This document shows, piece by piece, positions 1 through 45,540 of a stretch of 45,540 bases of DNA. The position numbers and the translations under genes were made by a program. The stretch's first letter is position 1, and each line of letters starts with the position of its first letter. The DNA is taken from NCBI GenBank assembly GCA_944387095.1, contig CALXDP010000015.1:1-45540 (forward strand), in the 5' to 3' direction. Below the pieces are notes generated by a model. That model did no database searches. It was given only the letters and a program-made list of their open reading frames with translations, and had not been told where the DNA came from. This DNA comes from an uncultured Oscillospiraceae bacterium. GTDB taxonomy: Bacteria > Bacillota > Clostridia > Oscillospirales > Oscillospiraceae.

Positions 1-76
1 TGGAGCGAGTGACGAGGCTCGAACTCGCTACCTCCACCTTGGCAAGGTGGCGCTCTACCAGATGAGCTACACTCGC
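1..76 (-). tRNA. tRNA-Gly (anticodon GCC)
   Basis: Reverse complement folds as a full cloverleaf: a seven-pair acceptor stem GCGAGTG/CACTCGC, anticodon stem CCACC/GGTGG around the loop TTGCCAA, a T-loop containing GTTCGAG, and an encoded CCA end (positions 1-3). The anticodon is GCC. It is the last tRNA seen in a four-gene minus-strand cluster; further tRNAs may lie to the left of the window. Confidence 0.97.
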
Positions 77-79
77 AAA

Positions 80-155
<76 letters not shown>

Positions 156-161
156 ATAAAG

Positions 162-238
<77 letters not shown>

Positions 239-261
239 ACAGATGAGTCCCCGAGAGGAGT

Positions 262-337
262 TGGTGGGAACAACAGGGCTCGAACCTGTGACCCCTTGCT
301 TGTAAGGCAAGTGCTCTCCCAGCTGAGCTATGCTCCC
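262..337 (-). tRNA. tRNA-Val (anticodon TAC)
   Basis: Cloverleaf with acceptor GGGAGCA/TGTTCCC (one G-U pair), anticodon stem CTTGC/GCAAG, loop CTTACAA, T stem ACAGG/CCTGT and encoded CCA at 262-264. It is the first gene of the visible cluster, 35 nt downstream of a good promoter. Confidence 0.97.
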
Positions 338-372
338 CAACAATGTGCTCCGCTTGTCAGACGGCGAAAATC

Positions 373-402
373 ATTATAGCAAGAACAGCGTCAAAATGTC
401 AA
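373..402 (-). promoter_or_regulatory. sigma-A promoter of the tRNA cluster
   Basis: On the minus strand TTGACA (397-402) and TATAAT (373-378) are separated by 18 bp. Both hexamers match consensus exactly. The site is correctly placed to drive the Val-Asp-Phe-Gly tRNA cluster. The AT-rich block beside it (about 400-422) stands out from the GC-rich surroundings. Confidence 0.85.
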
Positions 403-490
403 TACTAAATTCGAATTTTTTGCGCCGATTCCCGAGCGGGGCGGGGAGGAGGAGACGCAGGGCAGGTCCTCCCCTTGCCCTTGCAACGCG

Positions 491-1372
491 TTAGGTAGTC
501 GCCTCCCGCAGCAGCCGCTCCAGGTCGGCGCGGGAGAAACGGTAGATCTTGTCGCAGAACTGGCACGTCAGCTCCGCGCCGTCCTGTTCCTCTATCAGGG
601 ATCTGAGTTCCGCCGGGCCGATGCTGACCAGAGCCCGGCTCACCCGCTCCCGGGAGCAGTAACAGCGGTATTCCACTGGGGAGGTCTCCAAAATCTCCAG
701 CTGGAAGTCTGAGAGCACTTCCCGGAGCAGCTCCGCGGGGCCGAGCCCTCGAGCCAGCTGAGCGCTCACTGCGCCCACCTTGGCAATGCCCCCTTCGATG
801 GCTGTAATGACGCTGTCATCTGCGCCGGGCAGCAGCTGAATGAGATAGCCCCCCGCCGCCTGCACCGTCTGCTCCGGAGCAATGAGCACGCCCAGGGCAC
901 AGGCGGTGGGAATCTGCTCGCTCTCCACAAAGTAGGCGGCGATGTCCTCGGCAATCTCGCCGCCCACCAGCTGAATCGCGCCCACATAGGGCTCCTTCAG
1001 ACCCAGGTCCTGGATCACCGTGAGGCTGCCGTCAGGGCCGACTGCAGCGCCCACGTCCAGCTTGGCGTGGGCCTTGCGGGGGACATCCACAGCTGGATTT
1101 TCCACATAGCCGCGCACGTTGCCCTGGCTGTCTGAAACGGACAGGAGGGTGCCCAAGGGGCCGTTGCCCTTTACCCGTAGGGTGACGGAGCCGTTATCCT
1201 CCTTTAGCATGCTGCCCATCATGGACGCGCCCATGAGCAGCCGGCCCAGGGCGGCGGTGGCCACCGGCCAGGTGTCATGGATCTGACGGGCCCGCTCCAC
1301 CAGGCTGGTGCCGGAGATGGCCATGGCCTTGACGGGGGCGTCCTTTGCAATTGCTCGAACCAATTGATCCAT
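491..1372 (-). CDS. hslO: Hsp33 redox-activated holdase chaperone
   Basis: Cytosolic chaperone that is activated when its zinc-bound cysteines are oxidised and then holds unfolding proteins. The 293-residue product has the family's normal length. The C-terminal redox switch is intact: Cys237 and Cys239 (CYC) plus Cys270 and Cys273 (CQFC); this is the CxC...CxxC zinc site of the family. ATG start at 1372 lies 6 nt after the stop of the methyltransferase gene, with AGGAAAGGAC inside the end of that gene as a somewhat distant ribosome site. It is the last gene of the yerC-methyltransferase-hslO operon. No U-tracted terminator is obvious between its stop and the tRNA promoter. Confidence 0.96.
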   Translation of the reverse strand: MDQLVRAIAKDAPVKAMAISGTSLVERARQIHDTWPVATAALGRLLMGASMMGSMLKEDNGSVTLRVKGNGPLGTLLSVSDSQGNVRGYVENPAVDVPRKAHAKLDVGAAVGPDGSLTVIQDLGLKEPYVGAIQLVGGEIAEDIAAYFVESEQIPTACALGVLIAPEQTVQAAGGYLIQLLPGADDSVITAIEGGIAKVGAVSAQLARGLGPAELLREVLSDFQLEILETSPVEYRCYCSRERVSRALVSIGPAELRSLIEEQDGAELTCQFCDKIYRFSRADLERLLREATT

Positions 1373-1378
1373 AGTCAG

Positions 1379-2122
1379 TTATAGTCCTTTCCTTTCCGCG
1401 GTGAAAAAGACCCGCTCATCCCCATGCCGGGGCGGGGTCATGCGCAGGTTGCCAAACTGCCGGATGGAGACAAAGCCAGTCTCTTCCAGCCAGCGTTCCA
1501 GTTCCTGCATGGTGTAGGCGTACTCCTGATGGTACTCCCCGGTCCGCTGCCAGCTGCCGTCGCTCTGGCGGACAAACAGGTCGATGCCATAACCGCAGAT
1601 CCGGCGGCGGGGAAAGTATTCCCCCCGCCACACACAGTATATCTCATCCGTCTCATCCAGATAGGTCTGGCCATCCGCGTCCTCCAGTGCTTTGGGAGTC
1701 TTGACGTCAAACAGGAACAGCCCCCCTGGCTTCAGGGCCTGGTAGACCCGGCGGAAGGCCTGGCGCAGCTGGGCAGGGCGGGTGATATAGTTTAAACTGT
1801 CCAGGCAGCACACCGCCGCGTCCACCGGTCGGAGCAGCCGCAGCTGGGAGAGATCCTGGCACAGAAGCAGTACATCCAGCCCCTGGCATTTCTGATCCGC
1901 CTGGCACAGCATATCTGCTGAGCGGTCCACCGCCGTCACCTGGTAGCCCCGCTGGGCCAGCAGTTTGGCCAGGCTGCCGGTGCCGCAGGCCAGCTCGGCC
2001 ACAGAGCGGATCTCCCCTTTGTGACGGCGGAAGTGGCGCTGGAGATAGTCTGCCCACTTTCCGTAGGGAACGTCGCCGGTGAGCTGGTCGTAATATCCGG
2101 CCAGTGCGGTGTATGCCTCCAT
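1379..2122 (-). CDS. class I SAM-dependent methyltransferase, substrate unknown
   Basis: A 247-residue Rossmann-type methyltransferase. Motif I (ELACGTGSLAKLL) sits near residues 43-55, followed by an acidic residue at the end of the next strand (VTAVDRS) for ribose binding, and a PGGLFLFDV segment near residues 131-139. The fold belongs to the broad Methyltransf_25/11 group, which acts on many small molecules, so the substrate cannot be read from the sequence. Its ATG overlaps the yerC stop (TAATG, positions 2120-2124), implying translational coupling, and hslO follows 6 nt downstream. No odd features. Confidence 0.88.
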   Translation of the reverse strand: MEAYTALAGYYDQLTGDVPYGKWADYLQRHFRRHKGEIRSVAELACGTGSLAKLLAQRGYQVTAVDRSADMLCQADQKCQGLDVLLLCQDLSQLRLLRPVDAAVCCLDSLNYITRPAQLRQAFRRVYQALKPGGLFLFDVKTPKALEDADGQTYLDETDEIYCVWRGEYFPRRRICGYGIDLFVRQSDGSWQRTGEYHQEYAYTMQELERWLEETGFVSIRQFGNLRMTPPRHGDERVFFTAERKGL

Positions 2123-2406
2123 TACTTCTCCAGGCGGGGGAGCACGGCCTTATAGCCGCCTGCCCCATATTGCAGCGCCCGGTTGACCCGGCTGATGGTG
2201 GCGCTGGAGGCGCCGGTGCGCTCCAGGATGTCATTGTAGATCATGCCGGCGTCCAGCATCTGGGCCACCTCCAGGCGCTGTCCCATGGCCCGCAGCTCCG
2301 CCATGGTACACAGGTCCTGGAAGAAGGCACGGCATTCCTCCGGGGAGGTCAGGGATAGAATGGCCTGATAGAGCATGTCGAATTGTCCCTGGTCGCTTTT
2401 CTGCAT
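2122..2406 (-). CDS. yerC: YerC/YecD family TrpR-like DNA-binding protein
   Basis: A 94-residue all-helical protein of the TrpR-related YerC/YecD family, found across Firmicutes; its regulon is not well established. The segment NDILERTGASSATISRVNRAL (about residues 59-79) is a helix-turn-helix very like that of TrpR. Residues upstream (RAMGQRLEVAQML) match the TrpR core helix pattern. The gene is first in the operon with the methyltransferase and hslO, and has its own sigma-A promoter about 95 nt upstream. It could regulate that operon, but no obvious operator is seen. Confidence 0.92.
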   Translation of the reverse strand: MQKSDQGQFDMLYQAILSLTSPEECRAFFQDLCTMAELRAMGQRLEVAQMLDAGMIYNDILERTGASSATISRVNRALQYGAGGYKAVLPRLEK

Positions 2407-2500
2407 AGTTCAGTTCCTCCGATGCGTGAAATGTTCCCGGCGGGAGGAGTTCTCTGGAAAGGCCCGCCGCGCAGGGAAAGAAATTGGGGAATCATGTTAT

Positions 2501-2529
2501 ATTGTACTATTTTGCTTCAGGGAAGTAAA
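2501..2529 (-). promoter_or_regulatory. sigma-A promoter of yerC operon
   Basis: On the minus strand TTTACT (2524-2529), a 17-bp spacer and TACAAT (2501-2506). It is the only AT-rich promoter-like stretch upstream of yerC and diverges from the purA promoter about 140 bp away. Confidence 0.75.
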
Positions 2530-2667
2530 GAGAAAAGGGGAAGAAAATTGGAAAAAATGTCCGCTCTGGGCGGACAAAGGGGAGAATCAGCACGGGCAGG
2601 ACAGGCCGGCCTTCCGAAAAGTGCCGGTGCCAGGGGAAAAGAAGGGGGATTTCCCCCCTGAAAAGAG

Positions 2668-2696
2668 TTGCTTTTCTCACGGGGAACGGATATAAT
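2668..2696 (+). promoter_or_regulatory. sigma-A promoter of purA
   Basis: TTGCTT (2668-2673), 17-bp spacer, TATAAT (2691-2696). A small GGGGG/CCCCC inverted repeat at about 2644-2659 ends just before the -35 box. The leader to the purA ATG is about 78 nt, with only short hairpins and no recognised riboswitch. The rest of the 2407-2780 spacer holds only the two divergent promoters. Confidence 0.85.
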
Positions 2697-2780
2697 GAAA
2701 AAGCTGCCGGGCAGCACAGAGCGGCGGAAAAGGCAAATCCGCGTAGGCGGTTGCGAATCCCGGGCCGCGGAGGTAAGACA

Positions 2781-4064
2781 ATGGTAAAAGCAATTGTGGG
2801 CGCCAACTGGGGCGACGAGGGAAAGGGCAAAATTACCGATATGCTGGCGGAGCGCTCAGATGTGGTCGTCCGCTTTCAGGGGGGCGCTAACGCGGGGCAT
2901 ACCATCATCAACGGCTATGGCCGGTTTGCCCTGCACATTCTGCCCTCCGGCACCTTCTATCCCCATGTCACCAACATCATTGGCAACGGTGTGGCGTTGG
3001 ACATCATCAAGCTGGTGGATGAGCTGAAGAGAATCACCGACCAGGGCGTCCCCGCACCCAACCTGATCATCTCTGAGCGGACCCAGATCCTCATGCCCTA
3101 CCACATTCTCCAGGATTCCTATGAGGAGGAGCGCCTGGGGGGCAAGGCCTTCGGCTCCACCAAGAGTGGAATCGCCCCCTTCTACTCCGATAAATATGCC
3201 AAGATTGGCATCCAGGTGTGCGATTTGTACGATGAAGCCCAGCTGCGGGAGCGGCTGGAGCGGGCAGTGGAGGTGAAGAACGTCCTGTTCCGGCATTTAT
3301 ACCACAAGCCCGAACTGGACGCGGAGCAGCTGTACGCCCAGCTGATGGAGTACCGGGAACTGATTCGCCCCTATGTGGGGGACGCGGTGGGCTTTCTCCA
3401 CCGGGCCCTGCGAGAGGGCAAGACCGTCCTGCTGGAAGGCCAGCTGGGCGCTATGAAGGATCCTGACCTGGGCATCTTCCCCATGACCACCTCCTCGCAT
3501 ACCCTGGCCGGTTTTGGCTGCGTGGGCGCTCCGGTGCCCCCCACCGCCATTGAGGATGTAATCTGCGTCACCAAGGCCTACTCCTCCAGCGTGGGCTCCA
3601 GCACCGAGCCCTTTGTCAGCGAACTCACCGGCCCCGAGGGGGACGAGCTGCGCCGCCGGGGGGGGGATAAGGGCGAGTTCGGCGCCACCACGGGACGGCC
3701 CCGCCGGGTGGGATGGTTCGACGCGGTGGCCACCAAGTACGGCTGCATGGTGCAAGGGGCCACTCAGGTGGCGCTGACCTGCCTGGACGTGCTGGGCTAT
3801 CTGGATGAGATCAAGGTGTGCGTGGGCTATGAGATCGACGGGGAGGTCACCGACCAGTTCCCCGTTACCCCCAGGCTGCTGCGGGCCAGGCCGGTGTTTG
3901 AGACCCTGCCCGGCTGGAAGAGCGATGTGCGGGGGGTTACCGACTATGACGCCCTGCCTGCCCAGGCCAAGGCCTATGTGGAGTTTCTGGAGTCCAAGAT
4001 CGGGGTTCCCATCACCATGGTGTCCACCGGGCCGGAGCGCCACGAGAACGCGATGCGCAAGTGA
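2781..4064 (+). CDS. purA: adenylosuccinate synthetase
   Basis: Catalyses IMP + aspartate + GTP to adenylosuccinate, the first committed step from IMP to AMP. The 427-residue product has the usual length. The N-terminal P-loop variant (NWGDEGKGK, about residues 10-18), the catalytic His in NAGHTI (about 41-46), and the GTP-site segment TTGRPRR are visible. The ATG at 2781 is chosen over an in-frame TTG ten codons upstream because GGAGGT lies 8 nt before it and homologues start at this point (MVKAIVGANWG). A strong terminator follows directly, so it is a single-gene unit. The other purine genes are in the minus-strand cluster at 21531-29772, which makes the IMP that PurA uses. Confidence 0.97.
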   Translation: MVKAIVGANWGDEGKGKITDMLAERSDVVVRFQGGANAGHTIINGYGRFALHILPSGTFYPHVTNIIGNGVALDIIKLVDELKRITDQGVPAPNLIISERTQILMPYHILQDSYEEERLGGKAFGSTKSGIAPFYSDKYAKIGIQVCDLYDEAQLRERLERAVEVKNVLFRHLYHKPELDAEQLYAQLMEYRELIRPYVGDAVGFLHRALREGKTVLLEGQLGAMKDPDLGIFPMTTSSHTLAGFGCVGAPVPPTAIEDVICVTKAYSSSVGSSTEPFVSELTGPEGDELRRRGGDKGEFGATTGRPRRVGWFDAVATKYGCMVQGATQVALTCLDVLGYLDEIKVCVGYEIDGEVTDQFPVTPRLLRARPVFETLPGWKSDVRGVTDYDALPAQAKAYVEFLESKIGVPITMVSTGPERHENAMRK

Positions 4065-4077
4065 ATATCCTTGTCGG

Positions 4078-4103
4078 ACGGCGGCCTCCCGGCCGCCGTT
4101 TTT
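4078..4103 (+). terminator. intrinsic terminator of purA
   Basis: Nine-pair stem ACGGCGGCC/GGCCGCCGT with loop TCCC, followed by TTTTT. Starts 14 nt after the purA stop. Confidence 0.9.
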
Positions 4104-4195
4104 GCGCGGGTATGGGGGCGGCAGTTTCTGCTCTGTGGGGAAGGCCCGCCGGAGCGGGGGAAAGGTCCCCATCTCGCACCAACGCTGGGTTCAGA

Positions 4196-4240
4196 CATAC
4201 AATGGGAATGGAAGAAAAGCGCGATTGCCTTTTCCATTCC
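4196..4240 (+). promoter_or_regulatory. possible sporulation-type promoter and 5' UTR hairpin
   Basis: CATACAAT at 4196-4203 matches the -10 pattern recognised by mother-cell sigma-E (CATACAnT) and partly that of sigma-K. No sigma-A -35 hexamer is found 16-18 bp upstream; CACC at 4177-4180 fits the loose sigma-K -35 pattern. A nine-pair hairpin GGAATGGAA/TTCCATTCC (4205-4213 with 4232-4240) would lie at the start of the transcript. Inference only; short motifs of this kind arise by chance. Confidence 0.35.
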
Positions 4241-4266
4241 CCCATCAACCATCGGGAGGTACGATT

Positions 4267-5103
4267 ATGGCTGAATTCATTGAGCCGGGCCCCATTTCCG
4301 ATACCGCCGGTATCCGTGAGGCCGTATGCATCCACACCCGAAAGATTTACGACAGCTGCCGCGACAAGGACTGCGTGGAGGATCTGCGCCTGTATCCCAC
4401 CGCCAGCTCCCAGGCGGTGATCGACCGGGCCATCAGTCTGAAGGCGGGCCGAGCCGAGCTGCTGTACGCTTACATTGACGTGGAGCCTGTGAGCTTTAAC
4501 CGCGGGTTCTACACCGTAGATGTGCGCTACTTCTACCGGGTCACCGCCGACGCCTTTGTGGGCGGCGCCCGGCCGGTGTCCATCAGCGGGCTGGTGGTGT
4601 TTGACAAGCGGGCCATCCTGTTTGGCAGCGAGGGCTCGGCCAAGGTGTTCTCCTCCAACATGTCCTGCGGGGATCTGGATTCCCAGAACCTGATGCGCAC
4701 CAATCTGCCCGTAGCTGTGGTGGACGCGGTGGATCCGCTCATCCTGGGCATCAAACTGGTGGACGCCTGTGATCCCCCGGTACGGGACTGCTGCGACGCC
4801 TCGGACATTCCCCAGGCCATCACCGGCTGCTTCCCCGGGGAGCTGTCCATGAGCGGCGAAGGCAAGCGGGTGTACGTCACCCTGGGCCAGTTCTCTATCA
4901 TCCGCCTGGAGCGGGAGAGCCAGCTGCTCATCCCCGCCTACGACTACTGTGTACCCAGCAAGGAGTGCCCGGGCAGCGGGGAGGAGGATCCCTGCGCCGT
5001 CTTCCGGAAGGTGCAGTTCCCTGTGGATGAGTTCTTCCCGCCCAACACCACCCCCCAGCCGGAGAGTTACCAGGAGACCAGGAACCTCGGTGTGTGCACC
5101 TGA
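4267..5103 (+). CDS. cysteine-rich conserved clostridial protein, function unknown
   Basis: I do not recognise a named function. The 278-residue product has no signal peptide or membrane segment. About 16 cysteines occur in clusters: SCRDKDC near residues 31-37, DPPVRDCCDAS near the middle, and YCVPSKEC plus a final GVCT at the C terminus. The N-terminal IYDSCRDKDCVEDLR style recalls a family I have seen as 'hypothetical' in many spore-forming Clostridia. Start: ATG at 4267 behind GGGAGGT; upstream in-frame codons read back into purA and are rejected. It stands alone between the purA terminator and a strong convergent hairpin, and its upstream region carries a sporulation-like -10 rather than a sigma-A promoter. 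A spore coat or exosporium role is a guess resting on that promoter and on the cysteine content. Confidence 0.8.
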   Translation: MAEFIEPGPISDTAGIREAVCIHTRKIYDSCRDKDCVEDLRLYPTASSQAVIDRAISLKAGRAELLYAYIDVEPVSFNRGFYTVDVRYFYRVTADAFVGGARPVSISGLVVFDKRAILFGSEGSAKVFSSNMSCGDLDSQNLMRTNLPVAVVDAVDPLILGIKLVDACDPPVRDCCDASDIPQAITGCFPGELSMSGEGKRVYVTLGQFSIIRLERESQLLIPAYDYCVPSKECPGSGEEDPCAVFRKVQFPVDEFFPPNTTPQPESYQETRNLGVCT

Positions 5104-5141
5104 CGCAGGAGGGGGAGGCCCCGCAGACGGGCAATACCCGA

Positions 5142-5180
5142 AAGGCCCCCGGGGCCGGCATCGCCGGCCCCGGGGGCCTT
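5142..5180. terminator. bidirectional hairpin between convergent genes
   Basis: Perfect 18-bp inverted repeat (5142-5159 with 5163-5180) and a 3-nt loop ATC. The outermost pairs are AA/TT; there is no long U tract on either strand, but the stem is very GC-rich. It separates the Cys-rich gene from the DUF4097 gene. Confidence 0.75.
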
Positions 5181-5197
5181 GTCAGATATAGCGCGGA

Positions 5198-6238
5198 TCA
5201 GCCGCCAAAGTCCACGGTAATATCGCCCATGCCGGTGTTGACGGTCAGGGAGAGTCCGCCATCCGCTTTGCTCTGGGGCAGGGCATAGGAAGCCCCGTCG
5301 ATGCGGATACCGCCCATCCCGCTTTGCAGGTCATAGGCGCAGGAAGCCAGGCTGCTGTCTGTGTCCACGTCCACGCTGCCCATCCCGGATTCCAGCTCAG
5401 TGTGGGTGGCAAGGGGACCCCGCAGGGCGATGTCCCCCATACTGTTGGCCATCGCCAGCGATCCCGCCGTCAGGTTACTGCCTTCCATCATGCCCATGCC
5501 AAGATCGGCCGCGATCTCGTCAGCCTCCAGGCCGTCCAGCTCGATAGAGCCCATTCCGTTCTTGATGTCCACCTGCTCAAGGGTCCAACCCTCAGGGATG
5601 ATGACTAGCACCTGGCCTTCCGCGTCGCTATCCCCATCGGTATCCAAGCTTCTCGGGGTGCTCCAGATGGTGAGTACATGGTTTTCCAAGGTGTAGTGGA
5701 GCAGATAGTCCTCCCCGTATTGATTCTGTCCAGAGCTCTCCAGGGTCAGCCCCCAGTCGGCCCCTGTGCGTACCGTCACGTCGCCCACACCAATCTCAAT
5801 GTCCAGCTGGACAAAGTCCTCCGCCACCGGCGCGAAGGGTTCCTGGCCGGATGCCTGGCTCTGGGTGGCAGAAGGGGAGGAGAAGCCGGGGAGAGAGTCA
5901 AAGTGGAGTAGAAATTGGTGGGCGTCGTTGATGGCCGACAGGACTGCCAGCGTTCCCGACAGCAGCACCACCGCCACGGCAATGCCGGCGATCCATTTCC
6001 AGCGGTTGCCGCTCTTGGCCGGCTTTTCCGCCTCCTTGCCGGAAAAGCCACCCTCCCGGGCGATCTTTTGGGCCAGCAGCGCCGGGTCGCCCAGCTCCCG
6101 GATCAGCTCTGCCTCCCGCTCCGGCCCGGCCTCCTCAAAGTACTCCTCGTAATAGCGCAGGGTCTCCTGCCGCTCCCTGTCCGGGACCAGGGTGGACAGA
6201 GCTGCGTCCAGAGCCTGAAGAAATTCCCGTTTATTCAT
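5198..6238 (-). CDS. membrane-anchored HAAS (DUF1700)/DUF4097 protein
   Basis: A 346-residue protein in three parts. Residues 1-65 are a HAAS/DUF1700-type cytosolic helical domain (MNKREFLQALDAAL, RYYEEYFEEAG). A single membrane helix spans about 82-102. The rest, about 150-346, is a DUF4097-type extracellular beta-solenoid in which short strands are separated by recurring GMG turns (NGMGSIELDG, SGMGSVDVD, SGMGGIRIDG, TGMGDITVD). Family knowledge: HAAS-domain proteins are commonly encoded next to PadR regulators and are thought to be controlled with them. Here the PadR gene is directly upstream and overlaps by 8 bp, so the pair is translationally coupled. The function is unknown; an envelope-stress or surface role is plausible. 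Confidence 0.85.
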   Translation of the reverse strand: MNKREFLQALDAALSTLVPDRERQETLRYYEEYFEEAGPEREAELIRELGDPALLAQKIAREGGFSGKEAEKPAKSGNRWKWIAGIAVAVVLLSGTLAVLSAINDAHQFLLHFDSLPGFSSPSATQSQASGQEPFAPVAEDFVQLDIEIGVGDVTVRTGADWGLTLESSGQNQYGEDYLLHYTLENHVLTIWSTPRSLDTDGDSDAEGQVLVIIPEGWTLEQVDIKNGMGSIELDGLEADEIAADLGMGMMEGSNLTAGSLAMANSMGDIALRGPLATHTELESGMGSVDVDTDSSLASCAYDLQSGMGGIRIDGASYALPQSKADGGLSLTVNTGMGDITVDFGG

Positions 6239-6554
6239 CTCCTGTCCCCTCCTTCAAAAGTAAGCGGTCTAAGCTGTCCCGCAGCTGCCGCCACTCCCCT
6301 CGGATCTGCTCCAGCCGCTCTTTTCCCCTGCGGGTGATGGCGTAATACCGGCGGTTGCGGCCCTGGTAGGGCTGGTCATACACCGACAGGCAGCCATCCT
6401 TCTGCAGTCTCCTCAGTACCGGATAAAGGGTGGATTCCGAGATGTCCAGCACCGCTTTGACCCGCTGGGTGAGGGCGTAGCCGTAGAGGTCTTCCCGATT
6501 GAGAAGGGCTAGCACACACCCGTCCAGCAGCGGCGCTCCCATGGTGAGGGCCAT
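6231..6554 (-). CDS. PadR-family transcriptional regulator
   Basis: A 107-residue winged-helix protein of the PadR-s1/PF03551 kind: DLYGYALTQRVKAVLDISESTLYPVLRRLQKDG is the recognition part and wing, followed by RRYYAITRRGKERL and a short C-terminal dimer helix. Start: ATG at 6554 directly behind AAAGGAGGTGATGGC; the longer in-frame reading upstream runs through the promoter and is rejected. It is cotranscribed with the HAAS/DUF4097 gene (8-bp overlap). It probably represses its own operon through the palindrome at 6574-6596, which lies on the promoter. The effector is unknown. Confidence 0.93.
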   Translation of the reverse strand: MALTMGAPLLDGCVLALLNREDLYGYALTQRVKAVLDISESTLYPVLRRLQKDGCLSVYDQPYQGRNRRYYAITRRGKERLEQIRGEWRQLRDSLDRLLLKEGTGDE

Positions 6555-6573
6555 GCCATCACCTCCTTTTATC

Positions 6574-6605
6574 AATATTATATAAAATATAATATTATTT
6601 GTCAA
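6574..6605 (-). promoter_or_regulatory. consensus promoter with PadR-type palindromic operator
   Basis: On the minus strand TTGACA (6600-6605), 17-bp spacer and TATAAT (6577-6582) form a perfect sigma-A promoter. A perfect inverted repeat with 10-bp arms and AAA spacer (AATATTATAT at 6574-6583, ATATAATATT at 6587-6596) covers the -10 and half the spacer, so a bound dimer would block RNA polymerase. The AT-only composition contrasts sharply with the flanks. Confidence 0.8.
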
Positions 6606-6651
6606 TATAGTATTTTGGCTGGAGGGGGCCGCCTTAATTTTTTCAAAGCTA

Positions 6652-6680
6652 TTCTCTTTTGAGCGCCGCTCTGGTATAAT
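6652..6680 (+). promoter_or_regulatory. extended -10 promoter of murB operon
   Basis: TGGTATAAT (6672-6680) is an extended -10 with a perfect TATAAT; the -35 (TTCTCT, 6652-6657, 17-bp spacer) is poor. Leader to the murB ATG is about 95 nt. It diverges from the PadR promoter 47 bp away. Confidence 0.75.
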
Positions 6681-6779
6681 AACGTCTGACGAGACGGCCG
6701 CGATGGCGCCATTTTGGGTCCGCAACCCCGTTGTTTCTGGAAAAGCAGCGGACCGGCGGAACGGTCAGGAGGAATTGAG

Positions 6780-7691
6780 ATGACAAAACTGGATCACCTG
6801 GCAGATCGCCTGCAGCGGGAGCTGCCAGAGCTGGAGCTGCGGCAGGGGGAAACCATGAGCCGTCACACCACCTTCCGGGTGGGTGGGCCTGCCGCCCTGA
6901 TGGCCCTTCCCCGGAACGAGGAGGAGCTGCTGGGTGCGGCCCAGGCCGCCCGGGATGGGGGGATCGCCCCCCTGCTTGTGGGCAACGGCTCCAACCTGCT
7001 GGTGGATGACCAGGGGGTAGACGCCTTTGTAATCAAGACGGCCCCCGGGGTGAGCCGGGTGGAGGCGGCGGGAAATACCCTGCGCGCCGGGGCGGGCATC
7101 TCGCTGGCCCAGCTGGCGGTGCAGGCGGCTAAATGGTCCCTGACGGGGCTGGAATTTGCCCATGGTATTCCCGGCAGCCTGGGGGGCGCGGTGGTGATGA
7201 ACGCGGGGGCCTATGGCGGTGAAATGTGCCAGGTGATAGTCCAGGTGCGGGCCATGGATGCCCAGGGCCGGGTCCGGGAGCTGACGGGGCAGGACTGTAC
7301 TTTCTCTTACCGGCACTCCCTGTTCTCCCGGGGGGACTGGCTGGTCCTGGAGGCGGTGGTGAAGCTGGCCCCGGGGGATCCGGCGGTCATCCGGGCGCGG
7401 ATGGAGGAGCTGATGGCTCGGCGCAAAGAGAAGCAGCCCCTGGAGTACCCCAGCGCCGGGTCCACCTTCAAGCGTCCCCAAGGGCATTTCGCCGCGGCCC
7501 TCATTGAGCAGTGCGGCCTGAAGGGGCTGAGGGTGGGGGGCGCCCAGGTGTCGGAAAAGCACGCCGGTTTCATCATCAATACCGGCGGGGCCACCTGCCG
7601 GGATATCCTGACCCTGATGGATCAGGTCCGGGAGCGGGTGTTCCGGGAGACCGGCGTGGAGCTGGAACCGGAAGTGAAATATGTGAGATAG
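6780..7691 (+). CDS. murB: UDP-N-acetylenolpyruvoylglucosamine reductase
   Basis: FAD enzyme that reduces UDP-GlcNAc-enolpyruvate with NADPH to UDP-MurNAc, the second committed step of peptidoglycan precursor synthesis. 303 residues, normal for the type IIa MurB form common in Firmicutes. Visible motifs: HTTFRVGGPA near the N terminus, GNGSNLLV, the FAD-binding GIPGSLGGAVVMNAGAYGGE, YRHSLF and the C-terminal SAGSTFKRP with the catalytic Ser. ATG at 6780 follows CAGGAGGAATTGAG; a longer in-frame start at 6714 is not supported. First gene of the run murB-rapZ-yvcK-whiA. Confidence 0.97.
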   Translation: MTKLDHLADRLQRELPELELRQGETMSRHTTFRVGGPAALMALPRNEEELLGAAQAARDGGIAPLLVGNGSNLLVDDQGVDAFVIKTAPGVSRVEAAGNTLRAGAGISLAQLAVQAAKWSLTGLEFAHGIPGSLGGAVVMNAGAYGGEMCQVIVQVRAMDAQGRVRELTGQDCTFSYRHSLFSRGDWLVLEAVVKLAPGDPAVIRARMEELMARRKEKQPLEYPSAGSTFKRPQGHFAAALIEQCGLKGLRVGGAQVSEKHAGFIINTGGATCRDILTLMDQVRERVFRETGVELEPEVKYVR

Positions 7692-7706
7692 AGGGGAGCG
7701 GCAGGG

Positions 7707-8573
7707 ATGGAATTTTTGATTGTGTCCGGTCTGTCCGGCGCGGGGAAATCCACAGTGATGTCCGTGCTGGAGGACAGCGGCTTTTTCTGTGTGGATAATC
7801 TGCCGCCGCTGCTCATCCCCAAGTTCGCCGAGCTGTGCCTGGCGGGCACCGGGACCTATGAGCGAGTGGCCATGGCCTGCGATATTCGGGGAGGCGAGAA
7901 CTTTGACGGCCTGTTCGAAGCGTTGGACACCTTGAGGGAGATGCAGTTTGCCTATCAGATCCTCTTTTTGGAGGCGGATACCAAGACCATCATCAAGCGC
8001 TATCAGGAGACCCGCCGCAGCCACCCTCTGATGGCGGCGGACGGGGTCAATCTGATTCAGGCGGTGGAGCGGGAGCGCCAGGCCATGGAGCCGGTGCGTC
8101 GGCGGGCGGACTACGTCATCGACACCACCTCCCTGTCCACAAAGAAGCTGCGGGACCGGGTGCTGGAGACCTGCCTGCCGGACCGGGAGCGGCGGTATGA
8201 GATGAGCATCTCTGTGACCTCCTTCGGCTTCAAGTATGGCATTCCCCTGGAGGCGGACCTGGTGTTCGACGTGCGCTTTCTGCCCAATCCGTTCTATGTG
8301 GAACAGCTGCGCCCCCAGACCGGCCTGGACGCCGGGGTGCGGGACTATGTGTTCAGCTACCCTCAGGCGCAGGAGTTTATGAAACACCTGACCAGCCTGG
8401 TGGATTTTCTTCTCCCCCAGTTTGTGGAGGAGGGGAAGAGCGCGCTGGTCATCGCCATCGGCTGCACCGGAGGCCATCACCGCTCGGTAGCGATCACCCA
8501 TGCCCTGGCCGGGCATATCCGGGAGCTGGGCTATGCGGCCAGCGAGAACCACCGGGACATGACAAGGGGATGA
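7707..8573 (+). CDS. rapZ: RapZ/YvcJ nucleotide-binding protein (RNase adapter family)
   Basis: P-loop protein of 288 residues. Walker A is GLSGAGKSTV at about residues 8-17; a Walker-B-like region and the RYQETRRSHPL segment follow; the C-terminal half carries the conserved GCTGGHHRSVAI. In enterobacteria RapZ senses GlcN-6-P and guides RNase E to sRNA GlmZ; in Firmicutes the homologue YvcJ binds nucleotides and its target is less clear. The gene starts 15 nt after murB and its end overlaps yvcK by 4 bp. The rapZ-yvcK-whiA order is a hallmark of Gram-positive genomes. Confidence 0.96.
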   Translation: MEFLIVSGLSGAGKSTVMSVLEDSGFFCVDNLPPLLIPKFAELCLAGTGTYERVAMACDIRGGENFDGLFEALDTLREMQFAYQILFLEADTKTIIKRYQETRRSHPLMAADGVNLIQAVERERQAMEPVRRRADYVIDTTSLSTKKLRDRVLETCLPDRERRYEMSISVTSFGFKYGIPLEADLVFDVRFLPNPFYVEQLRPQTGLDAGVRDYVFSYPQAQEFMKHLTSLVDFLLPQFVEEGKSALVIAIGCTGGHHRSVAITHALAGHIRELGYAASENHRDMTRG

Positions 8574-9571
8574 ACATGACGGACGAGAGGAAGAAGGGCC
8601 CGGCCATTGTGGCCCTGGGCGGCGGCAACGGCCTGTCCGCCATTCTGCGGGGGCTGAAGCTGTATACCGAGGATTTGACGGCGATTGTCACTGTGGCCGA
8701 CGATGGGGGCGGCTCCGGAGTGCTGCGGGAAGATCTGGGCATGCCCCCTCCCGGGGACATCCGAAATTGTATGGAAGCTCTGGCGGACACTGAGTCGCTG
8801 ATGCAAAACCTGCTGGCCTACCGCTTTACCGAGGGGCGGTTGGCGGGGCAGGCCTTCGGCAACCTGCTGCTGGCGGCCCTCACGGGGATCTCCGACTCTT
8901 TTGACCAGGCGGTGTCCCGCATGAGCCAGGTGCTGGCCATCACCGGCTGTATCCTGCCTGTGACCAACGCCAATGTACAGCTGGAGGCCACGTTTGAAAA
9001 CGGCACCAGCGTGTGCGGGGAGTCCAAGATCTTCGCCTTTAAGAAACGCCAGAACTGCCGCATCCACCATGTGCGCCTGCTGCCGGAAAATCCCCCCGCC
9101 CTGCCCGCGGCGGTGGATGCCATCCGCCGGGCGGACGTGATCCTGCTGGGGCCGGGCAGCCTGTATACCAGTGTGATCCCCAATCTGCTGGTGGACGGTA
9201 TTTCCGAGGCCATTCAGGACAGCCGGGCCCTGAAGATCTATGTGTGTAACATCATGACCCAGGACGGGGAGACGGAGGGAATGAGTGCGGCGGACCATGT
9301 GGCGGCCCTGCTGGAGCACGGGGGCCCCGGCCTGGTGAAGATCTGCCTTTGCAATTCCGCGCCGGTGAGCGGCTCCCTGCTGGAGCGCTACTCTTTGGAG
9401 GACGCGGAACCCATGCGGGTGGACCGCCGGGAAGTGGAGCTTCTGGGGGCGGAAGTGGTGATGCGCCCCCTCACCGACGAACACTCCAACTACGCCCGCC
9501 ACTCCGGGATAAAGGTGGCCCAGGCGGTGATGGAGCTGTACCACCAGATGGCAGATACCAAAATATTCTGA
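8570..9571 (+). CDS. yvcK: YvcK/CofD-like gluconeogenesis factor
   Basis: A 333-residue member of the CofD-like family: ALGGGNGLSAILRGLK near the N terminus (residues 16-31) binds the nucleotide part, then ADDGGGSGVLR, ITGCILPVTNANVQL and the LGPGSLYTSVIPNLL segment. In Bacillus subtilis YvcK binds UDP-sugars and is needed for growth and cell shape on gluconeogenic carbon. The ATG at 8570 overlaps the rapZ stop (ATGA), and an alternative ATG lies two codons on. Coupled translation with rapZ is likely. Confidence 0.96.
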   Translation: MNMTDERKKGPAIVALGGGNGLSAILRGLKLYTEDLTAIVTVADDGGGSGVLREDLGMPPPGDIRNCMEALADTESLMQNLLAYRFTEGRLAGQAFGNLLLAALTGISDSFDQAVSRMSQVLAITGCILPVTNANVQLEATFENGTSVCGESKIFAFKKRQNCRIHHVRLLPENPPALPAAVDAIRRADVILLGPGSLYTSVIPNLLVDGISEAIQDSRALKIYVCNIMTQDGETEGMSAADHVAALLEHGGPGLVKICLCNSAPVSGSLLERYSLEDAEPMRVDRREVELLGAEVVMRPLTDEHSNYARHSGIKVAQAVMELYHQMADTKIF

Positions 9572-9589
9572 AGAGAGGGGGAATCGGCC

Positions 9590-10489
9590 ATGACCTTTTC
9601 CGCCCAAGTCAAGCAGGAGCTGTGCAAGCACCCTTTGAATCGGCGCTGCTGCGCCCAGGCGGAGGCCTATGGCATCTTGCTGTTCTGCAACACCTTTCAC
9701 AGCCGCCAGGTGCGGATCATCACCGAATCCCCCCAGCTCAAGCGGCGGCTGCCCACCCTGTTCCGAAAGGCCTTTCGCCTGAACTTTGACCAGGTTCCGC
9801 CAGAGGAAGAGGAGGGGAAAGGGACCTTTTTGATTGAGGATTCCGCCAAACTGCGGGCCGTTTTCGAGACTTTTGGGCTGGAGGCGGACAGCGCGATATC
9901 CATCCATGTGAATTTCGCCCATCTGGAAGAGGAGCACTGCCAAGTGGCGTTTCTACGGGGGGCGTTTCTGGCCGGCGGCTCGGTGACAGACCCCAGAAAG
10001 GGCTATCACTTGGAGTTGGCCACCTCCCATTACCACGTGGGCCGGGAGGTGCCCGCCCTGCTGCGGGAGGTGGGCTTCTCCCCCAAGGAAACCACCCGGA
10101 AGGGCAATTATATTACCTACTTCAAGCAGTCTGACCACATCGAGGATTTTCTCACGAAGATTGGGGCGCCGGTGTCCGCCATGGCGGTGATGACGGCCAA
10201 GCTGGAGCGGGACCTGCGGGGTAGCGTCAACCGCCGGGTGAATTGCGACGCGGCCAACCTGGACAAGGTGGTAGCCGCGGCTCAGAGCCAGATTGAGGCC
10301 ATCCGCCGACTGGAGGATATGGGGGTATTAGCCACGCTTCCCCTCCGGCTGCGGGAGGCCGCCCAGCTGAGGGTGGCGAATCCTGAACTGACCTTGAGTG
10401 AGCTGGCCGGGCTATGCGATCCCCCGGTGAGCAAATCGGCCCTGAATCACCGGCTGCGCAGGCTGGTAGAGCACGCAGAGCAGATCTGA
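9590..10489 (+). CDS. whiA: WhiA DNA-binding protein
   Basis: 299 residues, standard for WhiA. The N-terminal two thirds form a degenerate LAGLIDADG homing-endonuclease fold (FLRGAFLAGGSVTDPRKGYHLEL, about residues 119-141, is the second such element) and the C-terminal third is a helix-turn-helix (ELAGLCDPPVSKSALNHRLRRL, about 268-289). In streptomycetes WhiA activates sporulation division genes; in Bacillus it affects division and chromosome segregation. Start ATG behind GAGAGGGGGAATCGGCC. Third gene of the rapZ-yvcK-whiA block; dnaE follows 24 nt later. Confidence 0.96.
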   Translation: MTFSAQVKQELCKHPLNRRCCAQAEAYGILLFCNTFHSRQVRIITESPQLKRRLPTLFRKAFRLNFDQVPPEEEEGKGTFLIEDSAKLRAVFETFGLEADSAISIHVNFAHLEEEHCQVAFLRGAFLAGGSVTDPRKGYHLELATSHYHVGREVPALLREVGFSPKETTRKGNYITYFKQSDHIEDFLTKIGAPVSAMAVMTAKLERDLRGSVNRRVNCDAANLDKVVAAAQSQIEAIRRLEDMGVLATLPLRLREAAQLRVANPELTLSELAGLCDPPVSKSALNHRLRRLVEHAEQI

Positions 10490-10513
10490 TCAGATAGAGA
10501 AAGAGGCAAGGAC

Positions 10514-13500
10514 ATGGGCTTTACACATCTTCATTTGCACACAGAATATTCCCTGCTGGACGGAGCCTGCCGCATTGAGGAACTGGTCGGGCGGGTGAAA
10601 GAGCTGGGCCAGACTGCGGTGGCCATCACCGACCACGGCGTGATGTACGGCGCCATCGATTTTTACAAAGCCTGCAAGGCCGCCGGGGTCAAGCCCATCA
10701 TCGGCTGCGAGGTCTATGTGGCCCCCCGCACCCGCTTTGACCGGGTCCACGAGCTGGACAGCGGCGCCCGGCATCTGATCCTGCTGTGCCGGGATGAGGC
10801 GGGGTACCGGAACCTGTCCTATATGGTGTCCATGGCCTTTACCCAGGGCTTTTATATCAAACCCAGGATTGACATGGATCTGCTGCGGGAGCACAGCCAG
10901 GGGCTCATCGCCCTGTCCGCCTGCCTGGGGGGCGAGATCCCCAGGCGGCTGTTGAATGGGGACTATGAGGGGGCAAAGGCCCACGCCCTGGAGATGCAAG
11001 CGCTGTTTGGGGAGGACGGCTACTATCTGGAGCTGCAGAATCACGGACTGCCCGACCAGCAGAAGGTGATGGCGGGCATTCTGCGCCTGCACGAGGAGAC
11101 AGGCATCCCACTGGTGTGCACCAACGACGCCCACTACCTCACCCGGGAGGACGGGGAGATGCAGGATGTGCTGCTGTGCGTGCAGACGGGCAAGCTGTTG
11201 GAGGACGCCAACCGCATGCGCTATGAGCCCCAGGAGTTCTATGTGAAGAGCGAGGAGGAGATGCGCGCCCTCTTTCCCAACTGCCCTGAGGCGGTGGAGA
11301 ATACGCAGAGGATTGCGGACGCCTGCAACCTGGAGTTTGAGTTCGGCGTGCGCAAGCTGCCTGAGTTCAAGCTGCCGGAGGGGGAGACTGACGGGGACGC
11401 CTACTTTGAGCGGCTGTGCCGGGAGGGCTTTGCCCGCCGGTACCCCAACGCCGGCCAGGAGTATGTGGACCGGCTGGAGATGGAGATGGGGGTCATCCGC
11501 CAGATGGGGTTTGTGGACTACTTCCTCATCGTGTCCGACTTTATCGGCTACGCCAAGAGCCAGGGGATCCCCGTGGGCCCGGGCCGGGGTTCCGCTGCGG
11601 GGTCCATGGTGTCCTACTGCCTGAATATCACTGACATCGACCCGATGAAGTACTCTTTGTACTTTGAGCGGTTCCTGAATCCCGAGCGGGTGACCATGCC
11701 GGATATTGACATCGACTTCTGTATCCGCCGCCGCCAGGAGGTCATCGACTATGTGGCCCGGAAGTACGGGGAGGACCATGTGGCCCAGATTGTCACCTTC
11801 GGCACTATGAAGGCCAAGGCGGCCATCCGGGATGTGGGCCGGGTGATGAACCTGCCCTACGCCGAGGTGGACGCCATCGCCAAGCAGGTGCCCTTTGATT
11901 TGAAGATGACCTTGGACAAGGCCCTGGTTCTGTCCAAGGGCCTCTCTGACTTGTATCAAGGGGATGAGAAGGTCAAGCGGCTGGTGGATATGGCCCGGAA
12001 GATCGAGGGTATGCCCCGCAACGCCTCCACCCACGCCGCCGGCGTGGTCATCACCCGCAAGCCGGTGTACGAATATGTGCCGCTGGCCACCAATGACGAC
12101 GTCACCGTCACCCAGTACACCATGACCACCCTGGAGGAACTGGGCCTTTTGAAGATGGACTTTCTGGGCCTGCGCAACCTGACCATCCTGGACGACGCGG
12201 TGAAGATGGTACGGCAGCGGCAGCCGGACTTTCAGCTCTCGGACATTCCGGATGATGACCCGGAAGTGTTCCGGATGCTCTCCGAGGGGCGCACCTCCGG
12301 GGTGTTCCAGATGGAGTCGGCGGGCATGACCGGGGTATGCGTGGGACTGAAGCCCAAGAGCATTGAGGACATCACCGCCATCATCGCCCTGTACCGGCCA
12401 GGGCCCATGGACTCCATTCCCAAGTTCCTGGCCTGTGCCCAGAACCCCAAGCTGGTCACCTACAAACACCCTCTGCTGGAGCCCATCCTGTCCGTCACCT
12501 ATGGCTGCATCGTCTATCAGGAGCAGGTCATCGAGATCTTCCGCAGGCTGGCGGGCTACTCCCTGGGCCAGGCGGACCTGGTGCGCCGGGCCATGTCCAA
12601 GAAAAAGGTCAAGGACATCGAGCGGGAGCGGGAGACCTTCCTCCACGGAGACCCCAAGCGAAACATCGCCGGCTGCCTGGCCAACGGTATCTCCGAGGCG
12701 GTGGCCCAGTCCATCTACGACGAGATCTATGACTTCGCCAACTACGCCTTCAACAAGGCCCACGCCATGAGCTATGCCATTGTGGCCTACCAGACGGCGT
12801 GGTTCAAGTGCCACTACACCCGGGAATATATGGCGGCGCTGCTCACCTCGGTGCTGGACTCCCAGGACAAGGTGGCCGAGTATATCGCCGAGTGCCGGGA
12901 CAGCGGCATCGCCCTGCTGCCCCCGGACATCAACGAGTCCGGACCGGCCTTCACTGTGTCCGGAGGGAATATCCGCTTTGGCTTGGCTGCCCTGAAGGGG
13001 GTGGGCCGGGGCTTTGTAAACGCTTTGCTGGCAGAGCGGGAACAGGGAGGGCCCTTTACCTCCTTTCCCGAGTTCTGCAGCCGGATGTACGATGCCTCCG
13101 ATATGAACAAACGGGTGGTGGACAGCCTGATCCGCTCCGGCTGCTTTGACAGCATGGGCTACCGGCGCAGCCAGCTTCTGGCGGCGTACGAGCAGGTGCT
13201 GGACTCCATCGCCCGGGACCGGAGGCAGAACCTGGAGGGGCAGTTCGATCTGTTCGGCGGACAGGAGGCCACAGGCAGAATTCCGGAAATGGTGCTGCCC
13301 AACCTGGAGGAGTTTCCCCGGGGGGAGCTGATGAAGATGGAAAAGGAGGTGACCGGGCTGTACCTGTCCGGCCACCCCATGGATGAATACCGCCGGCAGG
13401 TGCAAAAATACAATACGGTGCCCATCGCTGCTATCCTCAACGACGGCGGCGAGGAGGGAGACGGCCGGTATGGCGACGGGCAGCGGCTGAATGTGGCGGG

Positions 13501-13966
13501 GGTGGTGTCGACGGCCCGCACCAAAACCACCAAGAACAACTCCCTGATGGCCTATGTGACCCTGGAGGACGCCAGCGGCTCCATGGAACTGCTGGTCTTT
13601 TCCAAGGTGCTGGCCGAGAGCGGCCCCTATCTGAAGGCGGGCCAGCCCCTGGTGGTGACCGGCCGGGTGTCCGTGCGGGATGAGAAGGCGCCCCAGCTGA
13701 TGGTGGACCGGGTCATCCCTCTGGGCGCCCAGGTTGACGAGGAGCAGGGGGGAGGCCAGACCCTGTGGATCCGGCTGTCTGACGGCGGTGAGCCCTTTGC
13801 CTGGCTGAAGAAGCTGCTGAACATGTTCCCGGGAGAGGATACCGCAATTGTATACCTGGCGGACAGCAGGCGCAAGCTGCGCACCCGGTGCCTGATCCAC
13901 GAGGCGCTGTTGGCCGAACTCCATGAGACGCTGGGGGAGGGCAACGTGGTATTGAAAGACGCGTAG
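10514..13966 (+). CDS. dnaE: DNA polymerase III alpha subunit
   Basis: Replicative-type C-family polymerase, 1150 residues. N-terminal PHP domain (THLHLHTEYSLLDG, residues 4-17), then the palm with catalytic Asp397 and Asp399 in PDIDIDF, a GPGRGSAAGS motif just before it, fingers, helix-hairpin-helix region, and a C-terminal OB domain (LNVAGVVSTARTKTTKN onward). Length and order fit DnaE1/DnaE-type rather than PolC (no exonuclease domain inserted in PHP). In Firmicutes DnaE usually acts beside PolC in lagging-strand synthesis; polC is not in this window. Starts 24 nt after whiA and may be cotranscribed with it. Confidence 0.97.
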   Translation: MGFTHLHLHTEYSLLDGACRIEELVGRVKELGQTAVAITDHGVMYGAIDFYKACKAAGVKPIIGCEVYVAPRTRFDRVHELDSGARHLILLCRDEAGYRNLSYMVSMAFTQGFYIKPRIDMDLLREHSQGLIALSACLGGEIPRRLLNGDYEGAKAHALEMQALFGEDGYYLELQNHGLPDQQKVMAGILRLHEETGIPLVCTNDAHYLTREDGEMQDVLLCVQTGKLLEDANRMRYEPQEFYVKSEEEMRALFPNCPEAVENTQRIADACNLEFEFGVRKLPEFKLPEGETDGDAYFERLCREGFARRYPNAGQEYVDRLEMEMGVIRQMGFVDYFLIVSDFIGYAKSQGIPVGPGRGSAAGSMVSYCLNITDIDPMKYSLYFERFLNPERVTMPDIDIDFCIRRRQEVIDYVARKYGEDHVAQIVTFGTMKAKAAIRDVGRVMNLPYAEVDAIAKQVPFDLKMTLDKALVLSKGLSDLYQGDEKVKRLVDMARKIEGMPRNASTHAAGVVITRKPVYEYVPLATNDDVTVTQYTMTTLEELGLLKMDFLGLRNLTILDDAVKMVRQRQPDFQLSDIPDDDPEVFRMLSEGRTSGVFQMESAGMTGVCVGLKPKSIEDITAIIALYRPGPMDSIPKFLACAQNPKLVTYKHPLLEPILSVTYGCIVYQEQVIEIFRRLAGYSLGQADLVRRAMSKKKVKDIERERETFLHGDPKRNIAGCLANGISEAVAQSIYDEIYDFANYAFNKAHAMSYAIVAYQTAWFKCHYTREYMAALLTSVLDSQDKVAEYIAECRDSGIALLPPDINESGPAFTVSGGNIRFGLAALKGVGRGFVNALLAEREQGGPFTSFPEFCSRMYDASDMNKRVVDSLIRSGCFDSMGYRRSQLLAAYEQVLDSIARDRRQNLEGQFDLFGGQEATGRIPEMVLPNLEEFPRGELMKMEKEVTGLYLSGHPMDEYRRQVQKYNTVPIAAILNDGGEEGDGRYGDGQRLNVAGVVSTARTKTTKNNSLMAYVTLEDASGSMELLVFSKVLAESGPYLKAGQPLVVTGRVSVRDEKAPQLMVDRVIPLGAQVDEEQGGGQTLWIRLSDGGEPFAWLKKLLNMFPGEDTAIVYLADSRRKLRTRCLIHEALLAELHETLGEGNVVLKDA

Positions 13967-13991
13967 ACAGAAATCATGTGAGAGGAATGCC

Positions 13992-15539
13992 ATGTATCAA
14001 CTGCTGAGCAAAATTGGAAAGCTGCTGTTCCACCGCATGGGAGTCATGATGACCCTGATCGCGGCGCAGATCGTCCTGTACGTGATGGGCCTGCTGTGGC
14101 TCCAGGATACCCAGTATTACGGGGTCTACTGGGGTTTTGCCCTGACCCTGTCCGTGCTGGCCGTAATGTGGATTGTGGGCAGCCCCAGCAATCCCGGCTA
14201 TAAGATCGGGTGGATCATCATTGTGCTGGCCCTGATCCCCTTCGGATCGCTGGCCTATCTGCTGCTGGGGGGAAACCGGCTGTCCTACTTCAACCAGCGC
14301 CGGCTGCGCACCATGGAACGGCGCATGAAGCAGCAGCTGGGAGGGGAATGCGATAAATCTTCCAGCCTGGCCACACTGGAAGGGCCGGACGCGGGGCGGA
14401 TGGCCGCCTATCTGGAGCATACGGTGAATTGTCCGGTCTACGGCAATACCCGGACCAAATACTATCCCTTGGGGGATGTGTGCTATGACGATATCCTGGA
14501 GGCGCTGCGGGGCGCCCAGCGCTATATCTTCATCGAGTACTTCATCATTGAGGAGGGCAAGCTGTGGAACTCCGTGCTGGAGATCCTGCGGGAGAAGGCT
14601 GCCATCGGGGTGGAGGTACGGGTGATCTATGACGACATCGGTTCCATCTTTACCTTGCCGGCCAACTATCCTGCCCGGCTGGAGAAGATGGGCATTCACT
14701 GCCGGGTGTTCAACCGGCTGGTGCCGGTGGTTTCCTTCCGGCAGAACAACCGGGATCACCGCAAATATATGATCATTGACGGTAAGGTGGCCTTTACCGG
14801 CGGGATCAACATGGCGGACGAGTATATCAACGTCAAGCCCCGGTTTGGCCACTGGAAAGACACCGCCATCCGGCTGGAGGGGGACGCGGTGTGGTCCATG
14901 ACCGTGTCCTTCCTGTCCATGTGGGACTTTACCCGCAGCGAGGAGGAGCGATTCGCGCCCTATCGCCCCGCCCCAGCCCCTGGGGGGGTGCAGGGTTATG
15001 TGCAGCCCTATCACGACTGCCCTTGGGACAATGAGCCGGTGGGGCTGACGGTGTACCTCAATCTCATCAACCGGGCCAACCGCTATGTCTATATCACCAC
15101 GCCCTATCTGGTGATCGACTACTCCCTGACCATGGCCCTCACCGCCGCGGCCAAATCCGGGGTGGATGTGCGCATCATCACCCCCCACATTCCGGATAAA
15201 AAGACGGTGTTCGAGGTGACCCGGGCTTACTATGAGGAGCTGATCCGGGCCGGAATCCGGATCTTCGAGTATACCCCTGGCTTTATCCATGGAAAGAACT
15301 TTGTGGTGGACGGGAAGTACGCCACCGTGGGGACGGTGAACCTGGATTATCGCAGCATGTTTCTCCATTTTGAGAACGGCGTGCTGCTCTATGATACGCC
15401 TACAGTGGGGGAAATCTGTGAGGACTTTCTGGACACCCAGAGCAAGAGCGTGGAGATTACGCTGGAGGACTGCAAACGGGTGCCCCTGTACCGCCGGTTG
15501 CTGCGGGATGTGCTGCGGCTGATGGCACCGCTGCTGTGA
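13992..15539 (+). CDS. cls: cardiolipin synthase (PLD family)
   Basis: Membrane enzyme that condenses two phosphatidylglycerols to cardiolipin. 515 residues; two N-terminal membrane helices (about residues 15-35 and 40-60, with another hydrophobic stretch near 72-92), then two phospholipase-D motifs: HRKYMIID starting at His256 and HGKNFVVD starting at His433, both with the HxK(x)4D pattern complete. Start ATG 26 nt after dnaE behind GAGAGGAATGCC. Last gene of the co-directional run; a very long hairpin ends it. Confidence 0.95.
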   Translation: MYQLLSKIGKLLFHRMGVMMTLIAAQIVLYVMGLLWLQDTQYYGVYWGFALTLSVLAVMWIVGSPSNPGYKIGWIIIVLALIPFGSLAYLLLGGNRLSYFNQRRLRTMERRMKQQLGGECDKSSSLATLEGPDAGRMAAYLEHTVNCPVYGNTRTKYYPLGDVCYDDILEALRGAQRYIFIEYFIIEEGKLWNSVLEILREKAAIGVEVRVIYDDIGSIFTLPANYPARLEKMGIHCRVFNRLVPVVSFRQNNRDHRKYMIIDGKVAFTGGINMADEYINVKPRFGHWKDTAIRLEGDAVWSMTVSFLSMWDFTRSEEERFAPYRPAPAPGGVQGYVQPYHDCPWDNEPVGLTVYLNLINRANRYVYITTPYLVIDYSLTMALTAAAKSGVDVRIITPHIPDKKTVFEVTRAYYEELIRAGIRIFEYTPGFIHGKNFVVDGKYATVGTVNLDYRSMFLHFENGVLLYDTPTVGEICEDFLDTQSKSVEITLEDCKRVPLYRRLLRDVLRLMAPLL

Positions 15540-15600
15540 GCGGTTGAAAGGCCGCCCGATCTCATGGAGGAGGAAGCGGCCTGTGAGGAGGCCGACCCCA

Positions 15601-15659
15601 AAAGGCAAAGAAATTGTGGGGAACTGCGCCAGGCAGTTCCCCACAATTTCTTTGCCTTT
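15601..15659. terminator. 27-bp perfect hairpin between convergent cls and siderophore operon
   Basis: 15601-15627 and 15633-15659 are exact reverse complements around a 5-nt loop GCCAG. The outer pairs AAAGGC/GCCTTT give a short U run on either strand, so it can terminate both convergent transcripts. The perfection and length are unusual for an ordinary terminator. Confidence 0.85.
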
Positions 15660-15704
15660 CTCACCGCGCGGACAGAAAGCCGTCCGGCCCAGCGGCCTTT
15701 GCGA

Positions 15705-16727
15705 TCAGCGGCTTGTGCTCAGCAGCTCGCTCTCCAGGTCTTGGAGCATCAGGTCCAGGGCGGTGATCCCGCCCTCGGCGGTATACCACACGGCGGGGTG
15801 GGCCAGGTAGACGATGTGCCCGTCCTGATAGGCCCGGGTGCCCATGACCAGCTCGTTCTCCAGCACGTCCTGGGCCAGCTGGGCGCCTTCGGTCTGGATG
15901 GCGGCATCCCGGTCCATGACGAAGATGAAGTCGGGATCCTTTTCCACGATGAACTCGAAGGAGGCCTCATTGCCATGGGTGGAGGTGTCGATCTCCGCGT
16001 CTACGCCGATGTTTTCAAAACCGATCTCCCGGCCGATGAGGGAGCAGCGGCCGTCGTTGCCCAGCACGTTGAAGCTGCCGCTGGTGACCATGCCCACGAT
16101 GGCGGTGTGATCCGCCGCGAAGTCGGCCAGGGCCTGGATACGGCTGTCAAAATCGGCCATCAGCTCTTCTACCTGCGCCTCCAGGCCGAACAGGGAGGCG
16201 ATGGCAGTGGCGTTCTGGCGCACGCTCTCCACCACCCCCAGCTGGGTATCGGTGGCCAGATAGACAACCGGGGCGATCTGGCTCAGCGCGTCGTAGGACG
16301 CGGACAGCCGGCCGCCGATGAAGATGATGTCGGGCTCGCAGGCCATGACGGCCTCCAGATCGGCCTCTTTGATGGTGCCCAGGTTGGCGATGTCATCGTT
16401 GATGTAGTCCTGGAGGTAGTCCAGACTGGTGGAGGCGGTGCCCACCACCCGGCCGCCCATGCCCAGGGCGTCCAAAATATCCAGGCTGGCCATGTCTAGG
16501 ATGGCGATGCGCTGGGGGTCATAGGGAACGGTCAGCTCGACGGCCTCGCCGCTGCCGTTCAGGCTGGTGATGGTGACCTGGGTGGGAGTCTCGGGCTGGG
16601 CGCTGTTGCTCCCGGCGGTACTGGCTTCCGGGCTGGCGCTGGGAGACGAGTTGCCTCCGGTGTTGGAGCAGGCCGCCAGGGCCGCCAGCATGGCCAGGGC
16701 CAAGATGAGGGAGAGAATCTTTTTCAT
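15705..16727 (-). CDS. siderophore-binding lipoprotein (YclQ/FatB type)
   Basis: Extracellular substrate-binding component of an iron-siderophore ABC importer, 340 residues. Lipoprotein signal peptide with lipobox LAALAAC and modified Cys20, then a Ser/Pro-rich linker. The body has two lobes joined by a long helix: PQRIAILDMASLDILDALG, ACEPDIIFIGG and the C-terminal LAHPAVWYTAEGG. The pattern is that of YclQ-like proteins that bind petrobactin or other catecholates. Start ATG at 16727 behind AGGAGGATACATCCC; the longer in-frame reading lies inside the ATPase gene and is rejected. Last gene of the importer operon, 47 nt after the ATPase gene. Confidence 0.93.
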   Translation of the reverse strand: MKKILSLILALAMLAALAACSNTGGNSSPSASPEASTAGSNSAQPETPTQVTITSLNGSGEAVELTVPYDPQRIAILDMASLDILDALGMGGRVVGTASTSLDYLQDYINDDIANLGTIKEADLEAVMACEPDIIFIGGRLSASYDALSQIAPVVYLATDTQLGVVESVRQNATAIASLFGLEAQVEELMADFDSRIQALADFAADHTAIVGMVTSGSFNVLGNDGRCSLIGREIGFENIGVDAEIDTSTHGNEASFEFIVEKDPDFIFVMDRDAAIQTEGAQLAQDVLENELVMGTRAYQDGHIVYLAHPAVWYTAEGGITALDLMLQDLESELLSTSR

Positions 16728-16774
16728 GGGATGTATCCTCCTTTTTGAGATGAAAGTACGGAAAACATGGACGG

Positions 16775-17527
16775 TCAATAGTAGATGGACAGAGGTTTTC
16801 CCTCGATCTCCATGATCTCGAAGTCCACTTTGTAGATCTGGGACAGTGTCTGCCGGGTCATCACCTCCTTCACAGTGCCGAACTTGGCGATTTTCCCATC
16901 CGCGAAGGCGCAGATGTAGTCGGAGTAGAAGGCCGCGTAGTTGATCTCGTGGAGCACCAGGATCACCGTCTTGCCCAGCTCGTCGCACAGCCGCCGGACG
17001 ATCTTCATCATGTTGGTGGCGTGGTAGATGTCCAGGTTGTTGGTGGGCTCGTCCAGCAGGACGAACTCGGTGTCCTGGGCAATGACCATGGCGATCATGG
17101 CCCGTTGCCGCTGGCCGCCGGACAGTTCATCGATGAACCGATCCTGCATCTCATCCAGCTCCATATAGGTGATGGCCTGGTCAATGATGGCCTCGTCCTC
17201 GGCGGTGATCCGCCCGCCGGAGTAGGGAAAGCGGCCGAAGGCCACCAGCTCCCGGACGGTGAGCTTCATCTGGATCTGGTTGCTCTGGGTGAGGATGGCC
17301 AGGCGCTTGGACAGCTCCTTGCTCTTCCATCTGGAGATGTCCTGGCCCTCAAAGTCCACCAGCCCGGCGTCCCGGGCAATGAGCCGGGAGATGATGCCCA
17401 TGACGGTGGACTTACCCGCCCCGTTGGGGCCGATGAGGGAGAGCACCTTGCCCTTGGGGATTTCAAAGCTGACGGAGTCCACCACGGTCTTTCCGTCATA
17501 CTGCTTGGTCAGTTCGGTGACTTTCAT
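16775..17527 (-). CDS. siderophore ABC transporter ATPase (YclP type)
   Basis: 250-residue ATPase of the FepC/YclP group. Walker A GPNGAGKST (about 34-42), Q-loop in LTQSNQ, signature LSGGQRQRA (about 135-143), Walker B FVLLDEPTNNLD and the H-loop LHEINYA are all intact. It powers the two FecCD-type permeases encoded immediately upstream; the gap to the upstream permease gene is only 3 nt. Confidence 0.96.
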   Translation of the reverse strand: MKVTELTKQYDGKTVVDSVSFEIPKGKVLSLIGPNGAGKSTVMGIISRLIARDAGLVDFEGQDISRWKSKELSKRLAILTQSNQIQMKLTVRELVAFGRFPYSGGRITAEDEAIIDQAITYMELDEMQDRFIDELSGGQRQRAMIAMVIAQDTEFVLLDEPTNNLDIYHATNMMKIVRRLCDELGKTVILVLHEINYAAFYSDYICAFADGKIAKFGTVKEVMTRQTLSQIYKVDFEIMEIEGKPLSIYY

Positions 17528-17530
17528 GGG

Positions 17531-18499
17531 TCATACCCTCCTTTTGGTGAGCAGCAGGTAGAGGAAGTAGATCCCTCCGCCCACAGTGATGAATACGCTG
17601 ATGGGGATGGCGTAGGAGTAGACGTGCTCCACGATGAGCTGCCCGGCCACCAGGATGATCATGCCAAAGAACACCGAGCCCAGGATCAGCTGGCTGTGGC
17701 GGTAGGTCTTGAGCAGCTGCCGGGACAGGTTGGCAATGATCAGGCCCATGAAGGAGATGGGGCCCACCATGGCGGTGGCCACGGCGATGGCCAGAGTCAC
17801 CCCCAGCAGCAGGCGCCGGATGCTCCGGTCGTAGTCCACACCCAGGTTGGTGGCCTGGGCCTTGCCCAGGGTGAGCACGTCCAGCAGGGCCAGGTCGCGG
17901 CGCAGCGCGAAGATGAGGACAGCCAGCACCGCCAGAGAGAAGAGAATGATCTCCGAGTTGACGTTGCTGAAGCTGGCCACCAGGGTGGTCAACAAAGTGT
18001 CGTACTCGTTGGGGTCCATCACCCGGGTGAGGGTGGACTGAATGCTGCCGAAGAAGGAGGTGAGCACCGTGCCGATGAGCAGCACGTACAGCACGTTGTG
18101 GTTGGTTTTCTGGAACAGATAGCCGTAGATCAGGGTGGCCGCCACCCCCATGATAACCAGGTCTACGGCAAAGGAGACGTTGGCGTTGGCGGCCAGGATG
18201 CTGCCGGACCCGGCCACAAAGACCACCGCCGTGTGGATCAGGGTATACAGGGAGTTCATCCCCAGCAGGCAGGGGGTGACGATGGTGTTATTGATGATGG
18301 ATTGGAACACGATGGATGCCCCGCCGATGGAAAAGGCTGCGATGAGCATGACGATGAGCTTGGGAATGCGCAGGCTCATGGCATAGGAGAAGTACTTGGG
18401 GTTGACCTCCACCAGCAGGTAGGCCGCGGCGGCCAGGAGCACCAGAGCGGCCATGAGAATGAGTTTGCGCGCGTTGGCGCGGTGAGCTGCCGTCCTCAT
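17531..18499 (-). CDS. siderophore ABC transporter permease (FecCD family, YclO type)
   Basis: 322-residue FecCD-family permease with about nine predicted membrane segments and the conserved VGPISFMGLIIANLSRQL segment that contacts the ATPase. ATG at 18499 overlaps the stop of the upstream permease (ATGA), as expected for partners that pair in one complex. The YclN-YclO-YclP-YclQ order is exact. Confidence 0.95.
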   Translation of the reverse strand: MRTAAHRANARKLILMAALVLLAAAAYLLVEVNPKYFSYAMSLRIPKLIVMLIAAFSIGGASIVFQSIINNTIVTPCLLGMNSLYTLIHTAVVFVAGSGSILAANANVSFAVDLVIMGVAATLIYGYLFQKTNHNVLYVLLIGTVLTSFFGSIQSTLTRVMDPNEYDTLLTTLVASFSNVNSEIILFSLAVLAVLIFALRRDLALLDVLTLGKAQATNLGVDYDRSIRRLLLGVTLAIAVATAMVGPISFMGLIIANLSRQLLKTYRHSQLILGSVFFGMIILVAGQLIVEHVYSYAIPISVFITVGGGIYFLYLLLTKRRV

Positions 18500-19539
18500 A
18501 CGCCGTCCCCCCGTTCCGCCTGGGCGATGGGGGCGGCGCAGCCGCCGGCGTGGGCCGCGCCCAGGCGCACCGCTTTCCGGCCGTGGCGCAGCCGGTAGAA
18601 GAGCAGCCCGACGAAGAGGATGCTCCCGATGATGCCCACGATGAGCTCGATGGGCAGCTCATAGGGGGCGATGACCGTCCGGGCGATCATGTCGCAGACC
18701 AGCACGAAGACGGCCCCGAACAGTGCGGTATCCACCAGGGTGCCCCGGATGCGATCTCCCTTAAACATGGCCACCACGTTGGGGACGATCAGTCCGATGT
18801 AGGAGATGGAACCCACCACGACTACCACCGAGGCGGTGATCATGGCGGCGATGGAAAGGCCCGCGAACAGCACCAGGTTATAGGGAACACCCAGGTTTCG
18901 GGAGAAATCCTTGCCCATGCCCACGATATTGAAGTGGTTGGCAAAGACAAAGGCCAGGATCACCAGAGGAACCGCCAAGTAGACCAGCTCAAACCGGCCC
19001 CGGACCACCAGGGAGAAGTGCCCCACCAGCCAGGAGGACAGGGCCTGGGTCATATCAAACTGGTAGGCCAGGTAGTTGGTGATGCCGCCGATGACGTTGC
19101 CGAACATGATGCCAACCAGGGGGACCATGACCACGTCCTTGAACTGGATGCGCTGGATGAACCACACGAAGATCCAGGTGCCCAGAATGGCGGCGGCGAA
19201 GGCAAAGAGAGCCCGGCCCCACAGGGTGGAATTGGGCATGAACAGCAGGGCCAGCAGGATGCCGAATTGGGCGGAGGAAATGGTGGCCCCGGTGGTGGGG
19301 GAGACAAACTTGTTCATGCACAGCTGCTGCATGATCAGGCCCGCCACGCTCATGCCCACGCCGGTGCAAAGGATGGCCAGCAGACGGGGCAGGCGGGAGA
19401 TGAGAAAGATTTCCAGCTGTTCCAAGTTGCCGGACAGCAGCCCGGACAGGTCCACGTCAATGACCCCGATGAACAGGGACCATATGGACAGGATCAAGAG
19501 GAACAGCGCTAACAGGATGGTGATGCGGTATGATTTGAT
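18496..19539 (-). CDS. siderophore ABC transporter permease (FecCD family, YclN type)
   Basis: FecCD-family permease, about 333-347 residues, with the ATPase-contact segment VGSISYIGLIVPNVVAM and about nine hydrophobic helices. First gene of the importer operon. Start is uncertain: the first canonical start codon in frame is TTG at 19497, which lacks a ribosome site and falls inside the first membrane helix. The Shine-Dalgarno GGAAGGAGG lies 7 nt before an in-frame ATC at 19537-19539, which would give the expected N terminus (KSYRITILLALF). An in-frame TGA upstream excludes any other canonical start. I give the longer coordinates; 19497 is the conservative start. Confidence 0.85.
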   Translation of the reverse strand: MKSYRITILLALFLLILSIWSLFIGVIDVDLSGLLSGNLEQLEIFLISRLPRLLAILCTGVGMSVAGLIMQQLCMNKFVSPTTGATISSAQFGILLALLFMPNSTLWGRALFAFAAAILGTWIFVWFIQRIQFKDVVMVPLVGIMFGNVIGGITNYLAYQFDMTQALSSWLVGHFSLVVRGRFELVYLAVPLVILAFVFANHFNIVGMGKDFSRNLGVPYNLVLFAGLSIAAMITASVVVVVGSISYIGLIVPNVVAMFKGDRIRGTLVDTALFGAVFVLVCDMIARTVIAPYELPIELIVGIIGSILFVGLLFYRLRHGRKAVRLGAAHAGGCAAPIAQAERGDGV

Positions 19540-19576
19540 GGGAACTCCTCCTTCCGCGTTTCTGTAGAATCTTCAG

Positions 19577-19603
19577 AAATAGTTAGCTAAAACTAACCTA
19601 TTT
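19577..19603 (-). promoter_or_regulatory. DtxR/IdeR-like iron operator upstream of siderophore operon
   Basis: Near-perfect inverted repeat AAATAGTTAG (left) and CTAACCTATTT (right), centre at about 19590. The TTAG...CTAACCTA core recalls the TTAGGTTAGSCTAACCTAA box of DtxR/IdeR metalloregulators. A TTGAAA -35-like hexamer sits at its upstream edge on the minus strand, so the repeat would overlap the promoter. The -10 is not clear. Position in front of an iron-siderophore importer supports iron control. About 165 nt between it and the HD-gene terminator hold nothing I can name. Confidence 0.6.
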
Positions 19604-19774
19604 CAAAAAAAGGCGCGCGGCGGGAGCCAATCAAACGGCTGCGCTCTCACTGCACGCTGTGTGGGTATCATATCACAGGGGTTAGCGATAGACAACTGAC
19701 GATTCAAATGAAAAATTTGCCGCCAGAACGGGTAAAATTGGCGGAAAAGCGCATACCTTCCTCTAAAGAATAAT

Positions 19775-19799
19775 GGCCGCCCAGATAGACCGGGCGGCC
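19775..19799 (-). terminator. intrinsic terminator of the HD-domain gene
   Basis: Eight-pair stem GGCCGCCC/GGGCGGCC with a 9-nt loop, followed on the minus strand by ATTATTCTTT. Confidence 0.75.
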
Positions 19800-19837
19800 G
19801 TTTTCCGTGGCAGCGGGCTTCAGGATTGCCGCCGGGA

Positions 19838-20416
19838 TCAAAACCCGGCGCACCGCTGGTTGATCTGCGCCTCCTTGGCCTTCGTGGCCTCCAGGGTGCG
19901 CTCCAGCAGGGTGTCCAGCTCCCAGCCCAACAGCTGGGCCCCGTTCTGGATGACCTCCCGGGAGCAGCCGGCGGCGAATTTCTTGTCCTTAAACTTTTTC
20001 GTCAGGGACTTCAGCTCCATGTCCTGTACGCTTTTAGAGGGGCGCATCAGGGCGGCGGCCCAGATCAGTCCGGTGAGCTCGTCGGCGGCAAAGAGCACTT
20101 TTTCCATCTCATGCTCCGGTTTCACATCAGAGCAGAGACCCCAGCCGTGGCAGACGACGGCGTGGATCAGGGCAGGATCTGCTCCCTCCTCCTCCAGCAG
20201 CTGCCGGGCTTTGACGCAGTGCTCCTCCGGCCACTGTTCAAAATCCAGGTCGTGGAGCAGGCCCACCATGCCCCAGAAGTCCTGTTCCTCCGCATAACCC
20301 AGCTTCTTGGCGTACCACTCCATCACCGCCTCCACTGTCGCCGCGTGGCGCAGATGGAAGGGCTCCTTGTTATAGCGCCTGAGTAGCTGCCAGGCGGCGT
20401 CCCGTGTCAGTTCCAT
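19838..20416 (-). CDS. HD-domain phosphohydrolase-like protein
   Basis: 192 residues with an HD fold: HLRHA at 21-25, the metal-binding His55-Asp56 pair in LLHDLDFE, His in VVCHGWG (about residue 89) and the fourth ligand region FAADELTG. This is the arrangement of small HD hydrolases acting on nucleotides or phosphate esters; homologues in Firmicutes are annotated only as HD-domain or hydrolase proteins. Substrate unknown. ATG start behind AAGGAGATTATACCC. Single gene with its own promoter and terminator. Confidence 0.88.
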   Translation of the reverse strand: MELTRDAAWQLLRRYNKEPFHLRHAATVEAVMEWYAKKLGYAEEQDFWGMVGLLHDLDFEQWPEEHCVKARQLLEEEGADPALIHAVVCHGWGLCSDVKPEHEMEKVLFAADELTGLIWAAALMRPSKSVQDMELKSLTKKFKDKKFAAGCSREVIQNGAQLLGWELDTLLERTLEATKAKEAQINQRCAGF

Positions 20417-20448
20417 GGGTATAATCTCCTTTGCCGTGGTTTTCCCCC

Positions 20449-20477
20449 ATTATAGTACGGGAAAGGGGGGATGGCAA
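20449..20477 (-). promoter_or_regulatory. sigma-A promoter of the HD-domain gene
   Basis: On the minus strand TTGCCA (20472-20477), 17-bp spacer, TATAAT (20449-20454); the leader is only about 25 nt. It lies just after the stop of the upstream XRE gene. Confidence 0.8.
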
Positions 20478-20493
20478 GGAAAATTCGCCTCGG

Positions 20494-21288
20494 TCAGAAG
20501 TTGCGCGCGAAGAAACACAGCAGGTCGGCCAGCCAACGGGGGGCCCCCTCACAGGCGGCCCGGACGGCGGCCAGGGCGGCTTCCAGCTGATCGCCGGTGA
20601 GCCCGCCGTTTTCGGGGATCAAGAAGGTCTGAACCCCCTCTACGGCGGCGCCGATGGCCACCGGGGCGGAGGCCACCCCGCCGATGGCCACTTTAGAGGC
20701 GGACGCCACGCCCCCCAGAGCGTACATACCGATGGAGACCCCGCCAATGCTCAGCAGGCCCATGGTGATGCCGCCCAGTGCCAGAGCCCCAAGGGAAAAA
20801 CCGCCGACGGCCACCCCGCCGATGGCCACGCCTCCCAGGGCCAGCAGCAGCCCCAGGGATATGCCCCCCAGAGAGAGCAGTCCGACGGACAGCCCACCCA
20901 GAGCCACCAGCCCTGTGGCTACGTTGCCCACGGCGATTATCCCTCTGGCCCAGCGCAGGCCGGGGCCGCAGTTGATGTGGACCAGGGGCAGGCCGAATAG
21001 AGTGCGCTTGCTCTTGTACTCAAAATAGTGACGGCCATAGTAGTGGTTGATGACAGTGGTCGAGGCGGGGGAAGCGGTGGAAGGATCTGGTTCCTTACCG
21101 GAGACGAGGTAGTCCAGGCTTACCTGAAAGTATTCTGCCAGAGTGGCAATATTGTCCAGGTCCGGCTTGGACGCGCCGGACTCCCACTTTTGTACCGCCT
21201 GGCGGGTGACTCCTACCAGGTTGGCCAGTTCCTCCTGGGACAGCCCGGCCTTTCGCCGGAGTTCATAGAGCCGCTGAGAAAATTCCAT
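20494..21288 (-). CDS. XRE-family regulator fused to glycine-rich decapeptide repeats
   Basis: 264 residues. Residues 1-62 are a Cro/CI-type helix-turn-helix (FSQRLYELRRKAGLSQEELANLVGVTRQAVQKW). After a linker and a YYGRHYFEYKSKR segment, about residues 115-230 consist of roughly eight copies of a ten-residue unit with the pattern (L/I/V)GG-h-S-h-G-h-h-x (LGGLSVGLLS, LGGITMGLLS, IGGVSIGMYA). These could form a membrane-embedded or beta-solenoid domain. An ordinary 50-residue C-terminal tail follows. ATG at 21288 with GGAGG 11 nt upstream; a 39-codon in-frame extension reads through the promoter and is rejected. Signal and targets unknown; single gene. Confidence 0.87.
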   Translation of the reverse strand: MEFSQRLYELRRKAGLSQEELANLVGVTRQAVQKWESGASKPDLDNIATLAEYFQVSLDYLVSGKEPDPSTASPASTTVINHYYGRHYFEYKSKRTLFGLPLVHINCGPGLRWARGIIAVGNVATGLVALGGLSVGLLSLGGISLGLLLALGGVAIGGVAVGGFSLGALALGGITMGLLSIGGVSIGMYALGGVASASKVAIGGVASAPVAIGAAVEGVQTFLIPENGGLTGDQLEAALAAVRAACEGAPRWLADLLCFFARNF

Positions 21289-21338
21289 GTGATTGATAAC
21301 CTCCGCAGTGGATTGGAATTGAGGATCGATCCTGGGAC

Positions 21339-21410
21339 AGGATAGCAAAAAACCACAGACTTGGCAACCAACAACCCTCTGCAATGTGACAACCGACGGT
21401 TGCAATGCGC
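21339..21410 (-). promoter_or_regulatory. promoter and candidate operator of the XRE gene
   Basis: TTGCCA (21362-21367) and TATCCT (21339-21344) with a 17-bp spacer on the minus strand. Just upstream (about 21380-21410) a palindrome AACCG/CGGTT is flanked by two direct copies of TGCAATG. These may bind the regulator itself; this is inference. Confidence 0.6.
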
Positions 21411-21415
21411 AAAAT

Positions 21416-21451
21416 AGGGGTATTTTGCCGTTTCCTCAGCAAAATACCCCT
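21416..21451 (-). terminator. intrinsic terminator after purD
   Basis: Thirteen-pair perfect stem AGGGGTATTTTGC/GCAAAATACCCCT with a 10-nt loop, followed on the minus strand by ATTTTGCG. It lies 80 nt after the purD stop and closes the purine cluster. Confidence 0.8.
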
Positions 21452-21530
21452 GTTCAGTGACAAACGTTCCAGATATGTTCCGAAGCGGGCGGCGGACCGC
21501 CTCAGACGGCTCGGCGCCTTTCCCGACAGT

Positions 21531-22790
21531 TTAGAACGCGTGGCCGATGTCGGTGCGCAGGTGCATATCCTGGAAAGAGATGTGCCTGGCCGCGTCGTAG
21601 GCGGCGGCGATGGCCTCTTCCAGGGTGGGGGCGGTGGCGGTGACCCCCAGCACCCGGCCGCCGTTGGTGAGATACTCCCCCTGAGGGCCTAGCTTGGTGC
21701 CCGCATGGAACACCGTGGCGGTTTTGGACGCCTCATCCAGCCCGGAGATGGGATAGCCCTTCTGGTAGTCCAGAGGGTAGCCCCCACTGGCCAGCACCAC
21801 CACACAACCCGCCTCATCCTTCCACCGGATGTCCATCTGGTCCAGAGTGCCGTCCACGCAGGCCTGGAGAATGTCCATCAGGTCGGTTTCCAGCAGGGAG
21901 AGCACCACCTGGCACTCCGGGTCGCCGAAGCGGGCGTTGTACTCCACCACCTTGGGGCCATCGGGAGTGAGCATCAGGCCAAAGTAGAGCACCCCCTGGA
22001 AGGGACGGCCCTCCGCCCGCAGAGCGTCGATGGTGGGCTGGAAGATTTCCTCCATGCACCGCTTTGCGATTTCCGGGGTGTACTGGGATGGGGGGGAGAT
22101 AGCCCCCATACCGCCGGTATTGGGGCCGCGGTTGCCGTCGTAGGCCCGCTTGTGGTCCTGGCTGGCGGGCATGGGCACCACGGTCTTTCCGTCGGTGAAG
22201 GCCAGCACGGTGACTTCGGGGCCGGTCATGCACGCCTCGATGACCACGGTGGAGCCGGACTGACCGAACTTCCTGTCCTCCATCATCTCCCGGGCGGCCT
22301 GTTTGGCCTCATCCACGGTGGCGGCCACCACCACCCCCTTACCCAGGGCCAGGCCGTCGGCCTTGACAACGATGGGCGCACCCTGTTCCTCGATGTAGGA
22401 TAGAGCGGCGTCAAGCTCTGTAAAGGTTTGATACTTGGCGGTTGGGATGTGGTATTTTGCCATCAGCTCCTTGGAAAAGGCCTTGCTGGCTTCAAGGATG
22501 GCGGCGTTGGCCCGGGGGCCGAAGGCGGGGATGCCGGCGGCCTCCATGGCGTCCACCATGCCCAGGGCCAGGGGGTCGTCTGGGGCCACCATGACAAAGT
22601 CCACGGCGTGGGTTCTGGCCCAGGTTACCATGCCGTCCACATCGGTTGCCTTGATGTCCACACAGGTGGCTACCTGGGCAATGCCCGCGTTGCCAGGAGC
22701 GCAGTAGAGCTGGGTGATTTTGGGGGACTGGGCCAGCTTCCAGCAGATGGCGTGCTCTCGCCCGCCGCCGCCCACTACTAATACTTTCAT
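21531..22790 (-). CDS. purD: phosphoribosylamine-glycine ligase (GAR synthetase)
   Basis: ATP-grasp enzyme joining glycine to phosphoribosylamine, step 2 of purine synthesis. 419 residues, standard. N-terminal VLVVGGGGREHAI, ATP-grasp elements PIVVKADGLALGKGVVVA and the metal-site EYNARFGDPECQ are intact. ATG at 22790 follows GAGGTTTTCAT; the 74-codon in-frame extension upstream is not supported by homology. Last gene of the purine cluster, 188 nt after the AICAR transformylase gene, an unusually wide gap that holds several hairpins. Confidence 0.97.
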   Translation of the reverse strand: MKVLVVGGGGREHAICWKLAQSPKITQLYCAPGNAGIAQVATCVDIKATDVDGMVTWARTHAVDFVMVAPDDPLALGMVDAMEAAGIPAFGPRANAAILEASKAFSKELMAKYHIPTAKYQTFTELDAALSYIEEQGAPIVVKADGLALGKGVVVAATVDEAKQAAREMMEDRKFGQSGSTVVIEACMTGPEVTVLAFTDGKTVVPMPASQDHKRAYDGNRGPNTGGMGAISPPSQYTPEIAKRCMEEIFQPTIDALRAEGRPFQGVLYFGLMLTPDGPKVVEYNARFGDPECQVVLSLLETDLMDILQACVDGTLDQMDIRWKDEAGCVVVLASGGYPLDYQKGYPISGLDEASKTATVFHAGTKLGPQGEYLTNGGRVLGVTATAPTLEEAIAAAYDAARHISFQDMHLRTDIGHAF

Positions 22791-22978
22791 ATGAAAACCT
22801 CGTTTCAGGAATTTCCGCCCCAGGCGGGAAGAAATGAAACTCTTTTTTCGGGGGATTTCTTTCTCCGAAAAACTCCGCGACCCGCGCCACGGGCGCGAAC
22901 CTGGGGGTGTCAAGCCAGGTAGCCGGCTTGGCCGGCATGTAGGCTCACCTCCAAGGGGATTGAATACCTCTGGGGTCC

Positions 22979-24151
22979 TTAATGGTGGAACAGCCGCATC
23001 CCGGTAAAGCACATGACCATGCCGTACTTATCCGCCGTCTCGATGACGTTATCGTCCCGGATGGAGCCGCCGGGCTGGGCGATATACTGCACGCCAGATT
23101 TGCGGGCCCGCTCCACATTGTCCCCGAAGGGGAAGAAGGCGTCGGAGCCCAGGGCCACGTCCTTCATGGTGGCGATCCAGGCCTTCTTTTCCTCAGGGGT
23201 GAGGGGCTCGGGTTTGACCTTGAAGGTCTCCTGCCACACGCCGTCGGCCAGTACATCCTCCCACTCGTTGGAGATATACACGTCGATGGCGTTGTCCCGG
23301 TTGGGCCGGCGGATGCCGTCCAAAAACTGCAGCCCCAGCACCTTGGGATGCTGGCGGAGCATCCAGTTGTCCGCCTTGCTGCCTGCCAGGCGGGTACAGT
23401 GGATGCGGCTCTGCTGCCCCGCGCCCACACCGATGGTCTGGCCGTTCTTCACATAGCATACCGAGTTGGACTGGGTATACTTCAGGGTGATGAGGGCCAG
23501 GAGCAGATCGTGCTTGGCCTGCTGGGGCAGGTCCCTGTTCTGGGTGACAAGATTGTTCAGCAGATCCTCATTGATCTCAAAATTGTTATAGCCCTGCTGG
23601 AAGGTGATGCCGTAGATGTGGCGCAGCTCAATGGGGGCTGGCTCATAGGTGGGATCCATCTGCACCACGTTGTAATTGCCCTTCTTCTTATCCTTGAGGA
23701 TTTCCAGGGCGGCGTCGGTGTAGCCAGGGGCGATGACGCCGTCAGACACCTCCATGGCCAGGAACCGGGCGGTGGGCTCGTCACAGATTTCACTCAGGGC
23801 AGCCCAGTCTCCGTAGGAGCACAGCCGGTCCGCCCCCCGGGCCTTGATGTAGGCCCGGGCAATGGGGGAGGTATCGCAGCCGTCGGCGAAGTAGATCTGC
23901 TTTTCCACATCGGTCAGCTCAGTGCCCAGGGCGGCTCCGGCGGGGGAGACGTGCTTGAAGGAGGCGGCGCAGGCCAGGCCGGTGGCCTTTTTCAGGGACT
24001 TGACCAGCTGCCAGGAGTTGAGCGCGTCCATAAAGTTGATATAGCCCGGCTTGCCGTTGAGGACCGTAAGGGGCAGTTCGCCCTGCTGCATGAAGATCCG
24101 GGCGGGCTTCTGGTTGGGGTTGCAGCCGTATTTCAGTTCCAACTCTTTCAT
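22979..24151 (-). CDS. purH: stand-alone AICAR transformylase (PurH C-terminal activity)
   Basis: Transfers the formyl group of 10-formyl-THF to AICAR, giving FAICAR. The 390-residue protein corresponds to the AICARFT part only: it opens with MKELELKYGCNPNQKPARIF, the equivalent of the LRYGxNPHQ start of that domain, and contains ASFKHVSPAGAA, the catalytic Lys-His segment. The usual N-terminal MGS-like IMP cyclohydrolase domain (about 200 residues in bifunctional PurH of about 510-530) is absent. The missing activity is supplied by the PurO-type gene directly upstream. Both sit behind a ZTP riboswitch, which fits because AICAR/ZTP is the substrate side of this enzyme. Start ATG behind GGAGCGACCTTTT. 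Confidence 0.94.
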   Translation of the reverse strand: MKELELKYGCNPNQKPARIFMQQGELPLTVLNGKPGYINFMDALNSWQLVKSLKKATGLACAASFKHVSPAGAALGTELTDVEKQIYFADGCDTSPIARAYIKARGADRLCSYGDWAALSEICDEPTARFLAMEVSDGVIAPGYTDAALEILKDKKKGNYNVVQMDPTYEPAPIELRHIYGITFQQGYNNFEINEDLLNNLVTQNRDLPQQAKHDLLLALITLKYTQSNSVCYVKNGQTIGVGAGQQSRIHCTRLAGSKADNWMLRQHPKVLGLQFLDGIRRPNRDNAIDVYISNEWEDVLADGVWQETFKVKPEPLTPEEKKAWIATMKDVALGSDAFFPFGDNVERARKSGVQYIAQPGGSIRDDNVIETADKYGMVMCFTGMRLFHH

Positions 24152-24193
24152 AAAAGGTCGCTCCTTGTGTAAAATTTTAGCGGGGTGGGCGGT

Positions 24194-24901
24194 TTACGAA
24201 TGCTTGTTGAGGATGACCGTGTCCATCTTGTCGGTGGACAGGTCCCGGTAGCAGACGTAAAGGGAGACCTTGTTCTCCTCGTTCAGGTGGGACCAGATCT
24301 CATCGGCCAGGGTCCTGGCGTCGGGGGCAGTGATGGCCACCCGGCGGGGCTCCCCCTCAAAAGAGGGAAGGGGATCGGCGTTCTCCTGATAGGTGTGGAT
24401 GAACCGGCCCTCTCCGGCGGGGGGCGCGTCGTACTCGTAGAAGTAGCGCAGGTTGCAGTCCGGGTTGCCGTCAGCGGACTTCAGGATGGACAGCTTGAAG
24501 CCGCCGTCGGGAAAGAGCAGGCCGGAGATGCGTGGAGTGTAGTTGGGGGGATCCGGCTCAAAGCAGCGGGTACGCAGGGCTTCGTTAAAGGTAATGCCCC
24601 GCAGCAGGCAGTCCCGGATGGTGTCGGTCTGGTCGCCGTTGGTCACCACCATGCCCCGGCCTGCCATGCGCACCGGATGGTAGATGATGAGGGACGGATC
24701 GGTCATCTTGGACGCATCAAAGGCCTTGGTGCGGATGCCGTCCTGCATGGTCTCAAAGACCCGGTTGCGGCTGTTCTCGCTGCGGCCCATGATAAAGTAG
24801 GCGATCACGGCGCGAGTGTTGTCGGCGGACCGGCCCAGCAGGATACCCCGGCCGGGGTAGGGGTGGGCGCTGAGAAGCGCATTGAGATCAAGAATCTTCA
24901 T
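24194..24901 (-). CDS. purO: PurO-type IMP cyclohydrolase
   Basis: Closes the ring of FAICAR to IMP, the last step of the pathway. 235 residues with the PurO/IMP_cyclohyd fold signs: YPGRGILLGRS near residue 15, AYFIMGRSENSRNRVF, and DPSLIIYHPV. PurO was first described in archaea and is unrelated to the PurH N-terminal domain; some Clostridia carry it. Start ATG at 24901 behind GAGGAGGATAACC, immediately after a riboswitch-coupled terminator. A longer in-frame reading begins inside the riboswitch and is rejected. purH follows 42 nt later. Confidence 0.92.
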   Translation of the reverse strand: MKILDLNALLSAHPYPGRGILLGRSADNTRAVIAYFIMGRSENSRNRVFETMQDGIRTKAFDASKMTDPSLIIYHPVRMAGRGMVVTNGDQTDTIRDCLLRGITFNEALRTRCFEPDPPNYTPRISGLLFPDGGFKLSILKSADGNPDCNLRYFYEYDAPPAGEGRFIHTYQENADPLPSFEGEPRRVAITAPDARTLADEIWSHLNEENKVSLYVCYRDLSTDKMDTVILNKHS

Positions 24902-24914
24902 GGTTATCCTCCTC

Positions 24915-24952
24915 AATAAAATCAAAAGGGCGCACCGGAACAAGGTGCGCCC
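24915..24952 (-). terminator. riboswitch-controlled attenuator before purO
   Basis: Minus strand: nine-pair stem GGGCGCACC/GGTGCGCCC with a 7-nt loop, then TTTTGATTTTATT. Its 5' strand overlaps the conserved CTGGGC end of the ZTP aptamer, so ligand-bound aptamer and terminator are mutually exclusive. Confidence 0.9.
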
Positions 24953-25010
24953 AGACGGTCGGCATTTTCCCGCTATACTCCATGTGGTCGCCCCACTTCC
25001 GTCAGTCATA
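24947..25010 (-). ncRNA. ZTP riboswitch (pfl motif)
   Basis: RNA on the minus strand starts TATGACTGACGGAAGTGG, continues with a GTGG/CCAC hairpin and CATGGAG, and ends GCCGACCGTCTGGGCGC. The outer helix GACGG (24999-25005) pairs with CCGTC (24954-24958), and the terminal CTGGGC is the conserved pseudoknot/ligand strand of the pfl motif. Known role: binds ZTP/AICAR, which accumulates when 10-formyl-THF is short, and turns on folate and purine genes. Here it would relieve termination just ahead of purO-purH. Recognised from memory of the consensus, not by a covariance search. Confidence 0.85.
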
Positions 25011-25022
25011 TAGCTGGTATCC

Positions 25023-25052
25023 ACTATATCATGTCCCGCCCAGGCATGTCAA
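25023..25052 (-). promoter_or_regulatory. internal promoter for purO-purH-purD
   Basis: TTGACA (25047-25052) and TATAGT (25023-25028) with an 18-bp spacer on the minus strand. The -35 overlaps the purN stop codon. It places the transcription start about 10 nt before the ZTP aptamer. Confidence 0.8.
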
Positions 25053-25687
25053 GGCCGGGGCGGCAGGATATGAACGGTGCGGCCCTCCACCCGCAGCCGG
25101 TCCTGGCAGAACAGGGCCACGGCCTGGGGCAGGATGGCCCATTCCGCCTGCTCCATCACCCGGCGCTGGAGGGTCTCCGGGGTGTCACCCTCCAGAATAT
25201 CCACGGCCTTTTGCAGCACGATGGGGCCGCCGTCGCACTCCTCACTGACAAAATGCACCGTGGCGCCGGTGACCTTTACCCCGTATTCCAGGGCCTTTTC
25301 ATGGACGTGAAGCCCATAGCATCCCTCGCCGCAGAAGGAGGGAATGAGGGAGGGATGGACGTTGAGGATGGCGTTGGGGAAAGCCCATACCATCTCCCCG
25401 GTGAGGATGACCATGAACCCGGCCAGCACCACCAGATCGATGTTCAGCTCCCGCAGCTTACCCGCCAGGGCGGCGGTGAACGCCTGGCTGGAAGGGTAGT
25501 CCTTCCGGGCCGCCACATAACCGGGAATGCCCGCCCGCTCCGCCCGTTCCAGGGCGAAAACCCCCGGCTTGGAGGCGATGACGGCGCAGATTTGGCCGCC
25601 CCCCAGCTCCCCCCGCGCCTGGGCGTCGATGAGGGCCTGAAGGTTGGTGCCGCCGCCGGAGACCAGAACCGCAATACGCTTGTTCAT
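25049..25687 (-). CDS. purN: GAR transformylase (folate-dependent)
   Basis: Formylates GAR to FGAR with 10-formyl-THF, step 3. 212 residues; VLVSGGGTNLQALIDA at the N terminus, the catalytic Asn-His pair with NVHPSLIPSF and the Asp in EECDGGPIV are visible. ATG overlaps the purM stop by 4 bp (ATGA), implying coupled translation. The insertion GEGCYGLHVHEKALE replaces the more usual GxHAxxxAL pattern slightly but keeps the His. Confidence 0.96.
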   Translation of the reverse strand: MNKRIAVLVSGGGTNLQALIDAQARGELGGGQICAVIASKPGVFALERAERAGIPGYVAARKDYPSSQAFTAALAGKLRELNIDLVVLAGFMVILTGEMVWAFPNAILNVHPSLIPSFCGEGCYGLHVHEKALEYGVKVTGATVHFVSEECDGGPIVLQKAVDILEGDTPETLQRRVMEQAEWAILPQAVALFCQDRLRVEGRTVHILPPRP

Positions 25688-26727
25688 ACCAGTTCCACGC
25701 CTCCGTCGCCGGGGACGACCTCACCCACCTGCCAGGCGGACTGGCCGGTGGCACGGAGCAGTTCCAGGGCGGTTCCGGCCTGGTGGGCGGGCAGGGCCAG
25801 CACCATGCCCAGGCCCATGTTGAAGGTATTGTACATATCCCGCTCCGGGATGTTTCCCGCCTGCTGGATCACATGGAAGATGGCCGGGCGGGGGAAGGCG
25901 TCCAGGTGGATCCGGGCGGTGAGACCCTCCCGCATCATCCGGGGCACATTTTCATAGAAGCCGCCGCCGGTGATGTGGCTGATGGCGTGGACATCCACGC
26001 CGCCGCTCAGCAGGGCCTTGATGGCCCGGACATAGATGCGGGTGGGGGTGAGCAGGGCCTCTCCCAGGCTTTTGCCGCCCAGGTCAGCCCGGGGGGAGGC
26101 CAGGTCGGCCCGCTCCACATCCAGCACCTTGCGCACCAGGGAGAAGCCGTTGGAGTGGACGCCAGTGGAGGCCAGGCCGATGAGGGCGTCCCCTTTGGAC
26201 AGGGCTTTGCCATCGATGATTTTATCCTCGTCCACAACGCCCACAGCAAAGCCGGCCAGATCATAGTCGTCGTCTGCCATCATACCCGGGTGCTCGGCGG
26301 TCTCGCCCCCCACCAGGGCGCAGCCCGCCTGGCGGCAGCCCTCGGCCACACCCTCCACGATGCTGGCGATCCGGGCGGGGTGGTTTTTGCCGCAGGCGAT
26401 GTAGTCCAGAAAGAACAGAGGGGTGGCCCCGCCGCACACGATGTCGTTGACACACATGGCCACGCAGTCAATGCCGATGGTGTTGTGCTTGTCCAGCAGC
26501 ATGGCGATCTTCAGTTTGGTACCCACTCCGTCGGTGCCGGACACCAGCACCGGCTTTTTCATGCCGGTAAAATCCGGGGCAAACAGGCCGCCGAAGCCGC
26601 CCAGAGCCCCCATGACCCCGGGGATGTAGGTGGACTCCACCATGGGCTTGATGCGCTCCACCGCCTCGTAGCCGGCGGTGACGTCTACCCCCGCGGCGGC
26701 GTAGGATTCCGAATGGGAGTTTTTCAT
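25684..26727 (-). CDS. purM: AIR synthetase
   Basis: ATP-dependent cyclisation of FGAM to AIR, step 5. 347 residues, normal. GVDVTAGYEAVERIK at the start, SGTDGVGTKLKIA, CVNDIVCGGATPLFFLDY and GGETAEHPGM are characteristic. ATG at 26727 behind GGAGGTTTTTTT. The preceding gene purF ends 320 nt upstream, the widest gap inside the cluster. The FGAM this enzyme uses must come from a purL/purQ/purS encoded elsewhere. Confidence 0.96.
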   Translation of the reverse strand: MKNSHSESYAAAGVDVTAGYEAVERIKPMVESTYIPGVMGALGGFGGLFAPDFTGMKKPVLVSGTDGVGTKLKIAMLLDKHNTIGIDCVAMCVNDIVCGGATPLFFLDYIACGKNHPARIASIVEGVAEGCRQAGCALVGGETAEHPGMMADDDYDLAGFAVGVVDEDKIIDGKALSKGDALIGLASTGVHSNGFSLVRKVLDVERADLASPRADLGGKSLGEALLTPTRIYVRAIKALLSGGVDVHAISHITGGGFYENVPRMMREGLTARIHLDAFPRPAIFHVIQQAGNIPERDMYNTFNMGLGMVLALPAHQAGTALELLRATGQSAWQVGEVVPGDGGVELV

Positions 26728-27047
26728 AAAAAAACCTCCAGTATAAATTGAAAGTCATAAAGACTCGTAGAGTTTCGCCGCCGTGGCGGCGCAATCAGCT
26801 GACATCTGGTTTTGGCCGGGGCGTGTACCTGGACGAAACCGCTTCCGGGCCGCAAACGTGCAAACCGCAAGCCATGGGGTCCCGGCAAAAGCTCAGCGCA
26901 AGCGGGGTTTGCGGGGAAAGGAGCCGCAGCGGAATGGCTGAGCTTTCCCATCGGGGGAAGCGAGGGATAGGAAGCCTGCGGTGACGCGCGCCGCGGCAGG
27001 CCAGAACTCCCTCCGCCAGAAAAGGCCGCGCTTGTTTTGACAGAATT
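26728..27047 (-). other. 320-nt structured spacer between purF and purM
   Basis: No gene and no good promoter found. It holds a 10-bp inverted repeat AAAGCTCAGC (26888-26897) with GCTGAGCTTT (26937-26946) enclosing smaller GC hairpins, a seven-pair hairpin CGCCGCC/GGCGGCG (26776-26791), and repeated GCAAAC words near 26855-26870. Could be an intergenic repeat element or an mRNA-stability structure; I cannot name it. Confidence 0.5.
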
Positions 27048-28472
27048 TTATTCTTTGCCGTTCCAGCAGTAGGTACACACCTTGTCCCGGTCCAGGCCGA
27101 TGGCCTCCAGCAGCCCCTCCAGGGACTGGTAGCCCAGGGAACTGAAATGCAGCTTCTCACAGATGGACTGGAGCATACACTGGCCCCGCTGGGTGGTGGA
27201 ATCGGCGTACTCCTCCAGGTGGTTTTGTCCCTCGTCACCTTCCAGCTCCTGGATGGTGCGCCGGGCCAGCAGCTCCATATCGGAGTTGCTCCGGGAGAAG
27301 TTCAGATACTTGCAGCCGTACATGATGGGAGGGCAGGCCGAGCGGATGTGTACCTCCTGGGCGCCGCTCTCATAGAGGAAGTCCACCGTCTCCCGCAGTT
27401 GGGTGCCCCGGACGATGGAGTCGTCCACGAACAGGAGCTTTTTCCCCTCGATGAGCTCGGGGACGGGAATTTGCTTCATCTTGGCCACCTGGTTGCGCAC
27501 CTCCTGATTGGCGGGCATGAAGGAGCGGGGCCAGGTGGGGGTGTACTTGACGAAGGGGCGGGCGAAGGGCCTTCCACTCTCGTTGGCGTAGCCGATGGCG
27601 TGGGGGACGCCGGAGTCGGGCACGCCGGCCACAAAATCCACTTTTGGCATCTGCCCCCGGTCGGATTCATCCCGGGCCATGATGGCGCCGTTGCGGTAGC
27701 GCATGACCTCCACATTGACCCCCTCGTAATTGGAGTTGGGGTATCCATAATAGGTCCACAGGAAGGCGCAGATTTTCATCTCCCGCCCGGCGGGGGAGAG
27801 GGTTTCAAAGCCGTTGGGGGAAATGCGCACAATCTCCCGGGGGCCCAGCTCATAGGCGTCGTGATAGCCCAGCTTCTGGTAGGCGAAGGACTCGAAGGAC
27901 ACGCAGCAGCCGCCCACCTTTTGCCCGATGAGGACGGGCAGCCGGCCCAGTTTGTCCCGGGCGGCGATGATCTGGCCCTGCTGGGTTAGGATCAAAAGGG
28001 TGAGGGAGCCGTCAATCAGCTCCTGAGCCTTGAGGATGCCGGATACCAGGTCGTCCTCCCGGTTGATGAGGGCGGCGGCCAGCTCGGTGGAGTTTACCTT
28101 GCCCGAGCTCATGGCCATGAACTGGTGGCCCTGCCGGGAGAAGTACTGGGTGATCAGCTCCTCGGCGTTGTTGATGATGCCCACGGTGGTGATGGCGTAC
28201 AGCCCCAGGTGGGAGCGGACCAGCAGGGGCTGGGGATCGGTGTCGCTGATACAGCCGATGCCGCTGGTGCCGTGAAAGCCGGGAAGGTCCCGTTCAAACT
28301 TGGTGCGGAACGGGGTGTTCTCAATGTTATGAATCTGCCGCTGGAACCCGTCCTTGCCGTCATGGATGACCATGCCGCCCCGGCGGGTGCCCAGGTGGGA
28401 GTGGTAGTCCACTCCAAAAAAGAGATCCAGGGTGATATCCTGGTGCGAAACAGCGCCAAAAAAGCCTCCCAT
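27048..28472 (-). CDS. purF: amidophosphoribosyltransferase homologue lacking the N-terminal Cys
   Basis: Would make phosphoribosylamine from PRPP, step 1. 474 residues. The phosphoribosyltransferase motif LLFVDDSIVRGTQ is intact, and four cysteines (KICAFLW, PPIMYGC, and C466/C469 in CTYC) match the Fe-S ligand positions of Bacillus-type PurF. The glutaminase half begins MGGFFGAVSHQD: the catalytic N-terminal Cys found at position 1 of mature PurF (CGxxG) is replaced, and no Cys lies nearby. The ATG is fixed by AGGAGG 4 nt upstream, so a start error does not explain it. I recall other clostridial and Bacteroidetes proteins beginning this way. It may use free ammonia or another amide donor. 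PurC lies 46 nt upstream. Confidence 0.88.
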   Translation of the reverse strand: MGGFFGAVSHQDITLDLFFGVDYHSHLGTRRGGMVIHDGKDGFQRQIHNIENTPFRTKFERDLPGFHGTSGIGCISDTDPQPLLVRSHLGLYAITTVGIINNAEELITQYFSRQGHQFMAMSSGKVNSTELAAALINREDDLVSGILKAQELIDGSLTLLILTQQGQIIAARDKLGRLPVLIGQKVGGCCVSFESFAYQKLGYHDAYELGPREIVRISPNGFETLSPAGREMKICAFLWTYYGYPNSNYEGVNVEVMRYRNGAIMARDESDRGQMPKVDFVAGVPDSGVPHAIGYANESGRPFARPFVKYTPTWPRSFMPANQEVRNQVAKMKQIPVPELIEGKKLLFVDDSIVRGTQLRETVDFLYESGAQEVHIRSACPPIMYGCKYLNFSRSNSDMELLARRTIQELEGDEGQNHLEEYADSTTQRGQCMLQSICEKLHFSSLGYQSLEGLLEAIGLDRDKVCTYCWNGKE

Positions 28473-28518
28473 AATGCCTCCTGAAGGTGTGAATGAGAAA
28501 TGTAAAGGGAAAGGGGGA

Positions 28519-29229
28519 TTATTTCCCCAGCAGCCGGCGGCTCATCTCCTGATAAGCCCCCTCCACGTTGCCCAGGTCCCGGCGGAAGCGGTCCTTGTCC
28601 AGCTTTTCCCCGGTCTTAGAGTCCCAGAACCGGCAGGTGTCCGGGGAGATCTCGTCGGCCAGCACGATGGTGCCGTCGGCGGTCTTGCCGAACTCCAGCT
28701 TGAAGTCCACCAGCGTGACGCCGCACTCAGCCAGGGTCTGCTTTAGAAAGTCATTGACCTGGAAGGCGTACTGCTTGATGGTGTCAATATCCTCCCAGGT
28801 GGCCAGCTTCAGAGCCACGGCGTGATAGCTGTTGATGAGGGGGTCGTGGAGTTCGTCGTTTTTGTAGGAGAACTCAATGGTGGGCGCATCGAACACGATG
28901 CCCTCATCCACGCCGTACCGCTTGGCGAAGGAGCCGGCGGAGATGTTGCGGATGATGACCTCCAGGGGGACGATGGACACCTTCTTCACGGCAGTCTCCC
29001 GCTCGCTGAGCTCCCGCACCAGGTGGGTGGGCACGCCGGCCTTCTCCAGCTGCTGCATCAGATAGTTGGTCATCTGATTGTTGATGGCCCCCTTGCCGGT
29101 GATGGTACCTTTTTTCGTGCCGTCAAAGGCGGTGGCGTCATCCTTGTAGGACACGATGACCACGTTGGGGTCCTCGGTGGCAAAGACCTTCTTGGCCTTG
29201 CCCTCGTATAGCTGCTCCAGTTTTTCCAT
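28519..29229 (-). CDS. purC: SAICAR synthetase
   Basis: Joins CAIR and aspartate with ATP to SAICAR. 236 residues; [12 protein letters not shown] at residues 6-17, [22 protein letters not shown] and [12 protein letters not shown] are diagnostic. ATG at 29229 behind GGAAAGGATG; the in-frame extension of 13 codons lies in the purE-purC spacer and is rejected. Second gene of the cluster. Confidence 0.97.
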
Positions 29230-29280
29230 GATAAAAACATCCTTTCCGGTTGGAATATAAAATACCATGCGCCTTGCCGC

Positions 29281-29772
29281 TCAGCCCAGTTCCTCCTGAA
29301 GCTTGGCCTGCTTTTGCGCGATTTGCTGGGCCATAGCCTCCCGGGTGGCGTCCAGCTTGGCGGCCAGGGCCTCGTCGGAGACGGCTAGGATCTGGACGGC
29401 CAGCACCGCGGCGTTTTTGGCCCCATTGATGGCCACGGTGGCCACGGGGATGCCGCTGGGCATCTGGACGGTGGCCAGCAGGGCGTCCAGCCCGTCCATG
29501 GCCCCGCCCTTTAGGGGGATGCCGATGACGGGCAGGATGGAGTTGCCGGCGAAGGCCCCTGCCAGGTGGGCGGCCATGCCGGCGGCGCAGATGAGTACGC
29601 CAAACCCGTTTTTTCGGGCGCTGCGGGCAAACTCCGCCGCGGCGGCGGGGGTGCGGTGAGCGCTGAGGATGCGGGCTTCGTAGGGCACGCCGAACTCGTC
29701 CAGCTGGGCGCAGGCGGCCTTGACCACCGGCCAGTCGGAGTCGGAGCCCATAATGACGGCGACTTTTTTCAT
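29281..29772 (-). CDS. purE: N5-CAIR mutase (class I PurE)
   Basis: Converts N5-CAIR to CAIR. 163 residues; GSDSDWPV at residues 9-16, [21 protein letters not shown] and [25 protein letters not shown] are the PurE core. Class I sequence features suggest PurK should exist elsewhere; none is here. ATG at 29772 behind GGAGGGAGATTTCCAC; an in-frame ATG six codons earlier overlaps that ribosome site and is rejected. First gene of the cluster, behind a structured leader with a terminator. Confidence 0.96.
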
Positions 29773-29835
29773 GTGGAAATCTCCCTCCATAGCGGGGCGG
29801 ACGCGGGCGGCTCCGGCGCATGGACGCCGGTTTCA

Positions 29836-29877
29836 GAGAAAACAAAAAACAGGCCAACGCATTGGTCAGCCTGTTTT
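29836..29877 (-). terminator. attenuator in the purE leader
   Basis: Minus strand: AAAACAGG (29870-29877) pairs with CCTGTTTT (29846-29853), with an inner CCAA/TTGG stem and TGCG loop, followed by TTGTTTTCTC. It lies between the only good promoter and purE, with no promoter after it, so read-through must be regulated. It could alternatively end the glycosyltransferase transcript. Confidence 0.8.
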
Positions 29878-30024
29878 GACTTGTTTTATCGGAAATTGGG
29901 CGCAATAACACCCTGACGCAGAAAATCAAACAGGGCAGAGCACCGGTGAACACCCATGGAAGCACCCCTCTTAAATTCAGAAATTCAGGCCGCAGCATGG
30001 CGCGCTCTGCGGCGTCAGGAATCA
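29878..30024 (-). ncRNA. structured purE leader, unassigned riboswitch candidate
   Basis: Leader of about 145 nt before the attenuator. A closing helix CCTGACGC (30012-30019) with GCGTCAGG (29912-29919) encloses a hairpin CCGCAG/CTGCGG (29990-30012) and a GGTG/CACC region. CCTGTTT (29928-29934), near the 3' side of the domain, can pair with the 5' strand of the terminator (29870-29876) as an antiterminator. It does not match the purine, ZTP, PRPP/ykkC or THF consensus as I know them. Confidence 0.55.
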
Positions 30025-30029
30025 AGCAA

Positions 30030-30058
30030 ACCTTATCATATCGAAAAAGTCTTGTCAA
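30030..30058 (-). promoter_or_regulatory. promoter of the purine cluster
   Basis: TTGACA (30053-30058), 17-bp spacer, extended -10 TGATAAGGT (hexamer 30030-30035). Upstream at 30072-30095 lie three alternating half-sites ATACAA, TTGTAT, ATACAA forming two overlapping palindromes, a possible operator. Confidence 0.65.
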
Positions 30059-30125
30059 ATCAAGACGGAGGATACAATTTTGTATGCTTATACAAGGGAA
30101 TTGGGAGCATAGCGGGAAAGGGTGT

Positions 30126-31208
30126 TCAAAATAGCCCTGTGCTCTCCAGAATCCGGTTGACCTCGGCGGCCCGGTTGGCCCAGGCGGCCTGCCGGGCATA
30201 CTCTTGGCGACGGGGGGCGGTCAGTTGGGAATCCTCCTCCAGCGCCTTGCGGCAGCGACGGAGGAAACCAGCGCCGTCATAGGCAGTGTAGATCACGTCG
30301 GGGAAGGGCTCCACCTGTTCCGGCTCCTCCATCATGACAATGGGCTTGCCAGTGGCCAGATATTCATAGATGCGGGATGGGATGACGTCGCTGCCCAGGC
30401 GGTCGGTGCGGATCAGGTCAAAGAGTACCGAACACACGCACAGGTAATCGGGCAGCTCCACCGCGTTGACCGGCCCGGTGAGCAGAATGTTGGGAAAGGG
30501 CTTCAGCTTGGCGGCCACCGGCTTTGTGACCCGGCCCATCAGCAGGAAGGTCCAGCCCGGCTGGGCGGAGACGGCGTGCAGCAAGGGCTCCAGTTCCACC
30601 TTGCTGCTCAGATCCCCCACCCGGCCAAGCACAGTCCGGCCGGCCAGCGCGGCCAGCCGGGGCGGGGGGGAGAGGTCGTCCCGGGTGAACATGAGAGGGT
30701 TGACCCCGTTGGGCAGCAGGGCAATGTTGTCATTGCAGGGGGACAGGCGCTGTACCAGCCCGGGGGAGGCAGCAAAGACCACCTCAGCGTGGGTGGTCAG
30801 ATCGCTCTCCTCGTCCAGAAATTCATCCCCCCACTCCCGGTCACAGTCATACACCAGACCCCGGTACGCCAGCCGGTCCATATAGACAGCCTGGTCCGGG
30901 GCGGTACACCATAAGACGGGCTCCCGAAAGTGGTGGCGGGTCATGGTTTTTTGGATGAACTCCGTGGCTTTGGCCTGACTGCGGCGCTGAATGGCTGCCC
31001 GGTCCAGCCCGGGCAGCAGGGGGGTGGGCAGGGTGTAGACTGTGATGTGGGAGCGCACCCGGCGGCCCTGCTCCGGCTGGGGGGTGCCTTTGGGTAGAGG
31101 AGGTTCAAAAAAGAGCACCTGTACGTCAGACAGTCGGGTAAGCAGCTGCTGGGTGCGGTTTGGGCGGGCCTGCCAGGGGCTGTGGGAGAGGCAGAGGATC
31201 TGCTTCAA
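30126..31208 (-). CDS. TuaH-like glycosyltransferase
   Basis: About 360 residues in a GT-B-type glycosyltransferase pattern: N-terminal KQILCLSHSPWQ, RPNRTQQLLTRL, the interdomain LLPNGVNPLMF and a C-terminal IPSRIYEYLATGKPIV sugar-nucleotide-binding region with its conserved Glu. The start and RTQQLL segment recall TuaH of the teichuronic acid locus; the true acceptor is unknown. Start: TTG at 31208 with GAGGTG 7 nt upstream is preferred; a GTG three codons earlier overlaps that ribosome site. Single gene, divergent from PAP2. No other wall-polymer genes are adjacent. Confidence 0.82.
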   Translation of the reverse strand: MKQILCLSHSPWQARPNRTQQLLTRLSDVQVLFFEPPLPKGTPQPEQGRRVRSHITVYTLPTPLLPGLDRAAIQRRSQAKATEFIQKTMTRHHFREPVLWCTAPDQAVYMDRLAYRGLVYDCDREWGDEFLDEESDLTTHAEVVFAASPGLVQRLSPCNDNIALLPNGVNPLMFTRDDLSPPPRLAALAGRTVLGRVGDLSSKVELEPLLHAVSAQPGWTFLLMGRVTKPVAAKLKPFPNILLTGPVNAVELPDYLCVCSVLFDLIRTDRLGSDVIPSRIYEYLATGKPIVMMEEPEQVEPFPDVIYTAYDGAGFLRRCRKALEEDSQLTAPRRQEYARQAAWANRAAEVNRILESTGLF

Positions 31209-31247
31209 GAAAATCACCTCTGAAATGGGATGGGGATATGGGAAGTG

Positions 31248-31295
31248 TGTGGCAAGGGGAAAAGACTTGCCACATGGCGGAAAATCCGATACAAT
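31248..31295 (+). promoter_or_regulatory. PAP2 promoter with overlapping inverted repeat
   Basis: TTGCCA (31267-31272), 17-bp spacer, TACAAT (31290-31295). A 9-bp inverted repeat TGTGGCAAG/CTTGCCACA with 9-bp spacer (31248-31274) covers the -35. It lies between divergent genes and could be an operator for either. Confidence 0.6.
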
Positions 31296-31429
31296 AAGAC
31301 CCAGCTTTCTGCCCCGGGTGCGTCAACCCTTGGGGAGAGCGGGAGGAGAACCGCCTGAAAAACAGGGTTTTCCGACTTTCTTCTGATTATACATGCCTTT
31401 GACCGGCAGGTCAAGGAAAGGAGGCCGCC

Positions 31430-31993
31430 ATGCCTGAGCTGATACAACAGCTGGACGAGGACGTCCTGCTCTGGATCACCCAGCATCTGCGTCTGCCCAT
31501 ACTCAACGAGATTTTCACCTTTTACACCAACCTGGGCAACGCTGGGCTGCTGTTCATCGTGGCGGCCATTATCTTGCTCTGTTTTCGCGCCACCCGCCGG
31601 GCGGGGGCGTCCGCCGGGGTGGGGATGCTGCTGGGCTTTGTGATCACCAACCTGACCATCAAGCCGCTGATCAGCCGAGCCAGGCCCTGGGTGGTGCTGG
31701 AGGGGCTGGAGACACTGGCCACCAGCGGCGACCCCAACTCCTTTCCCTCGGGGCACACCTGTTCAGCCTTCGCCTTCGGGGTGGCGGTGGCCGTGGTATT
31801 GCCCTGGAAATGGGCGAAGGCCGTAGCGATTGCCGCCGCGGCCCTCATGGGGTTTTCCAGATTGTATGTAGGGGTCCATTTCCCCAGCGATGTGCTGGCC
31901 GGGGCGGCTATCGGCACGGTGTGCGGCCTGCTGGGGGCCTGGATTACCGGGAAGGTGCAGGAGCGGTATCGTCTTGGGAAAGGGAGAGGATAA
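31430..31993 (+). CDS. PAP2-family membrane phosphatase
   Basis: 187 residues, about five membrane helices. The three PAP2 motifs are complete: KPLISRARP, PSGHT and SRLYVGVHFPSDV, giving the catalytic His and nucleophilic His of the family. Such proteins dephosphorylate undecaprenyl pyrophosphate or phosphatidylglycerol phosphate; size and topology fit a BcrC/PgpB-like undecaprenyl-PP phosphatase, but this is inference. ATG behind AAGGAGGCCGCC. Its last 50 bp overlap the 3' end of the convergent tcdA gene. Confidence 0.9.
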   Translation: MPELIQQLDEDVLLWITQHLRLPILNEIFTFYTNLGNAGLLFIVAAIILLCFRATRRAGASAGVGMLLGFVITNLTIKPLISRARPWVVLEGLETLATSGDPNSFPSGHTCSAFAFGVAVAVVLPWKWAKAVAIAAAALMGFSRLYVGVHFPSDVLAGAAIGTVCGLLGAWITGKVQERYRLGKGRG

Positions 31994-32681
31994 CCGCCTG
32001 TGCCAGCAGCAGGCCGGCGGCGGCGGGTACCCATATGGCACTGGCGGGAATGCTGCGCCGGCCGGGCGGGGGCAGCTCATCCCCGGCCTGCGCCGCGCAG
32101 GCCAGCTCCGGGGAGAACACCACCCGGTGGTGGACAATGCCACGGGCCCGCAGTTCCTTGCGCACCACACGGGCCAAGGGGCAGCCCTCGGTTTTGGACA
32201 GGTCTGTGATGCGCAGCAGCTGGGCGTCCCGCTTATTGCCGGTGCCCAGGGCGGAGATTATGGGGATGCCCCGCCGGTGGGCGGTCTCGATGAGGTCCAG
32301 TTTACAACTGACCAGGTCGATGGCGTCCACGATATAGTCGTAAGATCCCCGGAAAAAATCTTCCCGGTGGGCCGCCTCATACCGGGCGACGACAGGATGC
32401 AGGATACAGCTTGGATGGATGTCCCTCAGGCGCATGGCGGTGGCCTGCGCCTTTTCCATGCCCAGGGTGGAGTGCAAAGCGGCGGCCTGCCGGTTCAGGT
32501 TGCTCTCAGAAACTGTGTCCTGGTCGATGAGGGTGAGCTCCCCCACGCCGGACCGGCACAATGCCTCGGCGCACCAGCTGCCCACGCCCCCCAGGCCGAA
32601 CACCGCCACATGGCTGCGGGACAACCGCTCCATGGCCTGGGATCCCAGCAGCATTTCTGTGCGGACAAACGGATGATCCAT
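31944..32681 (-). CDS. tcdA: tRNA threonylcarbamoyladenosine dehydratase (E1-like)
   Basis: ThiF/MoeB-like ATP-using enzyme that cyclises t6A37 in tRNA. 245 residues: N-terminal RTEMLLGSQAMERL, Rossmann VFGLGGVGSWCAEALCRSG, LIDQDTVSESNLNRQ and DAIDLVSCKLDLI follow the YgdL/TcdA pattern rather than MoeB or ThiF (no CxxC zinc pairs). ATG behind GGAGGTAAACC. Convergent with PAP2 and overlapping it by 50 bp. A foldase gene lies just upstream with a terminator between. Confidence 0.93.
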   Translation of the reverse strand: MDHPFVRTEMLLGSQAMERLSRSHVAVFGLGGVGSWCAEALCRSGVGELTLIDQDTVSESNLNRQAAALHSTLGMEKAQATAMRLRDIHPSCILHPVVARYEAAHREDFFRGSYDYIVDAIDLVSCKLDLIETAHRRGIPIISALGTGNKRDAQLLRITDLSKTEGCPLARVVRKELRARGIVHHRVVFSPELACAAQAGDELPPPGRRSIPASAIWVPAAAGLLLAQAVILSLSQDDTAPAPSR

Positions 32682-32697
32682 GGTTTACCTCCTGAAG

Positions 32698-32728
32698 AAA
32701 AGGGCCGGACAGGTTGTCCGGCCCTTTT
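32698..32728 (-). terminator. intrinsic terminator of the foldase gene
   Basis: Fourteen-pair stem AAAAGGGCCGGACA/TGTCCGGCCCTTTT with loop GGT; TTTTCTTC follows on the minus strand. It overlaps the leader of tcdA. Confidence 0.88.
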
Positions 32729-32758
32729 GTAATGCACATGGCTTTGATTTCCAGAAAC

Positions 32759-34312
32759 TCAGGCGCCCAGATACTTGGCTCCGTCTGCCGTGGAAATGGC
32801 GTAGGCATCGCCCTCCAGCAGGCTTTCCTCCAGCTCGGTGCTGGCCTCCTCGCTCATGGCGCTGCGCACGTCCAGCATCCACTCCGCCTCATTCCAGGCC
32901 TGGAAGTACATGATGTGATAGCCCCAGTAGGAGCCGGTGGACTCCACATCGCCCTCATGCCGCACGATGCCGGTGTCGCCCACCTGGCGTCCGTCCTCAA
33001 AGATCCAGTTCAGGAACTCTTCCACATAGCTGCCGTTGCGGGCAATCGCCTCGTACAACCCGCCGGTGGTGTTGGAGCCTGCGTCGTCGGAGTACTCGTT
33101 GGCCAGCGCGCCGAAGGCCTCGGCGGTCTGCTCGCCTGCCTCATACTCGGCCAGGATGTCCTCCGCCTCAGACAGGGCGGCGTCCCAGGCCTCGTCGGTG
33201 GGCTCCACGGTATTCCCTTCCTCGTCCGTGCCGGTCTCCGCACGCACCAGGATATGGCGCACATCGGCGGTGAGATCCTCGTTGCGGGCGCGGCTGTGGA
33301 AGATGACCAGATAGTAGCCGGACTCCCCGTTTTCCACAATGGCGGCCTCGTTTTCGCCCAGCTCCAGCAGCTCCTCCTGGTAGACGGAGGAGATATTGCT
33401 GCTGCCGGTGACCGTGGTGTGGTCGCCGGAGGTGTTGGGCTCGTACTCCTCGATGAGGTCGGCCACCTCGGTGCCCTCCTCATAGGCGGCCAGTGCCGCC
33501 TCGGCCTGAGCCTCGGCGTCGGCCAGGGCCTGGGCGGTGAGCTCATCCAGCTCTTCCTCCGTGCGCTCATTGCCGTCGTCGTCGGTGTTCATCACGGCCT
33601 CGGGGGTGAAATAGAGGTAGGAGTACTCAAAATCGTCAAAGTCGTCGGCGTTCTCCTGGTAGTAATCCTCCAGATCCTGGGTGGTATAGGAGTCATAGAA
33701 CTCCTCCTGCTTGTCGCTGGCATACAGGTTGGCCAGCAGGGTTTTGGCCAGCAGCCGCTCGTAAATGGAGGGGGTCATATACTTGCCATAGTTGACCACC
33801 AGGTAGGAGCGGTAGCTGTACCCGCTGCTGGAGGCCGAGGATTGCATGGACTGGATGTTTGTCTCCAGATTCTCCTGGATATCCTCCAGGGTATACCCAT
33901 CGGCGATGGCCGCGTCGTACAGCGCCTGCTCGGACTGGGCAGTCTGCAGGGCCTGTTCCAGGAAATAGTCGTGGTAGGTGACGCCCTCTTCCTCGTCGTA
34001 GTATTGCTCATCGTCGGGGATGCTGGTGTCGATGGAGCCGAGCATGGACAAATAGTAGTGCTGGGGATAATAGTAATAGCTCAATTCCGCGGCGCTCAGC
34101 TCTGTGTCGCCAATGGTGGCGGCAAGGGCGCGGCTCTGGAAAAAGCCGGAGTTCCAAATCAGCAGCGCGGCGACCAGTACCACCACCACCACGCCAATGC
34201 CGGTGTAGGTGCGGACCTTGCGCTTGTAGGCAGCTTGCTTCTGATTGGCCTGTATGGCCTTATCGGAGGGGCCGCTGCCCTGGCGCTGCTTCTTCTCTCT
34301 GGATGCGCTCAT
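32759..34312 (-). CDS. membrane-anchored parvulin-type peptidyl-prolyl isomerase
   Basis: 517 residues. A basic, Gln-rich N-terminal tail (about 35 residues) precedes one membrane helix (about 36-58, IGVVVVVLVAALLIW); there is no lipobox, unlike PrsA. The long extracytoplasmic part is very acidic and helical with a SurA/PrsA-like chaperone fold, and VRHILVRAE near residue 350 opens the parvulin rotamase domain; NTTGGLYEAIARNGSYVEEFLNW belongs to its end. Likely helps exported proteins fold outside the membrane. ATG at 34312 behind GAGAGGATTGATACC; 21 extra in-frame codons upstream read into the leader. Confidence 0.9.
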   Translation of the reverse strand: MSASREKKQRQGSGPSDKAIQANQKQAAYKRKVRTYTGIGVVVVVLVAALLIWNSGFFQSRALAATIGDTELSAAELSYYYYPQHYYLSMLGSIDTSIPDDEQYYDEEEGVTYHDYFLEQALQTAQSEQALYDAAIADGYTLEDIQENLETNIQSMQSSASSSGYSYRSYLVVNYGKYMTPSIYERLLAKTLLANLYASDKQEEFYDSYTTQDLEDYYQENADDFDDFEYSYLYFTPEAVMNTDDDGNERTEEELDELTAQALADAEAQAEAALAAYEEGTEVADLIEEYEPNTSGDHTTVTGSSNISSVYQEELLELGENEAAIVENGESGYYLVIFHSRARNEDLTADVRHILVRAETGTDEEGNTVEPTDEAWDAALSEAEDILAEYEAGEQTAEAFGALANEYSDDAGSNTTGGLYEAIARNGSYVEEFLNWIFEDGRQVGDTGIVRHEGDVESTGSYWGYHIMYFQAWNEAEWMLDVRSAMSEEASTELEESLLEGDAYAISTADGAKYLGA

Positions 34313-34398
34313 GGTATCAATCCTCTCAGTTTCAGTGGTGTTTTTGCATAGACGGAATAAAAGCACATCTCCCATGTACCGATGTGCCGAATGGGGAT

Positions 34399-34427
34399 AT
34401 TATAGCACGGCCTGTCAAGCCTTGCAA
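34399..34427 (-). promoter_or_regulatory. sigma-A promoter of the foldase gene
   Basis: TTGCAA (34422-34427), 17-bp spacer, TATAAT (34399-34404) on the minus strand; leader about 80 nt. The 34430-34500 stretch upstream shows nothing else. Confidence 0.82.
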
Positions 34428-34528
34428 GGAAAAAATCTGTTTTTAGCCTCATTCCATGGAAAGTTCACAAAACGGCCACAATGCAGACAAATTTTTATGG
34501 TTCAATGGAGCCGCCCTCGATCACCGCA

Positions 34529-34559
34529 TAAAAAAGCGGGAGAGCATTCGCTCTCCCGC
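34529..34559 (-). terminator. second terminator after the DUF1292 gene
   Basis: Nine-pair stem GCGGGAGAG/CTCTCCCGC, loop CGAATG on the minus strand, followed by TTTTTT. Confidence 0.9.
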
Positions 34560-34597
34560 ATAATGGGCAAAACCCCCGCCGTGGCCGTGCCGCCCGA

Positions 34598-34623
34598 TTA
34601 AAAACCTGCACGTGAATGCAGGT
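34598..34623 (-). terminator. first terminator after the DUF1292 gene
   Basis: Seven-pair stem ACCTGCA/TGCAGGT, loop TTCACG on the minus strand, then TTTTAATC. It immediately follows the closing strand of the structured RNA domain at 34624-34717. Confidence 0.8.
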
Positions 34624-34717
34624 GGGTCGCCTCCGCACCGTTTCATCGCTTCCAACGTCCAGACACCTCCGAAAAGGGCCGGGAGGCCTGCAATCCGCGG
34701 CGCGAGTTTGGCGTCCC
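34624..34717 (-). ncRNA. candidate structured RNA, class unknown
   Basis: Minus-strand domain closed by GGGACGC (34711-34717) with GCGACCC (34624-34630), symmetrical A/A mismatch, then CTC/GAG and GCGCCG/CGGTGC pairs (34698-34706 with 34631-34640, one G-U), and an inner CCTCC/GGAGG hairpin. A terminator hairpin follows at once. Upstream, 34718-34781 carries another GGGTT/AACCC hairpin. No ORF with a ribosome site. I considered 6S RNA but could not support it. Confidence 0.5.
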
Positions 34718-34781
34718 ATATAAAAGATGTGGGTTTTAAACGGACGGACACGTAGTTAGAACCCGGCAGGGAGAGAGGTGG

Positions 34782-35072
34782 TCACGCCCCTCCGCCGTCC
34801 TCCTCCTCAGAGAACAGCTGTTCCATAAACAGGTCGTAGACCGCGCTCAGCTCCTGCTCGTCGTCGATGTCGGCCAGCAGCTCTTCGCCGTTTTCCTCCA
34901 CCACCTTGAGCAGGATCATGCCATAGTCCTCGTCCTCCTCGTCCATGTCGGCGGGGAGAAAGGCCATATAGGTGCTGCCCATATACTCTAAGGTGCCCAG
35001 ATGTTCCAGTTCAAATTCATTGCCCTCGTCATCGGTGACGTTGACAAAATCAGGGCCGAATGCTTCGCTCAT
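34782..35072 (-). CDS. DUF1292 family protein (YrzB-like)
   Basis: 96-residue, very acidic protein (NVTDDEGNEFELEHLGTLEYMGSTYMAFLPAD...). This is the DUF1292 pattern, a small family common in Firmicutes; a function is not established. No membrane segment. ATG at 35072 behind GAAGGAGG. Its transcript appears to run on through the structured RNA and two terminators downstream. Confidence 0.9.
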   Translation of the reverse strand: MSEAFGPDFVNVTDDEGNEFELEHLGTLEYMGSTYMAFLPADMDEEDEDYGMILLKVVEENGEELLADIDDEQELSAVYDLFMEQLFSEEEDGGGA

Positions 35073-35112
35073 GGGATTCACTCCTCCTTCGGACACTGGT
35101 TTTGTTGTCCTT

Positions 35113-35141
35113 ATTGTACCGTCTCCCATGGAAAAAAGCAA
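35113..35141 (-). promoter_or_regulatory. sigma-A promoter of the DUF1292 gene
   Basis: TTGCTT (35136-35141), 17-bp spacer, TACAAT (35113-35118) on the minus strand, leader about 35 nt. Divergent from the penicillin-binding protein promoter. Confidence 0.82.
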
Positions 35142-35240
35142 GGGGGAGGAAGGAAAAATTCCGCCGGGGCGGGAACGCGGTCGAAACAGGTCGGCGGGGA
35201 AGAAGGACAGGGGAATGAGGGGGAGCGGATTCGGGCAGGG

Positions 35241-35269
35241 TGGACAAAAGGGACCTGGTGTGGTATACT
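35241..35269 (+). promoter_or_regulatory. promoter of the class A PBP gene
   Basis: TGGACA (35241-35246), 17-bp spacer, TATACT (35264-35269) with an extended TGG before it. Leader about 97 nt. Confidence 0.78.
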
Positions 35270-35372
35270 GTCCCCACATGTGCCCGGCTTCCGGCACACC
35301 CTATTTTATGTGAAAAGTCAATCGAAGGTGACTGGCCGCAAGGCGTGCCTGTATACATCGGAGGTATTTTGA

Positions 35373-38174
35373 ATGGCAGAAAACAATCACAATTACGACG
35401 CGGCGCGTCGCGGTGCCCAGCCCCAGGGCAGACGCAGGGCGCAAGAGGGCAATCGCGGCGGGGACCGGCCCCGGAAAAAGCGCTCCACGGCGGCCACGGT
35501 GTTCCTGCGCATTTTTCAGGTGCTGGGCACCCTGCTGCTGATCGGGGTGGTGACTGGGGCCTTCCTGTCCTGCTATGCCGCGGTTTACATCAAAACCGCG
35601 GTGCTGCCCAATGCCACGCTGGACCTGTCGGCATATACCCTTAACGAGAACTCGGTCATCTATTACTATGACGACAGCGGTCAGGCCCGGGAGTTGACCA
35701 CCCTGGTGGGCTCCCAGAACCAGGAGTGGGTGGATCTGGAGGATATTCCGGACGATCTGAAGAACGCCGTGGTGGCCATTGAGGACCGGCGGTTTTACCA
35801 GCACAGCGGCGTGGACTGGTACCGCACTGCTGGGGCCTTTGTCAATATGTTCCTGGGCATGCGCAACACCTTCGGCGGCTCCACCCTCACCCAGCAGCTC
35901 ATCAAGAACCTGACCCAATATGATGACGTGACCGTCACCCGTAAGATCAGCGAGATCTTTACCGCCCTGTACGTGGAGGACCACTATTCCAAGGACGATA
36001 TCCTGGAGCTGTATCTCAACGTGATCTTTTTGGGCAATGGCTGCTATGGCGTGCAGGCGGCTTCGGAGTTCTACTTCGGCAAGCCCGTGTCCGAGCTGAC
36101 CCTGGCTGAGTGCGCCTCTCTGGCGGGCATTACCAACAACCCGTCGCTATACAGCCCCAACGCCCAGCTCAACGTCACCCGCTACCCCTGTTTGGAGTGC
36201 GGCACCTACTCCCTGACCAATGACGAACCCTGCAGCTATTGCGGGGCGGAGAACTACGGCCCGGCGGAGATCTGGACGGGCCGGGAGTACAATAAGGCCC
36301 GGCAGGAGTTGATCCTGCAGCAGATGAGCGATCCGGAGATCAGCGAGAACGGCGCCTACATCACCCAGGCGGAATACGAGGCCGCCGTGGCCCAGCCCCT
36401 GGTGTTTACCTGGGATGACGCCTATACTGGGGACGCCGTGGTCAACGAGGACGGCACCCCGGTGGTGGAGGAAGAGGACAACAGCAACATCAATTCCTGG
36501 TACGTGGACGCGGTCATCAGTGAGCTGATCAACCACTTGGTGGAGGAAGAGGGGATGTCCGAGCGGGCCGCCACCCAGATGGTGTACTCCGGCGGCCTGC
36601 GCATCTACACCCCCTTTGACCCGGACGTCCAGGCCAGCGTGGACCAGATCTACCAGAACTGGGACAGCTCCTACTATATTTCCAATACCGGCCAGGAGAT
36701 CAGCTCTGCCATCACCATTGTGGATAATACCACCGGCTACGTGGTGGCCATGGCGGGAGACCTGGGGGAGAAAGAGGTCAACCGGGGCTGGAACAATGCC
36801 ATGGCCACCCGGCAGCCCGGCTCGTCCATCAAGCCCATCTCGGTGTACGCCCCCGCCCTGGATATGGGACTGATCACCCCCGCCACAGTACTGGATGACA
36901 GTCCGGTTGAACTTAGAAACGGCAACATCTGGCCGTTGAACCTGCCCCGGGAGTATGCGGGGTTGACCACGGTGCTCCAGGGTGTTGTCGTATCGAAGAA
37001 CACCATCGCCACACGGGTGCTGCAGATGGTGACGCCGGAGGAGTCCTTCCGGTTCTTGGAAGAGCAGTTCGGTATCACCTCCCTGGAGGAGGGATACTAT
37101 AATTCCGCCGGGGATTGGAAGACCGACTACGATTACAGCCCTCTGGCCATGGGCGGCCTGACCCACGGTGTGTCCACCTTTGAGATGGCGGCGGCTTTTG
37201 CCACATTCCCCCGGGGGGGCAGCTATACGGCGCCCACCACCTTCCTGCTGGTGGAGGATGTGGACGGCAATGTGGTGGTAGACAACACGCCTGAGACCAA
37301 GCAGGCCATCAAGGATACCACCGCCTATTATATCAACTCTATGCTCACCAGCGCCGCCACTTCTGGTACTGCCACCGGTGCCAGGATCAGTGGCCAGCTG
37401 GTGGCGGGCAAGACCGGCACCACGGACAACGCCTTCAACTACTATTTTGCTGGGTACACCGCCCACTACACCGCAGCGGTATGGACGGGTTATCCCCAAT
37501 ACGATGAGGTGGTCAACAACCGCCAGGGCAACCCCTCCGTCTATCTGTGGCGGGAGGTCATGACTCTGGTCCATGAGGGGCTGGAGCGGCAGGAATTCCC
37601 CAACCCCGGTGGGCAGCGGGCCTATTCCATCTGCATGGACTGCGGCAACCTGGCCATCGAGGACTGTCAGAACGATTCCCGGGGCAACCGGGCCCAGAGC
37701 TTTTATCTCTTCCCCGGAGACGCCCCCGGTGAGTACTGCGTCTGCCATGTGCCGGTGACCATCTGCCTGGACTGCCCCGTGCTGGACGCCAACGGGGAGG
37801 AGACCGGCCTGTATATGCTGGCCGGGGAGCACTGCCCGGAGGAGTCGGTACGGACCATCTTCATGGTGGAGTATAACCGGGAGCTTATCAGCGAATCCGT
37901 CTCCATCGGGGATGAGTACGCCCTGATCTCCATTTATGAGAGGCTCTTCCCCAATGAGGAGGACCGGTATTGCACGACCCATGACGGGAACTCAGAGGAC
38001 CCTGATCCGGAGCCCTCTGAGTCCGGTGAGATCCCGCCCAGTGGCGAGCCCAGTCCGGACCCCGACCCGGGCGTCTCTGACGAGCCCATTCCTTCGGTGG
38101 AACCGGAGCCCACGCCCAGTGTGCCGCCGGATCCCGGGATCAGCCAAAATCCGGAGCCGGAGCCAGGGGTATAG
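35373..38174 (+). CDS. class A penicillin-binding protein (PBP1A-type)
   Basis: Bifunctional peptidoglycan glycosyltransferase/transpeptidase, 933 residues. Basic cytosolic tail, membrane helix about 47-70, GT51 domain with catalytic Glu137 (EDRRFYQHSGVDW) and GGSTLTQQLIKNL, then the transpeptidase with nucleophile Ser484 (SSIK), SKN at 541-543 and KTGT at 680-683. Two oddities: a CxxC-x10-CxxC insertion at Cys273/276/287/290 (CLECG...CSYCG), resembling a zinc ribbon, between GT51 and the transpeptidase; and a Cys-rich segment (CMDCG, CVCHVPVTICLDC) after the transpeptidase, before a Pro/Glu/Ser-rich disordered tail of about 60 residues. ATG behind GGAGGTATTTTGA. Single gene with terminator. 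Confidence 0.95.
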   Translation: MAENNHNYDAARRGAQPQGRRRAQEGNRGGDRPRKKRSTAATVFLRIFQVLGTLLLIGVVTGAFLSCYAAVYIKTAVLPNATLDLSAYTLNENSVIYYYDDSGQARELTTLVGSQNQEWVDLEDIPDDLKNAVVAIEDRRFYQHSGVDWYRTAGAFVNMFLGMRNTFGGSTLTQQLIKNLTQYDDVTVTRKISEIFTALYVEDHYSKDDILELYLNVIFLGNGCYGVQAASEFYFGKPVSELTLAECASLAGITNNPSLYSPNAQLNVTRYPCLECGTYSLTNDEPCSYCGAENYGPAEIWTGREYNKARQELILQQMSDPEISENGAYITQAEYEAAVAQPLVFTWDDAYTGDAVVNEDGTPVVEEEDNSNINSWYVDAVISELINHLVEEEGMSERAATQMVYSGGLRIYTPFDPDVQASVDQIYQNWDSSYYISNTGQEISSAITIVDNTTGYVVAMAGDLGEKEVNRGWNNAMATRQPGSSIKPISVYAPALDMGLITPATVLDDSPVELRNGNIWPLNLPREYAGLTTVLQGVVVSKNTIATRVLQMVTPEESFRFLEEQFGITSLEEGYYNSAGDWKTDYDYSPLAMGGLTHGVSTFEMAAAFATFPRGGSYTAPTTFLLVEDVDGNVVVDNTPETKQAIKDTTAYYINSMLTSAATSGTATGARISGQLVAGKTGTTDNAFNYYFAGYTAHYTAAVWTGYPQYDEVVNNRQGNPSVYLWREVMTLVHEGLERQEFPNPGGQRAYSICMDCGNLAIEDCQNDSRGNRAQSFYLFPGDAPGEYCVCHVPVTICLDCPVLDANGEETGLYMLAGEHCPEESVRTIFMVEYNRELISESVSIGDEYALISIYERLFPNEEDRYCTTHDGNSEDPDPEPSESGEIPPSGEPSPDPDPGVSDEPIPSVEPEPTPSVPPDPGISQNPEPEPGV

Positions 38175-38205
38175 CGGCACCAGCGATCAAATGATAGGAC
38201 GGGGC

Positions 38206-38239
38206 ACGCGCCGCCGCGGGGACACCTGCGGCGGCGCGT
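38206..38239 (+). terminator. intrinsic terminator of the PBP gene
   Basis: Twelve-pair stem ACGCGCCGCCGC/GCGGCGGCGCGT with a 10-nt loop, then TTTCC. Confidence 0.82.
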
Positions 38240-38310
38240 TTCCGTACGCCCTGACAGAAATCCCGCGGGATCGGGAGAAATGTTTGGTGAAAACGGGGAC
38301 GATCTATGAA

Positions 38311-38339
38311 TTGAGAACTGTCCTTCTCTGTGATACAAT
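38311..38339 (+). promoter_or_regulatory. promoter of the ACT protein-hom-lysC operon
   Basis: TTGAGA (38311-38316), 17-bp spacer, TACAAT (38334-38339). Leader is only about 45 nt, so no T-box or riboswitch controls the operon at this point. Confidence 0.82.
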
Positions 38340-38392
38340 AGACCGCAGTACAAAGACAGATCCTGTGAGGACGGACGCGAGGAGGAACTGGT

Positions 38393-38833
38393 ATGGCCTC
38401 AAGGCAGAAGTATTTCATTGTGGAGGCGTCGGCGCTGCCCGAGATCTATCTGAAGGTGGCGGACGCCAAGCGCCTGCTGGAGACCGGCGAGGTACAGACG
38501 GTGAACGCGGCCACCCGCCGGGCGGGGATCAGCCGCAGCGCCTTTTATAAGTATAAGGATGCCATCCGCCCCTTTCAGGATATGATCCATGGCAGGATCG
38601 TTACCATTCAGATCCTGTTGCGCAATGAGCCCGGGGCGCTGTCCTCGGTGCTGAACACCTTCGCGGACTGGGGGGGCAATGTATTGACCATCCACCAGGC
38701 CATCCCCGACGGAGATGCCGCGCCGGTGACCGTGGGACTGGAGACTTCAGGGCTGGAGACGGAACTGGAGGACTTGCTGACGGCCCTGCGGGAGAAAAAA
38801 GGAGTGGTCCGCTGTGAGGTGCTGGCGGGCTGA
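38393..38833 (+). CDS. PheB-like ACT-domain protein
   Basis: 146 residues. N-terminal part contains a helix-turn-helix-like segment NAATRRAGISRSAFYKYKDAI (about 43-63); the second half is one ACT domain (VTIQILLRNEPGALSSVLNTFADWGGNVLTIHQ). This is the PheB/UPF0735 pattern, often next to hom in Firmicutes and presumed to sense an amino acid; the old link to chorismate mutase is doubtful. First gene of the aspartate-family operon, 26 nt before hom. A regulatory role for hom or lysC is inference. Confidence 0.9.
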   Translation: MASRQKYFIVEASALPEIYLKVADAKRLLETGEVQTVNAATRRAGISRSAFYKYKDAIRPFQDMIHGRIVTIQILLRNEPGALSSVLNTFADWGGNVLTIHQAIPDGDAAPVTVGLETSGLETELEDLLTALREKKGVVRCEVLAG

Positions 38834-38859
38834 GCATAGACATGAGGTGAAAAAAGACC

Positions 38860-40074
38860 ATGGTAAACGTAGCAATTTTGGGATTTGGAACGGTGGGGTC
38901 CGGCGTGGCCGAGGTGCTCACCGGCCATGAGCGCAGCATCGCCCGGAAGGCGGACGGACTGGTGAAATTGAAATATATTCTGGATGTGCGGGACTTTCCA
39001 AACAGCCCTTTCGCGCCCCTGTTTGTCAAGGATTTCTCCGTCATCGAATCAGACCCTGATGTGGACATCGTGGTGGAGACCATTGGCGGGGCCACCGTGG
39101 CGCTGGACTTCACCCGCCGGGCGCTGGAGGCGGGCAAGAGCGTGGTCACCTCCAACAAAGAGCTGGTGGCCACCCATGGGTATGAGCTGACCCAGCTGGC
39201 CAGAGAGAAGGGGGTGTGCTACCTCTTTGAGGCCAGCGTGGGCGGGGGTATCCCCATCATCCGGCCTTTGTCCCAGTGTCTGGCCGCCAATGAGATTTTG
39301 GAGATCTACGGCATTCTCAACGGAACAACCAACTACATCCTGACCCGGATGATCAGGGCGGGGCTGTCCTTTGAGCAGGCCCTGAAGGAGGCCCAGGAGA
39401 AGGGCTACGCCGAGCGGGATCCCTCTGCCGACGTGGAGGGGCATGACGCCTGCCGGAAGATCTGTATTCTGTCCGCCATCGCCTTTGGCCGGCACATCTA
39501 TCCGGACCAGGTACCCACCGAGGGGATTACCAAGGTGACCCTGGCCGATGTGGACTATGCCGACGGGGCGGGGAAGAAAATCAAGCTGCTGGGCCGGGCC
39601 ATGAAGATGGAGGATGGGAAAATCTGTGCCTATGTAGCCCCTCATCTGGTGGATTGCAGCCATCCTCTGGCCGGGGTGGAGGATGTGTTCAACGGCATCT
39701 CCGTCCGGGGGGATGCCATTGGCGACGTGATGTTTTACGGCCGGGGCGCCGGCAAGCTGCCCACCGCCTCCGCGGTGGTGGCCGATGTGATGGATATTGC
39801 CCGGAACCTGGGGCACCGCAAGGCCCTGTGCTGGGCGCCCGGGGGACCGGACGCAGCGTGCGGCACGGATGGGCTGGCCAGCCGCTGGTATATTCGGGCC
39901 GAGGCCGGCGCGGACAGCCTGCGCGCCGCTCTGGGTGAAGTCAAGCTGCTGGCCCGCAGCGGCGCTCCCGCCGGGGAAGCCGCCTGCCTCACAGAGAGTG
40001 AGCTGACCCAGGGGCAGCTGCGGGAAAAGCTGGCCGGGCTGGAGACGCTCTCCGTCATCCGGGTACTCAACTGA
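38860..40074 (+). CDS. hom: homoserine dehydrogenase
   Basis: NAD(P)-dependent reduction of aspartate semialdehyde to homoserine, toward Thr and Met. 404 residues: Rossmann GFGTVGSGVAEVL, SNKELVATHG with the conserved Lys, GGGIPIIRPL, and NGTTNYILTRM. The C-terminal 70 residues are ACT-like but shorter than in 430-residue forms. ATG behind GAGGTGAAAAAAGACC. lysC follows 56 nt later. Confidence 0.96.
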   Translation: MVNVAILGFGTVGSGVAEVLTGHERSIARKADGLVKLKYILDVRDFPNSPFAPLFVKDFSVIESDPDVDIVVETIGGATVALDFTRRALEAGKSVVTSNKELVATHGYELTQLAREKGVCYLFEASVGGGIPIIRPLSQCLAANEILEIYGILNGTTNYILTRMIRAGLSFEQALKEAQEKGYAERDPSADVEGHDACRKICILSAIAFGRHIYPDQVPTEGITKVTLADVDYADGAGKKIKLLGRAMKMEDGKICAYVAPHLVDCSHPLAGVEDVFNGISVRGDAIGDVMFYGRGAGKLPTASAVVADVMDIARNLGHRKALCWAPGGPDAACGTDGLASRWYIRAEAGADSLRAALGEVKLLARSGAPAGEAACLTESELTQGQLREKLAGLETLSVIRVLN

Positions 40075-40130
40075 CCTGGGGAGACGGCATAGGATAATTT
40101 AGGAATACTGTCCGAAGGGATGGAAGGAAT

Positions 40131-41360
40131 ATGGCATTGATCGTACAAAAATTTGGGGGCACCTCGGTGGCCAACGCCGAGCGCCTGCGCAACGTGGCCC
40201 GTATCATTACGGACACGTATAAGGCGGGCAACAGCGTGGTGGCGGTGCTGTCCGCCCAGGGGGACACCACCGACGACCTGATCGACAAGGCGCTGGAAAT
40301 CAACCCTTCCCCTTCCAAACGGGAGATGGATATGCTGCTGTCCACCGGGGAGCAGATCTCCTGCTCCCTGTGCGCCATGGCCATTGAGGCCATGGGTTGT
40401 CCGGTGGTGTCTCTCACCGGCTGGCAGGCGGGTTTTCGCACCAACTCTGGTCACGGCAATGCCCGGATCAAGCGGGTGGTGACGGAGCGGGTCCAGGATG
40501 AGCTGGAGAACAAGCGGCGGATTGTCATCGTCACCGGCTTCCAGGGCGTCAACAAATACGACGATATCACCACCTTGGGCCGGGGCGGGTCGGATACCTC
40601 AGCGGTGGCCTTGGCCGCCGCGCTGCACGCCGACCTGTGCCAGATCTACACCGACGTGGATGGGGTGTATACCGCCGATCCCCGCCTGGTGCCCTCTGCC
40701 CACAAGCTGGAGGAGATCACCTATGATGAGATGCTGGAACTGGCCACGCTGGGGGCCCAGGTGCTCCACAACCGCTCGGTAGAGATGGCCAAACGGTACA
40801 ACGTGAAGCTGGAAGTGCTCTCCAGCTTTTCCGGCAAGCCCGGTACGAAAGTCAAGGAGGTAGTCAAGACCATGGAAGAATCCCACATCAGCGGCGTCGC
40901 GAAGGATAAGAACATTGCCCGTCTGGCCCTGGTGGGCCTGGAGGACACCCCGGGCATCGCCTTTAAGATCTTCTCCCTGCTGGCAAAGAACAATGTGAAT
41001 GTGGATATCATCCTCCAATCCATCGGACGAAGCGACACCAAGGACATCAGTTTCACGGTGGCCAAGGCAGACATGGAGCTGGCCCAGAAGCTGCTGGAGG
41101 ACAACCGGGACAGCATCCGGTTTGACCGCATCGATGTGTCGGATAACATCGCCAAAGTGTCCATTGTGGGCGCCGGCATGGTCAACAGCCCCGGTGTGGC
41201 CGCGGCCATGTTTGAGGCGCTGTTCAATGCGGGCATCAACATCAGCATGATTTCCACCAGCGAGATCAAGGTGTCCGTGCTGGTACATATCAGCGATGCG
41301 GACCGGGCCGTCCAGGTAATCCATGAGCGGTTTTATAACGAGTTTGAAGGGATCCGGTAG
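40131..41360 (+). CDS. lysC: aspartate kinase
   Basis: Phosphorylates aspartate, the entry step to Lys, Thr and Met. 409 residues, single-function form. KFGGTSVANAERL at the N terminus, TLGRGGSDTSAVALAAAL and the aspartate-site region are intact; two ACT domains at the C terminus (about 265-400) should give feedback control by Lys and/or Thr. No internal start for a separate beta subunit is obvious. Last gene of the operon, with terminator. Confidence 0.96.
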   Translation: MALIVQKFGGTSVANAERLRNVARIITDTYKAGNSVVAVLSAQGDTTDDLIDKALEINPSPSKREMDMLLSTGEQISCSLCAMAIEAMGCPVVSLTGWQAGFRTNSGHGNARIKRVVTERVQDELENKRRIVIVTGFQGVNKYDDITTLGRGGSDTSAVALAAALHADLCQIYTDVDGVYTADPRLVPSAHKLEEITYDEMLELATLGAQVLHNRSVEMAKRYNVKLEVLSSFSGKPGTKVKEVVKTMEESHISGVAKDKNIARLALVGLEDTPGIAFKIFSLLAKNNVNVDIILQSIGRSDTKDISFTVAKADMELAQKLLEDNRDSIRFDRIDVSDNIAKVSIVGAGMVNSPGVAAAMFEALFNAGINISMISTSEIKVSVLVHISDADRAVQVIHERFYNEFEGIR

Positions 41361-41385
41361 GAATCTTTGCGCAATGCCTTTTCCC

Positions 41386-41429
41386 AAGACCGCCCGAATG
41401 GCGCTTTGCCGTGCCATTCGGGCGGTCTT
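41386..41429 (+). terminator. intrinsic terminator of hom-lysC operon
   Basis: Seventeen-pair stem from AAGACCGCCC... (41386-41402) and its complement (41413-41429); the closing AAG/CTT gives only a short U run. Confidence 0.8.
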
Positions 41430-41528
41430 GACGCGTGAGGAATGGCCGGGCGGGGGAGCGCTGCCGTCTGCGCAGTGAAACGCTGTGTTCCCGCCTGCGT
41501 CCGGCTGCGGGGTTTGTGGGAAAAATAG

Positions 41529-41557
41529 TTGCATTGCCATAGCCGAAATGATAAAAT
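41529..41557 (+). promoter_or_regulatory. sigma-A promoter of smc
   Basis: TTGCAT (41529-41534), 17-bp spacer, TAAAAT (41552-41557). Leader about 43 nt. smc is therefore not dependent on read-through from an upstream rnc gene, which is the usual neighbour. Confidence 0.8.
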
Positions 41558-41606
41558 AGACTATCTATGACATGCGGTAAAACCTGTGGATAATGGGGTG
41601 CATAGT

Positions 41607-44600
41607 TTGTACTTAAAAGCGCTGGAGATTCAAGGGTTCAAGTCCTTTCCCGACAAGACTGTGCTGGCCTTCGGCTCAGACATCACGGCCATTGTGGGGC
41701 CCAACGGATCGGGAAAATCCAATATTGCCGACGCCATCCGGTGGGTGATGGGGGAACAGTCCACCCGCACCCTCCGGGGCAGCAAGATGGAGGATGTGAT
41801 CTTTGACGGCACGGCCAAGCGCAAGGGGCTGGGCTTTGCGGAGGTCTCCCTGGTCATTGACAACAGTGAGCATATCTTTCCCCTGGAGGAGACGGAGGTG
41901 TCCGTCACCCGCCGCTACTACCGCTCCGGGGAGAGCGAGTATTATATCAACCGCCGCTCCTGCCGGCTGAAGGACGTCAATGAGCTGTTCATGGACACCG
42001 GCTTAGGCCGGGAGGGCTACTCCATCATCGGACAGGGCAAGATCGACGAGATCCTTTCCATCAAGAGCGCCGACCGGCGGGAGATCTTTGAAGAGGCGGC
42101 GGGCATCTCCCGCTACCGCCACCGAAAGGAGGAGGCTGAGCGCAAGCTGGAGCGCACTCAGGAAAATCTTGTGCGCATCAACGACAAGATTGATGAGCTG
42201 GAACTCCAGGTGGAGCCCCTGCGCGTCCAGGCAGAGAAAACCAAGAAGTATCTGCTGCTCCGGGACGAGCTGAAGGGGCTGGAGATCTCTGTGTGGCTGG
42301 AACAGCTGGAAAAGCTGAGGGCCAACAGCATCAAGCTCAAGACAGACTGCGATACCGCCGCCCGGCAGCGGGAGGAGACCCGCCAGGCCCTGGACAGCCT
42401 GTACGCCGACATGGAGGAGTACAGCGCTCAGATGCGGGAGAAAGATCTGGAGGCGGAACGGCTCCGCGGCCAGCAGTCCCAGCTGGAGCAGCAGGTTCAC
42501 AGTTGTGAGAGCGGTATCAGCCTGCTGAAGAACGACATCCGAAACAATGCGGACAATGCCGCCCGGATCCGACAGGAGCTGGAACAGCAGGAGGATCGGG
42601 CGGGGTCCATTGCCGGGCAGATCGAGGAGCGCCGCTCCCGTCTGGCCCAAATTGAGGCGGATATGGCCGCCTGTGAGGCCCAGAGCCGGGATCTGGAGCG
42701 CCAGATGGAGGAGACGGTGCGCTCCGCCGGGACGCTGACCCAGGAGCTGGCTCAGCTCCAGGAGCGGGAGCGGCTGGAGAATTCCTCCGCGGCGGAGGCC
42801 AAGGCCCTGCTGTCCGCCCTGGCGGCGGCGGCCCAGGAGCTGCTGGACCGAGAGGAAAAGCTGACTCAGGAGCTGGCCGCCCAGGAGGAAAAGGCACAGC
42901 AGGCTCAATCCGCTGCGGACGAGCTGAGAAAAGAACTGGATCGGGTCACCGAGGACCGGGACGGGGCGAAGAACGTCATCAGCGGCCATCAGATGCTCTG
43001 CCAGACCCGGCAGCGCAAGCTGGACCAGGCCCAGGAGCGCTGCAACCGGCTGCGGATGGATGAGAACAATCTGCAATCCCGCATCAAGCTGCTCACGGAA
43101 ATGGAGAAGATGTATGAGGGCTATTCCAAAGCGGTGAAACTGCTCATGGGGGAGGCCCAGCGGGGCGGTCTGAAGGGGGTGCGCGGCCCGGTGGCCGGTC
43201 TGCTGCATGTGCCGGACCAATACGCCGTGGCCATTGAGATCGCCTTGGGCGGCGCCATGCAGAATATCGTGGTGGAACGGGACGAGGACGGCAAGCAGGC
43301 CATCGGGTGGCTCAAGCGGCGGGACGCGGGCCGGGCCACCTTCCTGCCCATGAATACCATTCGTCCCGCCCAGTTCCAGGACCGGGCGGTGGAGAAAGAG
43401 GACGGTTTTGTGGGGATGGGGGACGCCCTCATCTCTTTTGACCGGGAATACGCCTCCATCTTTTCCAACCTGCTGGGGCGGATCGTCATTGCCAGCGACC
43501 TGAACAAAGCGATGGCCATGGCCAGGAAGTTCGGCCACCGCTTCCGCATCGTCACCCTGGACGGTCAGGTGCTCCATGCCGGCGGCTCCATGACCGGCGG
43601 CTCTGCCTCCCGGTCGGCGGGTATCCTCTCCCGGGCCAACGAGTTGGAGCGGCTGGAAAAACAGCGCCAAGCACTGGCGGGGGAGCGGAAAGAGGCGGAA
43701 GAGCAGTTGGCCCGCGCCCAGCGGGAGCTTACCGCCGCCAACTATGAGCTGGATACCGCCTCCGCCCAGCTGCGCCAGGCGGAGAATGCGGTGCTGACCT
43801 ACACAGAGCGGGTGGACAGCGCGGACGCCCTGCTGGGGGCGGCCCAGGATCGCTATGCTGTGCTGCTCCAGGAGCGGGAGCAGGTGGGAAAGCGAATGGA
43901 GGAAAACGGCAGGGCCACCCAGCAGGCAAAGGGGCGTATCGAGCAGCTGGAGGGGACGGCCAACACCCTGCGGGCGGAGGCGGAGGCCAAGGCCCAGGGG
44001 CACAGCACCCTTCAGGAGCGGCTGAGTGCCCTGAGCAGCCAGGCGGCGGAGCAGAACGCCAAACTGGCCGGATTGGAAGGAGAGCGCGCCGCCTCCCAGT
44101 CCAATCTGTCCGAGCTGGAAAAGCTCCGGGACGAACTGTCCGGGGACAGCGCCCAGCGCACCGCTATGATCACCCAGTTTGAGCGGCAAAACGAGACGCT
44201 GACCCGCCAGGTGGGGGAGCAGGAGGAGCAACTGCAAAATCTCCGGACTGAGAGTCAGGCCCTGTCCGACCGCCTGCGCGTCATCAACGAGGAAAAACTG
44301 GCCCTGGAGGGTAGGCGCAACCAGGCGGATAAGAGCGCTCGGGACACCAATGACCGGCTGCTGAGCATGGAGCGGGAGGTATCCGCCCTGGAGCAGAAGG
44401 CCAGTGCCGCGGCCTGGGAGGAAAATCAGATTCTGGACAAGCTGTGGGAGACCTATCAGCTCTCCCACGAGGCGGCCCGGGGCCAGCGGGTAGAGCTGGA
44501 ATCCACTGCAAAGGCCCAGCGCCGCATTGGGGAGCTCAAGCGCTCTATCTCTGCCTTGGGCAACATCAACCCCGATGCGGTGGAGCAGTTTGAGCGGGTC

Positions 44601-45176
44601 AACGAGCGGTATACCTATTTTGCCGGCCAGCGGGACGATGTGACCAAGGCGAAGGACGAGCTGGAGGACATCATCGCCCAGATCACCGGGGAGATGACCG
44701 GGATCTTCAAGACCCAGTTTGCCAAAATCAACGAAAACTTCCAGCAGACCTTCCAGGAGCTGTTCCGGGGTGGCCGGGCGGCCCTGAGCCTGGAGGACCC
44801 GGAGGATGTGCTGGGCTGTGGCATCGAGATCAAGGTGCAGCCCCCTGGCAAGGCCCTGAAGACCCTGTCCCTGCTGTCCGGCGGTGAGCGGGCTTTTGTG
44901 GCCATCGCCCTGTACTTTGCCATTTTGAAGGTGCGGCCCACTCCCTTCTGCGTCATGGACGAGATCGAGGCCGCCCTGGACGACACCAACGTGGTGCGGT
45001 TTGCCCGCTATCTGCGCAAGATGAGCGGCAACACCCAGTTTATCGTCATCACTCACCGCCGTGGCACCATGGAGGAGGCGGATGTGCTCTACGGCGTGAC
45101 CATGCAGGAGCAGGGCATCAGCCGGATGCTGACCATCAATTTGAATGAGGTGGAGGAAGAACTTCACATCAAATAG
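41607..45176 (+). CDS. smc: chromosome segregation ATPase SMC
   Basis: Condensin subunit, 1189 residues, full length. N-terminal ATPase half with Walker A GPNGSGKSN (31-39), long coiled coil (about 170-500), globular hinge (about 515-640), returning coil, then signature LSGGERAFVAIAL and Walker B CVMDEIEAALDD. Works with ScpA/ScpB to compact and separate chromosomes. Start: TTG at 41607 gives the usual YLKALEIQGFKSF opening with GGGG 8 nt upstream; GTG at 41598 or 41586 are alternatives. The last 19 codons are part of a 217-bp tandem duplication. ftsY, the common next gene, is outside the window. Confidence 0.97.
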   Translation: MYLKALEIQGFKSFPDKTVLAFGSDITAIVGPNGSGKSNIADAIRWVMGEQSTRTLRGSKMEDVIFDGTAKRKGLGFAEVSLVIDNSEHIFPLEETEVSVTRRYYRSGESEYYINRRSCRLKDVNELFMDTGLGREGYSIIGQGKIDEILSIKSADRREIFEEAAGISRYRHRKEEAERKLERTQENLVRINDKIDELELQVEPLRVQAEKTKKYLLLRDELKGLEISVWLEQLEKLRANSIKLKTDCDTAARQREETRQALDSLYADMEEYSAQMREKDLEAERLRGQQSQLEQQVHSCESGISLLKNDIRNNADNAARIRQELEQQEDRAGSIAGQIEERRSRLAQIEADMAACEAQSRDLERQMEETVRSAGTLTQELAQLQERERLENSSAAEAKALLSALAAAAQELLDREEKLTQELAAQEEKAQQAQSAADELRKELDRVTEDRDGAKNVISGHQMLCQTRQRKLDQAQERCNRLRMDENNLQSRIKLLTEMEKMYEGYSKAVKLLMGEAQRGGLKGVRGPVAGLLHVPDQYAVAIEIALGGAMQNIVVERDEDGKQAIGWLKRRDAGRATFLPMNTIRPAQFQDRAVEKEDGFVGMGDALISFDREYASIFSNLLGRIVIASDLNKAMAMARKFGHRFRIVTLDGQVLHAGGSMTGGSASRSAGILSRANELERLEKQRQALAGERKEAEEQLARAQRELTAANYELDTASAQLRQAENAVLTYTERVDSADALLGAAQDRYAVLLQEREQVGKRMEENGRATQQAKGRIEQLEGTANTLRAEAEAKAQGHSTLQERLSALSSQAAEQNAKLAGLEGERAASQSNLSELEKLRDELSGDSAQRTAMITQFERQNETLTRQVGEQEEQLQNLRTESQALSDRLRVINEEKLALEGRRNQADKSARDTNDRLLSMEREVSALEQKASAAAWEENQILDKLWETYQLSHEAARGQRVELESTAKAQRRIGELKRSISALGNINPDAVEQFERVNERYTYFAGQRDDVTKAKDELEDIIAQITGEMTGIFKTQFAKINENFQQTFQELFRGGRAALSLEDPEDVLGCGIEIKVQPPGKALKTLSLLSGGERAFVAIALYFAILKVRPTPFCVMDEIEAALDDTNVVRFARYLRKMSGNTQFIVITHRRGTMEEADVLYGVTMQEQGISRMLTINLNEVEEELHIK

Positions 45177-45540
45177 AGGGGCTCGGCCCGCGAGGGCTGA
45201 TGCCCGCCGCCCAGGAGGCGGCCGCGCCGGATGGCGCGTAATATCGAAGCGACAGCGGAGATTTGCGCAGGGCGGATTTACTCCGCCCGAGCAGGGTGAA
45301 ATGGGGTCCCCGCCCGGCTCTGCCGGGTGGGGGATCAGCCGGATGCTGACCATCAATTTGAATGAGGTGGAGGAAGAGCTTCACATCAAATAGAGGGACT
45401 CGGCCCGCGAGGGCTGATGCCCGCCGCCCAGGAGGCGGCCGCGCCGGATGGCGCGTAATATCAAAGCGACAGCGGAGATTTGCGCAGGGCGGATTTACTC
45501 CGCCCGAGCAGGGTGAAATGGGGTCCCCGCCCGGCTCTGC
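45117..45540 (+). repeat. 217-bp tandem duplication of the smc 3' end and spacer
   Basis: Copy 1 is 45117-45333; copy 2 starts at 45334 and runs off the window (207 bp seen). I count 3 differences in 207 bp; the one in the coding part (GAA to GAG) is silent. Each unit holds the last 19 smc codons, the stop, and a spacer with GC hairpins: CGCGCC/GGCGCG, GGGCGGA/TCCGCCC, and an 11-pair CCCCGCCCGGC/GCCGGGTGGGG at its end. A small ORF across the junction (45145-45393) ends in the duplicated smc tail but has no ribosome site and is not called a gene. Apart from the repeat, nothing else is seen in 45177-45540. Confidence 0.93.

What the first reader, a model, noticed from the sequence alone, without database searches (positions are those of the whole stretch)
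29836..30058. Unassigned attenuator-type leader in front of purE
The only promoter for the purine cluster lies about 180 nt before a clear intrinsic terminator, which itself lies before purE with no second promoter after it. The RNA between can form a closing helix (30012-30019 with 29912-29919), an internal hairpin, and a strand (29928-29934) that can pair with the terminator's 5' arm. That is riboswitch architecture. I cannot fit it to the guanine, PRPP/ykkC, ZTP or THF consensus, so it may be a new or divergent purine-responsive element.
Basis: partly seen in the sequence, partly recalled or inferred. Interest (0 to 1): 0.75.

Follow-up and report, generated by a model that had tools for sequence, protein, structure and literature searches.

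The report
Translated leader attenuator before purE
In front of the purine-synthesis genes of these gut bacteria lies a short translated leader gene ending at a transcription terminator, with a built-in stop-and-wait sequence for RNA polymerase, so the genes are probably switched by whether a ribosome catches up with a polymerase waiting for GTP, rather than by a riboswitch.

Summary
The same layout stands before purE in 40 of the 41 same-genus genomes with purE, and in related genera. Across 58 distinct, hand-curated leaders three things recur. (1) A leader ORF whose stop codon lies at most 13 nt before the terminator stem, or inside it; its amino acids are not conserved. (2) A helix between the ORF's Shine-Dalgarno region and its 3' end. 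(3) The extended RNA polymerase pause consensus G-11 G-10 T-3 G-2 Y-1 G+1 (window 29912-29901), a 6 of 6 match in 43 of 58, with GTP as next nucleotide. No antiterminator helix and no aptamer core was found conserved. Best reading: ribosome-mediated attenuation timed by a GTP-dependent pause, a purine counterpart of pyrBI. Anatomy and conservation are shown; pausing, GTP sensing and read-through are inferred. No test here supports a riboswitch. In 9 other genera sampled, purE carries a ZTP riboswitch instead.

The parts
30079..30095 (-). TTGTATAAGCATACAAA, palindromic element about 16 nt upstream of the -35
   Evidence: a similar element by regular expression in 24 of 30 same-genus leaders, and as TCGTACAAGCCTACAAA by eye in the other 6; single occurrence in the own genome at up to 2 mismatches; regulator unknown
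30035..30063 (-). promoter, TTGATT-17-TATGAT
   Evidence: similar layout by eye in relatives
   Evidence: absent from L013 and not seen in the other aligned leaders
29965..29972 (-). Shine-Dalgarno AAGAGGGG of the leader ORF
29962..29967 (-). GGGUGC, 5' strand of the SD-sequestering helix in the window; pairs with 29903-29898
   Evidence: L012; family-level co-variation; shorter in the window than in relatives
29886..29957 (-). leader ORF, 23 codons, MGVHRCSALFDFLRQGVIAPNFR*
   Evidence: corresponding ORF in all 30 same-genus leaders fetched
29901..29912 (-). RNA polymerase pause consensus GGTGTTATTGCG: G-11 29912, G-10 29911, T-3 29904, G-2 29903, C-1 29902, G+1 29901
   Evidence: 6 of 6 match; letters; counts over 58; consensus from PMC6062546 (passage)
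29898..29903 (-). GCGCCC, 3' strand pairing with the SD region
29846..29877 (-). intrinsic terminator stem-loop, followed by T-rich tail
29281..29772 (-). purE (AIR carboxylase), first gene of the cluster purE-purC-purF-like-purM-purN
   Evidence: Pfam AIRC 1.5e-60, SAICAR_synt, GATase_7, AIRS, Formyl_trans_N

Best explanation
A ribosome-mediated transcription attenuator timed by an RNA polymerase pause. RNA polymerase transcribes the leader ORF's start region and then reaches a consensus pause near the ORF's 3' end, where the next nucleotide is GTP. While it waits, the strand that would sequester the ORF's Shine-Dalgarno is still inside the polymerase or not yet made, so a ribosome can load. 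If GTP is scarce the wait is long: a ribosome loads, follows closely and covers the terminator's 5' arm when the polymerase moves on, and purE is transcribed (ON). If GTP is plentiful the polymerase leaves early, the ORF's 3' end folds back onto the Shine-Dalgarno, no ribosome follows, the terminator forms (OFF). Shown by sequence comparison: the ORF, its stop position, the co-varying SD helix, the pause consensus, no conserved antiterminator. Inferred: that the ORF is translated, that the polymerase pauses there, that GTP sets the dwell time, and that read-through follows.
For: Leader ORF in 30 of 30 same-genus leaders. In 58 distinct leaders the stop lies 2-13 nt before the stem (43) or past its start (15). 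The peptide is not what is kept: 13 related pairs give 18/15/18 changes at codon positions 1/2/3 and a synonymous fraction of 0.21 against 0.235 expected. SD x ORF-3'-end pairing exceeds permuted pairing in 29 leaders under 70% identity (z -5.6); of 21 segment pairs only SD with the two parts of the ORF end and the two terminator arms co-vary clearly; in alignment A1 cells changed on both sides 21 against 11.7 shuffled and covariation score 0.159 against 0.120, each 0 of 500. Pause consensus 6 of 6 at the motif in 43 of 58; 6 of 6 anywhere in 20 of 29 representatives against 2.56 (max 8) in 300 shuffle rounds. Pause 3' end 44-68 nt after the start codon, 18-34 nt before the stem. Passages: G-11G-10T-3G-2Y-1G+1 (PMC6062546); bypass of the consensus pause ~22% at 100 uM and ~7% at 10 uM GTP (PMC6336406); moving a stop codon from 28 to 5 bp before a terminator cut its efficiency from ~90% to <10%, ribosomes are unlikely to catch the polymerase in the first 100 bp, and pauses couple the two in pyrBI (PMC4824070).
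Against: No expression, translation, pausing or GTP data. The same passages of PMC6336406 say that bypass appears to plateau at high GTP, so sensitivity at cellular GTP levels is open. The window is a divergent member: 23.2 bits to the family model (E 0.008), 6 bp of SD helix, plus its own insertion. The helix is not clean: a first register failed the shuffle test; in the second, pairs changed on both sides (56 of 500) and pair types (89 of 500) do not stand out and one slid version has more pair types (18 against 16); RNAalifold on the same alignment predicted only 3 local pairs; the register slides between clades. Matches of 5 or more pause letters are common by chance (28 observed, 20.7 expected, max 27 of 29), and 4 of the 20 full matches lie only elsewhere than the motif. 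The 58 were hand-curated for NTG start, frame and motif, so frame conservation (25 of 29 by SD choice alone) is not blind. In more distant purE leaders the ORF-terminator layout recurs (14 of 24) but the full pause consensus does not (2 of 24). The pause consensus was defined in other bacteria.
Confidence: 0.45

Rival explanations
1. Same translated-leader attenuator, but the signal is the rate of ribosome loading (ribosome supply, IF2 and GTP/ppGpp, formyl-methionine supply), not polymerase dwell time. More translation means more purine synthesis.
For: ORF, stop-position and SD-helix evidence fits equally; start codons are GTG or TTG in 24 of 58; the ORF-terminator layout recurs in leaders without the full pause consensus.
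Against: Does not explain the fixed G-11, G-10, Y-1 and G+1, which lie outside the helix or in its bulge.
Confidence: 0.24
2. A riboswitch or a protein-binding hairpin: the SD helix with its conserved NYG bulge binds a purine-related ligand or a regulator and thereby shuts off ORF translation or read-through.
For: Co-varying helix with a 3-nt bulge of fixed Y and G; location at purE, where other genera carry a ZTP riboswitch.
Against: Few conserved nucleotides, variable loop, sliding helix register; no Rfam match in the window or in 27 other leaders of the set; no conserved antiterminator; the bulge letters are those of the pause consensus.
Confidence: 0.12
3. An arrest peptide or regulatory-codon leader: the nascent chain (G-x-x-A-P/S-K) or specific codons stall the ribosome and prevent termination.
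For: A recurrent G-x-x-[A/P/L/V/T]-[P/S]-K end in the same frame; one leader reads GIRAPS (L054), reminiscent of SecM (recalled).
Against: Third positions of motif codons 3 and 4 are fixed (T 56, G 57 of 58) while residue 4 differs in kind (A, V, P, L, T); no protein-level constraint in the body; no residue dominates, arginine is commonest at 16%; stop position varies.
Confidence: 0.08
4. A plain terminator insulating purE, with a chance ORF.
For: Terminators and short ORFs are common.
Against: ORF ending at the terminator in 14 of 24 more distant purE leaders against 1.2 in shuffles, 0 of 6 in ZTP-type leaders; the only promoter match found lies upstream, so purE transcription has to pass it.
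Confidence: 0.04

Closest known systems
pyrBI (pyrL) attenuation of Escherichia coli
   Same: A leader ORF is translated across an intrinsic terminator; a close-following ribosome prevents termination; pausing of RNA polymerase couples the two (PMC5021804 and PMC4824070, passages).
   Different: Purine instead of pyrimidine genes; one consensus pause with GTP next instead of UTP-sensitive U-rich tracts (recalled); an added SD-sequestering helix; Bacillota instead of Proteobacteria.
trp/his leader-peptide attenuators
   Same: Leader ORF, pause and terminator in the leader (recalled).
   Different: No run of regulatory codons, no conserved antiterminator helix.
ZTP (pfl) riboswitch, RF01750
   Same: Found at purE in 12 of 31 leaders outside the set (11 of them in 9 other genera), and once in this window before an IMP cyclohydrolase (24942-25019).
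   Different: No ZTP match at the window's purE leader nor in 27 other leaders of the set searched.
TnaC/SecM-type arrest peptides
   Same: Short ORF, recurrent C-terminal residues.
   Different: No protein-level conservation detected.

Membership tests
pyrBI-type attenuation | leader ORF between promoter and terminator | tested here: met
   translation itself not measured
pyrBI-type attenuation | ORF ends close to or inside the terminator so a ribosome can block it | tested here: met
   58 of 58 curated leaders: stop at most 13 nt before the stem or past its start
pyrBI-type attenuation | translation, not peptide sequence, matters | tested here: met
   18/15/18 changes by codon position, synonymous fraction 0.21 vs 0.235 expected in 13 pairs
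pyrBI-type attenuation | polymerase pauses sensitive to the pathway's own nucleotide | not testable with these tools
   consensus pause with G+1 conserved; pausing and GTP response not measurable here
pyrBI-type attenuation | U-rich, UTP-sensitive pause tracts (recalled) | tested here: not met
   the conserved pause is G-11G-10T-3G-2Y-1G+1, incoming G; so it is filed as working like pyrBI, not as pyrBI itself
amino-acid leader-peptide attenuator | run of codons for the regulating amino acid | tested here: not met
   peptides vary, no dominant residue
amino-acid leader-peptide attenuator | antiterminator exclusive with terminator | tested here: not met
   no segment co-varies with the terminator 5' arm
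known riboswitch (guanine, PRPP, ZTP, THF and others) | match to the Rfam covariance model | tested here: not met
new riboswitch class | conserved aptamer core with co-varying helices | tested here: not met
   one co-varying helix, no conserved core beyond the pause letters and SD
arrest peptide | conserved amino-acid sequence of the leader peptide | tested here: not met
   motif residues vary in kind

The most novel reading that the evidence does not exclude
A GTP gauge made of nothing but RNA polymerase and a ribosome: a conserved elemental pause site whose escape nucleotide is GTP decides, by dwell time, whether a ribosome can load on a leader ORF before its Shine-Dalgarno is folded away, and so controls purine synthesis. 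It stands where a ZTP riboswitch stands in related genera.
Probability: 0.4. Interest if true: 0.82.

Novelty: new variant of a known kind. Interest (0 to 1): 0.66.

Why it matters
Nucleotide-sensing attenuation through polymerase pausing and ribosome coupling is known for pyrimidine genes of enterobacteria. A purine counterpart in gut Bacillota, marked by an evolutionarily conserved consensus pause at a fixed place in a leader ORF, would tie a consensus known from NET-seq to a concrete regulatory decision and make its GTP dependence directly testable. It also gives one operon position where a riboswitch and a riboswitch-free device alternate between relatives.

Tried and rejected
Rfam at gathering score and at E up to 10: no match at gathering score in the leader, 6 below it, taken as spurious. 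DNA similarity of the leader: no second copy in the genome, and in 200 family genomes only short matches in 6 besides the own one, one of which was looked at (L006) and is not a purE locus. Peptide-arrest idea: pursued because of the G-x-x-A-P/S-K end and a SecM-like GIRAPS in one leader; dropped after the codon-position test. Antiterminator: segments tested against the terminator 5' arm, none co-varies. A first register of the SD helix failed the shuffle test; the register with the NYG bulge passed on three of five measures; RNAalifold on the same alignment found only 3 local pairs. A transcription factor of the HutC/UTRA type was considered for the upstream palindrome because Oscillibacter-type loci have a GntR-like ORF (my reading of the translation) before purE; the own genome has no UTRA hit and the site occurs once, so the regulator stays unknown. 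Second copies of the element: in the genus the covariance model's strong matches are all at purE; the best other match is E 0.0025 in G218, not followed up; the second match in the window (35517-35427, E 0.069) was read and looks like chance. Structure prediction and fold searches were not used.

Sequences left out of the counts: 177 purE upstream regions were looked at (30, 107, 40; some are the same genome twice). 60 were curated by hand as having an NTG start, in-frame ORF and motif (58 distinct). Left out although they have a short ORF or a motif-like stretch: L059, L088, L108, L124, L127, L128, L168, L171 (no motif, or motif in another frame). Left out as repeats of others: for example L045, L047, L071, L125, L126, L131, L152, L153. 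The rest have a ZTP riboswitch, another leader, or none that I recognised. L203, L204, L207 were found later, fit the pattern, and are not in the counts. L206, one search match at E 3.5e-4, shows no purE by a motif search of its 1919 bases.

Full report
What is in the window. On the minus strand, one sigma-70-like promoter match (30063-30035) is followed by a 13-bp intrinsic terminator (29877-29846) and then by purE (start 29772) and more of a purine cluster: Pfam names AIR carboxylase, SAICAR synthetase, a glutamine amidotransferase domain (purF-like), AIR synthase and formyl transferase. Rfam finds nothing at gathering score here and only matches taken as spurious below it.

Relatives. PurE is found in 41 of 42 genomes of the genus. 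All 30 upstream regions fetched there contain a short ORF with a GAGG/GGGG-type Shine-Dalgarno and an ATG, GTG or TTG start, ending at a terminator by the scan (60 of 60 curated leaders). A covariance model built from 30 leaders (14 pairs) hits the purE leader in 37 of 42 genomes of the genus (many are its own training sequences). Three more (G203, G223, G226) show the ORF and motif (L023, L081, L156), giving 40 of the 41 with purE. The last, G209, has a ZTP riboswitch at purE (L158) and a PurE only 62% identical, perhaps a misplaced contig. No genome of the genus has a convincing second copy; the best match elsewhere is E 0.0025. In a 400-genome sample of the family 36 genomes match at E 0.1 or better, 13 of them below 1e-3; the weak ones were mostly not examined. 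Named carriers by leader ORF include Pseudoflavonifractor capillosus An386a (L045), Candidatus Enterenecus avicola (L047), Pseudoflavonifractor sp. 524-17 (L052) and Candidatus Intestinimonas pullistercoris (L054). Elsewhere in the family purE often has a ZTP riboswitch instead: Rfam finds it in 12 of the 31 leaders outside the set that I submitted (11 in 9 other genera, plus G209). Some Oscillibacter-type loci have no leader between a GntR-like ORF and purE.

What is conserved. In 60 hand-curated leaders (58 distinct) the ORF ends in codons of the form GGC NNC NNT NYG YCC AAA. Third positions of codons 3 and 4 are T in 56 and G in 57 of 58, while codon 4 encodes A, V, P, L or T, so the constraint is on nucleotides. 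The motif position was chosen by a score that rewards these letters, within the frame. The body of the ORF is not conserved as protein: in 13 independent related pairs, changes fall 18/15/18 on codon positions 1/2/3, and the synonymous fraction (0.21) is that of random placement (0.235, sd 0.06). Yet frame is kept: choosing the start by Shine-Dalgarno alone, 25 of 29 divergent leaders are in the motif's frame, although the collection was assembled with that frame in mind. All 58 stop codons lie 2-13 nt before the terminator stem (43) or past its start (15). So being translated up to the terminator seems to matter, not what is made.

The helix. The Shine-Dalgarno region is complementary to the ORF's 3' end. 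In 51 leaders the mean duplex energy is -15.3 against -12.95 (sd 0.33) when partners are permuted, 0 of 10000. With 29 leaders sharing less than 70% identity the effect stays (z -5.6). Of 21 segment pairs tested on these 29, only Shine-Dalgarno with the two parts of the ORF end (z -4.7, -2.9) and the two terminator arms (z -11.9) co-vary clearly; Shine-Dalgarno with the terminator's 3' arm is borderline (z -1.6, p 0.055), and three pairs run the other way (z +2.1 to +3.1). That argues against a base-composition artefact. In alignment A1 a continuous helix with a 3-nt bulge at the NYG codon shows 21 cells changed on both sides against 11.7 (sd 2.2) in shuffles and a covariation score of 0.159 against 0.120, each 0 of 500. 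Pairs changed on both sides (56 of 500) and pair types (89 of 500) do not stand out. It exceeds all six slid versions on four of five measures; one slid version has more pair types (18 against 16). Against this: a different register failed, RNAalifold on the same alignment predicted only 3 local pairs, and the register slides between clades. I read it as a sequestering duplex rather than a rigid fold.

No antiterminator. No segment co-varies with the terminator's 5' arm; pairing of the ORF body with it is weaker than permuted (z +3.1). The 7-nt candidate in the window is matched by 145 of 2000 shuffles. It joins the 5' leader to the same region of the ORF, so it may replace the usual helix locally; that is inference.

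The pause. The fixed letters not explained by pairing are those of the extended bacterial pause consensus G-11 G-10 T-3 G-2 Y-1 G+1 (PMC6062546, passage seen). Over 58 leaders: G-11 54, G-10 56, T-3 56, G-2 49, Y-1 58, G+1 57. At the motif 43 of 58 leaders match 6 of 6, 12 match 5 and 3 match 4 (16, 10 and 3 of the 29 representatives). Asked without reference to the motif, 20 of 29 have a 6 of 6 match somewhere between 20 nt before the start codon and the terminator, against 2.56 (sd 1.56, maximum 8) in 300 shuffle rounds; 16 of the 20 have it at the motif, 4 only elsewhere, of which 3 sit at the start codon. Matches of 5 or more letters are less telling: 28 of 29 against 20.7 (maximum 27). 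The paused 3' end lies 44-68 nt after the start codon and 18-34 nt before the stem, room enough for a ribosome to load (general knowledge of footprints); at that moment the ORF's helix strand is inside the polymerase or not yet made. In vitro the consensus pause is bypassed less at low GTP, about 22% at 100 uM and 7% at 10 uM, but bypass appears to plateau at high GTP (PMC6336406, passages and introduction seen), so the effect at cellular GTP levels is open. Moving a stop codon from 28 to 5 bp before a terminator lowered its efficiency from about 90% to under 10% through the ribosome; the same paper says ribosomes are unlikely to catch the polymerase in the first 100 bp unless pausing couples them, as in pyrBI (PMC4824070, passages seen).

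Mechanism proposed. Low GTP, long pause, ribosome loads, follows and masks the terminator: purine genes on. High GTP, early escape, Shine-Dalgarno folded away, terminator forms: off. The anatomy and conservation are shown; translation, the pause, its GTP dependence in this organism and the read-through are inferred. The chief rival with the same anatomy is a gauge of ribosome loading rather than of polymerase dwell.

Wider picture. purE leaders among records L065-L121 (Faecalibacterium, Gemmiger, Fournierella, Ruminococcus and unnamed Clostridia or Oscillospiraceae) were, but for L072 and L081, not in the set. Of these 55 regions, 24 non-redundant ones have a terminator by a stricter scan, and 14 of the 24 have a Shine-Dalgarno-led ORF of 12-45 codons ending within 12 nt of the stem start, against 1.2 (sd 1.1, maximum 5) in shuffles. 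One of the 14 (L071) repeats L035 of the window's genus. The full pause consensus is present in 2 of 24 (L071 among them), 5 or more letters in 9 against 4.2 (sd 1.8). ZTP-type leaders as a small control: 0 of 6. Translated-leader attenuation at purE therefore looks broader than the pause-bearing version.

What is in print. Searches of the held library (listings only) showed no paper on a purE leader ORF, on leader peptides in Oscillospiraceae, or on GTP-sensing attenuation of purine genes. The library lacks most subscription journals, so this is weak evidence of novelty. pyrBI as a model was seen in passages of PMC5021804 and PMC4824070; its U-rich, UTP-sensitive pauses are recalled.

Verdict. 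No test available here supports a riboswitch; a translated-leader attenuator of a pyrBI-like kind, new for purine genes as far as these searches reach. My odds: about 0.9 that the leader ORF is a functional part of an attenuator, about 0.7 that the pause consensus is functional, about 0.4 that GTP is the signal.

Noticed in passing
window 30095-30079 (-): TTGTATAAGCATACAAA, a palindromic element just upstream of the purE promoter, similar in same-genus leaders (24 of 30 by pattern, the other 6 by eye), single in the own genome; no UTRA-type regulator in the genome.
   Followed up: partly
window 25019-24942 (-): ZTP riboswitch (60 bits) before an IMP cyclohydrolase gene downstream of purN, so this genome appears to use two different attenuators in one pathway.
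   Followed up: partly
L065-L121, upstream of purE: More distant purE leaders often have their own short ORFs ending at the terminator (14 of 24); their timing signal is unknown.
   Followed up: partly
L050, L053, L061, L062, L095: Oscillibacter-type loci: purE directly follows a GntR-like regulator ORF (by reading the translation) without a leader between them.
   Followed up: no
29 representative leaders, ORF body: The ORF body is poor in A (11.9%) and rich in C and T, and pairs less with the Shine-Dalgarno region and the terminator 5' arm than permuted bodies do.
   Followed up: no
L158 (G209): The one same-genus genome without this leader has a ZTP riboswitch at a purE only 62% identical to the window's, perhaps a misplaced contig.
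   Followed up: no
window 34775-34569 (-) and 4-337 (-): 6S RNA (60.3 bits) and a cluster of four tRNA genes.
   Followed up: no
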